The notes beneath the pieces were generated by a model, which saw only the letters and a program-made list of their open reading frames with translations, was not told the DNA's origin and ran no database searches. A stretch of 64,000 nt of DNA, from assembly GCF_025502585.1 (NCBI RefSeq), contig NZ_CP106679.1:248001-312000 (forward strand), written 5' to 3'. Made by a program: the position numbers and the translations under genes. The stretch comes from Reichenbachiella agarivorans (GTDB lineage: Bacteria; Bacteroidota; Bacteroidia; Cytophagales; Cyclobacteriaceae). This document shows positions 1 to 64,000 of this stretch, piece by piece; position 1 is the first letter of the stretch, and every line of letters starts with the position of its first letter.

Positions 1-463
1 GATGGAAGGAAAATCTCTAGAAGATTTGATGAAGAATCACTGTGACAACACCGCTGTCAGAAACAATGGCGGAGGTCACTTTAACCATTCTCTATTTTGG
101 ACAGTAATGAGTCCTGACGGTGGCGGAAACCCAACTGGAGACATAGCAGCAGCTATCGATTCAGCATTTGGTTCTTATGACAACTTCAAAACTGAATTTG
201 CCAAAGCTGGCGCCACAAGATTCGGTTCTGGATGGGCTTGGTTGTGTGTCAAAGGTGGTAAATTAGAGATTTGCTCTACTGCCAACCAAGACAATCCATT
301 GATGCCTCAGGCAGGCTGCGAAGGTACTCCTATCCTCGGATTGGATGTATGGGAGCACGCTTACTACTTGAACTATCAAAACAGACGTCCTGATTACATC
401 ACCGCATTCTTCAATGTGATCAATTGGACAGAAGTAAACAAAAGATTCGCAGCTGCTAAATAA
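1..463 (+). CDS. Superoxide dismutase (Fe/Mn family), 5'-truncated by window edge
   Basis: Converts superoxide to hydrogen peroxide and oxygen. The 153 residues in the window are the C-terminal three quarters of a family usually about 200 aa long; the N-terminal helix with the first metal-ligand histidine lies left of the window. Visible ligands are the second His of [11 protein letters not shown] (about residue 29 of the fragment) and Asp and His of DVWEHAYY (about 115 and 119). The GGH-N-HxxFW and DxWEH signatures are diagnostic. Fe, Mn or cambialistic specificity cannot be settled from this fragment. The methionine codon at base 2 is probably internal. A strong terminator follows at once, so the gene appears to end its transcript. 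No signal peptide can be judged. Confidence 0.95.
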
Positions 464-485
464 TTTTAGCCAATTAGCTGACACC

Positions 486-521
486 AAAAGCCTTGTATGG
501 AACTCCATGCAAGGCTTTTTT
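486..521 (+). terminator. Rho-independent terminator after superoxide dismutase
   Basis: AAAAGCCTTG pairs with CAAGGCTTTT, extended by ATGGA/CCAT, and ends in a run of six T. It sits 23 bases after the SOD stop codon. Confidence 0.88.
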
Positions 522-532
522 GTTTAACTTGA

Positions 533-1906
533 ATGCTAAACGGAGACGTCAAAAAAGAACCGAAACTAGGGTTTTACCGTTATCTACATTTAAAAATATC
601 CAAAAACCTAAATACTCCGACTATTCAAGCCATCAACTCCACATTAGCAGAAGATAGTTCTCTTTCCTCACTCAAAGCGAAATATCTACAAATCAGAGCT
701 CAATCCGAAAAAATATGCGCTCCACTCCAAGCCGAAGACTATGTCGTGCAACCTATTGTGGACGTCAGTCCTCCCAAATGGCATCTAGGTCATACGACTT
801 GGTTCTTTGAGAAAATGCTACTTGAACCGTTCTGCAAGAACTACAAAGTTTTCCATGCCGAATATGATTATGTATTCAACAGCTACTATGAGAGTATTGG
901 CAAGCGAGTCTTGCGCACCAACAGAGGCAATCTCAGCAGACCCTCTGTATCAGATGTGTACAAGTACAGAGCTCACATTGACCAGCAGATGTCACAGTAC
1001 TTGACAAATCAAAAATTAACTAGTGATGAAATCAACATTCTGGAAATCGGTCTCCAGCACGAGCAACAACATCAAGAACTATTGCTCTACGACATCAAAT
1101 ATATCCTCGGTACCAACCCACTGTTTCCTGCCTATCAAAACAAATTGACCCTAACTGAAGCTACTACAACGAGACCTCTTGGATTCCTCAAAGTAGCAGC
1201 GGGCAACTACAAAATTGGTCACCAGCGTGAAGGTTTTAGTTTTGACAATGAGCACGGTGTGCATCAAGTGTACCTACATGATTATCAAATCGCAGATAGA
1301 CTGATCACCAACCAAGAATATTTAGAGTTCATCACAGATGGCGGCTATGAAAACTTTAGATTTTGGTACTCCGAAGCTTGGGAGTGGGTCAAGAACGAAC
1401 AAAAGAAAGCACCTTTCCATTGGCATCTGATCGATGGGACATGGCATCACTACACGATGAATGGTCTAGAACCGATCAATCCTACCGAACCTGTGAGCCA
1501 TGTGAGTCAGTTCGAAGCAAGTGCCTTTGCCAACTGGAAAGGTATGCGTTTACCAACCGAGTTTGAATGGGAAGTAGCCTGCCAAACTCATCAGCCCGAT
1601 ATTCCGAAAAGCGCCAATTTTGTAGAAGAAGGGTATTACCGCCCCAGAGTCGCGAGTGAAGGCAATTTTCAATTCTACGGAGATCTCTGGGAATGGACTA
1701 ACTCTGCCTACCTGCCCTACCCATATTATAAAACAGCAGAAGGTGCATTGGGAGAGTACAATGGCAAATTCATGATTAATCAGATGGTACTACGAGGAGG
1801 CTCCTTTGCCACTCCTCTAGATCACATCAGACCCACGTATAGAAATTTTTTTCATCCACACTTAAACTGGCATTTCACAGGAATTCGCCTCGCAAAGCAT
1901 GATTGA
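533..1906 (+). CDS. egtB: EgtB-type ergothioneine sulfoxide synthase
   Basis: Non-haem iron enzyme that couples a cysteine-type thiol to the C2 of trimethylhistidine (hercynine) with oxygen, the central step of ergothioneine synthesis in the cytoplasm. The N-terminal DinB-like domain carries the iron-ligand motifs HLGHTTWFFE (residues 84-93) and HEQQHQE (176-182). The C-terminal formylglycine-enzyme-like domain ends in the typical LRGGSFAT and FTGIRLA motifs. Its stop overlaps the start of egtD by 8 bases, so the two are translationally coupled. The ATG lies only 11 bases after the SOD terminator, and the first 45 or so residues have no family counterpart, so the true start may be a downstream non-ATG codon. 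OvoA-like activity is an alternative; the egtD partner argues for ergothioneine. Confidence 0.9.
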   Translation: MLNGDVKKEPKLGFYRYLHLKISKNLNTPTIQAINSTLAEDSSLSSLKAKYLQIRAQSEKICAPLQAEDYVVQPIVDVSPPKWHLGHTTWFFEKMLLEPFCKNYKVFHAEYDYVFNSYYESIGKRVLRTNRGNLSRPSVSDVYKYRAHIDQQMSQYLTNQKLTSDEINILEIGLQHEQQHQELLLYDIKYILGTNPLFPAYQNKLTLTEATTTRPLGFLKVAAGNYKIGHQREGFSFDNEHGVHQVYLHDYQIADRLITNQEYLEFITDGGYENFRFWYSEAWEWVKNEQKKAPFHWHLIDGTWHHYTMNGLEPINPTEPVSHVSQFEASAFANWKGMRLPTEFEWEVACQTHQPDIPKSANFVEEGYYRPRVASEGNFQFYGDLWEWTNSAYLPYPYYKTAEGALGEYNGKFMINQMVLRGGSFATPLDHIRPTYRNFFHPHLNWHFTGIRLAKHD

Positions 1907-2876
1907 AACACTTGAAAATACCACGATCACAAGCAAAAAAGCAGTCTTCCTCAAAGAGGTTCTGACGGGATTGAACAGTGTCCCAAAAACTTTACCTTCC
2001 AAATACTTCTACGACAAGATTGGAGATGCACTCTTTCAGCAAATCATGGAGTTGGATGAATATTACCTCACACAGGCAGAATTCGAAATTTTTGACCAGC
2101 AAAAAAAACAGATCCTCCAAGAATTTTCTCCGAATGGAGAATCTTTCAATCTAGTCGAGTTTGGTGCTGGAGATGGGTATAAAACCAAAGTACTGCTCAA
2201 ATACTTCCTGTCACAAAAAGTAGATTTCGAATACATCCCTATCGATATCTCTCAAAATGCGCTGGATGGGCTAAAAAAAACGCTGAATCAGGAGATTCCT
2301 GACCTCAACATCACCCCCATGCAAGGGGACTATTTCCAAGTGTTGGATCGTTTGAGTCACGCCACCTCCAAAAAGAATATAATCCTGTTTTTAGGATCCA
2401 ATATAGGCAACTTCTCTCCGACTGAATCCACCAAATTCTTATCACAAATCAGGGCAGACATCAACATGGGCGATCACCTGATGATAGGAATCGACCTCAA
2501 AAAAGATCCTGCCAAAATACTGGCAGCCTACAACGACCAAGATGGAATCACAGCAGAATTTAACCTCAATCTACTCCATCGTATCAACAAAGAACTAGAT
2601 GCCAACTTCAATCCAGAGCAATTCAAGCATTACCCATTTTACAATCCAATCACAGGAGAATGCAAAAGTTCGCTCATCAGTCTTCAAGATCAAGAGGTAA
2701 AAATTGGTAACTCTACCATCCATTTATCCCAATGGGAACCGATTCACACAGAAGTCTCAAGAAAATTTTCGTTGAAAGAAATCCACGATTTGGCGGCCCG
2801 ATGCGGGTTTTGTATTACTTCAGACCTATCTGATCGACACGGATATTTTGTAGATTCTATTTGGAAAGCAGTTTAA
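1899..2876 (+). CDS. egtD: L-histidine N-alpha-methyltransferase (EgtD)
   Basis: SAM-dependent enzyme that trimethylates histidine to hercynine, the substrate of EgtB. At 325 aa it has the normal length. The N-terminal signature LPSKYFYDKIGDALF (from residue 32) with ELDEYYLTQAE is typical of the family, and the SAM-binding loop is FGAGDGYKT (88-96). The ATG overlaps the egtB stop, forming a two-gene operon. No egtA, egtC or egtE homologue lies nearby, so a shortened pathway using free cysteine and an unlinked lyase is possible; this is inference. Confidence 0.92.
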   Translation: MIETLENTTITSKKAVFLKEVLTGLNSVPKTLPSKYFYDKIGDALFQQIMELDEYYLTQAEFEIFDQQKKQILQEFSPNGESFNLVEFGAGDGYKTKVLLKYFLSQKVDFEYIPIDISQNALDGLKKTLNQEIPDLNITPMQGDYFQVLDRLSHATSKKNIILFLGSNIGNFSPTESTKFLSQIRADINMGDHLMIGIDLKKDPAKILAAYNDQDGITAEFNLNLLHRINKELDANFNPEQFKHYPFYNPITGECKSSLISLQDQEVKIGNSTIHLSQWEPIHTEVSRKFSLKEIHDLAARCGFCITSDLSDRHGYFVDSIWKAV

Positions 2877-2934
2877 TTTTAAATTTGTGATGAAATATTC
2901 ATCTTAAATTCTATTTTTGCCTTCCATTTTTGAA

Positions 2935-3018
2935 GCGCACGTGGTGAAATTGGTAGACACGCCATCTTGAGGGGGTGGTGAGCTCACGCTCGTGGAAGTT
3001 CGAATCTTCTCGTGCGCA
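2935..3018 (+). tRNA. tRNA-Leu (anticodon GAG)
   Basis: Acceptor strands GCGCACG (2935-2941) and CGTGCGC (3011-3017) pair perfectly, with A as discriminator. The D arm contains TTGGTAGAC. The anticodon loop TTGAGGG sits between CCATC and GGTGG, giving GAG. A long variable arm typical of class II tRNA-Leu precedes a GTTCGAATC T-loop. CCA is not encoded, as is common in Bacteroidota. Confidence 0.95.
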
Positions 3019-3162
3019 CACTTTAAAAATAATAATGGATTTCGTTCTCAAAAGAATTTCCCCAATAGTCCATTCGTACGCTTCTATTATATTTGCTCTT
3101 ATCAGGATCAACTTCAATCAAGAATCCAATTCCTAAAATTACAATATTAAAAGTCTTTATAA

Positions 3163-4209
3163 ATGTCATTTAATACCCCGCTGCTGAAGAAAATCTGTGA
3201 AATCGCTGGCGCACCAGGTTTCGAATCCAGAATCAGAAATCTAGTCATCCAAGAGATCAAGGACCATGTAGATTCCTATGAAATCGATAACATGGGCAAT
3301 ATCATTGCCATCAAAAAGGGTGCTTCGGATCAAAAAGTAATGGTAGCGGCTCACATGGACGAGATTGGGTTCATTGTCAGTCATATTGATGAGAATGGTT
3401 TTGTGCGATTTCAAACCTTAGGCGGTTTTGATCCCAAAACCCTCACCGCACAACGGGTCATCATCCATGGCAAAGAAGATGTGATTGGAGTGATGGGATC
3501 CAAACCTATCCATGTGATGAGTGCGGAAGAAAAACAAAAAGTTGCGAAACAATCCGACTACTTCATTGATCTCGGGATGAACAAAGAAGAAGTCGAAAAA
3601 ATCGTATCAATTGGTGATTCTATCACTCGTGAAAGAGAACTGATAGAGATGGGCAACTGTGTCAACTGCAAATCCATCGACAACCGTGTATCTGTTTTCA
3701 TCTTGATCGAAACACTGAAGAAAATCAAAAGACCATCCATGGATTTTTATGCAGTGTTTTCTGTACAAGAAGAAGTTGGACTCAGAGGAGCCAATGTTGC
3801 CGCCCATAGCATCAACCCTGATTTTGGAATTGCACTAGATACTACGATCGCTTATGACCTGCCAGGTGCGCAAGCCCACGAGTACGTGACCAAATTGGGT
3901 GAAGGTACTGCCATCAAAATCCTTGATGCCATGACCATCTGCGACCAAAGAATGGTGCGTTTCCTCCGAGAAACTGCCAATCAAAAAGGTATCAAATGGC
4001 AGAATGAAATCCTCGTCGCAGGAGGCACGGATACAGCCAGCATCCAGCAAAAAGGGAAGAACGGCGCGATAGCAGGGGCTATTTCTATCCCAACTCGTCA
4101 CTTGCATCAAGTCATCGAAATGGCGCACAAAGACGACATCAACGGGTCTACACAACTGCTGATTGCAGCTTTGGAAAACCTAACCAACTTTGATTGGGGC
4201 TGGGAATAA
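3163..4209 (+). CDS. M42 family metallo-aminopeptidase (glutamyl aminopeptidase / FrvX type)
   Basis: Cytoplasmic di-zinc aminopeptidase of 348 aa, the usual length; family members form large tetrahedral particles that trim peptides. Visible metal and catalytic motifs in order: AAHMDEIGF (first His near residue 64, catalytic Asp after it), SIDNRV (bridging Asp), VQEEVGLRGA (catalytic Glu pair), ALDTT (Asp ligand) and RHLHQ (last His). No signal peptide. It stands alone on the + strand between the tRNA gene and the GH3-type gene. The exact residue preference cannot be read from sequence. Confidence 0.9.
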   Translation: MSFNTPLLKKICEIAGAPGFESRIRNLVIQEIKDHVDSYEIDNMGNIIAIKKGASDQKVMVAAHMDEIGFIVSHIDENGFVRFQTLGGFDPKTLTAQRVIIHGKEDVIGVMGSKPIHVMSAEEKQKVAKQSDYFIDLGMNKEEVEKIVSIGDSITRERELIEMGNCVNCKSIDNRVSVFILIETLKKIKRPSMDFYAVFSVQEEVGLRGANVAAHSINPDFGIALDTTIAYDLPGAQAHEYVTKLGEGTAIKILDAMTICDQRMVRFLRETANQKGIKWQNEILVAGGTDTASIQQKGKNGAIAGAISIPTRHLHQVIEMAHKDDINGSTQLLIAALENLTNFDWGWE

Positions 4210-4340
4210 ACACCAAATCCAGACTGCTGTAACAATTTGCTAACACCAAAGATGTAACGCTAGTGTAACCAACTAAAAAGACTTTGTATAAATTGTGCCA
4301 AAATCAATTTTGATTGACTTTGATACCATCATTATGAACT

Positions 4341-5837
4341 ATGGGATTCCGATCTGTACTCAGTAAGCCATTTGCCAAATACATCGTCAACGACCAAAAA
4401 AAATGGTCGATGGATGCTATCAATACCCAATTCAAAATACTTGAATCTATTGTAGCCAAAGCCAAAAACACACAGTTTGGCAGGGATCATTTCTTTAGCG
4501 AAATCCGCAATTATGAGGATTTCAAAAAAGCTGTGCCAGTCTCTGATTATGAAGGAATCAAAGACTATATCGAGAAGATCAAAAAAGGAGAAAGCGATGT
4601 ACTCTGGCCAGGTAAGCCAGAATATTTTGCCAAAACCTCAGGCACTACATCTGGCACCAAGTACATTCCCATCACTAAGGATTCGATCCCTAATCATATC
4701 AATAGTGCTAGAAATGCCCTATTGACCTATGTACACAACTCTGGCAATAGTCAGTTTTTGGACAAGAATCTGATCTTCCTGTCTGGCAGCCCGATCATGA
4801 CCAAAACCGCAGGCATTCATACAGGACGACTGTCTGGCATTGTCAACCACCACGTACCAGGCTATCTGCGCGCTAACCAGATGCCTAGTTTCGAAACCAA
4901 CTGCATCGAAGACTGGGAAACCAAAGTGGATACCATCGTGGAGGAAACGCTTTCAAAAGACATGAGTCTGATCTCAGGGATACCACCTTGGGTACAGATG
5001 TATTTTGACAGGATCACTTCCAAGACTGGCAAACCGATCAAAGATGTTTTCCCCAACTTTTCTCTATTTGTGTACGGAGGGGTCAACTTCCAGCCCTACA
5101 AAGGAAAAATATTCGAAAGCATCGGCAAGACCATCGACTCAGTCGAGACTTATCCTGCATCTGAGGGCTTCATTGCCTATCAAGACACTTTGGATCAAGA
5201 AGGACTTTTGTTGTTATTGAATTCTGGCATTTTCTTCGAGTTCATCCCTGCGGATGAATATTTCGATGAGAACCCTACACGACTGAGCATCGGCGAGGTG
5301 GAATTGGGCGTCAACTATGCCTTGATCATCAACAGCAATGCTGGGCTTTGGGGTTATTCGATTGGTGATACGATCCAATTTGTATCCAAAGACCCCTACC
5401 GAATACTGGTAACGGGTAGAATCAAGCATTTTATCTCTGCATTTGGTGAACATGTCATCGGTCAGGAGGTCGAAAAAGCCATGAACCATGCCTTGAACTT
5501 ACATCCTGAGGCTGAACTGGTGGAATTCACCGTAGCACCCCAGGTGACACCTGAGTCTGGATTAGCAAGACATCAGTGGTTTGTAGAGTTCGACACACTA
5601 CCTGCAGATATGACTCGATTCAGAGAGATCTTGGATCAGAAATTAACAGAGCTGAACTCTTACTACTTGGATTTGATCACGGGCAATATTCTTGAGAAAC
5701 TAGAAATCATCCCTTTGAAGAAAAATGCCTTCATCGACTACATGAAGTTGCAGGGAAAACTCGGAGGACAAAACAAAGTGCCACGACTATCTAACGACCG
5801 AAAAATTGCGGATGAATTGATGAAATTTAGATTTTAG
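4341..5837 (+). CDS. GH3 auxin-responsive promoter family protein (acyl-adenylating enzyme)
   Basis: A 498-aa member of the GH3 branch of the ANL adenylate-forming superfamily. The nucleotide-binding loop KTSGTTSGTK is at residues 98-107, and ETYPASEGF near 270 matches the A5-type motif. Plant GH3 enzymes conjugate acyl acids to amino acids; bacterial members are widespread in Bacteroidota but mostly uncharacterised, so the substrate is unknown. No carrier protein or pathway partner is adjacent. The stop codon falls inside a 7-bp tandem repeat array, so the last residues are encoded by repeat units. Confidence 0.82.
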   Translation: MGFRSVLSKPFAKYIVNDQKKWSMDAINTQFKILESIVAKAKNTQFGRDHFFSEIRNYEDFKKAVPVSDYEGIKDYIEKIKKGESDVLWPGKPEYFAKTSGTTSGTKYIPITKDSIPNHINSARNALLTYVHNSGNSQFLDKNLIFLSGSPIMTKTAGIHTGRLSGIVNHHVPGYLRANQMPSFETNCIEDWETKVDTIVEETLSKDMSLISGIPPWVQMYFDRITSKTGKPIKDVFPNFSLFVYGGVNFQPYKGKIFESIGKTIDSVETYPASEGFIAYQDTLDQEGLLLLLNSGIFFEFIPADEYFDENPTRLSIGEVELGVNYALIINSNAGLWGYSIGDTIQFVSKDPYRILVTGRIKHFISAFGEHVIGQEVEKAMNHALNLHPEAELVEFTVAPQVTPESGLARHQWFVEFDTLPADMTRFREILDQKLTELNSYYLDLITGNILEKLEIIPLKKNAFIDYMKLQGKLGGQNKVPRLSNDRKIADELMKFRF

Positions 5838-5860
5838 ACAATAGACTTTAGATATTAGAC
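5826..5860 (+). repeat. 7-bp tandem repeat array (TTTAGAC type), five units
   Basis: Consecutive units are TTTAGAT, TTTAGAC, AATAGAC, TTTAGAT and ATTAGAC, exactly in register. The array starts inside the last codons of the GH3-type gene and includes its TAG stop at 5835-5837. Two other 7-bp arrays with a different core (AGTATTG) occur in this window. Confidence 0.7.
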
Positions 5861-5927
5861 AAAAATATTAGGAATGGCAGATTTTACATTTTATCATTTA
5901 AAATCCGATTCCATAAACCCTTAATAG

Positions 5928-7079
5928 TTGAAAAAAACAATCTCTATCCTTGGTTCGACCGGATCTATCGGTACGCAGGCACTTGAAGTCATTGCAGCGA
6001 ATCCCGACAAATTCGAGCTGGAAGCCATCTCTGCCTACAACAACGCAGACTTACTCATCAAACAAGCCATCCAATTCAAGCCTAACGTAGTAGTCATCGG
6101 CAATGAAGACAAGTACGAGCAGGTGTTTGCAGCATTGGATTCATTGGACATCAAGGTATTTGCGGGAGAATCAGGCTTGTGTCACATCGCCGAAATCGAA
6201 TCTGTCGATATTGTATTGACAGCATTGGTCGGATATGCAGGATTGAAACCCACCGTAAGAGCAGTGCAAGCAGGAAAGACGATTGCACTGGCCAACAAAG
6301 AAACCCTCGTCGTAGCAGGTGAACTGATCACCCAACTGGCGCAAGAATACAATTCCTTGATCCTACCAGTTGATTCAGAGCACTCTGCTATTTTCCAATG
6401 TTTGACTGGCGAATATGGCAATCCAATAGAGAAAATCATCTTGACTGCCTCAGGAGGGCCGTTCAGAGGAAAAGACAAGACTTTTTTACAATCCGTCAAA
6501 AAGGAAGCCGCGCTCAAGCATCCCAACTGGGACATGGGTGCCAAGATCACCATTGATTCGGCTTCATTGATGAACAAAGGTTTGGAAGTGATAGAGGCCA
6601 AATGGCTCTTTGGATTGAAACCTGAGCAGATAGATGTCATCGTGCATCCTCAGTCGATTATCCACTCGATGGTGCAGTTCGAAGACGGATCCATCAAAGC
6701 ACAGATGGGATTGCCAGACATGAAGCTCCCCATCCAATATGCGATGACATTTCCTGATCGAATTAAAAGCACATTTCCTAGGTTCGATTTTACAGAATAC
6801 CCATCTTTGACATTCGAAAAACCAGATGTAGAGACTTTTAGGAATCTCGGATTCTCTTTCGAGGCGTTGAAAAAGGGAGGCAACATGGCCTGTATTCTCA
6901 ATGCCGCCAACGAAATTGTCGTATCAGAATTCCTAAAAGACCGTATAGGGTTTTTGGAGATGTCCGATGTAATCGAAAAATGCATGGACAAAGTCGCTTT
7001 CATTTCGTCCCCCAACTTGGAGGATTACATGGAGACGGATAAAGAAACAAGAAAAATCGCACTAGATATAATTAGTTAA
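5928..7079 (+). CDS. dxr: 1-deoxy-D-xylulose 5-phosphate reductoisomerase
   Basis: Second step of the MEP isoprenoid pathway: DXP to 2-C-methylerythritol 4-phosphate with NADPH. The TTG start gives KKTISILGSTGSIGTQAL, the canonical NADPH-binding N terminus. ALANKETLVVAG, PVDSEHSAIFQ and TASGGPFRGK carry the metal and substrate-loop residues, and the C-terminal helical domain is complete. At 383 aa the length is normal. Its TAA shares one base with the rseP ATG, a coupling of dxr and rseP common in bacteria. Confidence 0.96.
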   Translation: MKKTISILGSTGSIGTQALEVIAANPDKFELEAISAYNNADLLIKQAIQFKPNVVVIGNEDKYEQVFAALDSLDIKVFAGESGLCHIAEIESVDIVLTALVGYAGLKPTVRAVQAGKTIALANKETLVVAGELITQLAQEYNSLILPVDSEHSAIFQCLTGEYGNPIEKIILTASGGPFRGKDKTFLQSVKKEAALKHPNWDMGAKITIDSASLMNKGLEVIEAKWLFGLKPEQIDVIVHPQSIIHSMVQFEDGSIKAQMGLPDMKLPIQYAMTFPDRIKSTFPRFDFTEYPSLTFEKPDVETFRNLGFSFEALKKGGNMACILNAANEIVVSEFLKDRIGFLEMSDVIEKCMDKVAFISSPNLEDYMETDKETRKIALDIIS

Positions 7080-8401
7080 TGGAAGGATTAATCATGGCAG
7101 CCCAACTCATGTTGGGATTATCAATATTGGTAGGATTACACGAAATGGGACACCTACTTGCAGCCAAAGCATTTGGCATGAGAGTAGAAAAGTACTCCAT
7201 TGGTTTCCCTCCTAAAATCTGGGGGTTCCAGTACGGTGAGACCGAATATTCATTTGGTGCCATCCCATTGGGAGGTTTTGTGAAGATATCAGGGATGATT
7301 GATGAGTCCCTCGACACAGAGGCCATGGCTGCAGAGCCAGAGCCATGGGAGTTCAGATCCAAACCAGCATGGCAGAGACTCATCGTCATGATGGGAGGCA
7401 TCATTGTCAACGTCATCACAGGTATCGTGATCTTCATCACCATGACCTACAGCAACGGCGACTCTTATGTCACCAAAGATGCCCTCAATCAGCACGGTAT
7501 CGTTGCCTATGAATTGGCGGATGAAGTAGGATTCAAAACTGGAGACAAGATTTTAAAGGTAAACGGTAGCGATTTTGAGCGTTTTACTGACCTGATCAAC
7601 AATGACGTGATTTTGAATGAAAATTCTACTTACACAGTACAGCGTGCAGATTCTGTGTTTGACATCACACTACCGAGTGGTTTTTTGGATCGCTATGCAG
7701 ACAAAAAGAAATACGACGGCATGTTTTTGGGTATCCGTCAGCCTTTTGCAGTAGGTCAGGTGCAATTGGGCAGTCTGGCAGCTGAAGGTGGCCTACAAGA
7801 AGGAGACAAGTTTGTGTCCATCAATGGACAACCAATTACCTATTTTGATGAACTCAAAAGTACGCTGACGGCCAACAAAGACAAAGAAATCACCGCAGTG
7901 GTGGTAGACCCACAAAACACACAGAGACAACTTGACCTTACGGTTGGCGAAGATGGCACTTTGGGTTTTGTAGCAGACATTCAATTGGACTTGGCACACG
8001 AAGATTTTACCTTTGGTGAGTCGGTCAACAAAGGTACAGAGCAGGCATTCAACGTGGTTTGGGTCAACATCAAAGCCTTCGGCAAAATATTCAGAGGTGA
8101 GGTGTCAGCCTCTAAGTCTTTGAGCGGCCCGATTGGAATCGCGCAGATGTTTGGAGGTACATGGAACTGGAACAAATTCTGGAGCTTGACAGGCCTTCTC
8201 TCTATGGTCTTGGCTTTTATGAATTTCCTACCCATCCCAGCCTTGGACGGTGGACACGTGGTGTTCTTGACCTATGAGATGCTCTCTGGTCAAAAACCAT
8301 CTGACAAGTTCCTAGAAGGAGCACAAAAAGTCGGCATGGTCTTGCTACTAGGCCTCATGGGCTTTGCGATCTTCAACGACCTATTCAAAGCAATCTTCTA
8401 A
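7079..8401 (+). CDS. rseP: RseP-type site-2 intramembrane zinc metalloprotease
   Basis: Membrane protease that cleaves transmembrane segments of substrates such as anti-sigma factors. The zinc motif HEMGH is at residues 21-25 in the first membrane helix and the second active-site motif LDG at 389-391. Two central PDZ-like segments are visible (VGFKTGDKILKVNG and GGLQEGDKFVSINGQ). The C terminus is hydrophobic. It follows dxr with a one-base overlap and is closed by a terminator. Confidence 0.93.
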   Translation: MEGLIMAAQLMLGLSILVGLHEMGHLLAAKAFGMRVEKYSIGFPPKIWGFQYGETEYSFGAIPLGGFVKISGMIDESLDTEAMAAEPEPWEFRSKPAWQRLIVMMGGIIVNVITGIVIFITMTYSNGDSYVTKDALNQHGIVAYELADEVGFKTGDKILKVNGSDFERFTDLINNDVILNENSTYTVQRADSVFDITLPSGFLDRYADKKKYDGMFLGIRQPFAVGQVQLGSLAAEGGLQEGDKFVSINGQPITYFDELKSTLTANKDKEITAVVVDPQNTQRQLDLTVGEDGTLGFVADIQLDLAHEDFTFGESVNKGTEQAFNVVWVNIKAFGKIFRGEVSASKSLSGPIGIAQMFGGTWNWNKFWSLTGLLSMVLAFMNFLPIPALDGGHVVFLTYEMLSGQKPSDKFLEGAQKVGMVLLLGLMGFAIFNDLFKAIF

Positions 8402-8452
8402 GAGACCTTTTTTACATCAACCGTTCGCTACGGTTTGATTGATGATATTTAG

Positions 8453-8489
8453 ATAGCCCCTGGTTTAAAAACTCGGGGCTATTTTTTTT
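8453..8489 (+). terminator. Rho-independent terminator after rseP
   Basis: ATAGCCCC and GGGGCTAT form a perfect 8-bp stem with a 14-base loop, followed by eight T. Confidence 0.88.
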
Positions 8490-9078
8490 ATAAGGGGGTT
8501 GGAATAATTCAGCCTCTCTCCTCTATCTCCCGCAAGTTTAGCGGAGAATTTAGAGATGGCATTCAGTCCGCTTGAGCAATAGCTTTTTAATCTCCTTGGT
8601 GTATCCAAACAATTCTGTCTCCGTCGTAGTAGATCAGCTTCCTGAAAATTTAAAGTGCTTGCAAACACTAATAGGGATAAATAAGATATCATACTATTAT
8701 CTAGATATTAGTCAACTACTCTTATACAACCATTTATGATCGCTACTTGATCTTCAAGATAACATTTAAATTCCTTAAGCCAGAATACAAAGGCATCCCG
8801 ATTGAGAGTATGATTTTTTGTATTTCAGAAAAAGTCTTGATTATCCAACCAGCCTCCCCAGTTGCAAATTGAAAACTTGCTTGATTATCCAACCACAAGT
8901 TACGCGCCGCTAAACTTGCGGAATTGTAGGGAACAAGCTACTTCAATTGGCTATTTGGAATCTGAATATTAACTAATCACTTTTGACCCAAGTCCCCATC
9001 CCTTCATTAAGTTAACGATTTACCCTTTTGAGACTTCGTCATTTTGCCTATCTTGACAGTCGTAATTCATAGCACCTG
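8490..9078. other. Gene-poor spacer with inverted and direct repeats
   Basis: No convincing gene in about 590 bases; short open frames have no recognisable domain. A 15-bp sequence CCGCAAGTTTAGCGG at 8530-8544 recurs in inverted orientation at 8907-8921, and CTTGATTATCCAACCA is directly repeated at 8836-8851 and 8880-8895. It may be the scar of a decayed mobile element, but no transposase remnant is readable. Confidence 0.5.
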
Positions 9079-9081
9079 TTG

Positions 9082-10719
9082 ATGAGATTTCCACTAGTTT
9101 TAGTCTTCCTCCTATTTGTCCAACTATCTTCGCATGCTCAGCAAATGCGCTATGGTGTAGTACTCAATGGCAATACAGTAGGCACCTTAGATCTTCATAC
9201 CACATCTGGCAGTATCTACTTGACCAGTTCGGAGACAAAGCTGTCCTACGTCAGTACTGAGGACTCCACCTACATCTATACCAGGACTGATTATATGGAA
9301 GAGCAAACTGGCTATCTCATTGCCGTCAATACCCGACTCAGTCTGAGCAAGGGAGATACTACCAGTCAGACACGCATTGTGAACAGCCCTCTGCGCACTG
9401 ACAATGCTATCCCCGTTGGACCAGTAATGATCAAGAACCTCAGCATCAAGCGACTCAAAAAGATAGGTGACAGCACCCAATTCTACACTTACTCTCCAGA
9501 CTATCAATCCAACATCACCGTCCATCGATCGATCCAATCTCAAACAATCTATCAAGCGAAGAAATACTGGATCGTAAGAGATTCTATCCCTGGTCTGTCT
9601 CCCATCATCAGTCAATTTGACCAAAAATTCAACCTGGTTTCATCCACACAGCTCTCTGCACTTGGGCAAATAGACATCAGGCCTAGTCTCCCCACCGATA
9701 CTATTCCTGCGATGCTCTCCGTCGCAGTTACATCGCCAACCATTGCCTCCAACATCCTACTACCTGACCCACTCAATATCAATGCCATCGAAGTGCAGAT
9801 CACTGATGCTTTGGGTCTCACGACGGATTTGCAACTGGCAGACAACACCTTCTCTCCACTGCCACTGGACAGCCTAGAGATAGAGAAAACCCTAGATGGC
9901 AATCTCATCGTGGACTCAGACAATCTGGACGTTTTCTCAGAAGCGGACTCTCTTACGATGCATTTGGCTAGCCCATTTGATCAAGCACTAACATTGACAC
10001 ACTATTGTCAAGAACAGCATTTTAGGTTCCCTGCGCTCAAACTCGTGACACTGGCACGAGCCATTGACCTACCTGCGAGATTGGTTCGAGGATATTATTA
10101 CCAGTATGGCGTTTGGGTGCTGGGTTATTGGACGGAAATCGGAATCTCTGATGAATGGGTCATTTTCAATCCCAATCTCCACAGCTCCATCAATCCATCA
10201 CTGTACATCCCCTTGGTCAAAAGCACACTGGATCAAGGTCTGACTGCACTCTTTGATACTCCTGCTGTCCAGTCCATCGAGATCACCGAATACCTCTGGA
10301 AGAGAAGAGCCTACCACTTACAAGACCCCAAGCGAAACCCAAAGAAAGGTCAGTACAGCAATCAAGGACTGGGTCTGAGTTTTGAAATTCCCAAGGATTT
10401 CGAAATAGTAGCTCAAGACAGTGTGGTTATCTCTCCTACTTTCCTTACACTAAGATCGGAGCTTGGACACATCCATTTCGAACAAATCACCTTAGCGCAA
10501 GACATCCAGCAGACCATAGAAAGCATCATCAAAGCTTACACGCCAAATGCCAATATCGAGAGCAACAAGGACATACCAGCTTTTCAGGGGATTTCGGAAT
10601 CAAAAGCCTGTCTTGTCATCCCTCAATCCAGTAGCCTGATCGTCATCCGCATCAACTCCCCTGCCGCAGGCATGATCCTAAATACCCTCTGCCACAAAAA
10701 TCTACAAATCGAAGACTAA
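9082..10719 (+). CDS. Exported protein with degenerate transglutaminase-like domain
   Basis: A 545-aa protein with a signal peptide (hydrophobic core, then SSHAQQ at about residue 19). The ATG at 9082 is preferred to a TTG one codon upstream. Residues 304-366 fit the transglutaminase-like core: RAIDLPARLVRGYYY matches the RALGIPARxVSGY strand and GYWTEIG followed by NPN matches HAWVEV...DPT. All three catalytic positions appear replaced: Cys by Phe314, His by Gly348, Asp by Asn363. It is therefore probably a non-catalytic or binding protein of the periplasm or outer membrane. The N-terminal 300 residues are beta-rich and unrecognised. It lies alone, about 90 bases upstream of metG. Confidence 0.6.
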   Translation: MRFPLVLVFLLFVQLSSHAQQMRYGVVLNGNTVGTLDLHTTSGSIYLTSSETKLSYVSTEDSTYIYTRTDYMEEQTGYLIAVNTRLSLSKGDTTSQTRIVNSPLRTDNAIPVGPVMIKNLSIKRLKKIGDSTQFYTYSPDYQSNITVHRSIQSQTIYQAKKYWIVRDSIPGLSPIISQFDQKFNLVSSTQLSALGQIDIRPSLPTDTIPAMLSVAVTSPTIASNILLPDPLNINAIEVQITDALGLTTDLQLADNTFSPLPLDSLEIEKTLDGNLIVDSDNLDVFSEADSLTMHLASPFDQALTLTHYCQEQHFRFPALKLVTLARAIDLPARLVRGYYYQYGVWVLGYWTEIGISDEWVIFNPNLHSSINPSLYIPLVKSTLDQGLTALFDTPAVQSIEITEYLWKRRAYHLQDPKRNPKKGQYSNQGLGLSFEIPKDFEIVAQDSVVISPTFLTLRSELGHIHFEQITLAQDIQQTIESIIKAYTPNANIESNKDIPAFQGISESKACLVIPQSSSLIVIRINSPAAGMILNTLCHKNLQIED

Positions 10720-10788
10720 CGAACCCAATTGACTGAAAATACTCCCATCAATTCTTCGCCAATCACCCCAGTAACTTTCTATTATTTC

Positions 10789-10796
10789 TATCTTTG
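10789..10796 (+). promoter_or_regulatory. Putative -7 element for metG
   Basis: TATCTTTG matches the Bacteroidota TAnnTTTG -7 consensus and lies 14 bases before the GTG start, implying a very short leader. No clear -33 TTTG is present. Confidence 0.4.
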
Positions 10797-10810
10797 CCGA
10801 AAAAAAATTC

Positions 10811-12874
10811 GTGCAAAAAGATTTCAAACGATACACAATTACCTCTGCGCTTCCTTATGCCAATGGTCCTCTTCATATTGGCCATATAGCTGGAGCCTAC
10901 TTGCCTGCTGACATCTACGTCAGATACCTACGTGCCAAAGGCAAAGACGTGACCTACGTTTGCGGTAGTGATGAGCATGGTGCAGCCATCACTCTTCGCG
11001 CCAAAAAAGAGGGTATTACACCCAAAGAAATTATCGACAAGTACCACGAGATCAACAAAAAGACCTTCGAAGAATTCGGAATAGCATTTGACATCTACCA
11101 CAGAACCTCTGCGCCGATTCATCACGAGACCTCTCAAGAGTTTTTCACCAACCTATACAACAAAGGTGAGTTCACCGAAAAGGAATCTGAGCAGTTCTAT
11201 GACGAAGATTTCAATCAGTTCCTAGCGGACAGATATGTGACTGGCACTTGCCCCAACTGCGGCTATGAAGCAGCCTACGGCGATCAGTGTGAGAAGTGTG
11301 GCACTTCACACAACCCTACCGACCTGATCAATCCTGTATCGACCTTGAGTCAGAAACCACCAGTATTGCGTACGACGAAGCACTGGTACTTGCCACTAGA
11401 CAAATACCAGCCTTGGTTGGAAGAATGGCTGATAGAGGGCAAAAAAGGCGAATGGAAGACCAACGTCTATGGACAATGCAGCTCATGGCTCAAAGCAGGT
11501 CTACAACCCCGTGCTATGACCAGAGATTTGGACTGGGGCGTAGATGTGCCGCTACCAGATGCTGAAGGCAAAAAACTGTATGTCTGGCTAGATGCTCCAA
11601 TTGGCTACATCTCTGCGACCAAAGAATGGGCTAGTCAAAACGGTAAAAACTGGGAAGACTACTGGAAGAAACAAAAAAATGAAGCTGATGACGCTTGCTT
11701 GATACACTTCATTGGCAAGGACAACATCGTATTTCACTGCATCATTTTCCCATCCATTCTACATGCGCATGGAGACTACATCTTACCAGAAAACGTGCCT
11801 GCCAATGAGTTTTTGAATCTGGAGGGAGAAAAAATATCTACTTCGAGAAATTGGGCCGTGTGGTTGCATGAGTACATCGAAGACTTCCCAGGCAAAGAAG
11901 ACGTTCTTCGTTACGTACTTTGCTCCAATGCACCAGAGTCCAAAGACAATGATTTTACCTGGAAAGACTTCCAAGCAAGAAACAACAACGAGCTAGTAGC
12001 GGTTTATGGCAATTTCGTCAACAGAGCAGTAGTACTGACACACAAGTTCTTTGAGGGCAAAGTACCTGCACAGCATCAGCTAGAGCAAATCGACGAAGAT
12101 GTCATCGCCGAAATCAAGAATTTCCCTTCCAAGATATCAGACAGCATTGACAAGTTCAGGTTCAGAGAAGCTCTAGCGCACCTGATGGATTTGGCGAGGT
12201 TGGGCAACAAGTACTTGGCCGAAACAGAGCCTTGGAAGCTCATCAAGACGGACAAAGATCGTACAGCCACGATCTTGAACATAGCACTACAGATAGCTGG
12301 CAATCTTGCCATTCTATCCGAACCTTTTCTTCCAGCTACTTCAGCCAAGCTGATGAATATGCTGAATTTAGACAACAATGCTTGGTCAGAAGGAGGCAAA
12401 ACGAATATTATCTTTGCAGGACAAGATGTAGGTCAAGCCACCTTGCTCTTCGACAAGATCGAAGATGAAGCCATGACCGCACAAATCGATAAACTAGAGA
12501 AATCAAAACCAGTGATAGAAACTACAGACAATTTGGAACCAGAAAAGGCAGTGATTCAATTTGATGACTTTATGAAGATGGACATAAGAATTGGAAAAAT
12601 CCTAGAAGCTGAAGCAGTTCCGAAATCTAACAAATTGTTGAAATTCAAAGTAGACACAGGTATAGACACCCGCACTGTGCTCAGCGGTATAGCCAAACAT
12701 TACACACCAGAGGAAATGATTGGCAAACAAGTGACTATATTGGTCAATCTGGCACCACGCAAAATCATGGGATTTGAATCTCAAGGAATGATTTTAATGG
12801 CAGAAGACAAAGACGGACAGTTGCGTTTGATACAGCCTAATGAAGCAGTTCAAAACGGCTCACAAATAAGTTAA
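10811..12874 (+). CDS. metG: Methionyl-tRNA synthetase
   Basis: Class I aminoacyl-tRNA synthetase charging tRNA-Met. The GTG start puts the HIGH-type motif PLHIGH at residues 20-25. The zinc knuckle [18 protein letters not shown] lies near 145-162 and the KMSKS equivalent KISTS near 340. An anticodon-binding helical domain follows, and residues from about 580 to the end form the EMAP/Trbp111-type tRNA-binding domain that aids dimerisation. At 687 aa this is the normal long form. A short helix-rich linker joins the last two domains. Confidence 0.97.
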
Positions 12875-12913
12875 TCGACTGATCTTACTCTCAAACCACT
12901 AGGAATTGATTTG

Positions 12914-12958
12914 AATTCATGTCCTGCACTCAATCATTTTGCATGCAGGGTATGAATT
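12914..12958 (+). repeat. 15-bp inverted repeat in metG 3' region
   Basis: AATTCATGTCCTGCA and TGCAGGGTATGAATT can pair over 15 bp, with two G-U wobbles in RNA, around a 15-base loop. There is no clear T run, so it is either a weak terminator or an RNA-stabilising 3' structure. Confidence 0.5.
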
Positions 12959-13012
12959 AGTTGTTTCTTTCCCCAATTAGGCACTATATTTAACATCTCG
13001 AACAAAATAGGC

Positions 13013-13402
13013 ATGACAGACAAGGACAATATCACAGTACTCTATGTAGATGACGAAGAATTAAACCTTTTTCTTTTTGAAAAAAGTTTTGAGTCTGTAT
13101 ACCACGTAGTAACTGCTTTGTCTGGTGAAGAAGGTCTCAACAAACTTGAGAACTATCACAAAAAGATCATAGTGGTGATTAGCGACATGAGGATGCCTGC
13201 TATGAATGGCATAGAGTTCATCTCCAAGGCCAAAGAAAAGTTCGACAACATCGCTTATTTCATTCTTACAGCCTTTGATTACAACGAAGAGATTGAAAAC
13301 GCCCTAGACAAAAAACTCATTCACAGGTTTTTTACCAAGCCATTTGACATATCAGAAATCCAAGAAGCCATCGATGATGCGCTGACACAGCTAGATGCAT
13401 AA
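13013..13402 (+). CDS. Single-domain response regulator (CheY-like)
   Basis: A 129-aa protein consisting only of a receiver domain. The acidic pocket is DDE at residues 13-15, the phosphoacceptor Asp58 lies in VISDMRMPAMNG, and the conserved Lys is in FFTKPFD. No output domain and no adjacent kinase, so it probably passes signals by protein binding or accepts phosphate from a distant kinase. The region before it carries no obvious operon partner. Confidence 0.88.
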   Translation: MTDKDNITVLYVDDEELNLFLFEKSFESVYHVVTALSGEEGLNKLENYHKKIIVVISDMRMPAMNGIEFISKAKEKFDNIAYFILTAFDYNEEIENALDKKLIHRFFTKPFDISEIQEAIDDALTQLDA

Positions 13403-13431
13403 AAAAAGCCATCCGCCTTGCGACGGATAGC
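13401..13431 (-). terminator. Terminator of the rplM-rpsI-rpsB-tsf transcript
   Basis: On the minus strand AGCTATCCGT and GCGGATGGCT form a stem followed by seven T. It lies 31 bases after the tsf stop and touches the end of the converging response-regulator gene. Confidence 0.75.
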
Positions 13432-13461
13432 TCTGTAATCAACTTCAATTATCTTTATAGA

Positions 13462-14292
13462 TCAACCGATTGAGATTCTTTTGAACTCAGCAACGGTCAA
13501 ACCTTTGCTTACGGTATCCAAATATTGTGCTATCGACAAGTTACTATCTTTTACAAAAGATTGTGCAAGTAAAGTGTTGTCTTTGTAAAATTTATTCAAT
13601 TTTCCTAAGGCAATTTTCTCAAGCATCTCTTCTGGCTTGCCTTCTTGTCTTGCCATGTCCTTTCCAATCTCTATTTCTTTCTCTACGACAGTAGCATCTA
13701 CACCATCTTTGTCCACAGCGATAGGGTTCATTGCAGCGATTTGCATAGCTACATCTTTACCGGCTTCAGTCACATCCACACCGTTGGTGTTTTTCAGAGA
13801 GACCAATACACCTAGCTTGCTGCCAGAGTGAACGTAAGGAACGATTGCTTCGCCTTCCATTACTTCGTAAGCTACTACGTCCATTTTCTCACCGATTTTA
13901 CCAATCATATCGATGATTCTATCTTGGAAAGTAAGGTCTCCAGATTTCAACGCTTTCAAGGCTTCAGCATCAGCAGGCTTGTTTTCAAAAGCAGCTGTTG
14001 CTAGGTCATTTCCTAGTGCCATGAACTCATCGTTTTTAGCCACAAAGTCAGTTTCACAAGAGAATGCCACTACTACACCTGTAGTCTTGTCAGCGTTAGT
14101 TTTCACGAACACTACGCCTTCATTTGTTTCTCTGTCTGCTCTAGATGCAGAAACTTTTTGTCCTTTTTTTCTAAGCAATTCGATTGCCTTGTCAAAATCA
14201 CCTTCAGCTTCAACCAAAGCTTTTTTACAATCCATCATACCAGCTCCAGTCAACTGACGTAGCTTGTTTACTTCTTGTGCAGTAATTGCCAT
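13462..14292 (-). CDS. tsf: Translation elongation factor Ts
   Basis: Nucleotide exchange factor for EF-Tu. The start is placed at MAITAQEVNKLRQLTGAGMMDCKKAL, the conserved N-terminal UBA-like domain; an in-frame upstream ATG would add 17 unrelated residues. FSCETDFVAKNDEF is the exchange-core signature. 276 aa, normal length. Last gene of the ribosomal cluster, separated from rpsB by a spacer with a terminator-like hairpin. Confidence 0.96.
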   Translation of the reverse strand: MAITAQEVNKLRQLTGAGMMDCKKALVEAEGDFDKAIELLRKKGQKVSASRADRETNEGVVFVKTNADKTTGVVVAFSCETDFVAKNDEFMALGNDLATAAFENKPADAEALKALKSGDLTFQDRIIDMIGKIGEKMDVVAYEVMEGEAIVPYVHSGSKLGVLVSLKNTNGVDVTEAGKDVAMQIAAMNPIAVDKDGVDATVVEKEIEIGKDMARQEGKPEEMLEKIALGKLNKFYKDNTLLAQSFVKDSNLSIAQYLDTVSKGLTVAEFKRISIG

Positions 14293-14379
14293 CTCTAAAT
14301 ATCGTTTTATGTTTTTACTTCTATTTTCAAGTCTGTTTGGCAATCAAACAGATTTACCTGTCGACAGACAGGCTTAAAC

Positions 14380-14415
14380 AAAAATTGAACCCCGTAATGT
14401 TGGGATTCAATTTTT
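14380..14415 (-). terminator. Terminator-like hairpin between rpsB and tsf
   Basis: Read on the minus strand, AAAAATTGAATCCC pairs with GGGGTTCAATTTTT around a short loop, one pair being G-U, and the U-rich side continues. It lies inside the operon, so it may act as an attenuator lowering tsf relative to rpsB, or end an rpsB transcript with tsf driven separately. Confidence 0.6.
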
Positions 14416-14447
14416 ATATTTTGAATACTATTTCAAAGTATTATTTA

Positions 14448-15206
14448 TTATTCACCTTTCTCGTCGATAGCCGCTTTAGCCGCTGCTCCTTCTTGATCCT
14501 TAGCCTCGTCCTTGTCCTTCTTTCTTTCTGCCAAAGACTCTTCCAATTGCTTTCCAATATGACCTACGATCAATTGGATTGATTTGAAAGCGTCATCGTT
14601 AGCAGGGATTGGGAAATCTACCTGATTTGGATCCGAGTTAGTATCCACCATTGCGAATACTGGAATGCCCAATTTCTGAGCTTCTTTGATAGCAATATTC
14701 TCTCTCTTGATGTCCACTACGAATAGTGCAGCAGGAAGTCTAGTCAAGTCAGCAATACCGCCCAACACTCTTTCCAGTTTAATTTTCTCTCTGCTGATCA
14801 TCAACTTTTCTCTCTTTGCCAAGTTCTTGAAAGCATCATCTTTCAACATCTTGTCCATTGAGGACATCTTTTTTAACGATTTTCTGATCGTCGCAAAGTT
14901 AGTCAACATACCACCCAACCATCTGTCGGTAACATATGGCATTCTTAATCTTTTCGCTTCCTCAGTTACGATTTCTCTTGCTTGCTTTTTGGTAGCAACG
15001 AACATGATTTTTCGTCCTGATTTCACGATCTGCTTGAGTGCATTTGATGCTTCTTCGAGGCATTCAAGCGATTTATAAAGATCTATTATATGGATACCAT
15101 TCTTCTCCATGAAGATGTATGGTGCCATTTTTGGATCCCACTTTCTCGTCAAGTGTCCGAAGTGAACACCAGCATCAAGTAAGTCTTTGTGCTCTAATTT
15201 GGCCAT
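14448..15206 (-). CDS. rpsB: 30S ribosomal protein S2
   Basis: Small-subunit protein. [27 protein letters not shown]-type N terminus, the helical insertion in the middle, and [19 protein letters not shown] near residue 190 are diagnostic. 252 aa with a charged, low-complexity C-terminal tail common in Bacteroidota. It lies 29 bases downstream of rpsI. Confidence 0.97.
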
Positions 15207-15235
15207 TAAGTTTACTTATATAAATGAAATTATTA

Positions 15236-15622
15236 TTAACGCTTACTGAACTGGAATGCTCTTCTCGCTTTTCTTCTACCTGGCTTCTTACGCTCGACCA
15301 TTCTTGGATCTCTCGTCATGAATCCTTCTTTCTTCAAAGGAGGTCTGTGCTCAGGGTTCAGTTCTACCAACGCTCTAGAGATTGCCAATCTGATACCTTC
15401 AGCTTGACCTTTCATTCCTCCTCCAGATACATTGATTTTCATATCAAAGTTGCCGTCTTCAGCTACCAATACGAGTGGCTGTTTTACGATTGTCTGGTAG
15501 ATTTCAAACGGGAAATATTCTTTCAAATCCCTGTTGTTGATTTTAACATCGCCTTTTCCAGGTGTCATATACAACCTAGCTACTGATGTTTTTCTTCTAC
15601 CAATGGTGTTTATTACTTCCAT
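15236..15622 (-). CDS. rpsI: 30S ribosomal protein S9
   Basis: 128 aa, with the N-terminal TIGRRKTSVARLY motif, the VSGGGMKGQAEGIRLAISRAL core and the basic C terminus ending in FQFSKR that reaches the decoding centre. Five bases downstream of rplM. Confidence 0.98.
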   Translation of the reverse strand: MEVINTIGRRKTSVARLYMTPGKGDVKINNRDLKEYFPFEIYQTIVKQPLVLVAEDGNFDMKINVSGGGMKGQAEGIRLAISRALVELNPEHRPPLKKEGFMTRDPRMVERKKPGRRKARRAFQFSKR

Positions 15623-15627
15623 TCAGA

Positions 15628-16071
15628 TTAAAGTTTTATCTCTTTAGGAGTTTGTGCAGCGTGCTTGTGCTCCGCTCCTTCGTATACGTACAAATTATTA
15701 AACAAAGATCTACCCAAGCTATTCTTAGGAAGCATACCTCTGACAGCTCTCTCGACCAAAATCGTAGAAGACTTAGCCTTCACCTCGTTTGGAGTCTGAG
15801 ATCTCTGTCCTCCAGGAAAACCAGTGTGAGAGATATATTGCTTATCAGTCCACTTTTTACCTGTAAGTTTCACCTTATCAGAGTTTACAACGATTACATT
15901 GTCGCCACAATCTACATTAGGTGTATAACCTGGCTTGTGCTTGCCTCTGATCATCTTAGCAATCTCACTTGCCAATCTTCCTAATACTTTTCCGTCAGCA
16001 TCTACCACTACCCATTGCTTGTCAGCTGTAGCTTTATTGGTGATCGCTGTTTTATAACTTATTGAATCCAC
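15628..16071 (-). CDS. rplM: 50S ribosomal protein L13
   Basis: 147 aa, early assembly protein of the large subunit. WVVVDADGKVLGRLASEIA and the VRGMLPKNSLGRSLFNNLYVYEGAEHKH segment are family signatures. First gene of the rplM-rpsI-rpsB-tsf cluster; its promoter should lie in 16072-16201, where no clear motif could be fixed. Confidence 0.97.
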   Translation of the reverse strand: MDSISYKTAITNKATADKQWVVVDADGKVLGRLASEIAKMIRGKHKPGYTPNVDCGDNVIVVNSDKVKLTGKKWTDKQYISHTGFPGGQRSQTPNEVKAKSSTILVERAVRGMLPKNSLGRSLFNNLYVYEGAEHKHAAQTPKEIKL

Positions 16072-16201
16072 TTATCTATGATTTTATTATAATCAAAATC
16101 CTACTGCCCTCAAAAAGGGACACAAAAATAGAATTTTACTTTGCAAAATGCAAAGCAGAATAGAAAAATAAAGTTGACCACCCCCCTATTTATTGAAAAT
16201 A

Positions 16202-16918
16202 TCATCCAAATTTCTCTATCTTCTTTAATATCATGTCCATATCCTTAGGATAATCACAGGCTACCTTGATGATTTTGTCTCCAAACGGATTGATTTCAAT
16301 CTCATATGCATGCAAGGCTACTCTGTCAAACAGTGGCCTTTCTTCCTTGTCATCGGAGAGCTTGTATTTCTTTTTGATTTTGGATAGAAAAATAGGCAAC
16401 CCTCCATAGTAGGTATCTCCACAGATCGGGTATTCCAGATAGGACAGGTGTGCCCTGATCTGATGTCGCCTGCCTGAGATGGGCTTGGCTTCAATCAAAG
16501 TATAGTTGCCATAGTAAGCCTTGGCTCTAAAGAGAGTAGTAGCTTCCTTTCCTCTTTTGGGATCTACCTTGACACGACCAGAGCCAGCTACGCGCAGTCC
16601 CATATCTACCTGAATAGTATCCTCAGTGAAGCGCCCCTCGACCAAGGCGTGGTAGATTTTGTTCACCTCCCTTGCCTCAAACTTCAATGCAGCAGCGCGG
16701 TAGGCCTCTTCATCCTTGGCCAACAGCAAAGCACCGCTGGTTTCCTTGTCCAGCCTATGACAGACTGTGATTTCAGGATATACCTCACGAAACATAGATA
16801 GTATATTGCGTGGATCACTCCTATCCTCTAGCGTAGATATCATCGTAGGCTTATTGATCACTAGGTAGCGATCATCTTCGTACACGATGATGTCAGAAAT
16901 GTTATTTTGATTGAGCAC
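16202..16918 (-). CDS. RluA/RluD-family pseudouridine synthase
   Basis: Isomerises uridine to pseudouridine in rRNA or tRNA. The catalytic motif CHRLDKETSGALLLAK carries the active-site Asp, and GRRHQIRAHLSYLEYPICGD is the conserved RNA-binding and core segment. At 238 aa it lacks an S4 domain, resembling compact family members. The exact target is unknown. It is followed downstream by the ribosomal cluster in the same orientation. Confidence 0.88.
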   Translation of the reverse strand: MLNQNNISDIIVYEDDRYLVINKPTMISTLEDRSDPRNILSMFREVYPEITVCHRLDKETSGALLLAKDEEAYRAAALKFEAREVNKIYHALVEGRFTEDTIQVDMGLRVAGSGRVKVDPKRGKEATTLFRAKAYYGNYTLIEAKPISGRRHQIRAHLSYLEYPICGDTYYGGLPIFLSKIKKKYKLSDDKEERPLFDRVALHAYEIEINPFGDKIIKVACDYPKDMDMILKKIEKFG

Positions 16919-16963
16919 TCTTTATTTTTTTGGCAAAGAAAGCCAAAGAAATGGAATATGAGA

Positions 16964-18004
16964 CTATTGAGGCTTATACTTATTGAGTTCGAAACTGAAT
17001 GTAGACCCTTCGCCAGGGGTACTGACTACCTTGATTTCGCTATCATGTGCTTCGACTATATGCTTGACGATCGACAAGCCCAGCCCTGTACCACCAATAG
17101 CCCTTGAGCGACTTTTGTCGACACGATAAAAACGCTCAAAGATACGATTGAGGTGTTCGGTTGGGATTCCTATGCCCCTGTCTTTCACTATTACATTTTG
17201 TCTCTTGCCTGTATCCACTACGGATACTTCCACTACTCCACCCTCGTCTGAATATTTGATCGCATTGGTGATCAAATTAACTAATACTTGGTGAATTCGC
17301 TGGCTGTCTACCAGTACTTTGATTTCTTCGGATCGCTCGTGATTGGTCTTGAGTGTCACTTTGTGCTTATGTGCATTTTCTTCCATCTGGTCAAAAATCT
17401 CATAAATCTCCTCGCAAATATCCACAGGCTCCAGTTGCATCGTGATGTCTCCTGCCTCCATGTGAGAGACCGTCAACAAGTCCTGAACAAGCATATCCAA
17501 TCCATCCAGATTCTTGGCGGCCTTTTTCAAAAACTTCATCCGGTTGTTTTTGTCATCAATCGCACCATCCAGCAAGGTGTGTACAAAACCCTGCGCAGCA
17601 AATATGGGCGTCTTCAACTCATGCGACACGTCAGCCAAAAACTGCCTCCTAAACTTGGCTAGTTGTTTCAATTCCTCGATTTCACTCTGCTTGCCATGCG
17701 CATAGGCATAGATTTCCTGATGAATCTGGTTGAGCGAACTGTGACCGTACCGTTTGTTCTCTTCTAGTTTGGACAAGTCATTGGCACGGATCTGTTCAAA
17801 CATATTGTAGATACTTCGCAGTTCCTTGAAGAACAAAAACTCTAAAACAATATTGATCAATATATACCCTGTACCAAAGGAAATAAAAAACACCAGCCAA
17901 TAGACGTAATTGGGCACATCGGGCAATAGCACCAGACTACCCAACACCACGGCTGCTATGCAACCCGAAAGAATGAGCGCAAGCCCTCTAGAATTTAATA
18001 GCAT
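16964..18004 (-). CDS. Membrane sensor histidine kinase (PhoR-like)
   Basis: 346 aa. Two membrane helices (about 8-28 and 33-57) with almost no periplasmic loop, a short linker, then the dimerisation domain with phospho-acceptor His128 in FLADVSHELKTPI, followed by the ATPase domain: NLITNAIKYSDEGG (N box), DRGIGIP (G1), FYRVDKSRS (F box) and GGTGLGLSIVKHIVE (G2). It lies 15 bases downstream of the response regulator in the same operon. The absence of a sensing loop suggests signal input through the membrane or a partner protein. The phosphate-response role of PhoR is not implied by context. Confidence 0.9.
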   Translation of the reverse strand: MLLNSRGLALILSGCIAAVVLGSLVLLPDVPNYVYWLVFFISFGTGYILINIVLEFLFFKELRSIYNMFEQIRANDLSKLEENKRYGHSSLNQIHQEIYAYAHGKQSEIEELKQLAKFRRQFLADVSHELKTPIFAAQGFVHTLLDGAIDDKNNRMKFLKKAAKNLDGLDMLVQDLLTVSHMEAGDITMQLEPVDICEEIYEIFDQMEENAHKHKVTLKTNHERSEEIKVLVDSQRIHQVLVNLITNAIKYSDEGGVVEVSVVDTGKRQNVIVKDRGIGIPTEHLNRIFERFYRVDKSRSRAIGGTGLGLSIVKHIVEAHDSEIKVVSTPGEGSTFSFELNKYKPQ

Positions 18005-18019
18005 ATTTACTTTTCAGGA

Positions 18020-18703
18020 TCACTCTGCATCAAACTTGTAGCCAACACCCTTGATCGTGGTGATGTAGCCCTCGCCGATTTTTTCTCTGACCTTACGGAC
18101 ATGGACATCTACTGTCCTAGCCAACACGTACACATCTGTCCCCCAAATGTTGTACAATAGCTCATCTCTGCTAAACACCTTGCCAGGATGCTGCGCCAGG
18201 AAATACAGTAATTCAAATTCCTTTTTTGGAAGTGAAAACTCTTCCTCATTTCGCTTGACAGTATAGCTCTGACGATCAATATGGAGATCTCCAGCCATGA
18301 CATTATCCTCCTGATCGACATCCTTTTTGGATCTTCTAAAGATTGCATTGATTCGGCTCATCAATGCGCGAGGCTTGATAGGCTTGGTGAGATAATCATC
18401 CGCACCATTGTCAAAAGCGGCCACTTCTGAATACTCCTCTACACGAGCAGTCAAAAAGATAATGAAGCTATTGGCCAATTCTTTGAACTCTCTCAACTGT
18501 CGACAGGTCTCTACTCCGTCCTGTCCTGGCATCATGATATCCAGCAAGATCAAATCTGGCACAAATCCTTTGGCAATGTTGACTGCTTCCATTCCAGTTT
18601 CAGCTACCTCTACCTCGTATCCCTCCTTTTCCAAGTTATATTTTAATAAATCTAAAATATCAACCTCATCATCAACAACTAGTATTTTCTTACTTCCAGA
18701 CAT
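18020..18703 (-). CDS. OmpR/PhoB-family DNA-binding response regulator
   Basis: 227 aa: receiver domain with acidic pair Asp11-Asp12, phospho-acceptor Asp55 (LILLDIMMPGQDG) and Lys in YLTKPIKP, then a winged-helix DNA-binding domain with the typical end VDVHVRKVREKIG...GVGYKF. First gene of the two-gene operon with the downstream histidine kinase. Target genes cannot be read here. Confidence 0.93.
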   Translation of the reverse strand: MSGSKKILVVDDEVDILDLLKYNLEKEGYEVEVAETGMEAVNIAKGFVPDLILLDIMMPGQDGVETCRQLREFKELANSFIIFLTARVEEYSEVAAFDNGADDYLTKPIKPRALMSRINAIFRRSKKDVDQEDNVMAGDLHIDRQSYTVKRNEEEFSLPKKEFELLYFLAQHPGKVFSRDELLYNIWGTDVYVLARTVDVHVRKVREKIGEGYITTIKGVGYKFDAE

Positions 18704-19032
18704 GATTTTTTACACCTAAATAACTTTTGGATTAATTCATGATTAAAAAACGCTCAAAACTTATACTTTTTATTCAATTCAAAGTGATAAATCGTAAGTG
18801 GTAACAAAATAGTAACATTTGGGAAATAAAATTAACTCATTCTTTCTGTCTTTGCATTTTTTAATCCCGAGCAAAAGTAATACTAATTTTTTTAGTAATT
18901 AATTTTAGAAATCAAATAATCAATCGTATAATTGCTAAAATATTTACTCTTTCTGCGTTTCACAAAAACGGATAGAATAGGGAAATAAGACATAAATTAC
19001 AGACCTATTATTAATACCAAAAAATAAATGAC
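18704..19032. other. Divergent AT-rich intergenic region (response regulator / recA)
   Basis: Holds the promoters of both flanking genes. A dyad, TACTAATTTTTTTAGTA at 18881-18897 (6-bp arms), is the only evident symmetry. No match to a known LexA box could be asserted for recA. Confidence 0.4.
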
Positions 19033-20049
19033 ATGGGCGAAAACGCTGAAAAACAAAAAGCACTTCAACTCACACTAGACAAGCTAGAAAAGGCCTACGG
19101 CAAAGGCGCAGTGATGAAACTTTCCGACGAGGTGGTTTCGGATGTCCCATCCATCCCTACAGGATCAGTCAGTTTGGACATGGCACTGGGAATAGGCGGT
19201 CTACCCAGAGGAAGAGTAGTCGAAATCTACGGCCCAGAATCTTCTGGAAAGACCACATTGACGCTGCATTGTATCGCAGAAGCACAAAGACAAGGAGGCA
19301 TGGCGGCATTTATAGATGCTGAGCATGCATTTGATAGAACCTACGCCGAAAAACTAGGAATTGACACTGAGAACCTGCTCATCTCACAACCAGACAATGG
19401 CGAACAAGCCCTGGAGATCGCTGAGCACTTGATCCGATCTGGAGCCATAGACATCATCGTCATTGACTCAGTGGCAGCTTTGGTACCTAAAGCAGAACTA
19501 GAAGGCGAAATGGGTGACAGCAAAATGGGCCTTCAGGCAAGATTGATGAGCCAGGCCCTGAGAAAACTCACAGGAGCCATCAACAAAACAGGTTGTTGCT
19601 GTATATTCATCAACCAGCTGAGAGAGAAAATCGGTGTGATGTTTGGCAATCCAGAAACTACTACTGGCGGTAACGCATTGAAATTCTACGCCTCTGTGAG
19701 ATTGGATATCCGCAGGATCGGACAAATCAAAGAAAGTGCTGACAACATACTAGGTAACAGAACCCGTGTCAAAGTAGTCAAAAACAAAGTCGCGCCTCCA
19801 TTCAAGGTAGTCGAGTTTGACATCATGTATGGTGAAGGTATATCCAAAGTCGGAGAAATCATCGACATAGGCGTGGAACTCAACATTGTCAACAAAGCAG
19901 GCTCATGGTTCTCCTACAAAGGCAACAAACTAGGACAAGGCAGAGATGCCGTCAAAAACCTACTACTAGACAATCCAGAACTGATGGATGAGCTAGAAAT
20001 AGCAATCAAAAACAAAATAAGTGGCAAAACAGAAGAAGTACCAGCCTAA
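19033..20049 (+). CDS. recA: Recombinase RecA
   Basis: ATP-dependent strand-exchange protein of homologous recombination and the SOS response. Walker [12 protein letters not shown] lies near residues 66-76; the [26 protein letters not shown] loop L1 region and [27 protein letters not shown] loop L2 region are intact. 338 aa, with a short C-terminal tail. The ATG at 19033 gives the family N terminus; an out-of-frame ATG lies 5 bases upstream. Monocistronic, closed by a strong terminator. Confidence 0.98.
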
Positions 20050-20063
20050 ATCTTATAACCACC

Positions 20064-20105
20064 CAAAGCAAAAGAGCAAGATGAAAGTCTTGCTCTTTTG
20101 CTTTG
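20064..20105 (+). terminator. Terminator after recA
   Basis: CAAAGCAAAAGAGCAAGA and its exact complement TCTTGCTCTTTTGCTTTG form an 18-bp perfect stem with a 6-base loop, 15 bases after the stop codon. Confidence 0.85.
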
Positions 20106-20166
20106 TATCAAACAAACCATGGATCATGATCTATAGCAAATTGAGTTCAAAAGTTCACGCATCGAT

Positions 20167-20187
20167 TGGCTTGTGAGTCACAAGCCA
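20167..20187. repeat. 21-bp perfect palindrome (GGCTTGTGA family)
   Basis: TGGCTTGTGA and TCACAAGCCA flank a single central base. The same palindrome, differing only at the centre, occurs at 37133-37153, and a partial relative at 21551-21570. Confidence 0.75.
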
Positions 20188-20212
20188 TGGGGATCAGGAG
20201 CAATAGCTCCAA

Positions 20213-20344
20213 GGTAGCGTTACCATAGACCAGAGCTAACGTTACCATGAGGTCGAGGTAACGGTTCAAAATGGTCAGGGTAACGGTTACTTGGCGCTGA
20301 GGTAACGGTACATGGGAGCTGAGGTAACGTTTAGTCAGAGAGAT
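20213..20344 (+). repeat. Six-copy 22-bp direct repeat array
   Basis: A GGTAACG core recurs at 20213 (GGTAGCG), 20235 (GCTAACG), 20257, 20279, 20301 and 20323, every step exactly 22 bp. Units 1 and 2 continue into TTACC, giving near-perfect dyads of GGTAACGTTACC. Downstream parts of the units are looser (consensus around tgg-g-tga). Not coding. The rest of 20106-20491 shows only a GGAGC/GCTCC hairpin at 20197-20210 just before the array. Confidence 0.8.
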
Positions 20345-20491
20345 TTGCTCCCCACCATCAAAATATAAGGTTGAGGGTTAGTTTTGGTAGACACACTGTT
20401 TATAAAAGGGTAATCCTCTAGACTGGTAAAAAACATACAGTGGATTTCACATATTGTAATAGCCAGTTGTTGGCAGTAACATAAACTGAAC

Positions 20492-20866
20492 TCACACTAC
20501 ACTCAAATTATCTTTTTCGGACTTGTCGCTAAAAATTTGTTTTCTATGATTTATACCCCAATTATGCAATTCCAAAATGACTTTTTTCAGGGTTTTGGAA
20601 TGTTGTGTAGGTTTATATTCGGTTCTAACGGGAAAGCCGTTTAAGACAGCTCTTGTAATCAACTGATTTGCTTCCAAATCTTTCAACTCTTTTGACAAAA
20701 CTTTAGTGCTTAACTTGGGGATACTTCGTTCAATTTCCCGAAAATGCTTGTTTCCTTCCCAAATTGAAATCAAAATTAACAGCTTCCATTTACCACCTAT
20801 CACATCTAATGTGTCTCTTACTGGTAACAAAGCAGAGGTACACTCTTTATGTTCTTTTTTCTTCAT
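20492..20866 (-). CDS. HxlR-family winged-helix transcriptional regulator
   Basis: 124 aa. The family signature is clear: an N-terminal Cys (KECTSALLPV), then DVIGGKWKLLILISIWEGNKHFREIERSIPKLSTKVLSKELKDLEANQLI, a winged helix with the wing in RTEYKPT. Members often sense oxidants or electrophiles through the N-terminal cysteine; that role here is inference. It is divergent from a DoxX-like gene and the shared spacer holds three 18-bp repeats, suggesting it represses that gene and itself. Confidence 0.9.
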   Translation of the reverse strand: MKKKEHKECTSALLPVRDTLDVIGGKWKLLILISIWEGNKHFREIERSIPKLSTKVLSKELKDLEANQLITRAVLNGFPVRTEYKPTQHSKTLKKVILELHNWGINHRKQIFSDKSEKDNLSVV

Positions 20867-20877
20867 ATATGTTTAAT

Positions 20878-20931
20878 TGATTACCTAAAAGTAATTGATT
20901 ACCAAAAGGAAACTGATTACCAATAGTAATC
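20878..20931 (+). promoter_or_regulatory. Three 18-bp operator-like repeats between hxlR and doxX genes
   Basis: TGATTACC starts at 20878, 20896 and 20914, exactly 18 bp apart. The third copy contains the dyad GATTAC-5-GTAATC. The array ends 9 bases before a TAATTTTG -7-like element of the doxX gene, so a bound regulator would cover the -33 region. Confidence 0.6.
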
Positions 20932-20940
20932 ATAAATAGT

Positions 20941-20948
20941 TAATTTTG
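20941..20948 (+). promoter_or_regulatory. Putative -7 element for the DoxX-like gene
   Basis: TAATTTTG fits TAnnTTTG and lies 27 bases before the ATG. Confidence 0.45.
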
Positions 20949-20975
20949 GCATATTATTAATAACAACAATATAAA

Positions 20976-21353
20976 ATGAAAAATAAGATTCTTACAGGTC
21001 TATGTATCCTATTCGGGTTAATGATGGTTAATTCGGGTTTAAACAAATTCTTCAATTATATACCAATGCCTGAAATGTCTGAAGAAATGATGCAAGTAAT
21101 GGTCGGGTATATGACTATTAAATGGATTTTCCCACTTGTGGCTATTATCGAAATCATTGGTGGTATTTTAATAGCTATTCCAAAAACAAGAGCTTTGGGG
21201 GCAATAATAATTCTTCCAGTTATGGTAGGTATTTTTGTACATCATCTCGTCCTTGATATGTCAACTATTGGAATAGTACTGGTATTATTTGCAATTAATA
21301 TATGGGCTATTGCAGATAATTGGAATAAATACAAACCAATGATAGAAAATTGA
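20976..21353 (+). CDS. DoxX-like four-helix membrane protein
   Basis: 125 aa with four predicted membrane helices. NSGLNKFFNYIPMP in the first helix-loop and the GGILIAIPKTRALGAIIILPVMVGI segment resemble the DoxX/SURF4-like family, small membrane proteins with poorly known, often redox-linked roles. Its base composition and regulator pairing suggest a small detox or stress module with the divergent HxlR gene. Substrate unknown. Confidence 0.78.
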   Translation: MKNKILTGLCILFGLMMVNSGLNKFFNYIPMPEMSEEMMQVMVGYMTIKWIFPLVAIIEIIGGILIAIPKTRALGAIIILPVMVGIFVHHLVLDMSTIGIVLVLFAINIWAIADNWNKYKPMIEN

Positions 21354-21747
21354 TAGAGAAAATTTAAATACAGGCAGTAGTAAACTACCAATTTTATAGG
21401 TTGTTGAAAAAACACTACTGCCAATCGAGTAGACGGCTGTGAGCTATAAGCCCACAGTGCACCTCTCACCACCTGATTGTCCCTTTGTCTGGACAAATCA
21501 AGCGGTTCTCATAATCGCCGCATCACTAAATCAGACCTTCAGAAAGCACCTATTGGCTTGTGAGCCAATAGCCAAGGAAATATACCAACTATTTGAATCA
21601 AGTGGCTCACCATTTTCTTTCTCAATACACAATACTCAGGCCTCAATACTCTGTACACAATACTCCAAAAAGAAAGTAGCACGAGCCACAATCCGAGACA
21701 CTTAATTTTTATAATTTTGCGACTCAAAAAAATCAAACAGATTAGGC
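21354..21747. other. Repeat-rich spacer upstream of valS
   Basis: No gene. Contains imperfect palindromes at 21437-21457 (CTGTGAGC...GCCCACAG), 21477-21496 (TTGTCC/GGACAA arms) and 21551-21570 (TATTGGCT/AGCCAATA), a 7-bp tandem array at 21623-21664 and a -7-like element TAATTTTG at 21712-21719, 28 bases before the valS ATG. Confidence 0.55.
21623..21664 (-). repeat. 7-bp tandem repeat array (AGTATTG type), six units
   Basis: On the minus strand units are AGTATTG, TGTACAG, AGTATTG, AGGCCTG, AGTATTG and TGTATTG, in exact 7-bp register. Same core as the array at 29049-29097. Confidence 0.7.
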
Positions 21748-24366
21748 ATGTCAATATCTGCAAAATACGACCCATCAGAGATCGAGGGTAAAAGATACAA
21801 GGAATGGATGGACCATGGTTTTTTCAGCTCGAAACCAGATCCAAACAAAGAACCCTACACCATCCTCATCCCTCCTCCTAACGTCACGGGCGTATTGCAC
21901 ATGGGGCATATGCTCAACAACACCATCCAAGACGTCCTGATCCGCAAGGCCAGAATGGAAGGAAAAGAGGCCTGCTGGGTACCTGGCACAGATCATGCAT
22001 CCATTGCCACAGAGGCCAAGGTGGTAAACCTGTTGAGAGAAAAAGGCATCACCAAGGCAGACCTGACCAGAGAAGAATTCCTCGCTCATGCCTTTGAGTG
22101 GAAGGAAAAATATGGTGGTATCATCTTGAATCAATTGCAACGCCTTGGCGCTTCTTGTGATTGGGACAGAACCTTCTTCACCATGGATGAGCAAAACTCT
22201 AAAGCCGTAGTAGATGTCTTCATCAGTTACTTCAATAAAGGATTCATCTACCGTGACTACAAAATGGTCAACTGGGATCCACAAGCCCAAACAACCATCT
22301 CCAACGAAGAAGTAATCTACAAAGACGTAGATGCAGCACTCTATTATATAGAGTATCCTATCGAAGGCAGTGATGAAAAAATAACCATCGCTACCACCCG
22401 ACCAGAAACGATCCTCGGTGACACTGCGATATGCATCAATCCTGAAGACGAAAGATATGCACACCTGAGAGGCAAACGTGCTATCGTGCCGATGGTCAAC
22501 CGTAGCATTCCCATCATCGAGGACGAATATGTTGACATTGAATTCGGTACGGGCTGTCTGAAAGTCACCCCAGCACACGACACCAATGACTATGATCTCG
22601 GTCAGAAGCACAACCTCGAAACCATCGACATCCTCAACGATGACGCGACACTCAACGAGAAAGCACAATTCTTTGTCGGACAAAGTAGAGAAGAAGCCAG
22701 AAAAAACATCACCAAACAACTGAAGCAAGATGGTTTCTTGGTGAAAACCGAAAACCTAAGACACAAAGTAGGCTTCTCGGAGAGAAATCCTGACACGGTG
22801 ATCGAGCCAAAACTATCCCTACAGTGGTTTGTAGATATGCAAAAAATCGTCGGGCCAGCATTGGACAATGTCCTCAATGACAACATCCAGTTCTTCCCTG
22901 ACAAGTTCAAAAACACCTACAAGCATTGGCTAGAAAACATCAAAGATTGGCCGATTTCAAGACAGCTGTGGTGGGGTCAGCAGATTCCTGCTTACTACTA
23001 TGGTGAGAATGGTGTCGCTGTAGGCAAGACCAAAGAAGAAGCCTTAGCCATGGCCATCAAAGACACTGGCAATACTGCCATGACCTTGGAGGACTTGAAA
23101 CAAGACGAAGACGTAGTGGACACTTGGTTCAGCAGTGCTTTGCTCCCAATCTCAGTTTTTGATGGATTTGAAAACCCTGATAACGAAGAGTTCAAATACT
23201 ACTACCCTACCCAAGTATTGGTGACGGGTTGGGACATTATTTTCTTCTGGGTAGCCAGAATGATTATCTCTGGATATGAGTTTGGCAATGACAAACCTTT
23301 CGAAAAAGTTTACTTCACAGGGATGGTGAGGGATCTCAAAAGAAGAAAAATGTCCAAATCCTTAGGTAACTCCCCTGATGCGCTAGGACTGCTCGATCAA
23401 TATGGTGCCGATGGTGTCAGAGTAGGCATGCTACTGAGCTCTGCTGCAGGCAATGACTTGCTTTTTGACGAGAAACTCTGCGAACAAGGCAGGAACTTCT
23501 CCAACAAAATCTGGAATGCCTTTCGTCTCATCAAGTCATGGGATATCGTAGATGGAGAACAAGAAGCCAGTGCAGCCATCGCCAATGACTGGTTTGGGCA
23601 CAGAGTCAATCAGGTACTAGAAGAGGTAGATGATTTATTCAGCAAGTTCAGATTGTCTGAAGCTTTGATGACTACATATAAATTGGTCTGGGATGATTTC
23701 TGTTCATGGTATCTGGAAATGATCAAGCCTAAGTTTGGTGAACCGATCGATCAGAAGAGCTATAATCAGGCGATTGGACACATCGAAAAATTGATGCGTA
23801 TCATCCATCCGTTTATGCCCTTCTTGTCAGAAGAAATATGGCAAAACATCAAAGAACGCGAAGAGAAAGACTATTTGATCGTAGCTGCATGGCCTAAAGC
23901 CGAAGCATTCGATACAGATATGATTCAACAGACCAATGAGGCTTTTGAAGCTATCTCCAACATCAGAAATGTCAGAAACAGCTATGGTATCTCTCCAAAA
24001 GAGGCTTTGGAGGTCAACATTCGCTCTACAAACTACATGTCTTTGGAGCGGTATTTCCCTCTTATCACCAAGCTATCAAACATCTCTGCAATTGCAGAAA
24101 CTGAGGACAAAGTAGAAAACGCTGACAGCTTCATCATCGACAGAGATGAGTATTTTGTCCTGCTGGGTGATCATGCCAATGCAGCAGATCAGGCTGAAGA
24201 AATAGAAGCCGAAATCAAGCGCCTCAAGGGATTCCTAGTCGGGATAGACAAAAAGCTGAGCAATGAGAAATTCGTCAGCAATGCTCCTGAAGAAGTCATC
24301 GCCATGGAAAAGAAAAAGAAAGCTGATGCAGAGGCAAAAATTGCCATGCTAGAAGCAAAACTCTAA
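21748..24366 (+). CDS. valS: Valyl-tRNA synthetase
   Basis: Class I synthetase charging tRNA-Val with an editing domain against threonine. HIGH motif in PPPNVTGVLHMGHML (about 43-57), CP1 editing domain (about 200-340, with TTRPETILGD), KMSKS at about 534-538 (RRKMSKSLGNS), anticodon-binding domain, and a C-terminal coiled coil (about 810-872) typical of ValS. 872 aa, normal length. Single gene with its own terminator. Confidence 0.98.
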   Translation: MSISAKYDPSEIEGKRYKEWMDHGFFSSKPDPNKEPYTILIPPPNVTGVLHMGHMLNNTIQDVLIRKARMEGKEACWVPGTDHASIATEAKVVNLLREKGITKADLTREEFLAHAFEWKEKYGGIILNQLQRLGASCDWDRTFFTMDEQNSKAVVDVFISYFNKGFIYRDYKMVNWDPQAQTTISNEEVIYKDVDAALYYIEYPIEGSDEKITIATTRPETILGDTAICINPEDERYAHLRGKRAIVPMVNRSIPIIEDEYVDIEFGTGCLKVTPAHDTNDYDLGQKHNLETIDILNDDATLNEKAQFFVGQSREEARKNITKQLKQDGFLVKTENLRHKVGFSERNPDTVIEPKLSLQWFVDMQKIVGPALDNVLNDNIQFFPDKFKNTYKHWLENIKDWPISRQLWWGQQIPAYYYGENGVAVGKTKEEALAMAIKDTGNTAMTLEDLKQDEDVVDTWFSSALLPISVFDGFENPDNEEFKYYYPTQVLVTGWDIIFFWVARMIISGYEFGNDKPFEKVYFTGMVRDLKRRKMSKSLGNSPDALGLLDQYGADGVRVGMLLSSAAGNDLLFDEKLCEQGRNFSNKIWNAFRLIKSWDIVDGEQEASAAIANDWFGHRVNQVLEEVDDLFSKFRLSEALMTTYKLVWDDFCSWYLEMIKPKFGEPIDQKSYNQAIGHIEKLMRIIHPFMPFLSEEIWQNIKEREEKDYLIVAAWPKAEAFDTDMIQQTNEAFEAISNIRNVRNSYGISPKEALEVNIRSTNYMSLERYFPLITKLSNISAIAETEDKVENADSFIIDRDEYFVLLGDHANAADQAEEIEAEIKRLKGFLVGIDKKLSNEKFVSNAPEEVIAMEKKKKADAEAKIAMLEAKL

Positions 24367-24372
24367 AAACAC

Positions 24373-24408
24373 AAAAAGCTGCTGGTAGAATCTACTGGCA
24401 GCTTTTTT
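24373..24408 (+). terminator. Terminator after valS
   Basis: AAAAAGCTGC and GCAGCTTTTTT with GGTAGA/TCTAC inside form a long stem ending in six T. Confidence 0.87.
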
Positions 24409-24502
24409 CAAGATTCTAATCCATTCGCTATACCGTGAATTGTACATAGTTCACATCTAACCTCCCAAACTAGAAGACTAGTGAACCAAAAAAACCAACC
24501 CA

Positions 24503-25732
24503 TCAAAACCTTGCTGCCATCAGGAGATTCAAATCCTTGAATCGCAACCCAAACTTGTTGGCCAGATGGTAATTGGTCATGAATCCCTTGTAGGCGTATA
24601 CGCCCTTCATAAACCACACATTTTCAAAAATCATTTGATCGACACCTCCATATAGTGCAATGCTATTGAGTATCGGCGTGAAGATGTTGCTCAGTGCTTT
24701 GGTCGAAGTACGAGGATACCTAGACGCAATATTCGGTACGCAATAGTGAATCACACCATGCTTGATAAATACTGGCTTTTTGAGGTTGGTGGGATAGGAA
24801 GTTTCAAAACAACCGCCTTCATCGATACTCACATCGACAATTACCGCACCTTTTTTCATTCCCCGAACCAAGTCCTCAGATACGATCTTCTTCAATTGCC
24901 CCTTTTCACTACGAACCGCACCGATGACTACATCTGCTTCATACAGCGCCTTTTTCAGTGCTACTTGATCGATGGTAGAGGTAAATACCGAGGCTGACAA
25001 GATATGTTTCAAACGGTGCAACTTGTACAGATGCCTATCAAATATCTTCACTGACGCCCCCAAGGCAATGGCTGTTCTAGCGGCATATTCTGTCACAGTA
25101 CCTGCCCCAATAATAACTACATTGGCAGCTGGCACACCTGTAATTCCTCCCAGAATAGCCCCTACGCCCTTTTTATCTGCGGACATGTATTCTGCAGCGA
25201 TGGACATCACGGATACACCTGCGATTTCGCTCATCGCCCTGACAATTGGGAGACCTCCGACCTTGTCTTGGATGAACTCATAGCCTACAGCTATCGCTTT
25301 CTTTTGGTTGAGGAGTTCAAGTCTGCTTTTGATATCTGTTTCTTCTGCATGTACAGTAGAGATGATGGTCTGCCGACTCGTCATCCATTCGATCTCTTGT
25401 GTCGTAGGAAACTCCACTTTGACAATCATATCTGATTTGAATACTTCCTTCGCCCCAGAGGCCAGATTGGCACCCGCCTCCGTGTATTCTTGGTCTGAGA
25501 AATTGGCCGACTCACCCGTCCCTGGTTCAATGATGACTCGGTGTCCGTTGGCTGTCAGCGCACCTACCGCCTTGGGTGTCAAAGGAACCCTATTTTCATA
25601 GGTAGAGTTTTCTTTGGGAATTCCAATATTTAACTGCTGTGCCCCCTTTTTGATTGGCGCTAATTTCTCCTGCGGATAGCGTTTAGACTCCTCTATTAGA
25701 GAGGTCATACTATCTTGAATTTGTTCAGTCAT
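24503..25732 (-). CDS. ald: Alanine dehydrogenase family protein
   Basis: NAD-dependent oxidative deamination of alanine to pyruvate and ammonia, or the reverse; related to the transhydrogenase alpha N-terminal domain. NIGIPKENSTYENRVPLTPKAV is the substrate-domain start, VVIIGAGTVTEYAARTAIALGASVKIFD the Rossmann fold, and CVPNIASRYPRTSTKAL a family motif. 409 aa, about 35 longer at the N terminus than classic alanine dehydrogenases, as in other Bacteroidota members. Its start overlaps the tsaE end by 8 bases. Confidence 0.85.
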   Translation of the reverse strand: MTEQIQDSMTSLIEESKRYPQEKLAPIKKGAQQLNIGIPKENSTYENRVPLTPKAVGALTANGHRVIIEPGTGESANFSDQEYTEAGANLASGAKEVFKSDMIVKVEFPTTQEIEWMTSRQTIISTVHAEETDIKSRLELLNQKKAIAVGYEFIQDKVGGLPIVRAMSEIAGVSVMSIAAEYMSADKKGVGAILGGITGVPAANVVIIGAGTVTEYAARTAIALGASVKIFDRHLYKLHRLKHILSASVFTSTIDQVALKKALYEADVVIGAVRSEKGQLKKIVSEDLVRGMKKGAVIVDVSIDEGGCFETSYPTNLKKPVFIKHGVIHYCVPNIASRYPRTSTKALSNIFTPILNSIALYGGVDQMIFENVWFMKGVYAYKGFMTNYHLANKFGLRFKDLNLLMAARF

Positions 25733-26147
25733 GTTTGCTTAAGCTGATGATCCTCGTATTATCAGGAGACAATTTAATACTAATTTTCAGGTTTCGAGAT
25801 GGAATCAAAGAGGGGATTTTTTCGCCCCACTCAATAAAACAATGATTGCCTGAGTAGAAATATTCATCACAACCGATATCCAGTGCTTCTACTTCATGGT
25901 TGAGTCTGTAGAAATCAAAGTGATAATACTCCTTGCCAACATCATCCACATAGACATTGACTAATGAAAAAGTAGGGCTACTGGTCTCATCTATGATGTC
26001 CAAATGCTTACAAATGGCCTTGACCAATGTGGTCTTACCAGCACCCATTTCTCCCTCAAAAACCCAAATCTTGTGATTGTCCGCATACTCAATGATGGAT
26101 TGAGCAACTGCCGAAATATCCTCAATCGAATGTAACTTTAGTTCCAT
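25725..26147 (-). CDS. tsaE: TsaE, tRNA threonylcarbamoyladenosine biosynthesis ATPase
   Basis: Small P-loop ATPase working with TsaB and TsaD to make t6A37 on ANN-decoding tRNAs. 140 aa; Walker A GEMGAGKT at residues 32-39, SSPTFSLVNVY and HFDFYRL as family motifs, and FIEWGEKIPSLIP near the end. Two bases downstream of porX and overlapping the alanine dehydrogenase gene, so the three are co-transcribed. Confidence 0.94.
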   Translation of the reverse strand: MELKLHSIEDISAVAQSIIEYADNHKIWVFEGEMGAGKTTLVKAICKHLDIIDETSSPTFSLVNVYVDDVGKEYYHFDFYRLNHEVEALDIGCDEYFYSGNHCFIEWGEKIPSLIPSRNLKISIKLSPDNTRIISLSKHD

Positions 26148-26149
26148 GA

Positions 26150-27706
26150 CTAGTTTTTGGGTCTAAGATGAATCAATGGTACAATCATTTCTTCCAACGA
26201 AATCCCTCCATGCTGAAAAGTATCTTTGTAGTAATTCACGTAGTAATTATAATTATTTGGATAAGCTAAAAAATCATTCTTCTGAGCAAACACGTAGGAA
26301 CTTGACACATTGGGACGTGGCAAGTGAAGATCCTCTGGATTCTTGCAGTTGAACACATCGTCGGTATTTACCTTCAGGTTCTTTCCTACTTTGTATCTCA
26401 AATTGGTATTGGTATTTCTATCTCCTACGATTTTAAGCGGCTTTTTGACTCTAATCGTTCCATGATCCGTCGTGATGACCACTTTGACCTTACGCTCAGA
26501 CAAGATTCTCAACAATTCTAACAATGTGGAGTGCTGAAACCATGACATGGTCAATGAGCGATAGGCAGACTCATCTGGCGCCAGTTCTCTGATCATTTTC
26601 ATATCGGTACGCGCATGCGATAGCACATCTACAAAATTATACACGATGACATTCAGATCGTTGCTCATCAGGTTATTGACATTGCTGACCAACTGCTTGC
26701 CTTGATTTTTTTGCAAAATCTTATGGTACGAGATGGATGCCTTGATGTTGTTGCGACTCAGATTTCGCTCAAGAAACTCCTTCTCATTGTTGTTTTTCCC
26801 TTCATCCTCTTCTTCTCCGACCCAAAGATCCGCATGCTTTTTGGCCATTTCGTCTGGCATCATGCCACTGAATATGGCATTCCTAGCATAAGCCGTCGTA
26901 GTAGGTAGAATGGAATAATAGGGCACTTCACTCTCTATAGAGTAAAACTCAGAAATGATCGGTTCCATCAAGTTCCATTGATCATAGCGCAAATTGTCTA
27001 TGATGAAAACGAAAACCGGTTCTTCATTTCCCATGAGGGGAAAAACCTGCTCTTTCATCAAGCGGTGTGACAGCAAGGGCTTCTCAATATCGGCATTGTT
27101 GAGCCATGACTCATAACTTTCATAGATGAAGTCACAAAATTTAGCATTGGCCTCATCCTTTTGCATGTTGAGGATTTCTGCCATGTCCTTTTCTTCAGTT
27201 TCATCGATTCGAAGCTCCCAATAGACCATCTTGCGGTATATATCGATCCACTCTTGAAAATCCAAGTTTTCGTTGATATCCATGCTGATTCCTCTGAATT
27301 CTTGTTGGTAACTCATGTTGGTCTGCTCGGACACCAATCTTTTGTTGTCTAAGATTTTTTTGACCGACAACAATATTTGATTAGGATTCAAAGGTTTGAT
27401 GAGGTAATCAGCGATTTTGGCTCCAATTGCCTCCTCCATGATGTGTTCCTCCTCACTCTTGGTAATCATCACCACAGGAATGGTTGCGTAATTCTCTTTG
27501 ATACGAGACAAGGTCTCCAAACCTGTCAAACCAGGCATGTTTTCATCCAAAAATATGATATCAAAGACATCCGATCCAATCGCATCCAGGGCATCAGACC
27601 CACTGTTGACAGGTGTCACATCATACCCTTTGTTTTTGAGAAAAATAATATGCGGTTTCAACAAATCGATTTCGTCATCGGCCCACAATATTTTATAATT
27701 ACGCAT
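26150..27706 (-). CDS. porX: PorX, response regulator with PglZ domain (T9SS control)
   Basis: 518 aa. Residues 1-120 are a receiver domain with acidic pair Asp10-Asp11 and phospho-acceptor Asp54 (FLDENMPG). The rest is a PglZ/alkaline-phosphatase-superfamily domain, with metal-type motifs in FIIDNLRYDQW (near 228) and ITTDHGT (near 410). In Porphyromonas and Flavobacterium PorX is required for type IX secretion and gliding, acts with the kinase PorY, and binds sigma factor SigP; the family also has phosphodiesterase activity. First gene of porX-tsaE-ald. No PorY-like kinase is adjacent. A T9SS cargo is encoded in this window at 57126. Confidence 0.92.
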   Translation of the reverse strand: MRNYKILWADDEIDLLKPHIIFLKNKGYDVTPVNSGSDALDAIGSDVFDIIFLDENMPGLTGLETLSRIKENYATIPVVMITKSEEEHIMEEAIGAKIADYLIKPLNPNQILLSVKKILDNKRLVSEQTNMSYQQEFRGISMDINENLDFQEWIDIYRKMVYWELRIDETEEKDMAEILNMQKDEANAKFCDFIYESYESWLNNADIEKPLLSHRLMKEQVFPLMGNEEPVFVFIIDNLRYDQWNLMEPIISEFYSIESEVPYYSILPTTTAYARNAIFSGMMPDEMAKKHADLWVGEEEDEGKNNNEKEFLERNLSRNNIKASISYHKILQKNQGKQLVSNVNNLMSNDLNVIVYNFVDVLSHARTDMKMIRELAPDESAYRSLTMSWFQHSTLLELLRILSERKVKVVITTDHGTIRVKKPLKIVGDRNTNTNLRYKVGKNLKVNTDDVFNCKNPEDLHLPRPNVSSSYVFAQKNDFLAYPNNYNYYVNYYKDTFQHGGISLEEMIVPLIHLRPKN

Positions 27707-27801
27707 AATATTTAATTAGATTTGATCCACTTTTTAGTCTATGGATACATAGTTCAAAATAAGAAAAACCACAGCACTCTACCTATTAATCTCAGCGCAA
27801 T

Positions 27802-29043
27802 TTGGCTACCAATAAAAACAAAATCATCAACGATCCTGTCTATGGCTTCATCACGATCCCCAATGATTTGATCTTTGAAGTGATTGAGCATCCTCATTTT
27901 CAACGCCTTAGAAGAATCAAACAACTGGGACTGACCAATTTGGTCTACCCTGGTGCCCTACATACACGGTTTCACCATGCCATAGGTTCAATGTATCTCA
28001 TGCAGCAGACGTTGCACAACCTGCGAACCAAAGGAATTGAAATCTCTGACGAAGAACTAGAAGGGGCGCTTTTAGCCATTTTGCTCCACGACATAGGACA
28101 TGGTCCGTTTTCTCACACCCTTGAGTTCAATCTACTGGATTCCGTCAAGCATGAGGACATCTCATTGATGTTTTTTCAACGGATCAACGAACAATTCCAT
28201 GGAGCACTGCAGTTGGGCTTGGATATCTTCTCAGGACAATACCACCGACAGTTTTTTCATCAGCTGGTATCGAGCCAATTGGATATCGACAGATTGGATT
28301 ACCTGAAAAGAGACAGCTATTTCACGGGAGTATCAGAGGGGAGCATTGGTTCGGAGCGCATCATCAACATGCTCAATGTGAGGGGAGATGAAATCGTAGT
28401 GGAAGAAAAAGGCATCTACAGCATAGAAAACTTCCTCAGCGCTAGACGGCTGATGTACTGGCAAGTGTACCTTCACAAAACTGCCGTCAGTGCAGAAGAA
28501 ATGCTGATCCAGCTCATCAGACGAGCCAAATACCTGACACAACAAGGAGAAAATATCATGGCGACCCCTGCCCTGAGGTACTTTTTGGAACAAAAAATCA
28601 CCAAGGCGTCTTTCAGCCAAGATGGCGAACTACTCGAATTGTTTGCATTGTTGGACGACAATGACATCTGGGGCTCGATGAAATTTTGGCGAGAGCATCC
28701 CGACACAGTACTGTCCACGATCAGCAAGAGTCTATTGGATCGTAGAATCTATAAAATCAAACTAGACAACCATGAGCATGATCAATCATTTATAGATAGC
28801 AAGAGGAAGGAAATCCAACTCAAAACCAAGCTCAATTCAGACGAACTCAGTTATTTTCTGTGTTCGGGTAGCATCAGCAATGCTGCCTATATCCACAGCG
28901 ATCAAAAAATCAAGATACTCACCAAGCGTGGTGAATTAGTGGTCATTGAAGAGGCTACCGATCTACCCAACATCAAAGCCATGAGCAAGATTGTGACCAA
29001 ACACTATCTCTGTTGGGCATCGGGGCTAGATTTTGGACGCTAG
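27802..29043 (+). CDS. HD-domain phosphohydrolase (dGTPase/SAMHD1-like)
   Basis: 413 aa from a TTG start (ATNKNKIINDPVYGFI). The HD metal motif is spread as RFHHAIGSMYLM, then LLHDIGHGPFSHTLE, then a later Asp in SSQLDIDRLDYLKRDSYFTG. This pattern matches dNTP triphosphohydrolase-like proteins; nucleotide specificity is not known. Divergent from porX with a 95-base shared spacer. Confidence 0.85.
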   Translation: MATNKNKIINDPVYGFITIPNDLIFEVIEHPHFQRLRRIKQLGLTNLVYPGALHTRFHHAIGSMYLMQQTLHNLRTKGIEISDEELEGALLAILLHDIGHGPFSHTLEFNLLDSVKHEDISLMFFQRINEQFHGALQLGLDIFSGQYHRQFFHQLVSSQLDIDRLDYLKRDSYFTGVSEGSIGSERIINMLNVRGDEIVVEEKGIYSIENFLSARRLMYWQVYLHKTAVSAEEMLIQLIRRAKYLTQQGENIMATPALRYFLEQKITKASFSQDGELLELFALLDDNDIWGSMKFWREHPDTVLSTISKSLLDRRIYKIKLDNHEHDQSFIDSKRKEIQLKTKLNSDELSYFLCSGSISNAAYIHSDQKIKILTKRGELVVIEEATDLPNIKAMSKIVTKHYLCWASGLDFGR

Positions 29044-29048
29044 TTTTT

Positions 29049-29097
29049 AGTATTGAGACTTGAGTATTGAGTATTGAGACTTGAGTAGCGAGACACA
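29049..29097 (+). repeat. 7-bp tandem repeat array (AGTATTG type), seven units
   Basis: Units in order: AGTATTG, AGACTTG, AGTATTG, AGTATTG, AGACTTG, AGTAGCG, AGACACA, in exact register. It starts 6 bases after the HD-domain gene. Confidence 0.75.
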
Positions 29098-29218
29098 TGA
29101 CATGATTCAATGCCTATTCAACACCAAATCGGTTAGTGCTTCAGATGCGTGATTCCAAAAATCTTGGTTCTTGATTCTAAAAAGCATTACCATCATGATA
29201 GCCTTTGCTAAAAAACAC

Positions 29219-29226
29219 TAAATTTG
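29219..29226 (+). promoter_or_regulatory. Putative -7 element for fabZ
   Basis: TAAATTTG matches TAnnTTTG, 40 bases before the ATG. No well-spaced -33 element was found. Confidence 0.4.
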
Positions 29227-29266
29227 CCGACTAATCATGAAACAACCTAAGTAAAAAGGATTTACA

Positions 29267-29755
29267 ATGGAGAAAGAGACTACTATCGTACCAGCATACG
29301 ACCCCAATTTACCACCAGTATACGACATCAATCAAATCACAAAGATTTTACCACACAGGTATCCATTTTTGTTGATTGACAAAATCTACCATTTGGATGA
29401 CATTCATGTCGCGGGGATCAAGAACGTAACTTTCAACGAACCCTTTTTCCAAGGTCACTTTCCTAACAATCCCGTGATGCCAGGAGTCCTTCAAATCGAA
29501 GCAATGGCACAAATCGGCGGTATCTTGGTGCTCAACTCAGTACCAGACCCAGAAAACTATTGGACCTACTTTTTGGGCGTAGAAGGATTCAAGTTCCGCA
29601 AAATGGTACTTCCAGGTGATACCTTGGACATCAAATGCGAACTCTTGCAGCCCATCAAAAGAGGCATAGCCAAAATGAAAGGTACTGCTCATGTCAATGG
29701 AAAACTAGCCTCAGAAGGCAGCATGACCGCCAGTATCGTTCGAAAAGACGCATAA
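29267..29755 (+). CDS. fabZ: 3-hydroxyacyl-ACP dehydratase FabZ
   Basis: Dehydrates 3-hydroxyacyl-ACP in type II fatty acid synthesis. Hotdog fold; catalytic His64 in FQGHFPNNPVMPG and Glu78 in QIEAMAQ; LPHRYPFLLID N-terminal motif. 162 aa. Many Bacteroidota carry an LpxC-FabZ fusion in the lipid A cluster; this copy is free-standing and not next to lpx genes, so it may be an extra or the main fatty-acid enzyme. Confidence 0.93.
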   Translation: MEKETTIVPAYDPNLPPVYDINQITKILPHRYPFLLIDKIYHLDDIHVAGIKNVTFNEPFFQGHFPNNPVMPGVLQIEAMAQIGGILVLNSVPDPENYWTYFLGVEGFKFRKMVLPGDTLDIKCELLQPIKRGIAKMKGTAHVNGKLASEGSMTASIVRKDA

Positions 29756-29773
29756 CACACAAAGCCATTCTTT

Positions 29774-30388
29774 ATGGAAATCACCCTTGACAAAATTGGC
29801 AAACGATTTTCTAATAAAGAATGGATTTTCAAAGACCTCAGTCAGCATTTCAAACCAGGAGACCGAATCGCCATCACTGGCTCCAACGGTAGTGGCAAGT
29901 CCACCCTACTCAAGATTATTGGCGGCATGGCTCTCCCCACGACAGGTGAGATTCAATACCACGATGGCGATACGCTCATGGATGCCGATCAACTCATCAA
30001 TCACGTCAGCTTTGCCAGCCCCTACCTAGAACTCATCGAAGAATTTAGCTTGTCCGAGATGCTCCAATTTCATTTTCAATTCAAGAAAATCAGAGGATCA
30101 CTCTCATTGAATGAGTTGATTGACAAAATGTATTTCACAGGTCATGAACACAAGTTGATTAAAAACTTCTCCAGTGGCATGAAACAACGGCTCAAACTAG
30201 GATTGTGTTTCTTCACACATTCGAGTTTGGTACTACTGGATGAACCTAGCTCTAACCTGGATCAAGTGGGCACAGACTGGTACCAAGAACAGATCCATAA
30301 CCTTCCTCCAGAAGTGATTGTTTTTGTGGCATCCAACCTAGCCAGTGAGTATCAATTTTGTAATCAAATCATCAACATGACCCAATGA
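29774..30388 (+). CDS. ABC transporter ATP-binding protein without adjacent permease
   Basis: 204 aa ATPase: Walker A GSNGSGKS at 36-43, signature FSSGMKQRLKLG near 132, Walker B LVLLDEPSS near 150, and the switch His position occupied by Asn in VASNLAS (the usual His of the H-loop is missing). Small, CcmA-like size. No membrane subunit lies next to it. It follows fabZ by 18 bases and is probably co-transcribed. Substrate unknown. Confidence 0.83.
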   Translation: MEITLDKIGKRFSNKEWIFKDLSQHFKPGDRIAITGSNGSGKSTLLKIIGGMALPTTGEIQYHDGDTLMDADQLINHVSFASPYLELIEEFSLSEMLQFHFQFKKIRGSLSLNELIDKMYFTGHEHKLIKNFSSGMKQRLKLGLCFFTHSSLVLLDEPSSNLDQVGTDWYQEQIHNLPPEVIVFVASNLASEYQFCNQIINMTQ

Positions 30389-30505
30389 TTTTGAATGTTT
30401 CTTGATTTACTTATAGCATAAAATTAGGTAGAGATGATAAAAAAAATTATTTTTGATACAGTTCAAAATAAATTTTCAATTTTTAACAACAACAACAACA
30501 GTATT

Positions 30506-30976
30506 ATGAAAAAGTTTATTAACTATTTAACAGCAGCCTTGTTTCTTTCGATGGTAGTTCTATCAGGATGTGGTGGCAGTGATGACGATGGTGGAGATGG
30601 TGGTGACACTGACTATGAAACTATCGGCACATTGATGAATGGAACATACACTGCAACTAGTGTATCGAATCCTGATGCATCAGATGCAGACTGGACTGGA
30701 TTCACATTGACTATCACTGGAGGTTCTGCAGACGGTGGAAATTACAGTACAGCTGGTGTTCCTGATGGTTTTTCTGCTGTATGGCCAGCAAGCGGTACTT
30801 GGACATTTGACAAGTCTTCTTCAACAGTAGTAATTGAAAGAAACGACGGTGTAGAAATGGATGCTGAAATCACCAATGATCTATTGGCTCAACTTAGTTT
30901 TGCAGTTGAATCTGGAGCAGCAGCTAGAACAAGTGAGGTTGATGGCACTTGGATTTTCAAATTAGCCAAACAATAA
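30506..30976 (+). CDS. Small acidic surface-type lipoprotein
   Basis: 156 aa from the second in-frame ATG, chosen because it begins a clean lipoprotein signal: MKKFINYLTAALFLSMVVLSGC, with the lipobox LSGC at about residue 22. The mature end GGSDDDGGDGGD is an acidic, glycine-rich stretch like the lipoprotein export signal that sends Bacteroidota lipoproteins to the cell surface. The remainder is beta-rich and resembles small lipocalin-like or adhesin-like Bacteroidota lipoproteins, but no family is recognised. Own terminator. Confidence 0.7.
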   Translation: MKKFINYLTAALFLSMVVLSGCGGSDDDGGDGGDTDYETIGTLMNGTYTATSVSNPDASDADWTGFTLTITGGSADGGNYSTAGVPDGFSAVWPASGTWTFDKSSSTVVIERNDGVEMDAEITNDLLAQLSFAVESGAAARTSEVDGTWIFKLAKQ

Positions 30977-31016
30977 TTTGACTCGATAGTCCCATACGGA
31001 CTCTCAAAAATACACT

Positions 31017-31045
31017 AGCCGAAGGGGTTTCTCTTCGGCTTTTTT
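31017..31045 (+). terminator. Terminator after the acidic lipoprotein gene
   Basis: AGCCGAAG and CTTCGGCT form an 8-bp stem with an 8-base loop, followed by a T run. Confidence 0.87.
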
Positions 31046-31155
31046 GTGCTCAAAATATTATGGAGAGATTATCAAATAATAAAGCGGTAAATGTGGCTAC
31101 CAATCTGATTAAGCAGAGCTACCATTTAAGCTAGTAACCTTAGTTCGATTATTAA

Positions 31156-31305
31156 TTGGAGAATGCGTTCAATAAAGGTAGTTTTTATCCTTTCGAAGTA
31201 AGAGAAGAAATCCCAGTCATAATCGTTTATCCTAAGTCTACAGGAGAGCTTTGTAAATACCGTCCTTACAACTTGCTCAAAGACCTAGAAAGGACTTTTG
31301 GTTAA
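31156..31305 (+). pseudogene. Possible C-terminal gene remnant (49 codons)
   Basis: An open stretch after an in-frame stop reads LENAFNKGSFYPFEV then EEIPVIIVYPKSTGELC and ends LLKDLERTFG-stop, which looks like genuine protein rather than noise. No upstream start or remaining gene body is present. The preceding bases hold another 24-codon fragment in a different frame (31061-31135). Family not recognised. The rest of 31046-31341 has no other feature. Confidence 0.3.
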
Positions 31306-31341
31306 TATGAATCAAACGAGGGCTTATCAGGACGAATGCAA

Positions 31342-31869
31342 TCAATCCAGAAACTTGGTAATCTCCTCGCTCAGCGGCTTGATTGTAGAGGGGAAGTATG
31401 CAAGTAATTGCCCCTCCTCACTGATCAAAAACTTATTAAAGTTCCACTTTACGCTGTAGTCGCCTAACCCATTTTGAGATTTTTGGGTCAACCATTGATA
31501 GACAGGATGCTGATTGTCTCCTTTTACATCTATGATAGTCGTCATGGGAAAAGTCACATGAAACTGCTCTGTGCAAAACTGCTTGATGGATGATTCGAGA
31601 TCCAACTCTTGACCGGCAAACTGGTCACAGGGCATACCGATCACCACCAAAGATTCCTTATACCTCTCGGACAAAGCTTGTAACTCTTCATACTGGGGAG
31701 TAAACCCACATTTGGACGCCACATTGACGACCAACACTTTCTTTCCTTTGAAGGAAGAAAAGTCGATCTTTTGGTCACTGTCCAACATCGCGACTTTGAA
31801 AGAGTAAAAAGTAGATTCCATGGTCGTCGCTGAAAGGGTAATCAATAGAGTGATGAGTAGTGTTTTCAT
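31342..31869 (-). CDS. Glutathione peroxidase family (thiol peroxidase), exported
   Basis: 175 aa. The start is placed at MKTLLITLLITLSATT, a short signal-like hydrophobic stretch; an upstream ATG adds 26 unrelated residues. Peroxidatic Cys54 in NVASKCGFTPQYEEL replaces selenocysteine; GMPCDQFAGQE and KWNFNKFLI supply the Gln and Trp-Asn of the catalytic tetrad. Bacterial members usually use thioredoxin. A second cysteine in SIKQFCTEQF could be the resolving residue. Divergent from a YceI-like gene. Confidence 0.9.
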   Translation of the reverse strand: MKTLLITLLITLSATTMESTFYSFKVAMLDSDQKIDFSSFKGKKVLVVNVASKCGFTPQYEELQALSERYKESLVVIGMPCDQFAGQELDLESSIKQFCTEQFHVTFPMTTIIDVKGDNQHPVYQWLTQKSQNGLGDYSVKWNFNKFLISEEGQLLAYFPSTIKPLSEEITKFLD

Positions 31870-32039
31870 AAGACTAAAATAACGAACAAAAGATAACTGT
31901 GGTCCTGTGCTGCTCATTTTGTGACTGGTATTGTTTTGTTTTGACACTCAAGTCCAGAAATAGCCATTTTGAATTACTATCAAGACCTACTTTTATCTCT
32001 GTACTTGCTATATTTCCGTGCAAACAACGTATTACGCCT

Positions 32040-32645
32040 TTGAGACACTTCTTCCTCTTTATTGTCATCACTGTTATTAATCCTTTCTGCTCTCGGTCAC
32101 AACCCGGATTACACAAAGTGAGCGTAACGGCAAGCCATTTTGTAATCTACGGCCAGACCAATGTCAACACATTCGAATGTGAAATGGATCAACGCTATGC
32201 CTCCGATCCTATCATGGTCAAAAGTCTATGGTCCAAAAACAGAATTACATTCGAGGGACTCAAACTTCGATTTCCACTCAATGATTTTGATTGTGGAGTC
32301 GAGGCGATGAGCAATGACCTAAAGGAAACACTGAAGAGCGATAGCTATCCCTATTTGTATCTTCAGATCAACTACATCCAAATCAAAGAAGGCAAGCAAG
32401 AAATTGAAAAGCTATCCGTCGTATCGTCCATAGACATCACATTGGCAGGCGTATCCAAGAAATACGAGATCAAAAACGGAAACGTGATCAATCACTCCGA
32501 AAGTTCACTGACGCTCACAGGACATGAAAATTTGGACATGACAGATTTCAAGATTGATCCTCCAGTAAAATTTTGGGGGATGGTCAAAGTAGATAGCCAA
32601 CTCAGTGTAGGATTTGAGATCAAAATGGAAGTCATCAACTTATAA
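32040..32645 (+). CDS. YceI-like secreted protein
   Basis: 201 aa from a TTG at 32040 that opens a signal peptide (LRHFFLFIVITVINPFCSRSQ). The reading frame is open back to 31899, but that part has no homology-like character. VSVTASHFVIYGQTNVNTFEC, IQIKEGKQEIEKLSV and LAGVSKKYEI with a late DFKIDPP motif fit a divergent YceI lipocalin-like fold that binds isoprenoid-type lipids. Start uncertain. A more typical YceI gene lies at 34455-34985. Confidence 0.6.
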   Translation: MRHFFLFIVITVINPFCSRSQPGLHKVSVTASHFVIYGQTNVNTFECEMDQRYASDPIMVKSLWSKNRITFEGLKLRFPLNDFDCGVEAMSNDLKETLKSDSYPYLYLQINYIQIKEGKQEIEKLSVVSSIDITLAGVSKKYEIKNGNVINHSESSLTLTGHENLDMTDFKIDPPVKFWGMVKVDSQLSVGFEIKMEVINL

Positions 32646-33135
32646 CCTTGGCTAACTCTTACTAATGGAGTAAAGTACAATTAGGAATCATTTAGGCTTT
32701 ATTCACTCGATTGATAAGGTAGCGTGGCCTTGTCTTATAGCATAACAAACAAAAATGATATATATCTTATTAGAAAAAGATATATATCATTTCAATATTA
32801 AGATATATACCAAAATCAAAAAAGATATATATCTTTTTTGCTAATCATAAGCACTTGTAAAGCTGAAGTTACTGTATGTGCCAGTCATAGTAAGGCACAA
32901 AACATGCAGAGATTCCTTTGCCCAACACTATGACACCTATTACCCCATGAATGCCATACCTCAATCGGTCTCATCATAGACCCAGCTGATACACAAGCGA
33001 GCAACATGAGTTTGATTTTGAATACCACTTCAAGGGCTTTTTTGACGGGTTTAGCATGCAGTTCGTTTGCCCTGCTTTTAACTCATAGGCCTTCTACATG
33101 AAAGAATCGAACACAGGAGATTTATAAGAAGACAC
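32646..33135. other. Gene-free spacer with periodic GATATATATC boxes
   Basis: About 490 bases without a credible gene between the YceI-like gene and the porin terminator. The left part carries the GATATATATC array; 32840-33135 shows no domain-bearing frame and no clear motif. Confidence 0.5.
32757..32839. repeat. Four GATATATATC boxes at 22-23-bp spacing
   Basis: Boxes start at 32757, 32779, 32802 (one base shorter, GATATATAC) and 32824. Each box is itself a palindrome, and the last one lies in a 22-bp perfect palindrome flanked by six A and six T. Confidence 0.75.
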
Positions 33136-33166
33136 AAAAGCCACCTCCAATAATTGGAGGTGGCTT
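33136..33166 (-). terminator. Terminator of the YceI-porin operon
   Basis: On the minus strand AAGCCACCTCCAA and TTGGAGGTGGCTT form a 13-bp stem with a 3-base loop, followed by TTTG. Confidence 0.85.
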
Positions 33167-33191
33167 ACAACTCACCTAATCTCAACTCACA

Positions 33192-34430
33192 TCAGAAAGC
33201 AATCGTAGCTTCGAGCATGATCCCTTTGAATTCCGCTCCTTGGTACAGCGTACCTTCATAGGCTTTGCCATCATATGCTTGATTGACATACTCTAGTTTG
33301 GTCATCACGTTTTCGGTCAAGAACCAACCGCCACCAACGTTGAATCTATTGATATCTATGTCTTGGCTGGCGTCAGTTTGCTTGCCTGTGATTTGGTTGT
33401 ATCTACCTCCTACGTAAAACTGTTCTGTACCTCCGAATCGATACAGTGCTTCAGCACCCACTTGGGTAAACCCTCCACCAGCATCACTGTCACCATTGTT
33501 GATAAACTCAAGTACCCCAAAGAACTCTACACCTTTGTATTTGACGAATGGGTTGATCTGTACTGCTGTCTGATAAGCATACCCAGGGTTGAATCTACCC
33601 GCAAAATCACCTCCATCTAACACCTTAAAATAATTAGCACCTGATCTGTCACCAGCATAGAGATAGTCTCTCGTTCCTTTGTCATTGCTGCTATAAACAG
33701 ATCCTGTCAATCTCAATCTGAGGTCATCACTCAATTGATTGTCATATCCCAATTTGCCATAGAGTACAAACCCATCATCACCAGGAGTTGGGCTTTGATT
33801 CAAACGACCATTGGTCATACCAATTACACCCAAGAATCCGCTGTGCTGTACAGTCACCTCTGCAAATGGCTCAGTAGTAAATGCATCCATGATGTAGTTG
33901 CCCACGAATGGATTAAATATAGTATTCGCATTGTCTGATCTTCTAAAGTGAGCGTCACCGTAGTTGATATCATCCATACCTACCTTGATGGTAGTGTACT
34001 GCATCACTCCACTCAAGAAGCCTGGTTGGATGAAATCTAATTTATCGATCTGAAGATACCCACCTTTGACATAGGCCTCAGTGTGGTGTCTAGAAGACAA
34101 ATAGGTACGCATGTGTAATCTTAACCCATCATATAGCTGAACATCCATGTTCAAATTGGCACTCGGAAGGTTAAAATTGTTAGACAATTCTGCCAAAGAG
34201 TCTCCAGAATTGGTTTGGGTCAACCCTTGGAATTGCAGGTTAAAATCACCTCCGACTCGAACTTTCATTCCATCAAATGGCACATCATTGTCCTTGCTGG
34301 TCTCAAATACATTGATCCCGTTTTTGTCATTTTTACGATAGTATTGCATATCAGCTCGCTGAGCAGATACTGAGGTCACACCTAGGATGAGGGCAACAAC
34401 TAATAGGCTATTGATAATTTTGGTTTTCAT
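33192..34430 (-). CDS. Outer-membrane porin (phosphate-selective porin O/P-like)
   Basis: 412 aa with a signal peptide ending VSAQR. The rest is beta-barrel in character: alternating hydrophobic strands, many Gly, Asn and aromatic residues, and a terminal Phe (LEATIAF) as outer-membrane barrels require. KVRVGGDFNLQFQGL, VKVGMDDINYGDAHFRRSDNA and FNVGGGWFLTENVMTKLEYVNQ resemble OprP/OprO-type porins of Bacteroidota. Solute unknown. It lies 24 bases downstream of a YceI gene. Confidence 0.78.
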   Translation of the reverse strand: MKTKIINSLLVVALILGVTSVSAQRADMQYYRKNDKNGINVFETSKDNDVPFDGMKVRVGGDFNLQFQGLTQTNSGDSLAELSNNFNLPSANLNMDVQLYDGLRLHMRTYLSSRHHTEAYVKGGYLQIDKLDFIQPGFLSGVMQYTTIKVGMDDINYGDAHFRRSDNANTIFNPFVGNYIMDAFTTEPFAEVTVQHSGFLGVIGMTNGRLNQSPTPGDDGFVLYGKLGYDNQLSDDLRLRLTGSVYSSNDKGTRDYLYAGDRSGANYFKVLDGGDFAGRFNPGYAYQTAVQINPFVKYKGVEFFGVLEFINNGDSDAGGGFTQVGAEALYRFGGTEQFYVGGRYNQITGKQTDASQDIDINRFNVGGGWFLTENVMTKLEYVNQAYDGKAYEGTLYQGAEFKGIMLEATIAF

Positions 34431-34454
34431 GATTGATATATTTAGAATCTTAGA

Positions 34455-34985
34455 TTATTTAATGAGTAAAAATTGATATTGTATGGTGACCTGATCACCA
34501 GTCTGCATGGTACCAAACATGGCTGTCGGAGGCGTCACACCATATTCTGACATTTTGAGCGTCACTACGCCAGATATCTTGTAACCACCCGTGGTAGACT
34601 GTGATGCTGCATCGATTGTTATCCTTTTTGATTTACCTGCTATGGTCAGAGTGCCATCACCTTTTACATGACCATTCACAACCTTAAGGGTTTCTGCCTT
34701 GAAGTAAATCTTGGGGTGTTTATCAGCCTTCAATGCTTCATAGGTTTTGTCATCCATAATGGACTTTCCACTTTTGATGGACTTGACACTCACGGATACA
34801 TCCAGATTGGTGACTTCTGTATCGTTCATGGTGCCGGTAACTGAAAACACTTCCGCTACGGATTCCCAATCATGGACGGAAGAGGTGCCTTGTACAACCA
34901 AGGTGCTCTTGGCAGGGTCTGCTTTGAACTGCCATTGATCGATTGTCAATGCAAATACAAGTAGTGATGTGAGTATTATTTTCAT
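34455..34985 (-). CDS. YceI-family periplasmic protein
   Basis: 176 aa. The start is set at MKIILTSLLVFALT, a signal peptide; the longer frame adds 20 unlikely residues. STLVVQGTSSVHDWES, SVSVKSIKSGKSIMDDKTYEALKADKHPKI and DGTLTIAGKSKRI are classical YceI signatures of a lipocalin-like barrel that binds polyprenyl-type lipids. First gene of an operon with the porin. Confidence 0.9.
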   Translation of the reverse strand: MKIILTSLLVFALTIDQWQFKADPAKSTLVVQGTSSVHDWESVAEVFSVTGTMNDTEVTNLDVSVSVKSIKSGKSIMDDKTYEALKADKHPKIYFKAETLKVVNGHVKGDGTLTIAGKSKRITIDAASQSTTGGYKISGVVTLKMSEYGVTPPTAMFGTMQTGDQVTIQYQFLLIK

Positions 34986-35038
34986 AGTTCGTCTGTTTTT
35001 GATGATGCTAAGGTAGAGGGGCAGCCATTCGATTGTCA

Positions 35039-35072
35039 TGATCAAAATCTCATAAAAAAATGATCTTGATCA
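35039..35072 (-). promoter_or_regulatory. TGATCA-type palindromes upstream of the YceI-porin operon
   Basis: A TGATCA site at 35039-35044 and TGATCTTGATCA at 35061-35072 have centres 25 bp apart. They lie 54-87 bases before the YceI ATG. The half-sites resemble CRP/FNR-family operators but this is only a resemblance. Confidence 0.3.
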
Positions 35073-35087
35073 CTTAAACCTGCCAAC

Positions 35088-35133
35088 AAAAAAGCGACCT
35101 ACACATACCTCTATTGGGTACATGTAGGTCGCT
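35088..35133 (-). terminator. Terminator of the M14 carboxypeptidase gene
   Basis: On the minus strand AGCGACCTACA and TGTAGGTCGCT form an 11-bp stem, then six T. Confidence 0.85.
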
Positions 35134-35169
35134 ATTCTCAACCTAACCTTTTAAAATAAACGTATGAAT

Positions 35170-36969
35170 TTACTCTCTAGCTATAGGGTATAGCTTCCAC
35201 TGCTGATCATAATAGGGTGTTTGTGCATAAAACCATTGATAAATCAGATCGGGCGAATTGGCAAATACCTCCTCTTTCATTTTCTCTTCAAATTGTGATT
35301 TGAGTGCTGGATCAGATGCCAACATTTGTTTGGCCAATGGCTCCATCACATACTTTTCGATGTACTCGGTTCTAGAAAAAATAGAATGGAAGTACCCCCA
35401 CTGCAAGAAACTATCCGGAGACTGGGGCTCCAACAATAAAGTCACCAATAAACCCAATGGCTGATCGGTGGTTACCCTAGCAGAGCCTTTGGAATAGGTG
35501 ATAGTTTGACGACTGGTGCTGACCGTCACATCTTCTACTCTCACTTTCCCTTCAAATGGCCTAGCTGCATGTTTGTAATCTTCTATGCGATATTGTTCTA
35601 CCTCTACTGTTTGGCTCTGTGTAATCACCTCGACCTGCACCCCATGCATTTTGAGCTTTTGGATGATATCCCCCCATTCTGCAGGGATCCAATATGCCTT
35701 GGCTCTACTCACTTGGGCGGTTACCTCATTCATTTTTCGCACCACTATTTTCTGTTCGATAGGCTTTCCAGTCCATTGGACATACTCTTCTCCTGTGATT
35801 TCGGACTTCAACTTGACAGACTCGATTCCTCGCAAATCCATAGAATCTGCCAAAGACTCACTTAGATCATAAGCCAATGCAACCGTGTCCAATCTCAAAG
35901 CTCTGTCCACACCAATGGCCTTGCTCAAGGTCTTTCCTTGGTCAGCCAATGTTCTCAAAGTTTGTTCTAGCAAAACGTAAGTCCCTAGGACACGCTGGTC
36001 ATAAGGTTTGAGAGAATGATTCTCCACTAAAATACTGGGTGTATACCTCGATGCACCATAGGTCTCTGAAAAACGCGGACTAAAGGCAAATTCAGTGTTA
36101 CCCTCGGAAAAATCTTCGTCATTGAAAGCAAACATCAATGGTCCAGGGACATGCCCATTCTCCTGCAAAGCTTGATCTACTGCAGGACGCAACGCTGACT
36201 TCAACCATTGGCTGATCTCTGGAGAATTGCTCTCATCGCCACCCCAGCCATAGGTGATATCGAATTGATAATCTGCACCATCTGTGACATGTAGATCTAT
36301 GTACAAATCTGGATCATAGGTATTGATTACCGTCACGACTGCCCGTACTCCCTCAGTCTCCAACTTGCTGTAATCTCTGTTGAGATTCAAGTTTCTAGCG
36401 TTGGTTCTCCAGCCCATGGATTTAGGACCTCTTTGATTGACTCTGCCGTATTCGCTCACACTCTCGTGTCCATCTACGTTGAGAATAGGGATAAAAAGGA
36501 AATTCACCTTCTTGATCAAATCACCTTTGGATCCAAAAGCAATGTCACGTAGCAACATCATCCCAGCGTCTTTGCCATCGATTTCACCTGCATGGATTCC
36601 CGCTTGTACTAGCAACGTTGGCTTTGAAGATGACAGGATTTTTTCAGATGTGAAAGTCTTGTCACCAGAAGCAATGATCATTTGAATTGCACGACCTTGT
36701 GCACTGGTGCCGATGGTAATCATTTTTAGAACTGGTGAAGCATCGGATAACTTCTTGAACCAAGCCATGGTTTCCTCATAGTTGGGTGTCTCAGTCAGCT
36801 CGGATTTTTCACTCGCTGTAATCCAAGGATTGGATGGATCTGCAATCAATTGCTCACTGGCACCACTCCACGGCAACACTGGAGGCAAAATATCCTGACC
36901 TATCACTGGGTATAAACTGGTCGTAAATAGCAATAATAGGAAGCAGCTTTTTAGGTTTTGAATCATCAT
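35170..36969 (-). CDS. M14-family zinc carboxypeptidase, secreted
   Basis: 599 aa from MMIQNLKS, which opens a signal peptide (FTTSLYPVIGQ). The longer open frame to 37122 runs into palindromic repeats and is rejected. Zinc ligands: HAGEIDGKDAG (His and Glu) and DLHVTDGADYQFD (His); substrate residues NARNLNLNRDY; catalytic Glu probably in SILVENHSLKPYDQRV. A C-terminal beta-rich half of about 250 residues follows, as in large Bacteroidota M14 proteins. Probably digests peptides in the periplasm or outside. Confidence 0.88.
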   Translation of the reverse strand: MMIQNLKSCFLLLLFTTSLYPVIGQDILPPVLPWSGASEQLIADPSNPWITASEKSELTETPNYEETMAWFKKLSDASPVLKMITIGTSAQGRAIQMIIASGDKTFTSEKILSSSKPTLLVQAGIHAGEIDGKDAGMMLLRDIAFGSKGDLIKKVNFLFIPILNVDGHESVSEYGRVNQRGPKSMGWRTNARNLNLNRDYSKLETEGVRAVVTVINTYDPDLYIDLHVTDGADYQFDITYGWGGDESNSPEISQWLKSALRPAVDQALQENGHVPGPLMFAFNDEDFSEGNTEFAFSPRFSETYGASRYTPSILVENHSLKPYDQRVLGTYVLLEQTLRTLADQGKTLSKAIGVDRALRLDTVALAYDLSESLADSMDLRGIESVKLKSEITGEEYVQWTGKPIEQKIVVRKMNEVTAQVSRAKAYWIPAEWGDIIQKLKMHGVQVEVITQSQTVEVEQYRIEDYKHAARPFEGKVRVEDVTVSTSRQTITYSKGSARVTTDQPLGLLVTLLLEPQSPDSFLQWGYFHSIFSRTEYIEKYVMEPLAKQMLASDPALKSQFEEKMKEEVFANSPDLIYQWFYAQTPYYDQQWKLYPIARE

Positions 36970-37053
36970 ATTTGAGGTTATTTTGCCCAAACATACAAAG
37001 GAAACTGAAAGCAGAAAAGAGAAAACTTCGATTCTGAAACACAAGCAGATGAA

Positions 37054-37153
37054 CCGCAGTCTGCGGCACATAGATCCTCCCATTACGCATGGTCTACCCG
37101 TGGTCTGTGGCACACAGACCACCCTAGCATAATGGCTTGTGACTCACAAGCCA
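37054..37153. repeat. Cluster of three palindromes upstream of the M14 gene
   Basis: CCGCAG-T-CTGCGG (37054-37066), TGGTCTGTG-GCA-CACAGACCA (37101-37121) and TGGCTTGTGA-C-TCACAAGCCA (37133-37153). The sequence from 37057 is a degenerate copy of the 37101 element, 44 bp earlier. Confidence 0.7.
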
Positions 37154-37166
37154 AGGATCAACAGTA

Positions 37167-37658
37167 CTATCTGATTCTATCAGCAGATTTGACCAATTGC
37201 TCATCCTTGCGAATAAACCTGTTGGCCAATGTATTGAACAACATCGCTGACACGAAAAGATAAAAACCAAACAGGTAATTACCTTGCTGCTCAGGAGCAA
37301 TCATTTTTTCTCCTTGAAAAATAAAATAAACCGACAATCCCAATGCTCCTGCCATCACCAATGAGTTGAGCGCACCCAGTTTCATCTGCAAAAGACGGTT
37401 TTTATACTGCGAGATCGAATACAATGCGATCCCTGCCGCAATCAATGCCACCAAGGCAATGTAAAAAGTTGGTGTCTGTGCGATCAGCTGCTCCTCGTGC
37501 GTATCGATATCCACTTTGGTATGAGTCAACTCCATAACAGTCAGCTTTACCATTTCGCTTTTCGCTGGATCGACCTTGTTCCACAAGGGAAAGAAGGTCA
37601 AGGTGATCAAACTCGCTGCAACTAAGAAAAGAAATACGGATTGGATTCTTTGTATCAT
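37167..37658 (-). CDS. DUF4293 four-helix membrane protein
   Basis: 163 aa with four membrane helices. MIQRIQSVFLFLVAASLITLTFFPLW is the recognisable N terminus of this Bacteroidota-only family of unknown function. It is 62 bases downstream of the diadenylate cyclase gene on the same strand and is probably in one operon with folP-cdaA. Confidence 0.82.
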   Translation of the reverse strand: MIQRIQSVFLFLVAASLITLTFFPLWNKVDPAKSEMVKLTVMELTHTKVDIDTHEEQLIAQTPTFYIALVALIAAGIALYSISQYKNRLLQMKLGALNSLVMAGALGLSVYFIFQGEKMIAPEQQGNYLFGFYLFVSAMLFNTLANRFIRKDEQLVKSADRIR

Positions 37659-37720
37659 GATTGTGGATATTCAAATTTTCGGCAAAGCTAAGAAAAAGCA
37701 CCTGATTATACACCCCAGGA

Positions 37721-38596
37721 TTAAGCGATCTTTGCAGGACGCTCTGCCTCTTTGTCAAGCTTTGGATCTAGTGGTCTATTTCTGTTTTTCTTATCAGTGA
37801 TGAGGTATTCATGGATTCTTGTTTTTACCTCTTTGGTGGATAGATTATGCTCAAACACACCATTTCGCGCAGTGGACAATTGTCCAGTTTCTTCTGAAAC
37901 GATCACGACAAGAGAGTCCGTATTTTCGGACATCCCCAAAGCTGCCCTGTGTCTCAAACCATAACTCGCAGGCACATCGTCTCGCTCAGAGACTGGCAAA
38001 ATACAACGTGCAGCTATGATCTTGTTGTTGTTGATGATGATGGCACCATCATGCAAAGGAGAAAGTTTATTGAAAATTGCGAGAATCAAACGCTTGGATA
38101 CAATTGCTCCCAATCGATCTCCAGAGTCTGCAAAAAACTTTAGTTCTGAGTCCTTAGAAAAAACAATCAGAGCACCCGTATTGGATCCACTCATCGTTTT
38201 GATCGCATCAATGAGAGGCGTCAATATACTGAGGTAGCTGTCATCAAATTTTTCAGTCCAAAGTTTCTTGATATTCTTGAACACATTCCCTTCTTCGAAA
38301 ATAGTAGTCTTACCGAGGATCAAAAGGAACTTTCTAATCTCCTGCTGAAACAAGATAATTACCGCGATGACTCCTACCCCCATGAACTGCCCCAAAATCA
38401 GACTCACCAATTCCATATCAGCAGCCTGTACGACCAAATAAATCAAGTATAGGAACAAAAAGCCCAAAAATATCTTGATCGCCACACTCCCACGCATCAG
38501 TTTGTACACCTGATACAACAGTATCGACACGAAGAAGATGTCGATCAAGTCGACCCATCCTACCTCTAAAAAACCTATATGAAATCCTAATACCAC
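37721..38596 (-). CDS. cdaA: Diadenylate cyclase (CdaA type), c-di-AMP synthase
   Basis: 291 aa from a GTG start directly after the folP stop. Three N-terminal membrane helices (about 17-35, 40-58, 64-84), then the DAC domain with DGA at 183-185 and RHR at 215-217 (SYGLRHRAALG), the two catalytic signatures that join two ATP into c-di-AMP. C-di-AMP usually controls potassium, osmotic balance and cell wall state. No CdaR or GlmM neighbour, unlike the Firmicutes layout. Confidence 0.95.
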   Translation of the reverse strand: MVLGFHIGFLEVGWVDLIDIFFVSILLYQVYKLMRGSVAIKIFLGFLFLYLIYLVVQAADMELVSLILGQFMGVGVIAVIILFQQEIRKFLLILGKTTIFEEGNVFKNIKKLWTEKFDDSYLSILTPLIDAIKTMSGSNTGALIVFSKDSELKFFADSGDRLGAIVSKRLILAIFNKLSPLHDGAIIINNNKIIAARCILPVSERDDVPASYGLRHRAALGMSENTDSLVVIVSEETGQLSTARNGVFEHNLSTKEVKTRIHEYLITDKKNRNRPLDPKLDKEAERPAKIA

Positions 38597-39445
38597 TTAT
38601 CTATTCTTTATTTCTTGAAACAAGGTAATCGTCTCTTTGGCTTCCCTGACATCATGCACTCGCAGGATCGAAGCACCTTTCATCAAACTGGCCATATTCA
38701 ATGCGGTAGTACCATTTAACGCCTGATCCGGCGTGCAATTCAGTGTCTTGAAGATCATCGACTTGCGAGATATTCCGCACAACATAGGTACGTCCAGCAT
38801 CCAAAGGAGTTCCAGTTTGTTCATCAATTCAAAATTCTGCTCTCTTGTTTTGGCAAAACCAAAACCCGGATCGATGATGATATCTTTTACACCCTTTCTG
38901 GTAAGCTGACTCAGTTTGAAGTTAAAATAATCAATTATATCTGAAATGATGTCCTTATAATCAGTCATTTGCGACATGGTCTGGGGATTTCCTCGCATGT
39001 GCATCATGATGTAGGGTACATTGCGCTCAATCACCAGATCAAACATGCTTTCGTCCAATTCTCCACCAGAGATGTCATTGATGATAGACGCCCCCACATC
39101 CAAAGATGCTCTGGCAACCGTCATCCGAAACGAATCTATGGACACCACAGCCTCAGGAAAAGCCTTCACGATCTCACTCACCGCATGGGTTGCCAACTTC
39201 CTCTCTTCTTTCTCTGATACCTCTGCTGCACCTGGCCTACTAGAATAAGCCCCAACATCCAAAATATCCGCACCATCAGCGAGCATTTTCTCCACTTTGT
39301 GAAGCAAGTCTCGATTGGAACGAATCTGTCCCCCATCATAGAACGAATCAGGTGTCACATTGACTATCCCCATGATTTTGGGAATTGACAAATCCATCAA
39401 CTGACCTCTGACATTTATAAACTTAGGTGTAGGTGTTGCAATCAA
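38597..39445 (-). CDS. folP: Dihydropteroate synthase
   Basis: Condenses p-aminobenzoate with hydroxymethyl-dihydropterin pyrophosphate in folate synthesis. 282 aa TIM barrel: IMGIVNVTPDSFYDGG (pterin and pyrophosphate loop), DVGAYSSRPGA, INDISGG, DPGFGFAKT and ISRKSMI. Its TAA directly abuts the cdaA GTG. Divergent from the DUF1599 gene, an arrangement often seen in Bacteroidota. Confidence 0.96.
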   Translation of the reverse strand: MIATPTPKFINVRGQLMDLSIPKIMGIVNVTPDSFYDGGQIRSNRDLLHKVEKMLADGADILDVGAYSSRPGAAEVSEKEERKLATHAVSEIVKAFPEAVVSIDSFRMTVARASLDVGASIINDISGGELDESMFDLVIERNVPYIMMHMRGNPQTMSQMTDYKDIISDIIDYFNFKLSQLTRKGVKDIIIDPGFGFAKTREQNFELMNKLELLWMLDVPMLCGISRKSMIFKTLNCTPDQALNGTTALNMASLMKGASILRVHDVREAKETITLFQEIKNR

Positions 39446-39490
39446 ATTGATTAATTTTAGCCGCTAATAAACAAGGAAAATCAAGGATCA

Positions 39491-40033
39491 TTGGAAGAAC
39501 AAACCGTAAGCGAATATAGAGAAGTTATCAAGGCTTGTAAAGATATTTTCGAAAAGAAAACCAAGGACTATGGTACGGCATGGAGAATCCTGCGTAGCTC
39601 ATCGCTGACAGACCAGATATTCATCAAAGCCAAAAGAATCCGATCGATTCAAGAAAAAGGATCGCAAAAAATACAGGAAGATATTGGCGGAGAATTCATC
39701 GCCATCATCAACTATTGCATCATGGCCATCTTACAAATCAGGTGGGAGGACGAAAATAGATTGGAAATCCCATATGAAGAACTGGAACCTCTCTATGACC
39801 AAATCGCAGACGACACCATGCATCTGCTCATGAACAAAAACCATGACTATGGCGAAGCATGGAGAGACATGCGTGTGTCCTCTATGACTGACATCATCCT
39901 GATGAAAATATTGAGAACGAAACAGATCGAGGACAACCAAGGAAAAACATTGGTCTCCGAAGGAGTAGATGCCAACTACCAAGACATGATCAACTATGCA
40001 GTGTTTTGTCTCATCAAGCTGGACACCATTTAG
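39491..40033 (+). CDS. DUF1599 protein with two tandem repeats
   Basis: 180 aa from a TTG start. Two copies of one motif: KDYGTAWRILRSSSLTDQIFIKAKRI at 25-50 and HDYGEAWRDMRVSSMTDIILMKILRT at 118-143, each followed by a helical segment with INY (73-75 and 167-169). The conserved Asp-Tyr-Gly and Trp-Arg invite comparison with nucleotide pyrophosphohydrolase-like helices, but function is unknown. First gene of a run with the BT_3928-type and M48 genes. Confidence 0.85.
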   Translation: MEEQTVSEYREVIKACKDIFEKKTKDYGTAWRILRSSSLTDQIFIKAKRIRSIQEKGSQKIQEDIGGEFIAIINYCIMAILQIRWEDENRLEIPYEELEPLYDQIADDTMHLLMNKNHDYGEAWRDMRVSSMTDIILMKILRTKQIEDNQGKTLVSEGVDANYQDMINYAVFCLIKLDTI

Positions 40034-40090
40034 CATCATCTACCAACTCCCTAAAGCATCATCCGTAAGCAACTGTTCAGAATACATACT

Positions 40091-41182
40091 ATGAAACACC
40101 TACATACAGTTTTAAGAGTTCTCGTGGGAGGGCTATTTATTTTTTCAGGTCTCATCAAGGTCAACGATCCTGTAGGCACCTCGATCAAATTAGAAGAATA
40201 CTTTGAGGTTTTTGCAACGCAATTTGCAGGCTTCTTTCATCTATTTGTACCGCTTGCATTGCCTCTGGCAGTGATTCTAGTAGTCATGGAGGTAGTACTA
40301 GGTATCGCCATCATCATCAATTACCAACCCAAACTCACGCAATACACTATTTTGGGTCTCATAGTTTTCTTTACTTTCCTCACGGGATACTCTGCCATTA
40401 CCAACACCGTGACAGACTGTGGCTGCTTTGGCGATGCAATCAAACTGACACCCTGGGAGTCCTTTACCAAGGACATCATTCTCTTGATAATGATTGTCGT
40501 CATTATGGTTTTGGACAAACCTAAAAAGGAAAAAGCCAATATGATGGAGCATGGTGTCATTGGAGCATCCTCATTATTATGTTTGATTTTGGCGTTCACA
40601 GCCATCAATCACCTGCCTTTCATAGACTTCAGAGCATACAAAATTGGCGCACATATCCCTACCAATATGCAACCTTCTGCGGATTTCATCTATGAATATG
40701 TGGTGAGTAAAGATGGAAAGGAATATACATTCAGCGAATACCCCAATGATCCTGAATATAAATTCGTCTCCATGACCCATGTCAATCCGGAGGCCGGTCC
40801 AAAAATCACAGACTTTGCTGTTTGGGATGACAATGGTGATTTTACAGAAGAGGTATTCAAAGGCAACAAATTATTCGTGATACTCTATGACGTGACCCAA
40901 TCCAATCTGGAGGGCATAGCAGACATCAACACGCTCGTGCAATCACTCAATGGCAAAGTGGAAGTGTATGCACTGACAGCATCTGCCGCAGCGACCTACG
41001 AAGAATTTGCGCAGGCAAACAGCTTCAACATCAAATACTACTACACAGACGCTACCGTATTGAAGACCATTGCCAGATCCAATCCTGGTCTTTGGTTGCT
41101 ACAAAATGGTACTGTCAAAGGAAAATGGCACCACAACGATGTGCCAAACTACTCAGAAGTATTAGATTTGCTGAAGTTATAA
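40091..41182 (+). CDS. BT_3928-type membrane protein: DoxX domain plus thioredoxin-like domain
   Basis: 363 aa. Four to five membrane helices in residues 1-190 form a DoxX/MauE-like unit with the motif DCGCFGDAIKLTPW, containing two conserved cysteines. Residues about 235-363 are a thioredoxin-like fold: FVILYDVTQSN at the usual CxxC site has no cysteines, and SNPGLWLLQNGTVKGKW keeps the cis-Pro strand. It may hold or relay redox state through the membrane CxC pair. Function unknown. 10 bases upstream of the M48 gene. Confidence 0.82.
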   Translation: MKHLHTVLRVLVGGLFIFSGLIKVNDPVGTSIKLEEYFEVFATQFAGFFHLFVPLALPLAVILVVMEVVLGIAIIINYQPKLTQYTILGLIVFFTFLTGYSAITNTVTDCGCFGDAIKLTPWESFTKDIILLIMIVVIMVLDKPKKEKANMMEHGVIGASSLLCLILAFTAINHLPFIDFRAYKIGAHIPTNMQPSADFIYEYVVSKDGKEYTFSEYPNDPEYKFVSMTHVNPEAGPKITDFAVWDDNGDFTEEVFKGNKLFVILYDVTQSNLEGIADINTLVQSLNGKVEVYALTASAAATYEEFAQANSFNIKYYYTDATVLKTIARSNPGLWLLQNGTVKGKWHHNDVPNYSEVLDLLKL

Positions 41183-41192
41183 GAATATCAAT

Positions 41193-42023
41193 ATGAAATA
41201 TACGCTACTTACTGTCAGAACCCTTGCTATCGCAACAATGATTTTGGCGATCTCATCTTGTGACAAAAATAACAACCTTTCTTTGTTTTCGGCAGCTGAT
41301 GACGCACAATTAGGTGCTCAAGTAGCCGCCCAGATCGCAGATGACCCTACCAATTATCCTTTGTTACCTGAAACAGGAAATGAAGAAGCCTACGAGTACC
41401 TGCAAGCCATCGTCGACGACATCATGGCTACTGGCGAAGTGCAGTACAAAACAGAGTTTGCTTGGGAAGTGTACATCATCGACCAAGATGTACTCAACGC
41501 TTTTTGTACGCCAGGTGGGTACATCTATGTATATACAGGCTTGATCAAATACCTGGATAATGTAGATGACTTGGCAGGTGTGATGGGGCATGAAATGGCA
41601 CATGCTGATCTCAGACACTCTAGTAGACAACTCCAAACCCAATACGGGGTGGGGACACTATTGAGCTTATTGCTAGGGGACAATCCCAATCAACTAGCAG
41701 AAATAGCTGCAGGACTAGCCAATGGAATTTCTTCTTTGCAATTTTCTCAAAAACATGAAAAGGAATCTGATGCAAGATCAGTAGAGTACCTAGCGGGAAC
41801 CGATTATGCTTGCAACGGCGCAGCTTCTTTCTTTGAAAAACTATTGGAAGACGGCCAAGGGTCTACAAGCGGCTTAGAAGCATTCCTAAGTACCCACCCC
41901 TCTTCTGAGAGCCGTGTGGAAGACATCAACGAAAAAGCAGATGACCTAAACTGTGACAAAACCCTCAGCAATGACAACACCAATGGAATGTCCTATCAGG
42001 CATTTCAAGCTTTGTTTGACTAG
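41193..42023 (+). CDS. M48-family metalloprotease lipoprotein
   Basis: 276 aa. Signal peptide with lipobox ISSC at about residue 24, so an envelope lipoprotein. Zinc motif HEMAH at 133-137 and third ligand Glu in HEKESDARSVEYLAGTDY. The C terminus has THPSSESRVEDI typical of BepA/LoiP-type proteases that police outer-membrane protein quality. No TPR domain. Ends the DUF1599-BT_3928-M48 run and is closed by a terminator. Confidence 0.9.
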   Translation: MKYTLLTVRTLAIATMILAISSCDKNNNLSLFSAADDAQLGAQVAAQIADDPTNYPLLPETGNEEAYEYLQAIVDDIMATGEVQYKTEFAWEVYIIDQDVLNAFCTPGGYIYVYTGLIKYLDNVDDLAGVMGHEMAHADLRHSSRQLQTQYGVGTLLSLLLGDNPNQLAEIAAGLANGISSLQFSQKHEKESDARSVEYLAGTDYACNGAASFFEKLLEDGQGSTSGLEAFLSTHPSSESRVEDINEKADDLNCDKTLSNDNTNGMSYQAFQALFD

Positions 42024-42065
42024 TCAGAAGCTCTGCAGAGTCACTTATAAATAATGAAACATTCG

Positions 42066-42098
42066 AAAGCAGTACTATTCACTTGGCACTGCTTTTTT
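42066..42098 (+). terminator. Terminator after the M48 gene
   Basis: AAAGCAGT and ACTGCTTT form an 8-bp stem followed by TTTT. Confidence 0.8.
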
Positions 42099-42288
42099 AT
42101 TGAAGTTATATAAAAAAAGAAGTCTTAGATCAACACCTAATCAGAAATAAAATCCCCAGCATGGCCATCAGAGATTTTTCGTTATTGCCCAGTCATATAC
42201 AAGACCTAATCTGAGAGTGTATCAAAAGTGAATATGGATAGCATTGTGATTACGACCTTTGTTCAATTCAGCTTACAATACTTCGTCA

Positions 42289-42690
42289 TCAATTAACTGT
42301 AGATTCCATGGCTTTGTTCAGGTACGCGATTACTTTTTTATTGTCTGTTTTGATACTAAACTTCTCTGCTATCTTTTTGGTTTTGGCATCAAACACAAAG
42401 ATCACTGCTGCTTCCTTGTGATTTTTCATGTAGTACAAAACCCCCATTTCCTCCAACTGTGGTTCGGTTTTTTTCTTGGTTTCACCATCAGTCACATCGT
42501 TGCTTAATACAACAATCTGCTTCCCTTCAGTATATTCATCTATCAATTGATGAATTCTTTGTCCATTGGCCTTGCAATAGGGACACCAAGTTGCCTCATT
42601 GATCACAATATACAAATCTGTTGATTGTGCATTTACTTGGCTCGAAAGCACAATCAACAAACAAAGCATTATTAATCCACTTTTCATCAT
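42289..42690 (-). CDS. Exported thioredoxin-like protein (CPYC)
   Basis: 133 aa. The signal peptide begins at one of two adjacent ATGs (MMKSGLIMLCLLIVLSSQVNA); an upstream ATG at 42711 is possible. INEATWCPYCKANGQRI places a CPYC pair at 36-39, a glutaredoxin-like active site in a thioredoxin-like fold. The late cis-Pro is not obvious, so it is divergent. Probably a periplasmic disulfide handler. No operon partner. Confidence 0.72.
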   Translation of the reverse strand: MMKSGLIMLCLLIVLSSQVNAQSTDLYIVINEATWCPYCKANGQRIHQLIDEYTEGKQIVVLSNDVTDGETKKKTEPQLEEMGVLYYMKNHKEAAVIFVFDAKTKKIAEKFSIKTDNKKVIAYLNKAMESTVN

Positions 42691-42868
42691 CTCTATTTTA
42701 TTAGTTCTCATATTACTAGTTGACTTATGTTGGTCAGTATTGAGAGTCTAACAAGTATTGAAGAAGAAAAAGTTCATCCACGACTAATTTTAAAGTACTT
42801 AATCGATCATCCAGTATTAACTTTCATCCCAATTATTATATAATCAATTTTCTTTGAACATTACTCGA

Positions 42869-44578
42869 ATGACGAAAATGACCTGGCTCTACATCTTAAT
42901 CCCCCTTCTTGTTTTGGGTATCTTTATAGTCACTGGAGCCAAAAGCCCAGACAAGTACAAATACTTGTTTCGAAACACCATTCTGAGTAAATCTCAAAAA
43001 TTAGAATTGGGAGCAGTGCTGCGTGGACGAGTATATTACCCTCGCTACTTCTACATACCTACCCTCAAACAATACCTCGTCTATTCGGATGTGGACGAAA
43101 CAGGGCCGTTTCATTCTAATAGACTCTACAACAATGATTGGGGCAAAGTACATGCGCGCTTGGACGAACAAGGCAATGTTTTAGAATCCTTCAAAACGGA
43201 TTTGAGATTTTCGACCAAAAGTGGGTGCTTTTATGGCCCTAAAACTTACATTCCTTGGTTAGAAAGTGGTAAGATTGATCAGGTTCCCTATGACAGCATT
43301 TACAACGAAACATTTGAATTAGGTCAAAACGCATTCAATGCGTTGTTGATTGAATTGTATCAGCATGCAGATTACGTCGAGTACATCAATCTGAGAGCAT
43401 CCAATGATGACTTGCATCAAGCTGCTGTGATTTTTAGGCGAGAGGGTAAGGTTGAGATCCTATTGTCAGGACTCAGAGACAGTCGTTTGAATTGCAATTT
43501 TCAAGAAAACAAAATGACCAACAATTTTGAGGACTATTACAGTCCTATCATGCGTGACGCAACTGCCTATGCGGATTCACCACCTCGCATGCAATTGATT
43601 GCCTTAGAAACCAACAACGACAATCCCTTTTTGTACTGGAGACGTTGGTTCAAGAATCCCTTTCGAATCGAGGCATACAAAAGTGAAGAATCTCAAGGGT
43701 GGGTTGGCATCATGGAATTTCACGGAATCCCAATTTATCTTCCTGAAGACGGATTAGGCTCTGCATATGTCCGCTTTTCAGTAAAAGGTGATCTCTTTAG
43801 ATTCAAAGTATTGGACGTGTACAAAAGCAGCTTTTTGCCTTTGTACAACCTTGGCCTCCGAACCTTTCAGTTACCTGAATCTATCCGAACAGAGCACTCA
43901 CTTACATTCATGGAGTCTGTACAAAACTCAGGTCAAAACCGACTTGGCGGTGGGGTATTTGTTGTCCGATCTAGTACCCAAAGTAATTCCTCCGCAGACC
44001 TGCCTTCAGGTCTTACAGAAGAACGTTTCAATACGCTACCCATCAATCTGCAAGAAGCATTGATGCACCCAGACAATGCTACGGATCTCATTATTCACGA
44101 CAAAAGCATCTCAACATGGATTCCTGAGATAGAGCTCCTCAAAAACCTGAAACATTTGGAGCTAAACACGTCCATGACTGAAATCCCAGATGAGATTGCA
44201 AAATTCCCTCAACTTCAAGAATTGATCGTCCAGAACGGACAAATTCAACGTGTCTCTCCTCAATTGGCAACACTACAAAATTTGACACTCTTGGATCTTT
44301 ACTCCAACAATCTGACAGCGTTTCCAGAGTGCATTCTACAATTGAAAAATCTTGAAAGACTAGATATTGGCTACAACGAAATCTCTAGTCTCCCTGCCGA
44401 AATCAGTGGATTGCATAGACTAAAAAATTTGGAACTGATATCCACCAACTTGAGCTCCTTGCCAGAGTCAATGATTGACATGAAGCAATTGTATATCTAT
44501 GACGCAGGCAGCCTACAGAATAAACTCTCATCGGCTTATCAACACTTGTTTGAACTCAAATTTTCTAATGAACAGTAG
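42869..44578 (+). CDS. Membrane-anchored leucine-rich repeat protein
   Basis: 569 aa from ATG 42869; a TTG 15 bases upstream is also possible. One N-terminal membrane helix (WLYILIPLLVLGIFIVTGA), a unique region of about 390 residues with no recognised domain, then about six leucine-rich repeats from roughly 415 (LKHLEL, LQELIV, LTLLDLYSNNLTAFP, LERLDIGYNEISSLP, LKNLELISTNLSSLP). Such LRRs bind proteins. The middle region has SGCFYGPKTYIPW and WRRWFKNPF motifs that suggest a folded domain. Function unknown. Confidence 0.75.
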   Translation: MTKMTWLYILIPLLVLGIFIVTGAKSPDKYKYLFRNTILSKSQKLELGAVLRGRVYYPRYFYIPTLKQYLVYSDVDETGPFHSNRLYNNDWGKVHARLDEQGNVLESFKTDLRFSTKSGCFYGPKTYIPWLESGKIDQVPYDSIYNETFELGQNAFNALLIELYQHADYVEYINLRASNDDLHQAAVIFRREGKVEILLSGLRDSRLNCNFQENKMTNNFEDYYSPIMRDATAYADSPPRMQLIALETNNDNPFLYWRRWFKNPFRIEAYKSEESQGWVGIMEFHGIPIYLPEDGLGSAYVRFSVKGDLFRFKVLDVYKSSFLPLYNLGLRTFQLPESIRTEHSLTFMESVQNSGQNRLGGGVFVVRSSTQSNSSADLPSGLTEERFNTLPINLQEALMHPDNATDLIIHDKSISTWIPEIELLKNLKHLELNTSMTEIPDEIAKFPQLQELIVQNGQIQRVSPQLATLQNLTLLDLYSNNLTAFPECILQLKNLERLDIGYNEISSLPAEISGLHRLKNLELISTNLSSLPESMIDMKQLYIYDAGSLQNKLSSAYQHLFELKFSNEQ

Positions 44579-44668
44579 AAGTACAAGATGTAGACGACAG
44601 GCACAAAAATATCCTTACACAATTGATATGTAAAAATGTGTTTCCTTTCGAACCGTACAGAGTCTGTA

Positions 44669-45559
44669 TTACTTCTTTTGTGTGACTACATACACGCCAC
44701 CAATCACGACAATAGCTCCCAATATCTGTCCCCAACTCAATGTCTCACCCAAAAACATCCAAGCCAAAACGATTGTAGAAACAGGGCCCAAACTAGCGAT
44801 TACAGAGAAGTTGGGAGCACCGAGTATTTTGATGGCATAGGAAATCAAATAGGAAGGGATCACAGTAGAAAAAATTGCCATTGCCAAACTAAGCCAATAC
44901 ACCTGATGAGGGTAAGAAGTGAATTGAAAATCTCCCACCACAGCATAATGCAAACAGACACAAACACATGATACCATCATCGCCAACGAAGTAAATAAAG
45001 TAGACCCTAGCTGCGGGATCAACCAATCACTACCTACCAAATAGGAAGCGTAAGTCAAAGCACTTAATACAATCAGCCCCACACCAAGGAGGCTTGACAA
45101 CTCCATAAAATTCGGTTCTTGATAGTACATGATTACTATCCCTAAGTAGGTAATCAAAATGGCCAAAACTTGAACCCTGGTGATTTTCCTTTTCAGAAAA
45201 ACAGAAGACAAGACAAGCACGACAGTTGGGTATATAAATAAGATGATCCGCTCTAGACTTGCTTTGATATATTGCAAGCCTAGAAAGTCAAAATAGCTTG
45301 CTAAATAGTAGCCCAAAAATCCAAAGACAACAACAGATATGGCGATTTTGACCGTCAGTTTGCTTTTTAGAACTGACCAATTCAGCATGGCAACCAACAG
45401 GTAGAATGGCAAGGACAGCATCATCCTAAACAGCAACAGCGTAACGGTATCTACTTCATACTGATAGACCAACTTGACCATGACCGCCTTGGCAGAGAAC
45501 AGCACAACGCCTAACATGGCAATCAAAACAGCAACCTTCTTTGTACTATACACACCCAT
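44669..45559 (-). CDS. EamA/DMT-family transporter
   Basis: 296 aa with ten hydrophobic helices in two similar halves, as in drug/metabolite exporters of the EamA family. LVYQYEVDTVTLLLFRMML near the N terminus and SVIASLGPVSTIVLAWMFLGETLSWGQILGAIVVIGGV near the end are typical. Substrate unknown. It converges on the LRR gene. Confidence 0.88.
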   Translation of the reverse strand: MGVYSTKKVAVLIAMLGVVLFSAKAVMVKLVYQYEVDTVTLLLFRMMLSLPFYLLVAMLNWSVLKSKLTVKIAISVVVFGFLGYYLASYFDFLGLQYIKASLERIILFIYPTVVLVLSSVFLKRKITRVQVLAILITYLGIVIMYYQEPNFMELSSLLGVGLIVLSALTYASYLVGSDWLIPQLGSTLFTSLAMMVSCVCVCLHYAVVGDFQFTSYPHQVYWLSLAMAIFSTVIPSYLISYAIKILGAPNFSVIASLGPVSTIVLAWMFLGETLSWGQILGAIVVIGGVYVVTQKK

Positions 45560-45641
45560 ATAGATGCGAAGTAAGTACTAAATAATTAATGCTACCATAA
45601 TAACCTGTAAAACCATCAGTTTATTCCCCACTAATTAGCAG

Positions 45642-45672
45642 TTGCTTTGAGAGATAAAAAAAACTACATTTG
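45642..45672 (+). promoter_or_regulatory. Putative Bacteroidota promoter of the PAS histidine kinase
   Basis: TTG at 45642-45644 and TACATTTG at 45665-45672, separated by 20 bases, fit the TTG-N19-23-TAnnTTTG pattern. 77 bases before the ATG. Confidence 0.45.
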
Positions 45673-45749
45673 TTTTTAGAGAAAAATTAAACTGAATCAG
45701 CCGTCAACAAGCATCAACCAATAATTAAAACGACAGACTAGCAGCATTT

Positions 45750-47336
45750 ATGGATTTGTACGGGATTGTTGGATCACTGATCAGCTTTGGGCTAGTCGGT
45801 GTTGCAGCTATAATTTTTCAAAAATCAAAACGGGATCAAGCAATTGAGAAGGCACAACCATCTGTAGTCAGTGGTCATGAAAACACTTCTTACGAACATC
45901 TAAAACTTTTACTTGATCAGGCTCAAAAAGAAGCCAAGTTGGGCACCTGGAACTGGGATCTCCTCTCAGACACACTTACATGGTCTGATGAGATTTACCA
46001 TATATTCGAATTCTCCAAACTCAACAAACCGAGTATTTCTCAAATCCAAAAAATCATCCACGAGGAAGATTTGGAAGAATACAATCATTCGATCAGCGAA
46101 ATCATGCTGGGAAAATACCCTAGACGAATCCAGTATAGAATCCGAAATCAAAACAACCACATCAAGCATATCTCCGAAAAAAGAGAAATCATACGAGACG
46201 AAAACGGTCTCCCTATTCGTGTCCTAGGTACAACCCAAGACATCTCCAAACAAACCCAGACAACTGATTACCTATTTAAAACCAAGAGCAACTACCGTTT
46301 GCTCACTCAAACATTGCCCGTAGGCATATATCGATCCAACAAAAAAGGAGACATCCTTTTCGTCAACAAAAAGATGGTAGAGATGTTTGGCTTCTCTTCA
46401 GAAGAAGAAATGATGCAGAGTCAATGCCAGGACTTTTACCACAACCAAGAGTACCGTAGCAATCTCATCGACCAACTGGAAAACGACGGGATGATACTCG
46501 ACTACAAAATCACCTTTCGTCGAAAGGATGGGTCCCTTTTCGTAGGGACAGAAAACGCACAAATCGAAGGAGATGAACTGCATGGTGTCATCCAAGATGT
46601 AACAGAACGAACCACCATCGAGGAAGAAAAAAATGAATTGATCTCCACCCTCCAGCGTCAAAATGAGGACATGGAACGATTTGCACACATCATATCTCAC
46701 AACCTAAGGTGTCCCTTGGTCAATCTCGTAGGTCTGACACAAATCATGGATCGATCTACCCTCAGTCCAGACAACAATGAGATCGTAGACCTCATGGTGC
46801 TGTCGACCAACAACCTAGATATGATCATCAAGGATCTCAATAAGACAGTTTCGATCCGTGGCAAAAAACACGAACACTATGAAACCGTCAATCTCACCAA
46901 AAGTTTGGAACAGGTCAAGTTGGAGTTGAGAGAGAGCATTATAGACCATGGTGCCACTATCCTGAGTAATATCTCGATCACTGACGAAATACTGTCTATC
47001 CCAAGTTTCATCAACAACATCCTTTACCAAATTTTGGACAATGCGATCAAATTTCATGATCCCAACCGAGATCCAAAAGTTATGATCACATATACCTCCA
47101 CAGACAAAACTGCGGAGTTTGTCATAGAAGACAATGGCATAGGCATAGACATGAGCACCAGCAAGGACAGGTTATTTAAGCTCTACGAAAAATTCTACCC
47201 CAAAATAACAGGACGAGGAGTTGGACTTTACATGACCTACAACCACATCAATGCACTCAAAGGCAGTATCCATGTCGACAGCCAATTAGGAGTAGGGACA
47301 CGTATTCATATCAGCTTACCCAAAGATAACCACTGA
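45750..47336 (+). CDS. PAS-domain sensor histidine kinase
   Basis: 528 aa. A single N-terminal membrane helix (IVGSLISFGLVGVAAIIF), a first PAS/PAC unit (LGTWNWDLLSDTLTWSDEIY ... VLGTTQDIS), a second PAS/PAC unit (LPVGIYRSNKKGDILFVNKKM ... GVIQDVTERT), a coiled coil, phospho-acceptor His317 in HIISHNLRCPLVNL, and an ATPase domain with QILDNAIKF, EDNGIGID and GRGVGLYMTYNHI. The HNLRxP form of the H box is typical of Bacteroidota PAS kinases. No partner regulator adjacent; the signal is unknown. Confidence 0.9.
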   Translation: MDLYGIVGSLISFGLVGVAAIIFQKSKRDQAIEKAQPSVVSGHENTSYEHLKLLLDQAQKEAKLGTWNWDLLSDTLTWSDEIYHIFEFSKLNKPSISQIQKIIHEEDLEEYNHSISEIMLGKYPRRIQYRIRNQNNHIKHISEKREIIRDENGLPIRVLGTTQDISKQTQTTDYLFKTKSNYRLLTQTLPVGIYRSNKKGDILFVNKKMVEMFGFSSEEEMMQSQCQDFYHNQEYRSNLIDQLENDGMILDYKITFRRKDGSLFVGTENAQIEGDELHGVIQDVTERTTIEEEKNELISTLQRQNEDMERFAHIISHNLRCPLVNLVGLTQIMDRSTLSPDNNEIVDLMVLSTNNLDMIIKDLNKTVSIRGKKHEHYETVNLTKSLEQVKLELRESIIDHGATILSNISITDEILSIPSFINNILYQILDNAIKFHDPNRDPKVMITYTSTDKTAEFVIEDNGIGIDMSTSKDRLFKLYEKFYPKITGRGVGLYMTYNHINALKGSIHVDSQLGVGTRIHISLPKDNH

Positions 47337-47531
47337 GCCCTCAAGCATCCCATGACCTCCCATATCGAGCAGCGTGTGTTATTATTCGATGAACACCCCT
47401 ATTTTCTTCGACCAATTCATTGGTACTCACAGCAACAAAGACCGCTCTCTTTCTTAATTTAGGTTTTTGGTTCAACCCAAACTCCGGTATTTTAACATTA
47501 AGCATGATAAGAAAGGCCATTTTCAATCGAA

Positions 47532-48662
47532 ATGAGTACCATGAAACTATTGATCTATACCCTACTATGCGTCATTTCAATTTGCTTGCATAGCCATGCT
47601 AGTGAATTAACCCACACATCTATCTCTGGCCAAATCCTAGACAGTGAAACAAGAGAACCCTTGGCATTTGCCAATATCATCTATGGAAATCATGGGACGA
47701 CTAGCAATATGGATGGGCATTTCGTACTCAATACCGATCACCAAAACAAAGAGACACGTCTCATCATCAAATACATCGGGTATGAGACAGCAACACTAAC
47801 CTTGGAAGATGGCGGTACAGGACTAGTTATTGAGTTGAAACCTGAGTCTAAAGTTCTGGACGGAGTGACTATATATACCGCAGATGATGTGATCAAAGAC
47901 GTCATTCACTTTCATCAAATCAATTATGAATTCAAAGACCAATTGCTACACAGCTACTACAAAGAATCCATCCAATCAGACGGTGATTACTATTACATAG
48001 CAGAGGGACTGTTCAGCATTTACCTACCCACGATCTATAGTGACAACAAACTCGCAGTGAGTGCGAGAAAAACGCGCAAAAAAGAATTCGTTTCGTTAGA
48101 CACCGTCAAGATCCCCATGATCCAAGGGCATGTCACTGACATGGTAGATGGCTCAGCGCGTCGCAAGGGCAGCTTCCTAGACGCTGACTATATCAACAAC
48201 TACAAATTCACCAAAGATGAAGTCACGACTTACGATGGAAGAGAAGTTTTCAAAATCACCTATGAACCTATCAACAAAAAGGCGACATCACAAGGGACGA
48301 TTTTCATAGACATAGAGTCCAAAGCCATCATCAAAGCTGAATACTACCCCACCCTCGATCGACAAACATTCTGGACCAATGTCATGTGGACAGAAGAATA
48401 CAAGGAGATTGATGGGACTTGGTATATCCACCGAGTCTCTTATCAAGGTGAATGGGAATACAAAAACAAAAAATATGCTTACGATGCACTGATGGTTGTC
48501 ACGGATTTTAAAAACGTGAGCAAAAAACCCTACTTCAAAGACGAATTGACAGAAGACGCAGTTTTCTTCAAAGAAGCTTCGGTATTCTCAGATACTTTTT
48601 GGGCAAACGACACGCATCTAGAACTGACCGAAACCGAAAGGGTTTCCTTTGCCAAGAAGTAG
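47532..48662 (+). CDS. Secreted protein with carboxypeptidase-regulatory-like domain
   Basis: 376 aa with a signal peptide (LCVISICLHSHAS). Residues about 30-105 form the CarboxypepD_reg-like beta sandwich: ISGQILDSETREPLAFANIIYGNHGTTSNMDGHF and IKYIGYETATLTL. The rest is beta-rich and resembles the DUF5686-type region seen in Bacteroidota outer-membrane proteins, without a barrel. Probably periplasmic. Function unknown. Confidence 0.78.
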   Translation: MSTMKLLIYTLLCVISICLHSHASELTHTSISGQILDSETREPLAFANIIYGNHGTTSNMDGHFVLNTDHQNKETRLIIKYIGYETATLTLEDGGTGLVIELKPESKVLDGVTIYTADDVIKDVIHFHQINYEFKDQLLHSYYKESIQSDGDYYYIAEGLFSIYLPTIYSDNKLAVSARKTRKKEFVSLDTVKIPMIQGHVTDMVDGSARRKGSFLDADYINNYKFTKDEVTTYDGREVFKITYEPINKKATSQGTIFIDIESKAIIKAEYYPTLDRQTFWTNVMWTEEYKEIDGTWYIHRVSYQGEWEYKNKKYAYDALMVVTDFKNVSKKPYFKDELTEDAVFFKEASVFSDTFWANDTHLELTETERVSFAKK

Positions 48663-48772
48663 CACTTACGCCCATTTGTTGACAGACTGCCAAGCCAATA
48701 TGCTGCTATTTTTGACAGAATCTCTTTAATTTCCGCATTCAAAGAATTCTATACTTTTTTTCGATCTGTAGC

Positions 48773-49573
48773 GTGACACACAATATCTATCTCAATATTT
48801 TGGAATTGGAAGAGGGTGCATCCAAAACTGAGATCAAAGCAGCCTATCGCAGGTTATCCAAACAGTATCATCCCGACATCAATCGCTCGCAGGATGCCAA
48901 GGAAAAATTCATCGAAATCAACGAAGCGTATAAGTTCCTCATAGATGTAGGTCCCAGACCACAAACCATCACTTATGACCAACCAGACTATGGCTATGAT
49001 CCACAGGTTGCCGCCTATCAAGAACGCAGGCGTCAGGCTCGTGAATATGCTAAGCAAAGGGCACATGATGCCATACGCAGACAAAGTGAGTTAATTAAAT
49101 ACTTACTGAGAGTCTTTAACCTAGCGTCTATTTTGATGCTTGCATTCAATATACTGCTGGAGATAGACAGCCATCTGCCTCTGCAAGCAGATGACCATCA
49201 CATCGCAAACTACAGTCCCAAAATAGGTGGCAATATACATAGCAACCCCTCCTATGACTTGATTTTCTTTGAAGACTTCACCATGAAATTTCCAAAACAC
49301 GAATTGAAGAAAATCGTCCTACCCCCAGTCGTCACTGTTCACAAATCTTTGATCTTTTCCATTCCAGTGTTGATGGATGCCAATATCGGCAATCATCTCG
49401 TTCGATTCAAACAAGAATACAGTCTGGTGGCTTTTTTCAATCTATTGGTCAAATTGGTATTCCTATCCTTTCTATTGTACCGATTTGTATTCAAGACTTT
49501 GGATACCCAACTGTCGATGGCGATTTTGATTACTTTCTTCTACCTATTTGAACTGATGATTTTCTTCTCTTAA
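48773..49573 (+). CDS. J-domain membrane protein
   Basis: 266 aa from a GTG start. N-terminal J domain (residues 4-60) with HPD in SKQYHPDINRSQDAKEKFIEINEAY, the motif that stimulates Hsp70 ATPase. A basic linker follows, then one membrane helix (about 110-130) and two C-terminal helices (about 215-264) around a periplasmic-like segment. It should recruit DnaK to the membrane; clients unknown. No Gly/Phe or zinc region, so not DnaJ itself. Confidence 0.85.
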   Translation: MTHNIYLNILELEEGASKTEIKAAYRRLSKQYHPDINRSQDAKEKFIEINEAYKFLIDVGPRPQTITYDQPDYGYDPQVAAYQERRRQAREYAKQRAHDAIRRQSELIKYLLRVFNLASILMLAFNILLEIDSHLPLQADDHHIANYSPKIGGNIHSNPSYDLIFFEDFTMKFPKHELKKIVLPPVVTVHKSLIFSIPVLMDANIGNHLVRFKQEYSLVAFFNLLVKLVFLSFLLYRFVFKTLDTQLSMAILITFFYLFELMIFFS

Positions 49574-49627
49574 TCTCCAATTCATGAGACATGGCTTATA
49601 CCTTTGCCATTCTGCTTCCAACAGCCC

Positions 49628-50302
49628 ATGAACCACAACTTGTTTCAGGATAATCATTTTCTGGATTTTCATACACACCACCTGCGCCATGTGGATCGTG
49701 ATGATGTGACAGAAATCGTCTCTATTCATATGGGTAAAGAACGGGCGCACCAATATTTCACCATAGGCATACACCCCTGGTGGATCGAACAACTCCTCAC
49801 CTCGACCCAATCCGACGAACTCAAACTACAACTCAGCGATCCTCACTGTCTCGCTATGGGTGAGATCGGACTAGACAACACCAAAGGCCCTTCGCTTAAA
49901 ATACAAACAGAGCTATTCAAGAGCCTTTTGCATCTAGCCGAAGACCTCAAAAAGCCTGTCGTGATTCATTGTGTGAGAGCCTTTGATCAACTCATCAAAA
50001 TCAAGAAAGAATTTCCTCTCATCCCAAACTGGTGTGTACATGGCTTTGGCAGGCATGCGATTTTGGCTCGACAACTCGTCGACCAAGGGTTTTATCTTTC
50101 GCTCATGCCTAACATGCCTTCTTCCAAATATGAAGACATTATTAAATCTGTACCCTTGGATCGCATATTTTTAGAAACAGACAGCATGCCCGATGTGAAC
50201 ATCGAAGAAATATATTTTCGGATATCGAAATTGTCAGGTATAGAAATTTCTGATCTTTGCCGTCAATTGAATCGCAATGCAAGAGAATTTTTCAAAATAT
50301 GA
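49628..50302 (+). CDS. TatD-family metal-dependent hydrolase
   Basis: 224 aa TIM-barrel deoxyribonuclease-like protein. Start at MNHNLFQDNHFLDFHTHH rather than an upstream TTG. Metal ligands: HTHH at 15-18, MGEIGLD, VIHCVRA and a late LETDSMPDV. Slightly short for the family, and somewhat diverged in the region after EIGLD, as in other Bacteroidota copies. Its stop overlaps the tcdA ATG. Confidence 0.88.
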   Translation: MNHNLFQDNHFLDFHTHHLRHVDRDDVTEIVSIHMGKERAHQYFTIGIHPWWIEQLLTSTQSDELKLQLSDPHCLAMGEIGLDNTKGPSLKIQTELFKSLLHLAEDLKKPVVIHCVRAFDQLIKIKKEFPLIPNWCVHGFGRHAILARQLVDQGFYLSLMPNMPSSKYEDIIKSVPLDRIFLETDSMPDVNIEEIYFRISKLSGIEISDLCRQLNRNAREFFKI

Positions 50303-51021
50303 GTGATTGGTTAGAGAGAACGGAATTATTGATAGGTAAAGATGCACTCAACAAACTAAAACAAGCGCATGTATTGGTTGTGGGACTGGGGGGAGTGGGC
50401 AGCTATGCCGCAGAAACGCTCGTACGTGCGGGACTGGGTAAAATCACCATCATAGATGGTGACGATGTAGACCCCACCAACAAGAATCGTCAACTTCAGG
50501 CATTGGACTCTACCGTGGGACAACAAAAAGCACATGTATTGAAAGAGCGTTTCCTCGACATCAATTCAGACCTTGAGATTCGTGTCCTCGATGCCTTCAT
50601 GGAACCAGATGCCATGCATTCATTCTTGCTGGAGAATCAATTTGATTTTGTCATGGATTGTATCGACAGTATCAAACCCAAGTTGTCCATGATTCTGATT
50701 TTGCGTCGGATGAAATTCAAGTTCATCTCCTCCATGGGTGCTGGAGGAAAAATGGATCCCTCCAAAATCCGCGTAACCGATGTATTCAAAACCACAGAGT
50801 GCAAGTTTGCCCAGCAAGTCAGAAAAATGCTCAAAGCCAAAGGCATAGACAGAGGAGTCCTATGTGTGTACTCTGAAGAGATCCAACCCAAACACGCACT
50901 CAAACTCACTGATGGCACTCATTTCAAAAAGTCCTTTTACGGTACCATCTCCTATATGCCAGCCATGTTTGGGATGACTATGGCAGCAGAAGTGATCAAG
51001 CGGATTACCGCCAACCAATAA
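50299..51021 (+). CDS. tcdA: tRNA threonylcarbamoyladenosine dehydratase (TcdA/CsdL)
   Basis: E1-like ATP-dependent enzyme that cyclises t6A37 to ct6A. 240 aa; the start MSDWLERTELLIGKDAL is the family N terminus, within ATGA overlap of tatD. Nucleotide-binding GLGGVGSYAAE at 29-39, then DCIDSIKPKL and the SSMGAGGKMDPSKI motif. t6A itself depends on TsaE, encoded elsewhere in this window. Confidence 0.94.
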   Translation: MSDWLERTELLIGKDALNKLKQAHVLVVGLGGVGSYAAETLVRAGLGKITIIDGDDVDPTNKNRQLQALDSTVGQQKAHVLKERFLDINSDLEIRVLDAFMEPDAMHSFLLENQFDFVMDCIDSIKPKLSMILILRRMKFKFISSMGAGGKMDPSKIRVTDVFKTTECKFAQQVRKMLKAKGIDRGVLCVYSEEIQPKHALKLTDGTHFKKSFYGTISYMPAMFGMTMAAEVIKRITANQ

Positions 51022-51032
51022 TACTAGAAGTT

Positions 51033-51089
51033 GACCACTACTATTTGCATCGAAAACAAACCACCAGATTTTCGATCTAGTGGTCTATT
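51033..51089. terminator. Bidirectional terminator between tcdA and sulfatase
   Basis: A hairpin ACCACCAGAT-TTTCG-ATCTAGTGGT at 51060-51084 has a T-rich side on both strands, and GACCACTA (51033-51040) can pair alternatively with TAGTGGTC (51078-51085). Lies between converging genes. Confidence 0.7.
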
Positions 51090-51137
51090 TCTACCATGCT
51101 GAAAATTTACTCCTCTTCTCACTGCTTTACCTTTACC

Positions 51138-52781
51138 CTACCAAAAGTCATTGCCTTTCTCAACCTGCATGTCATTGTATTTTTGGATAAAAAGGCTATC
51201 CAATTCTGGAGAATCTTTGTACTTGCTACGTAACTCTGTCAACTTGATTTGGAGTTCTTTCACTACATCTGCATAAGCTGGGTCGTCATAGACATTGTTC
51301 ATTTCATTAGGATCATCGAGGCGATCATAAAGCTCCCATTCATCAATATCGTAGTAGAAGTGCACCAATTTATATTCCTTGGTCACGATACCATAGTGTC
51401 GCTTGACCATGTGTACGCTAGGGTATTCATAGTAATGATAGTACACAGCCTCCCGATCCCACTGCTCTTTGTGGCCTGTGAGCAGAGGCATCAGACTCTC
51501 GCCCTGCATGTCACTAGGCGCAGAGATACCAGCTGCCTCCAATAGTGTCTGCGCAAAATCTAGATTTTGCACCATTTCGTTTTCAACCGTGCCTGCAGCG
51601 ACTTTGTCAGGCCATCTGACCATCAAGGGTGTTTTGAATGACTCGTCGTAGATAAAACGCTTGTCAAACCAACCATGATCACCCAAATAAAAACCTTGGT
51701 CGGAAGTATAAACCACAATGGTATTTTCAGCCAACCCGCTTTCGTCGAGGTAGTCCAACACCCGTCCTACATTGTCATCCACAGAAGAGATGCAGGCCAA
51801 ATAGTCTTGCATATAGCGCTGATATTTCCATCTCATTTTTTCCTCCTCAGTCATCATGGGCCAGTGCTGCTCAAAGTAGTCATTGATCGAGTCCAACACG
51901 ACATTATATTGTGCCTTTTGTTCATCTGTCGCTCGTCCAAATGGTCCATAAAATCCATTTTCGAACTCTTCGACCTTAGGCGTGACTTTATCTCCCATTT
52001 TCTCAAGGAGTTCGGGTCGGATTTTGCTATCATGGCTATACATCATGTGCGTCAATAGATTCATCTCCGCAGTCTTGGCTGCCGTTCCTCTATTTTGATA
52101 GTCATCAAACAATGTCTCTGGTTCGGGGAACTGTTTTTTGGTAAACTCCGCAAACTTATCAGGTCTTGGCCACCATGGGCGATGTGGAGCCTTGTGCATG
52201 TACATCATCATAAATGGCTTGTCTGGATCACGATCTTCCTTGAGCCAATTAAGTGTAAGATCAGTGATCACATCGGTCACATAGCCCATGATAGTCGTAT
52301 CTCCGCGTGGCGTATCAAAATCTGGGTTGAGGTAATAGCCTTGACCTGGAAGGATCATGAATTCATCCGCACCTTTAGGGTTGTTGCCAAAATGCAACTT
52401 GCCAAACATGGCAGTCTGGTAACCATTGGCTTGAAAAATCTGAGGAAAAGTAACCTGTGTAGTATCAAATGGCATCAAATTGTCGATCTTCCCATTGATG
52501 TGTGTATGCTTGCCCGTCAGAATCGTAGCACGAGATGGTGCGCATATCGAGTTGGACACACAGGCATTGGTAAACAACATCCCCTCATCCGCAATCCTAT
52601 CTATGTTTGGTGTCTGGAGCAGCTCACTACCGTAGGCACTGATAGCCTGATAGGCGTGATCATCTGACATAATAAAAAGAATGTTGGGTCTGGTCTCCTT
52701 TGTCTTTTCAGTTTGTTTGCAACCAAAAAGAATAGAAAGGGTGAACAAAAATAGGATCTGTGATTTAAGCATTTTTATCAA
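51138..52781 (-). CDS. Cys-type sulfatase, lipoprotein
   Basis: 547 aa. Lipobox LFGC at residues 18-21 marks an envelope lipoprotein. Metal Asp40-Asp41 in FIMSDDHAYQ; the formylglycine-forming Cys80 in CAPSRATILTG; YTSDQGFYLGDHGWFDKR is the second metal site. Removes sulfate esters from a polysaccharide or its oligosaccharides. It is the last gene of a minus-strand run with a hydrolase, beta-helix and heparinase-like genes. It needs maturation by an anSME or FGE not seen in the window. Confidence 0.9.
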   Translation of the reverse strand: MIKMLKSQILFLFTLSILFGCKQTEKTKETRPNILFIMSDDHAYQAISAYGSELLQTPNIDRIADEGMLFTNACVSNSICAPSRATILTGKHTHINGKIDNLMPFDTTQVTFPQIFQANGYQTAMFGKLHFGNNPKGADEFMILPGQGYYLNPDFDTPRGDTTIMGYVTDVITDLTLNWLKEDRDPDKPFMMMYMHKAPHRPWWPRPDKFAEFTKKQFPEPETLFDDYQNRGTAAKTAEMNLLTHMMYSHDSKIRPELLEKMGDKVTPKVEEFENGFYGPFGRATDEQKAQYNVVLDSINDYFEQHWPMMTEEEKMRWKYQRYMQDYLACISSVDDNVGRVLDYLDESGLAENTIVVYTSDQGFYLGDHGWFDKRFIYDESFKTPLMVRWPDKVAAGTVENEMVQNLDFAQTLLEAAGISAPSDMQGESLMPLLTGHKEQWDREAVYYHYYEYPSVHMVKRHYGIVTKEYKLVHFYYDIDEWELYDRLDDPNEMNNVYDDPAYADVVKELQIKLTELRSKYKDSPELDSLFIQKYNDMQVEKGNDFW

Positions 52782-52805
52782 TTTAAAATAAGCGCAATAG
52801 GATAA

Positions 52806-53714
52806 CTATAGTTTGTTTTTTGCCTCGATGTAATTCAATGAAACCAAAAACAAATCAGTCTCTCGAAGGGTTTCTTCATAAAACACACCTTCATATTTAT
52901 AATTATTGAAGAACCCATGACCTGCATTGTCATAAAGATACAATTCACACCGCGCACCTGCGTCATGCATTTTTTCATTGTAATTTTCAGCAATACTGAC
53001 AGGGATCAAATGATCTTCTCTTCCCAAAAAAATAATGGTAGGAGGGGCTAGTTTAGTAATGTTGTGCGCAGGGGAAATCTCACGCCAGCGATCCCCCATC
53101 CGTGCATGCTCGAACCCCTCTGGGCCATTGTCAAACACAGGATTGAACAATACAAGGGCATTGGCCTTGGAACTAATACTCAAATCCTCGCCAGCTTCAT
53201 CCAAGCCTGGCAAAACCCCACAGGCAGCAGCTAAGTGTCCTCCAGCAGAGCCTCCAGATGCAACTATCCTTTTCGTGTCAATATTCAATTGCTTGGCATT
53301 GCTCCGTAGAAAGCGAATTGCCGACTTGGCATCTGCCACCGACTCATATGGTGTCGTCTGGTGTCTAGACTTGACACGGTAATCTACCAAAACCGTAATC
53401 ATCCCTCTAGAAGCAAAATATTCGGCCTGAGGCTGAAATTGATCAATAGTCCCACCATTCCATCCGCCACCAAAGTAGAATACAATCGCTGGATATTTTC
53501 TCGCTTTTTTGAAATCAGGAGGGAATTTCACCCGCATATTCAAGGTATCTCCCTTGATTACCTTGTATGTCAACTCTGTCACACCCTGGTGGTCGGCAAT
53601 AAGCACATGATCCTTCAGATCCTGTGCACGTGTTGTGAACAAAATACTAGTTAACAATAGACATACGGTTGCTACCTTTTTGATTTGACCAACAAGCTCA
53701 TTGACTAAAATCAT
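52806..53714 (-). CDS. Alpha/beta hydrolase (carbohydrate-esterase-like)
   Basis: 302 aa with a signal peptide (SILFTTRAQ). Nucleophile Ser156 in VASGGSAGGH, Asp234 in GREDHLIPVS and His266 in NAGHGFF form the triad; the oxyanion strand FYFGGGWNGG replaces the usual HGGG. Resembles BD-FAE/acetyl-xylan-esterase-like carboxylesterases. Its ATG overlaps the beta-helix stop by 4 bases, so it is coupled to that gene and probably removes ester groups from the same glycan. Confidence 0.85.
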   Translation of the reverse strand: MILVNELVGQIKKVATVCLLLTSILFTTRAQDLKDHVLIADHQGVTELTYKVIKGDTLNMRVKFPPDFKKARKYPAIVFYFGGGWNGGTIDQFQPQAEYFASRGMITVLVDYRVKSRHQTTPYESVADAKSAIRFLRSNAKQLNIDTKRIVASGGSAGGHLAAACGVLPGLDEAGEDLSISSKANALVLFNPVFDNGPEGFEHARMGDRWREISPAHNITKLAPPTIIFLGREDHLIPVSIAENYNEKMHDAGARCELYLYDNAGHGFFNNYKYEGVFYEETLRETDLFLVSLNYIEAKNKL

Positions 53715-55072
53715 CTCTTTACAATTTTGATTTGGCTTCCCTTGTTTTCTAATACTTCCCCATCTGTTTTGATTTCACAGTCTCTTGCTTTTGCTCCGAT
53801 GACTATGGGCATTCCAGTCTCGTTTCTGAATTTCAGTCCGACAGTTTCTCCTTCATCAAAAGGTGACATGGATTCTCCATGCATGGGATGTGTGTAGCCT
53901 ATGAGAATTGGGAGGGCTGTGGTTCTCTTATTTCCATTTTGAGATTTCAATACAATTTTATTGTTGCTGCCCTGAATGGTCACCAACGCATGCACTAGGC
54001 GATCTGATTCTGCAGGATCAACAGTCAATTCTACATTTACATTGCTACCTTCTACAAACATGAGAGGGCCATAATTGGCATCTCCACTGCAATTTTTGAC
54101 TATGGCGTCATCACCTATCCAATAGGCACGTTCTGTACCTATTGTCTTACAGTTTTCAAGACGTATGCCTTCATTTGTGCGTAATTCAAACCCTGCTCTG
54201 GTGTTCTTTGCCGTACAATTTTTAAAATGAATATTTTTTATTTGTCCATAGGTGCGAAAACCATCTTCACACAGAGATTTCATGTAACCCGATGTGACTA
54301 CATACTCTCCATCACGGTTTTGAGTCCATGTACGAAAGTCTGCATCAAATGCTGGCCCTGAGGTTTCTGCAAGTATATCATCTGTAGAGCGTACTTCTCC
54401 TTCGGCATAGCAATCTTCGAAGTAGACATTCTCAGCATCCTTTTGCACGAAAAAACAATGCCCAAAAGAACGATTGTACAATTTACATTGATAGAGTTTC
54501 GTATCACTACCAGTAACCAAAAGGCCACTGTGTTTTTGATGCCGAATGACCGTTTCACTCGCTTTTCCTTTTCCAAACAAATCACCATAGCCATAAGGAT
54601 ACGAGCCTGAAACATAGATGGTGATATTTTTCAACACATTGCCTCTTCCTGCAACTTGAAGTACAGTTCCTCCAGGTGAGGTGTCCTCACCCACACATCG
54701 TATGGTCAATCCAGCAAAGGAATTATTACTACCCATGATCAGGAATTCATCACTATGAATGGGAGGATTTAATGCAATACGTAATTCGGTGTCTACGATG
54801 ATTTCCACCCCTTCCAAATTGAAGATATTGTCGTTACCGCTAAAATTGATATACTGAAATTGTTTGCGGTCATGACGAATCCGCATAGAATCCATTGTCA
54901 AATAGTCTGTGAGCGGGTAGATACCAGCTTGGAGGGTAACCACATTTCCACTTTCAGAAGCATACTTGGCAAGATCTGCGAGACTGCTCACCTGAATATC
55001 CGCAGCTTGTAGTGCGGTAGTCATCAAGATCAGGCCTACTACCAGTCTATTTTTCAAATTATTCATTCTCAT
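53711..55072 (-). CDS. Right-handed parallel beta-helix protein, candidate polysaccharide enzyme
   Basis: 453 aa with a signal peptide ending LQAAD. The body is a solenoid of short beta repeats (VLKNITIYV, LYQCKLYNRSFGHCFF, VYFEDCYAEGEV, IHFKNCTAKNTRAGF), the pectate-lyase-like fold. It shares a motif set with the 1021-aa protein at 57126: YPYGYGD (158-164), HQKHS (178-182), FGHCFF (203-208), EGEVRSTDD (224-232) and NYGP (333-336). No known lyase signature could be assigned. Between a heparinase-like lyase and an esterase in one operon; probably periplasmic. Confidence 0.72.
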   Translation of the reverse strand: MRMNNLKNRLVVGLILMTTALQAADIQVSSLADLAKYASESGNVVTLQAGIYPLTDYLTMDSMRIRHDRKQFQYINFSGNDNIFNLEGVEIIVDTELRIALNPPIHSDEFLIMGSNNSFAGLTIRCVGEDTSPGGTVLQVAGRGNVLKNITIYVSGSYPYGYGDLFGKGKASETVIRHQKHSGLLVTGSDTKLYQCKLYNRSFGHCFFVQKDAENVYFEDCYAEGEVRSTDDILAETSGPAFDADFRTWTQNRDGEYVVTSGYMKSLCEDGFRTYGQIKNIHFKNCTAKNTRAGFELRTNEGIRLENCKTIGTERAYWIGDDAIVKNCSGDANYGPLMFVEGSNVNVELTVDPAESDRLVHALVTIQGSNNKIVLKSQNGNKRTTALPILIGYTHPMHGESMSPFDEGETVGLKFRNETGMPIVIGAKARDCEIKTDGEVLENKGSQIKIVKR

Positions 55073-55087
55073 CGTTGTATTCTTTCT

Positions 55088-57031
55088 CTACTCCGTTACT
55101 GGATGGTACTGCATGATCAACTTGCCCTTTTTGATTGGTGAAACAAAGTCTATCCCAATCCTATAGGCACGCTTGCCACTGCGCAAATGCTCAACTGGGA
55201 CGATTTCGTCCGATATTTTTAGTTTACCTCCTTTGGCTTTGATGATCACCTCGACCTTTTGCTGAGCCAATTGCAAGATTACTCTGTCGTCATCCATGAT
55301 TTCATAAGGTACATCCACCATGATCGCCGTACCGAAGGCAATGGCTTCCGTGGCACTGAATTCATCGGCAATTGTAATTGTACCATTTCCCTTCCGTTCA
55401 TTTTTCATGCTTCTGGTGAGTGATTGTAGGGACGACACATCGTACGCTGCACTTAGATCCATCACGACTAAATCAGCTTTTTCTGCAAAAGAGCTCTCGA
55501 TGATTTTGCCAGCTGCTTCTCGACCATTGATCTGCAATTGTCCATTGACACGAGGCACAGGATGTCCCCACGAACTACGTGCAGGGTTGTCAGGAGAGAA
55601 AGCTCCAGCAATATAAGACGGTGCGCCTATGTCTCCTGCGATCATATTCTCTCCCAATACAATGACATAACTCCCCACATCGCTGTGGTTGTGGTTCTCA
55701 GCATTGTGACCCGCTTTGATTGATACCGAAAACGGGATAGTCTGCTGCCCGCGAGAGATGACGACTCCATAGTCGTCAAAATAAGTCACTGATTCCTGAG
55801 GTCTGGCTGTTTGGTCGCCTGATATGTACGACACTGAATCGTTCCACTGAATGAGCAATTGCACGGCTTCATCAGGAACAAAAGTTTTGGGCATAGCTGC
55901 ACCGTACTGTTTTGCAGCCATATAATAGGCAAAATTATCATTGTCAGAAGATACCCTGAGGACACCATCTGAATAACGAGGATAAAGACCGTTTTGAATC
56001 TCAAAGTTGGCAGGAAAGTTGGCCACTCGTTGTAATTTCTCTCTGTTGTCAAAAATGAATAGGTCTATTTTCCCATCTGTATAATCATAGAGTATTTGTG
56101 CCAAGTAGAGGTAGTGTCCAAAACCATAATTCCAATAGCCCGTTCCTTCTGAACAATATCCATCCTCACCAAAACCTGACATATAGTATCTCATACTATT
56201 GAGGGCTGCACCTATGGCTGCTGTTCTTTCTTCTTTATTTTGAGACATTACGATTGTTGTGAAAATCGTACCACTGGTGCATACAGAGTTCCAGTTGCTG
56301 GTACTGCGGATCCAAGTATTACTTGCTGGGTTCTCTTCACGACACGAGCTCAAATAGGAATCAATGATGCGCCATTGCAATTGACCTGCTATTTCTGCTC
56401 TCAAAGTATCTGACAGTCTATCTTGGAGCAGGGACTCAGACATGGCCAGTACCTGCCCAAATTTTCTCGCTCCCAAATCAATAGATACTCTCTTCCCTTC
56501 GAGCACACTGTTTTCTTTGTCATCGTGATTGGGGTGCAACCACGATTTCATATCCATGATTGCTCGACTGTAGACTTCAATCTGAGGAACAAACCGTCCT
56601 TTATTTTCCATACACTCTGCGATGACATAGTGCTCTAGTCGATCCATGGTGCGGTAATAGCGTGGCTTGTAGATGCCACGATTTCCTTCCAAATTGGCTC
56701 TTCGGTAGATTGAGTCGGCAATTGGTACTTCTGGTGCTCGGTCTAACAGTGTCTCCGTATGCTCAAGGTATTCTCTTCCCGATTGGCTGGCAGCTCTTTC
56801 ATCCCAATACCCACGATCTGAAATAGGTGGAGATGGACGGTAATTTCCATCAGGGATCAATGGTCTGAGCATGGACAACTGTGCCTCGGAGGGGTAGATA
56901 TTCTCTCCCTTCGTCAAAGCCAAATAATCAGCTATCTTCAATTTGTTGCTTTCATTCCCTGAGGACTGGGCCACAACTTGTGAAGCAAATAATACAAATA
57001 AGTATGCAACGAGTACTTTGATTGATGTCAT
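55088..57031 (-). CDS. Heparinase II/III-family polysaccharide lyase
   Basis: 647 aa with a signal peptide (FASQVVAQ). The N-terminal alpha/alpha toroid carries NWNSVC (246-251) and EGTGYWNYGFGHY (295-307), with Tyr299 as likely catalytic base; the C-terminal beta sandwich starts near 410 and holds HNAENHNHSDVGSY (442-455), the metal-site type motif, and SWGHPVPRVNGQLQ. Beta-elimination of uronate-containing chains is the family reaction; substrate not determined. First gene of the run ending at the sulfatase at 51138. Confidence 0.85.
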   Translation of the reverse strand: MTSIKVLVAYLFVLFASQVVAQSSGNESNKLKIADYLALTKGENIYPSEAQLSMLRPLIPDGNYRPSPPISDRGYWDERAASQSGREYLEHTETLLDRAPEVPIADSIYRRANLEGNRGIYKPRYYRTMDRLEHYVIAECMENKGRFVPQIEVYSRAIMDMKSWLHPNHDDKENSVLEGKRVSIDLGARKFGQVLAMSESLLQDRLSDTLRAEIAGQLQWRIIDSYLSSCREENPASNTWIRSTSNWNSVCTSGTIFTTIVMSQNKEERTAAIGAALNSMRYYMSGFGEDGYCSEGTGYWNYGFGHYLYLAQILYDYTDGKIDLFIFDNREKLQRVANFPANFEIQNGLYPRYSDGVLRVSSDNDNFAYYMAAKQYGAAMPKTFVPDEAVQLLIQWNDSVSYISGDQTARPQESVTYFDDYGVVISRGQQTIPFSVSIKAGHNAENHNHSDVGSYVIVLGENMIAGDIGAPSYIAGAFSPDNPARSSWGHPVPRVNGQLQINGREAAGKIIESSFAEKADLVVMDLSAAYDVSSLQSLTRSMKNERKGNGTITIADEFSATEAIAFGTAIMVDVPYEIMDDDRVILQLAQQKVEVIIKAKGGKLKISDEIVPVEHLRSGKRAYRIGIDFVSPIKKGKLIMQYHPVTE

Positions 57032-57051
57032 CTATATTGGGTTTCGTGATT

Positions 57052-57116
57052 AAAAAAAGCCGAAACAAAGCGAACTTGTCTGCATGAATAGACAGAAACA
57101 CTTTGTATCGGCTTTT
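57052..57116 (-). terminator. Terminator after the 1021-aa beta-helix gene
   Basis: AAAGCCGA and ACAAAG pair with CTTTGT and TCGGCTTT around an inner TGTCT/AGACA stem; seven A on the left give the minus-strand T run. Divides the locus into two transcripts, or attenuates between them. Confidence 0.75.
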
Positions 57117-57125
57117 GTATGTATC

Positions 57126-60100
57126 TTATTTCTTGATAACCTTTACTTGCTTGTAAGCACCTTTCCCACTCAATATGACTACATACATACCTGAGCGTCT
57201 GCTGTCAAAATTGACATTCAATGTTTTAGCATCACTTGGGATTTGATCTCTGTAGACTACTCTACCATCCAGATTGTACATGACCAAATGATCATAAACC
57301 GATACCGGGACGTTCAATGTCAGTTGAGTCGATACAGGGTTTGGATAGGCGATGATTTCCACATCCGATAAATCTGCTGACAAGATTTCTTCATCTATTT
57401 GCAAATTGTCCAAATCTGCGGATTCAAATTTCCACTGCTGATTTTGGTCGGTGACATCTAAACTGCCCAAGAACACCTTGGCTCCATCCGAACGCCCATT
57501 TCCAGCATCGATGACCATATTGTTTCCTCTCTTTTGCAAACGATAGTAACCATCCCCTGCTCCGATTTTTAACCACTGCTGATTGACGTCACTCTCAGCG
57601 CATTCAATCAAAGTCACATTTTGCTCTTCAATATTCTCTGTGCCACCGTGCAGGCAATATTCTGTGCCGTACTTTTGGTATGAAAAGTAACCATCACCAC
57701 GATCGATCTCTGTCCATGTAAGATTCTCATGATTAGCATGTTTTAGCAGACTAATGGCATCACCGGCTTGCACTTCAGCACCGCCATTGATGGCATATAG
57801 CGACGCACTCCGCTTCACCATTTGAAATTCACCCCCACCTACGCTAGGCGTACCTTCGTACACTTCAACTTCGGCCAATGCCAAAGTACCTGTTCCATTT
57901 ATTTGGATTCTGATGATACTTCCTATTGCTCCTTCTGCGTTTATGCTCAGGGTGGCCTGACTCAAAGAAGCAACCGTTTGGCTGTATTTGATTATCCCTG
58001 AGCTTTCTAATACACTCACGTTGAAATTGGCCAATCTTTCACTACAACAATCCGTCCTATTAAAGATTTTGATCTCACCGATGGCATAACTGCCTCCCAA
58101 GTCTACTTGCCACCATGGATAGCTAGAGTTGGCGTTGGTATGCGAAACCGAATTGTCTGCAAACACCCCACTGGTATTGCCATCTACTGCACGAATGGGA
58201 GCGCCATCATAGGCAATAGACGACTGAGTTGCATTGCCTCTGTATGCCAGATTGACTATAGCATCATCAGGAATACCCAGCAAGGCAAGGTTCGTGGTTT
58301 TAGCTACTGTAGACCCCTCGTATGCGACTGTGAATGTCTCATTGCTATTTTTCTCAACATACGCTATGTTGATCAGGTGATCTCCTGCTTCGAGACAGAT
58401 ACTGCCAGTGACCTCTTCAAAAGTAGCAGGTGAATGATTGATTACTTCAATTCCATCAATGGTCAAACGAGAGGCATCATCCGAAGAAATATAAAAATCA
58501 TAGCTCCCCTCCTCCGCTATAGTGATGAAACCATCGAAAACCAACGCATACGTACTCAAATCATCAGTAGCAGCCACATTCAAATCTGCACTCCATCCTG
58601 AAAGAGCGGGAGACAATGAACCAAAATCAGGCAAAGCATCCCAATCTCCTTCGTACAAACTGTAATTGATCCCAGATGTCGCATAGGACGGAGGAGTCAC
58701 GCCAGGCTCATTGACACAGGCCTCTTCGCAGGTTACTACTGTCACATCATTGTCAGTCCCCTCATCTGTAATCAGACCACAGGTAATTCCCGTCACATTG
58801 TAGCTGGCAGATGGTAAATCCATCTCATATCCTGACAAATTGTAAATCGTCATGTCTCTGGCAGTGTGATAGTTTTGTGAAGAAGGTTCTCCACTTAAAA
58901 AACGTTGATTTTGGAGATACCCACCCATTTGTATTTTTAACTCAGGGTTTACATCCGCCTCGTTTCCTCTCAAAACTACTCTGTGTCCACTACCTCCTAT
59001 ATAGGCTACACATTTGCTACCATTGTAATAAGGATCGACCGGAGGGATAATGGTAATATCTGCATTGAAGTTCCTATCATTGTCATAGGTACTTTGATAG
59101 ACAGGACCATAGGCTGCGTCAGCTTTGCAATTCACAACCGAACCAGAAGCCAAAGCATATCCCTGCTCACATCCAATGATTGTACATCCTTCCACATATT
59201 TTGAACCAGTAGCATGAGCCAATGTGATTCCTCCCCTCATGTTCTTGACTGTACAGTTGAGTACTGTCACGTTACTCGTACCTCTTGAATAGTGAACACC
59301 ATCAATTACTGTCTCACCAGCATTGTATGCACGAATACCCTCTTCACCAAGACTCATCATGTGTCCTGGAGGCAAGCGATACCCCCATGTAGTCATAAAA
59401 TCGACCAAATCCGCAGGAGAACCTGTGCCTTCCTCAGCCAACATGTCATCAGTGGATCGTACTTCCCCTTCTACATAGCACCCTTCTATAAGTGGGTTGT
59501 TTGCTGCCTGCATAAAAATACAGTGTCCGTAGGTCCTGTGAATGAATGTACAGTTTTTGACATGATTGGACTCTCCTCTGACTAGACAAGTACTGTGTTT
59601 TTTGTGACCAATGACGTTGCCTGAGCCTCCCTTGCCAAAAGCATCTCCGTACCCATATGGGAAAGAGCCCGTGGATGTGACATGAAAGCCTTCTACCCTA
59701 TTGCTAGCGCCATCAATGACAATGTTGACAGCCCCACTCGTAGGATTATCATCCACTGAACCATCATCAAACAAAGTCAAGTTTTTTAGCACATTGTTGT
59801 TACCTGTAATTTGAACTTCATAAACGTCATAGTTCCCATACGCTCTGAAAACCTCTGTTTTCACCTTGATAGTCACATCGGTAAAATCATAGGTACTGCC
59901 ATTGCCTGATACCAATAGGAGCACTTTGAAATAGGAATTATTTGACTCAGTATAGGTTTGACTCTCAAACAGCTTGTTGGCAACATCCTCTGCAGTAACT
60001 GTATATGTCCCAGGTGCCAACTTCACATGGACATTGCTTTCCTTGAGATAGGGTTGCAATTCACTTAGAGATTGAACCACTGTTTGGGCGTTTAGTGATG

Positions 60101-60191
60101 CTCCCAATGTGATCAAAACTAAAAACAAACCAATCTCACGAATTGTTGCTTTAATAGTAGTTGAAATTGAATGGTAAATTTTTCTTTTCAT
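57126..60191 (-). CDS. Secreted multidomain beta-helix protein with T9SS sorting domain
   Basis: 1021 aa. Signal region to about 35 with an N-terminal extension; right-handed beta-helix about 36-490, with the same motif set as the 453-aa neighbour (FPYGYGD 177-183, HKKHS 196-200, YGHCIF 221-226, EGEVRSTDD 241-249, AYGP 360-363); PA14-like domain about 505-628; F5/8C discoidin-like about 645-778 (RAVDGNTSGVFADN, WWQVDLGG); ricin-type beta-trefoil about 787-922 with two NQQW motifs; and a C-terminal type A sorting domain 943-1021 (IIAYPNPVSTQLTLNV ... GMYVVILSG). Expected to be exported by T9SS to the surface and bind glycan. 69 bases downstream of the sulfatase gene. Confidence 0.85.
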   Translation of the reverse strand: MKRKIYHSISTTIKATIREIGLFLVLITLGASLNAQTVVQSLSELQPYLKESNVHVKLAPGTYTVTAEDVANKLFESQTYTESNNSYFKVLLLVSGNGSTYDFTDVTIKVKTEVFRAYGNYDVYEVQITGNNNVLKNLTLFDDGSVDDNPTSGAVNIVIDGASNRVEGFHVTSTGSFPYGYGDAFGKGGSGNVIGHKKHSTCLVRGESNHVKNCTFIHRTYGHCIFMQAANNPLIEGCYVEGEVRSTDDMLAEEGTGSPADLVDFMTTWGYRLPPGHMMSLGEEGIRAYNAGETVIDGVHYSRGTSNVTVLNCTVKNMRGGITLAHATGSKYVEGCTIIGCEQGYALASGSVVNCKADAAYGPVYQSTYDNDRNFNADITIIPPVDPYYNGSKCVAYIGGSGHRVVLRGNEADVNPELKIQMGGYLQNQRFLSGEPSSQNYHTARDMTIYNLSGYEMDLPSASYNVTGITCGLITDEGTDNDVTVVTCEEACVNEPGVTPPSYATSGINYSLYEGDWDALPDFGSLSPALSGWSADLNVAATDDLSTYALVFDGFITIAEEGSYDFYISSDDASRLTIDGIEVINHSPATFEEVTGSICLEAGDHLINIAYVEKNSNETFTVAYEGSTVAKTTNLALLGIPDDAIVNLAYRGNATQSSIAYDGAPIRAVDGNTSGVFADNSVSHTNANSSYPWWQVDLGGSYAIGEIKIFNRTDCCSERLANFNVSVLESSGIIKYSQTVASLSQATLSINAEGAIGSIIRIQINGTGTLALAEVEVYEGTPSVGGGEFQMVKRSASLYAINGGAEVQAGDAISLLKHANHENLTWTEIDRGDGYFSYQKYGTEYCLHGGTENIEEQNVTLIECAESDVNQQWLKIGAGDGYYRLQKRGNNMVIDAGNGRSDGAKVFLGSLDVTDQNQQWKFESADLDNLQIDEEILSADLSDVEIIAYPNPVSTQLTLNVPVSVYDHLVMYNLDGRVVYRDQIPSDAKTLNVNFDSRRSGMYVVILSGKGAYKQVKVIKK

Positions 60192-60260
60192 GCTTAATTA
60201 TTTTAGTAAGTAATCGTCTTGTCATAGCTATAAGGAGCATCATTCACCCCTTAATATTTT

Positions 60261-62090
60261 TTATATCTTTTCTACCTCCACAAAATAGGCCCCCAATTCA
60301 GTCTCATCATCCAAGGTGAACCAAGTCTGAAGTTTGGTATCTCCCGCTTTCAAATCCACAGTAAACTCTACGTATTCCATAGTCCCATCTACTGCCGCAC
60401 TCTCCTCATAGTCTTGTACTTTCACTCTGGCCTGACGGATATCGAGTGCTTTTCCTGGTTTACTTTCTCCCACGCTGGTAGCAGGCAATGCTGGACGTAT
60501 AGCTGCCGAAGCATTGAGTGCAAGATGTGTTTCTACGGGCCATCGGCGCAATCTCAGTTTGTACTGACCACTCTTAGCTACTTTGATCAACCAGTAGCCA
60601 TTGTCAATGTACCCACTGCGTATATGGCGTTGGTGCCAGGGGCTTTCATGCTGGGTGTGCCAGTCATGACAGTACAGTTTTGTGGGATTTTCTGACTCAT
60701 GACCTATGTAGATGTATGGCTGATCTTTGTAGCTCGGAGATATCTCTGCCCACCATTTGTCATAATAGGCCTTGTACTCAGCCACTTTCTCTGGATACTT
60801 CTCGGCGATATTGGTACGCTGCTCTGGATCGGTCTCCAGATTGTATAGCTCCACTCCGTCAATCAGTCTCCACTTGTCCTGCATCAATGATGTCCTGAGC
60901 CATGGCTGAGGCACTTCGGTTCTTTGCGAATTGGTGATTACAATTCTATCCTTAAAATCACCATTGTCACCATGAATCAATGGCACGAGGCTTTGTCCGT
61001 CAAATTTGATATGTTCAGGAACTTCCAATCTCGCCATCTCTACCAATGTAGGCAGGATATCATAGTGAGCCGTCAACTCATTGATATCTTTACCAACAGT
61101 CACACCACCATCTTTCCAATGAATAAAAAGTGGCACTCTGTGACCTCCTTCATATTTACTCGCCTTGATACCACGCATACCTGCATTGTATCCTTTTTTT
61201 ACAAAACCATCTAGCCTGTGACCTTCTACCTTAGCTCCTTGGGCAGTACCATTGTCCGTAGTGAATATCAAGATTGTATTGTCCATGATGCCACTGGTTT
61301 TGAGATAATCCACCAGTTTACCTATGTTTTCGTCCACGTTGGCTATCATCCCATAAAATGCAGCCATAGGTATGCTGTCATTGTCCTCATATTCCTGATA
61401 GGGATCTAAATATTTGTTTTCAACAAAATAGGGAGAATGTGCAGCATTGGTGGGTAAGTAACAGAAGAAAGGTCTGTCCTTGTTTGCATCGATAAATTTG
61501 GTAGCCTCAGCAAACCAAATATCGGTACAATACCCTTCGAATCGTTCCAATTTACCATTATGAATGTAGGTGTCATTGAAGTAATCATTGTCCCAGTAAT
61601 CCATGGTTTGCTCGATACCTCCACCTCCATGTGTCAATACTTCATCAAAGCCTTTGTCTTGAGGTCTGAAAGGATAATTATCACCTTGGTGCCACTTGCC
61701 AAATATCCCTGTAGCATAGCCATTGTTTTTCATGATTTGTGCCACTGTAGTCTCTCGCTCTAAAAGCAAAGAGCGACCATTGACGGTATGCCAAACACCC
61801 GCTCTGTTGGCATGGTGACCTGTAAGCAATGCTGCCCTACTAGGCGCACAAGTAGGGTTGACGTGATAATCGGTAAAACGCACACTCTGGGCATGCAGCT
61901 GATCTATGTTGGGAGTTTGGATGATGGGATTGCCCAAAGCAGCAATGTCACCATATCCTTGATCATCTACCAAGATGAGGATGACATTGGGCTTCTTGAT
62001 TTGTTCTGCCGTTCTCTTTTTTTCAGCCGCACATGACATCAAAATCAAAACGCTCAATGCTATTTCTGTAATCCTAATTAGTCTCTTCAT
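60261..62090 (-). CDS. Cys-type sulfatase, lipoprotein
   Basis: 609 aa from MKRLIRITEIALSVLILMSC; 29 upstream residues in the open frame are not plausible. Lipobox LMSC at residue 20. Metal Asp42-Asp43 in LVDDQGYGD; formylglycine-forming Cys81 in CAPSRAALLTGHH; TTDNGTAQG carries the second metal Asp-Asn. The last 110 or so residues are an extra beta-rich module (KSGQYKLRLRRWP ... LDDETELGAYFVEVEKI) that could bind carbohydrate. Cotranscribed with the downstream beta-helix protein. Divergent in sequence from the first sulfatase, so a different sulfate position is likely. Confidence 0.91.
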   Translation of the reverse strand: MKRLIRITEIALSVLILMSCAAEKKRTAEQIKKPNVILILVDDQGYGDIAALGNPIIQTPNIDQLHAQSVRFTDYHVNPTCAPSRAALLTGHHANRAGVWHTVNGRSLLLERETTVAQIMKNNGYATGIFGKWHQGDNYPFRPQDKGFDEVLTHGGGGIEQTMDYWDNDYFNDTYIHNGKLERFEGYCTDIWFAEATKFIDANKDRPFFCYLPTNAAHSPYFVENKYLDPYQEYEDNDSIPMAAFYGMIANVDENIGKLVDYLKTSGIMDNTILIFTTDNGTAQGAKVEGHRLDGFVKKGYNAGMRGIKASKYEGGHRVPLFIHWKDGGVTVGKDINELTAHYDILPTLVEMARLEVPEHIKFDGQSLVPLIHGDNGDFKDRIVITNSQRTEVPQPWLRTSLMQDKWRLIDGVELYNLETDPEQRTNIAEKYPEKVAEYKAYYDKWWAEISPSYKDQPYIYIGHESENPTKLYCHDWHTQHESPWHQRHIRSGYIDNGYWLIKVAKSGQYKLRLRRWPVETHLALNASAAIRPALPATSVGESKPGKALDIRQARVKVQDYEESAAVDGTMEYVEFTVDLKAGDTKLQTWFTLDDETELGAYFVEVEKI

Positions 62091-62415
62091 TGCTATCCAA
62101 TCACCTATTGTTCCCCAATCTGACCTTTCGACGCTACCATGCTTATAAAATTTTCGAAAAGTCCTCGTTGATATCATTCAGAATAATTGAATCCACTCTA
62201 TACCCTGACTGATTCCCTTCTGATTTAATATCCTAGCAAAACTCAATAACCACCAATACATTCAGTATCAACTATGGTTCAGAAACTATAAAAAATGAGT
62301 CTAGTTAACCACAAGCTCTTCTTTTTCATTTAATTACTCAACTCTTCTCAGGTACTTTTACTTCGTCTTCAAGTCGGTCAATTACAGCTTGGTGGTTTAG
62401 TTATTTTCATAAGCA
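62091..62415. other. Intergenic region before the sulfatase gene
   Basis: 325 bases with no credible gene. Probably holds the sulfatase promoter and the 3' end of the lyase transcript; no clear terminator or operator seen. Confidence 0.4.
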
Positions 62416-64000
62416 TTACTTCGTCTGTTCCTCTCTGATCATTTTCCCGTTTTTCAGTTCTCTGACGAATACCTCTATCGTGCCATCTTGACTATCTAGT
62501 TGCTCGATTTTAATTTCCTGTACTCGTCCATCGGTCAGGGTCACAACCAACTCATTTTCATTTTTGGCTACCACTGATTTGATCATTGATTTGGTTTCGT
62601 AGGGCTCGATCACAGACAAGTATCTGGCTTGTGTCCCTTTGCTGCGTACAGCCATGGATTTGAGACGTGAAGACTCATCTCCGAGCGGGAAGTCTCCTCC
62701 TATTTTGGCCTCAAAGCGCAGGACATCCATCCCATCGAGATCAACAGTGATTTTTGCCAGTTCCTCGTTATTTTCTGGCATAGCGGGTAGGGACTTCTCC
62801 ATCGGCTCACCTGCTATTTTGATCGGTCCCCCATAGTAATCCTTTCCTTTGTTTTCGGGAATCAACACATTTTCATATTTAACTGGAAGTGAAGAAAGAT
62901 AGACGGTTGATCCATTCTTTAGCACCAGCTTTGCATCTCCCCAGAAGATGGTGTTGTTGCGAATCTTACCTGGTGTCATGGTAGTCAGTTCTAATTTGCT
63001 CTTTCCTGAGATGTCTAGAGATATAGTTTTACTTCCCAAAATCCAAGCTCCAGTGCTATCGCTCAGGATCTGTTGATCATCTACACTGACAGTGTACCAT
63101 AGTTTTTTGTTTACATAAAAACCCTCCGTAGAAGTTCCAATCATTAATTCTGATTTCGGTGGCCAAGCATTGAATACATCAATTTTTAGCGGACCATCTA
63201 GGCTATACGGCAATCTCACTCCTTCATTGTCACAACCTTCTCCCCAGCACATTTCGAATTGGGTGCGAGAAGTTCCCTCCACTTCGTACCAGTTGCAATC
63301 TGTGATGAACTGCGCACTACCGATCGGATCAGTATTCATCTGGTTGGTATGCTTGACCAATTCCACTTTGTCTGCTTTGATTCCTTTGAACCCCTTTGAT
63401 TGAAACATCCAGTCAAATTCATGTTCATTTTCACCATTCAAGTAATCTGCTAATACAATGTAATCGTCCATTACAACCATCGCTCTGCGCTGCAACACTG
63501 GTTCAGTAAACTCCGTCACTTCACCAAATGCAGGCTGAATCGCTGGAAGGTCAATGGTCCGACTTTCGTCCCACATTTTTTCGGCAAAAGTCTGTCTATC
63601 GTTTGGGATCCCTCCATATGGTGGGTGGCTCCATTTTGAATTGGTTTCTATCGCAGTAGCTTGCATCATATCTCCTGTATGAAACAAGAGTCGTTTGTTT
63701 TCTACTGGCTGTTGCATTTTTTGATCCACTACTACCATGTTTTTGTTGATGGATACCTGTTTCCAGAATTTGTAGAGATAGCTCTGGTATCCATACCAAA
63801 ACATCAAGGTTCCATAAAAACTACGTCCATAGCGACTCATATGCACCAAATCGGTACGGTCAAAGTGTCCATGGTATCCTCCATGTGAGCCGTAGTGTAG
63901 AGCAGCTTGAATTTGCTCGGACTGCTGCCTGCCAGCCGTCTGTGAACGCAATTGTACAATGCCCATGTTGTCAGCATAGGCCGAAACTTTCATCTTCTCT
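62416..64000 (-). CDS. Heparinase II/III-like polysaccharide lyase, N terminus beyond window
   Basis: The C-terminal 528 or so residues of a larger protein; the frame stays open to the right edge, so the methionine at 63993 is internal. LHYGSHGGYHGHFDRTDLVHMSRYGRSF carries the His-rich, metal-type motif of the C-terminal half of heparinase II/III-type lyases; it is followed by a long beta-sandwich region (VVMDDYIVLADYLNGENEHEFDW). The toroid domain should lie outside. No resemblance in length pattern to the 647-aa lyase beyond the family fold. Substrate probably the same acidic, sulfated glycan. Confidence 0.75.
   Translation of the reverse strand, partial: EKMKVSAYADNMGIVQLRSQTAGRQQSEQIQAALHYGSHGGYHGHFDRTDLVHMSRYGRSFYGTLMFWYGYQSYLYKFWKQVSINKNMVVVDQKMQQPVENKRLLFHTGDMMQATAIETNSKWSHPPYGGIPNDRQTFAEKMWDESRTIDLPAIQPAFGEVTEFTEPVLQRRAMVVMDDYIVLADYLNGENEHEFDWMFQSKGFKGIKADKVELVKHTNQMNTDPIGSAQFITDCNWYEVEGTSRTQFEMCWGEGCDNEGVRLPYSLDGPLKIDVFNAWPPKSELMIGTSTEGFYVNKKLWYTVSVDDQQILSDSTGAWILGSKTISLDISGKSKLELTTMTPGKIRNNTIFWGDAKLVLKNGSTVYLSSLPVKYENVLIPENKGKDYYGGPIKIAGEPMEKSLPAMPENNEELAKITVDLDGMDVLRFEAKIGGDFPLGDESSRLKSMAVRSKGTQARYLSVIEPYETKSMIKSVVAKNENELVVTLTDGRVQEIKIEQLDSQDGTIEVFVRELKNGKMIREEQTK

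Follow-up and report, generated by a model that had tools for sequence, protein, structure and literature searches.

The window, the whole stretch of 64,000 nucleotides analysed from Reichenbachiella agarivorans, covers positions 248001-312000 of the genome, which is one contig of 4.47 Mb. An earlier note on this DNA had described two open reading frames (ORFs) encoding related beta-helix proteins of 453 and 1021 aa, and both were found to be present on the minus strand, surrounded by genes for carbohydrate-active enzymes. The features of this part of the window are as follows:

51138..52781, minus strand: S1-type sulfatase (PF00884, E 4e-56; best match 5g2v, an N-acetylglucosamine-6-sulfatase)
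52806..53714, minus strand: BD-FAE-type carbohydrate esterase (PF20434, E 9e-29)
53711-55072, minus strand: 453-aa ORF, by sequence a predicted lyase of the FdlA family (clade B1)
55088..57031, minus strand: 647-aa heparinase II/III-type protein, PL33-like, the second predicted lyase of the operon (8r6z, E 3e-35)
57126-60191, minus strand: 1021-aa ORF, by sequence a predicted FdlA-type lyase with accessory domains
57849..58253, minus strand: F5/8 type C module of the 1021-aa protein, resembling fucose-binding fucolectins (FBP32, E 7e-26; fucolectin-related 2j1r, E 1e-22)
about 60104-58725, minus strand: catalytic beta-helix of the 1021-aa protein (residues 30-489; FdlA match)
60261..62177, minus strand: S1-type sulfatase (PF00884, E 5e-61; best matches carrageenan sulfatases)
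62416..63993, continuing past the window end, minus strand: C-terminal portion of an alginate-lyase-domain/NPCBM protein with a total length of 1175 aa (PF05426, E 3e-5; PF08305)

These genes belong to a fucoidan cluster of approximately 74 kb (about 299 to 373 kb on the contig), which extends past the right edge of the window. The cluster features five S1 sulfatases, as called from Pfam and BLAST matches, and glycosidases assigned to GH95, GH31, GH29, GH39, GH30, GH141-like, GH28-like and GH88, with GH95 and GH29 representing fucosidases. It also encodes a ROK kinase, an MFS sugar transporter, SusC, SusD and a hybrid two-component regulator (HTCS), together with several heparinase- or alginate-lyase-type proteins. 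One of the latter is the PL33-like protein, whose gene lies between the two Fdl genes and is unrelated to them. An L-fucose operon was also identified, in which FucP and L-fucose dehydrogenase scored above the curated cut-offs and a fuconolactonase-like protein scored below its cut-off. In other marine Bacteroidota, the GH39, GH28, GH31, GH95 and sulfatase neighbours of the orthologues are kept.

Several further cluster members deserve mention. PL33, represented by structure 8r6z (PMC11848413), has so far been associated with glycosaminoglycans and gellan as substrates, and the protein encoded at 55088-57031 may have a new specificity, given its position in a fucoidan locus. Two alginate-lyase-domain paralogues of approximately 1170 aa are present, one lying partly in the window (62416-63993, on to G000:C1:313943) and one at G000:C1:318326-321817; orthologues of this pair with 71-76% identity adjoin Fdl genes in other marine Bacteroidota. 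The proteins encoded at G000:C1:329139-331856 (905 aa) and G000:C1:372500-373642 (380 aa) had no Pfam match and may represent as yet unknown enzymes or binding proteins for glycans, and a GH141-like beta-helix protein with a C-terminal PDZ domain (G000:C1:367879-370299) looks odd in a glycan locus.

Judged by their sequences, the 453-aa and 1021-aa proteins are homologous. They could be aligned over 400 aa with 34% identity (E 7e-51), and their local alignment score of 460 compares with a mean of 41 (sd 6, maximum 73) for shuffled controls. Six motifs had been proposed to be shared in the same order and spacing. Each occurs once per protein and the order is indeed the same, the spacing being similar rather than identical: in the 453-aa protein, YGYGDLFGKG starts at residue 160, HQKHS at 178, GHCFF at 204, EGEVRSTDDILAE at 224, SLCEDGFRTY at 266 and YGP at 334, the corresponding positions in the 1021-aa protein being 179, 196, 222, 241, 280 and 361.

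A sequence search of solved structures revealed FdlA as a clear match for both proteins. FdlA, from Flavobacterium sp. SA-0082, is a lyase of fucoidan (fucoglucuronomannan) that has been characterised biochemically and, in 2022, by crystallography, with nine structures (PDB 7XZF and mutants) and a series of single mutants; it was called metal-independent and a potential new family (PMC9410043). The catalytic domain of the 1021-aa protein (residues 30-489) matched FdlA with E 1e-163 and 58.9% identity over 440 aa, and the 453-aa protein (residues 27-430) with E 2e-44 and 34.8% identity over 402 residues, the similarity spanning the whole catalytic domain in both cases. The earlier view that no known lyase signature is recognisable in this pair is thus not supported, and of the proposed uncharacterised polysaccharide-active family, the polysaccharide-active part is supported by the homology to FdlA; the family itself was already described. 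No numbered CAZy PL family was found for FdlA in the literature, and Pfam and NCBIfam contain no family-specific model, so that the catalytic part receives only the generic Beta_helix assignment. A SefD match from the same Pfam/NCBIfam search was rejected as spurious.

Mutational data for FdlA allowed the shared motifs to be interpreted. Near-total loss of activity was reported for D137A, K141A, H176A, F179A, E236A, R240A, Y242A and Y242F, and little effect for N243A, R272A and Y322A (PMC9410043). The numbering is fixed by the crystal chain of the Y242F mutant (7XZA), whose phenylalanine aligns with the tyrosine of SLxExGxRxY, and a single offset accommodates all eleven mutated residues in the alignment. 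D137 and K141 fall into YGYGDxFGKG, H176 and F179 into GHxxF, and E236, R240 and Y242 into SLxExGxRxY, which identifies these three motifs as the known active site. All seven essential residues are kept in the 453-aa protein (D164, K168, H205, F208, E269, R273 and Y275) as well as in the 1021-aa protein (D183, K187, H223, F226, E283, R287 and Y289). The charged residues shared by the pair, which had been suspected to be catalytic, hence are active-site residues of a polysaccharide lyase with a beta-helix fold. The pocket residues N243, H279 and Y322 of FdlA are retained in the 1021-aa protein and replaced by G276, T299 and G342 in the 453-aa protein. FdlA mutants at these pocket positions stay largely active; the positions are hence not essential in FdlA and the changes not disqualifying, and they indicate that the substrate of the 453-aa protein may differ from that of FdlA.

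The structural prediction, proposed as a check in the earlier note, agreed with these results. An AlphaFold2 model of the 453-aa protein, computed with 51 relatives, reached a pLDDT of 93.5 and retrieved FdlA chains in the first ranks of a Foldseek search (best E 7e-28), the PL6 lyases following at a wide distance (about 1e-5). In VIA-align, 410 residues of the model superposed on the nine FdlA entries, with Z scores between 46.5 and 46.8 and rmsd values of 2.1-2.3 (Z 46.5 and rmsd 2.2 for 7XZF). The placement of the 453-aa residues in the cleft was taken from the superposition on FdlA, not from measured distances. Accordingly modelled, the 453-aa protein has the FdlA beta-helix fold, and for the 1021-aa domain this fold is predicted from 59% identity.

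AlgE4 was the next-best fold after FdlA for this model (Z 29.2). AlgE4 and AlgE6 are epimerases (Z 29), and epimerase and lyase chemistry have a C5 deprotonation step in common, so the 453-aa protein might be a C5-epimerase-like or a binding-only relative. We regard this as highly improbable in view of the Z gap of 17 to FdlA, and the seven intact essential residues argue against decay or a binding-only function, since decay would not preserve them. For the same reason, the 453-aa protein was rejected as a decayed copy.

The mode of cleavage by FdlA has been disputed: FdlA and FdlB were reported to depolymerise several fucoidans, which are not known to hold GlcA-Man, without a rise in A232, and hydrolysis was suggested (PMC6267234). 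If so, the family would comprise endo-hydrolases (fucoidanases) rather than lyases. However, the product of FdlA-NTD was determined by MS as a trisaccharide of unsaturated GlcA, Fuc3S and Man, with the fucose being 3-sulfated, and kinetics were followed at 232 nm (PMC9410043). In addition, the family-invariant residues are mostly basic, accompanied by one Tyr and one Glu, with no obvious hydrolase carboxylate pair, and the invariant Glu hydrogen-bonds an Arg in FdlA (PMC9410043). The GH88 gene in the locus also speaks against hydrolysis, but GH88 could serve other predicted lyases encoded there. Altogether, a family of hydrolases seems very unlikely.

The two proteins differ in their accessory parts. 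Domain searches placed a PA14, an F5/8C and a ricin-B domain C-terminal to the beta-helix of the 1021-aa protein, followed by a T9SS sorting tail, and the F5/8C module contains the pattern H-x27-R-x-D-x4-R, which we take to be the fucolectin binding motif. The 453-aa protein consists of a signal-like (Sec-type) N-terminus and the beta-helix, and neither a lipobox nor a T9SS tail was found in it. The earlier description of one surface-exported copy with three binding modules and one copy devoid of them is therefore supported; as to the periplasm, the 453-aa protein is probably located there, as suggested by its N-terminus.

Considering these results, we propose, with a probability of roughly 0.8, that both proteins are FdlA-family lyases acting on fucoglucuronomannan, the 1021-aa enzyme at the cell surface and the 453-aa enzyme in the envelope, and that their products enter the pathway encoded by the locus. 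Both enzymes would attack sulfated fucoglucuronomannan at its alpha-mannosyl-(1->4)-GlcA linkages through a beta-elimination that needs no metal; the equivalent of Tyr242 would serve as the acid, and a cluster of Arg, His and Lys would neutralise the carboxyl group of the uronate. After export through the type 9 system, the 1021-aa enzyme would be held on the polymer via its fucose/carbohydrate-binding modules and yield unsaturated oligosaccharides for uptake by the SusC/D of the locus. In the cell envelope, the 453-aa enzyme would most likely cut imported or differently substituted glucuronomannan oligosaccharides, and the products would pass to the sulfatases, the GH95/GH29 fucosidases, GH88 and the cytoplasmic L-fucose oxidation route. 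Surface depolymerisation and envelope trimming fit the predicted sorting signals. Moreover, the cluster contains what breakdown of the FdlA trisaccharide needs (sulfatase, fucosidase, unsaturated uronyl hydrolase, mannose kinase and fucose catabolism), which provides context rather than proof.

Relatives were found in Bacteroidota, Verrucomicrobiota and a few other groups, but they are rare: within the genus, 3 of 8 genomes contain them, within the family 10 of 295, and in a sample of the phylum only 1 of 395, the window's own. Among named genomes, that of Reichenbachiella agariperforans is the nearest to show an orthologous arrangement (73% for the 453-aa protein). A strong local expansion was observed in Mariniflexile fucanivorans (G684, the genome of L019), with twelve FdlA-family matches, many of them in tandem.

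In a FastTree phylogeny of 149 domains, rooted at the midpoint and with weak support for some deep forks, FdlA grouped in clade A (69 rows) with the 1021-aa protein and a third paralogue of 719 aa, which is encoded in the same cluster outside the window (359175-361334) and is 67% identical to the 1021-aa domain. The 453-aa protein belongs to subclade B1 (23 proteins) of clade B (53 rows). A recent tandem duplication of the 453-aa/1021-aa pair was rejected in view of their placement in different deep clades. Within B1, a regex search detected a T9SS tail in 0 of 23 proteins, and the 453-aa subfamily apparently is never T9SS-tagged.

What appears to be new here is the assignment of the 453-aa protein to an uncharacterised subfamily that also occurs in non-marine genomes without FdlA-type copies. 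Botryobacter, Desertivirga, Bacteroides, Tannerella and a further member of the Bacteroidales, as well as Maribacter polysaccharolyticus, possess B-type copies but no copy close to FdlA; in the non-marine B1 genomes, the best identity to the 1021-aa domain was 34-40%. As some genomes hold the 453 type without an FdlA-type copy, this type does not merely serve as the step that follows FdlA. In the ORFs scanned around the non-marine B1 genes (five loci, partly MAGs, +-8 kb), GH28, GH88, GH97, GH127, GH43, GH106 and PF05426 proteins were found, among them glycosidases of the plant-gum type, but no sulfatase. At the level of whole genomes, sulfatases occur somewhere in 16 of 16 non-marine genomes, which is hence uninformative about the B1 loci. 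The non-marine neighbours suggest that the GlcA-Man backbone, rather than sulfated fucose, defines the substrate. Plant gums have a backbone of GlcA-Man glucuronomannan, and our guess is that this is the non-marine B1 substrate. The gum backbone is incompletely described in PMC3407523.

An alternative is that the 453-aa protein acts not on the substrate of FdlA but on another GlcA-Man backbone that may be unsulfated, such as occurs in plant gums or in algal chains after desulfation and debranching. Besides the occurrence and the sulfatase-free surroundings of non-marine B1 genes, the replacement of H279 and Y322 in the pocket points in this direction; yet the marine B1 genes sit within sulfatase/fucosidase loci, and the non-marine comparison comprises just the five loci mentioned. 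We consider this alternative conceivable, but not the favoured one.

The 149-domain alignment also bears on the catalytic mechanism. H176, R240, Y242 and R272 are invariant (149/149), E236 is present in 148 of 149, and K151 and R198 are at least 90% conserved within every clade. Clades C (16) and D (7), representing 23 of the 149 domains, carry Leu or Ile at K141 and have lost D137, with H176, R240 and Y242 being retained. The loss of K141 is unambiguous in the motif-anchored alignment, and a clade-C model superposed on FdlA at Z 42. Example loci are L027:6572-7975, L019:6579-7976 and L102:11-1405 for clade C and L030:13079-14524 for clade D; 9 of 16 clade-C members possess a lipobox-like N-terminus. 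In the published FdlA model, Y242 acts as the acid and K141 as the base (PMC9410043). The natural lack of the proposed base in clades C and D means that the K141 assignment needs retesting.

Lyases acting on GlcA proceed by syn elimination, where the roles of base and acid can fall to one and the same tyrosine, as in the PL8 chondroitin AC lyase. A single tyrosine of this kind would explain the pattern of a variable K141 and invariant H176, R240 and Y242; alternatively, clades C and D may perform other chemistry or use other substrates. A more speculative extension, less likely than not as a whole, is that B1 attacks the GlcA-Man backbone common to brown-algal fucoglucuronomannan and land-plant gums, that K141 is not the general base of the family, and that Tyr242 may fill both roles, base and acid, in the elimination of syn type.

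Fucoidan is resistant to degradation and is considered a sink for carbon in the sea, and to our knowledge, very few fucoidan lyases have been described. The locus represents a predicted route from the polymer to L-fucose metabolism, the 1021-aa and 453-aa proteins form a testable surface/periplasm pair, and the alignment of 149 relatives bears on the question of lyase versus hydrolase as well as on the catalytic base of FdlA. With the family already described, the novelty is limited to the uncharacterised 453-aa subfamily and to the catalytic-base point.

Compared with known systems, PL6 alginate and dermatan lyases resemble these proteins in their beta-helix (Foldseek E about 1e-5, VIA Z about 24-26) but differ in sequence (about 10-14% identity), and FdlA is metal-independent and uses other catalytic residues (PMC9410043). 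Membership in PL6, which had been suggested for checking, is not indicated: with the 453-aa protein as query and an E limit of 10, a PDB sequence search returned FdlA, a few spurious chains and no PL6 member, and PL6 structures were retrieved by fold only. No PL31 or PL39 chains occurred among the PDB sequence matches of either protein, and Pfam/NCBIfam gave only the generic Beta_helix; these libraries may have no dedicated models for these two families. The mannuronan C5-epimerases AlgE4 and AlgE6 also share the beta-helix (Z 29), but with 12-14% identity. The closest known system is FdlA itself, which has in common with the 1021-aa protein the beta-helix, the seven essential residues, the F5/8C module and T9SS tail of the full-length enzyme, and the fucoidan context, PA14 and ricin-B being extra in the 1021-aa protein. 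The 453-aa protein, in contrast, is 35% identical to FdlA, has no accessory domains and is altered at N243, H279 and Y322.
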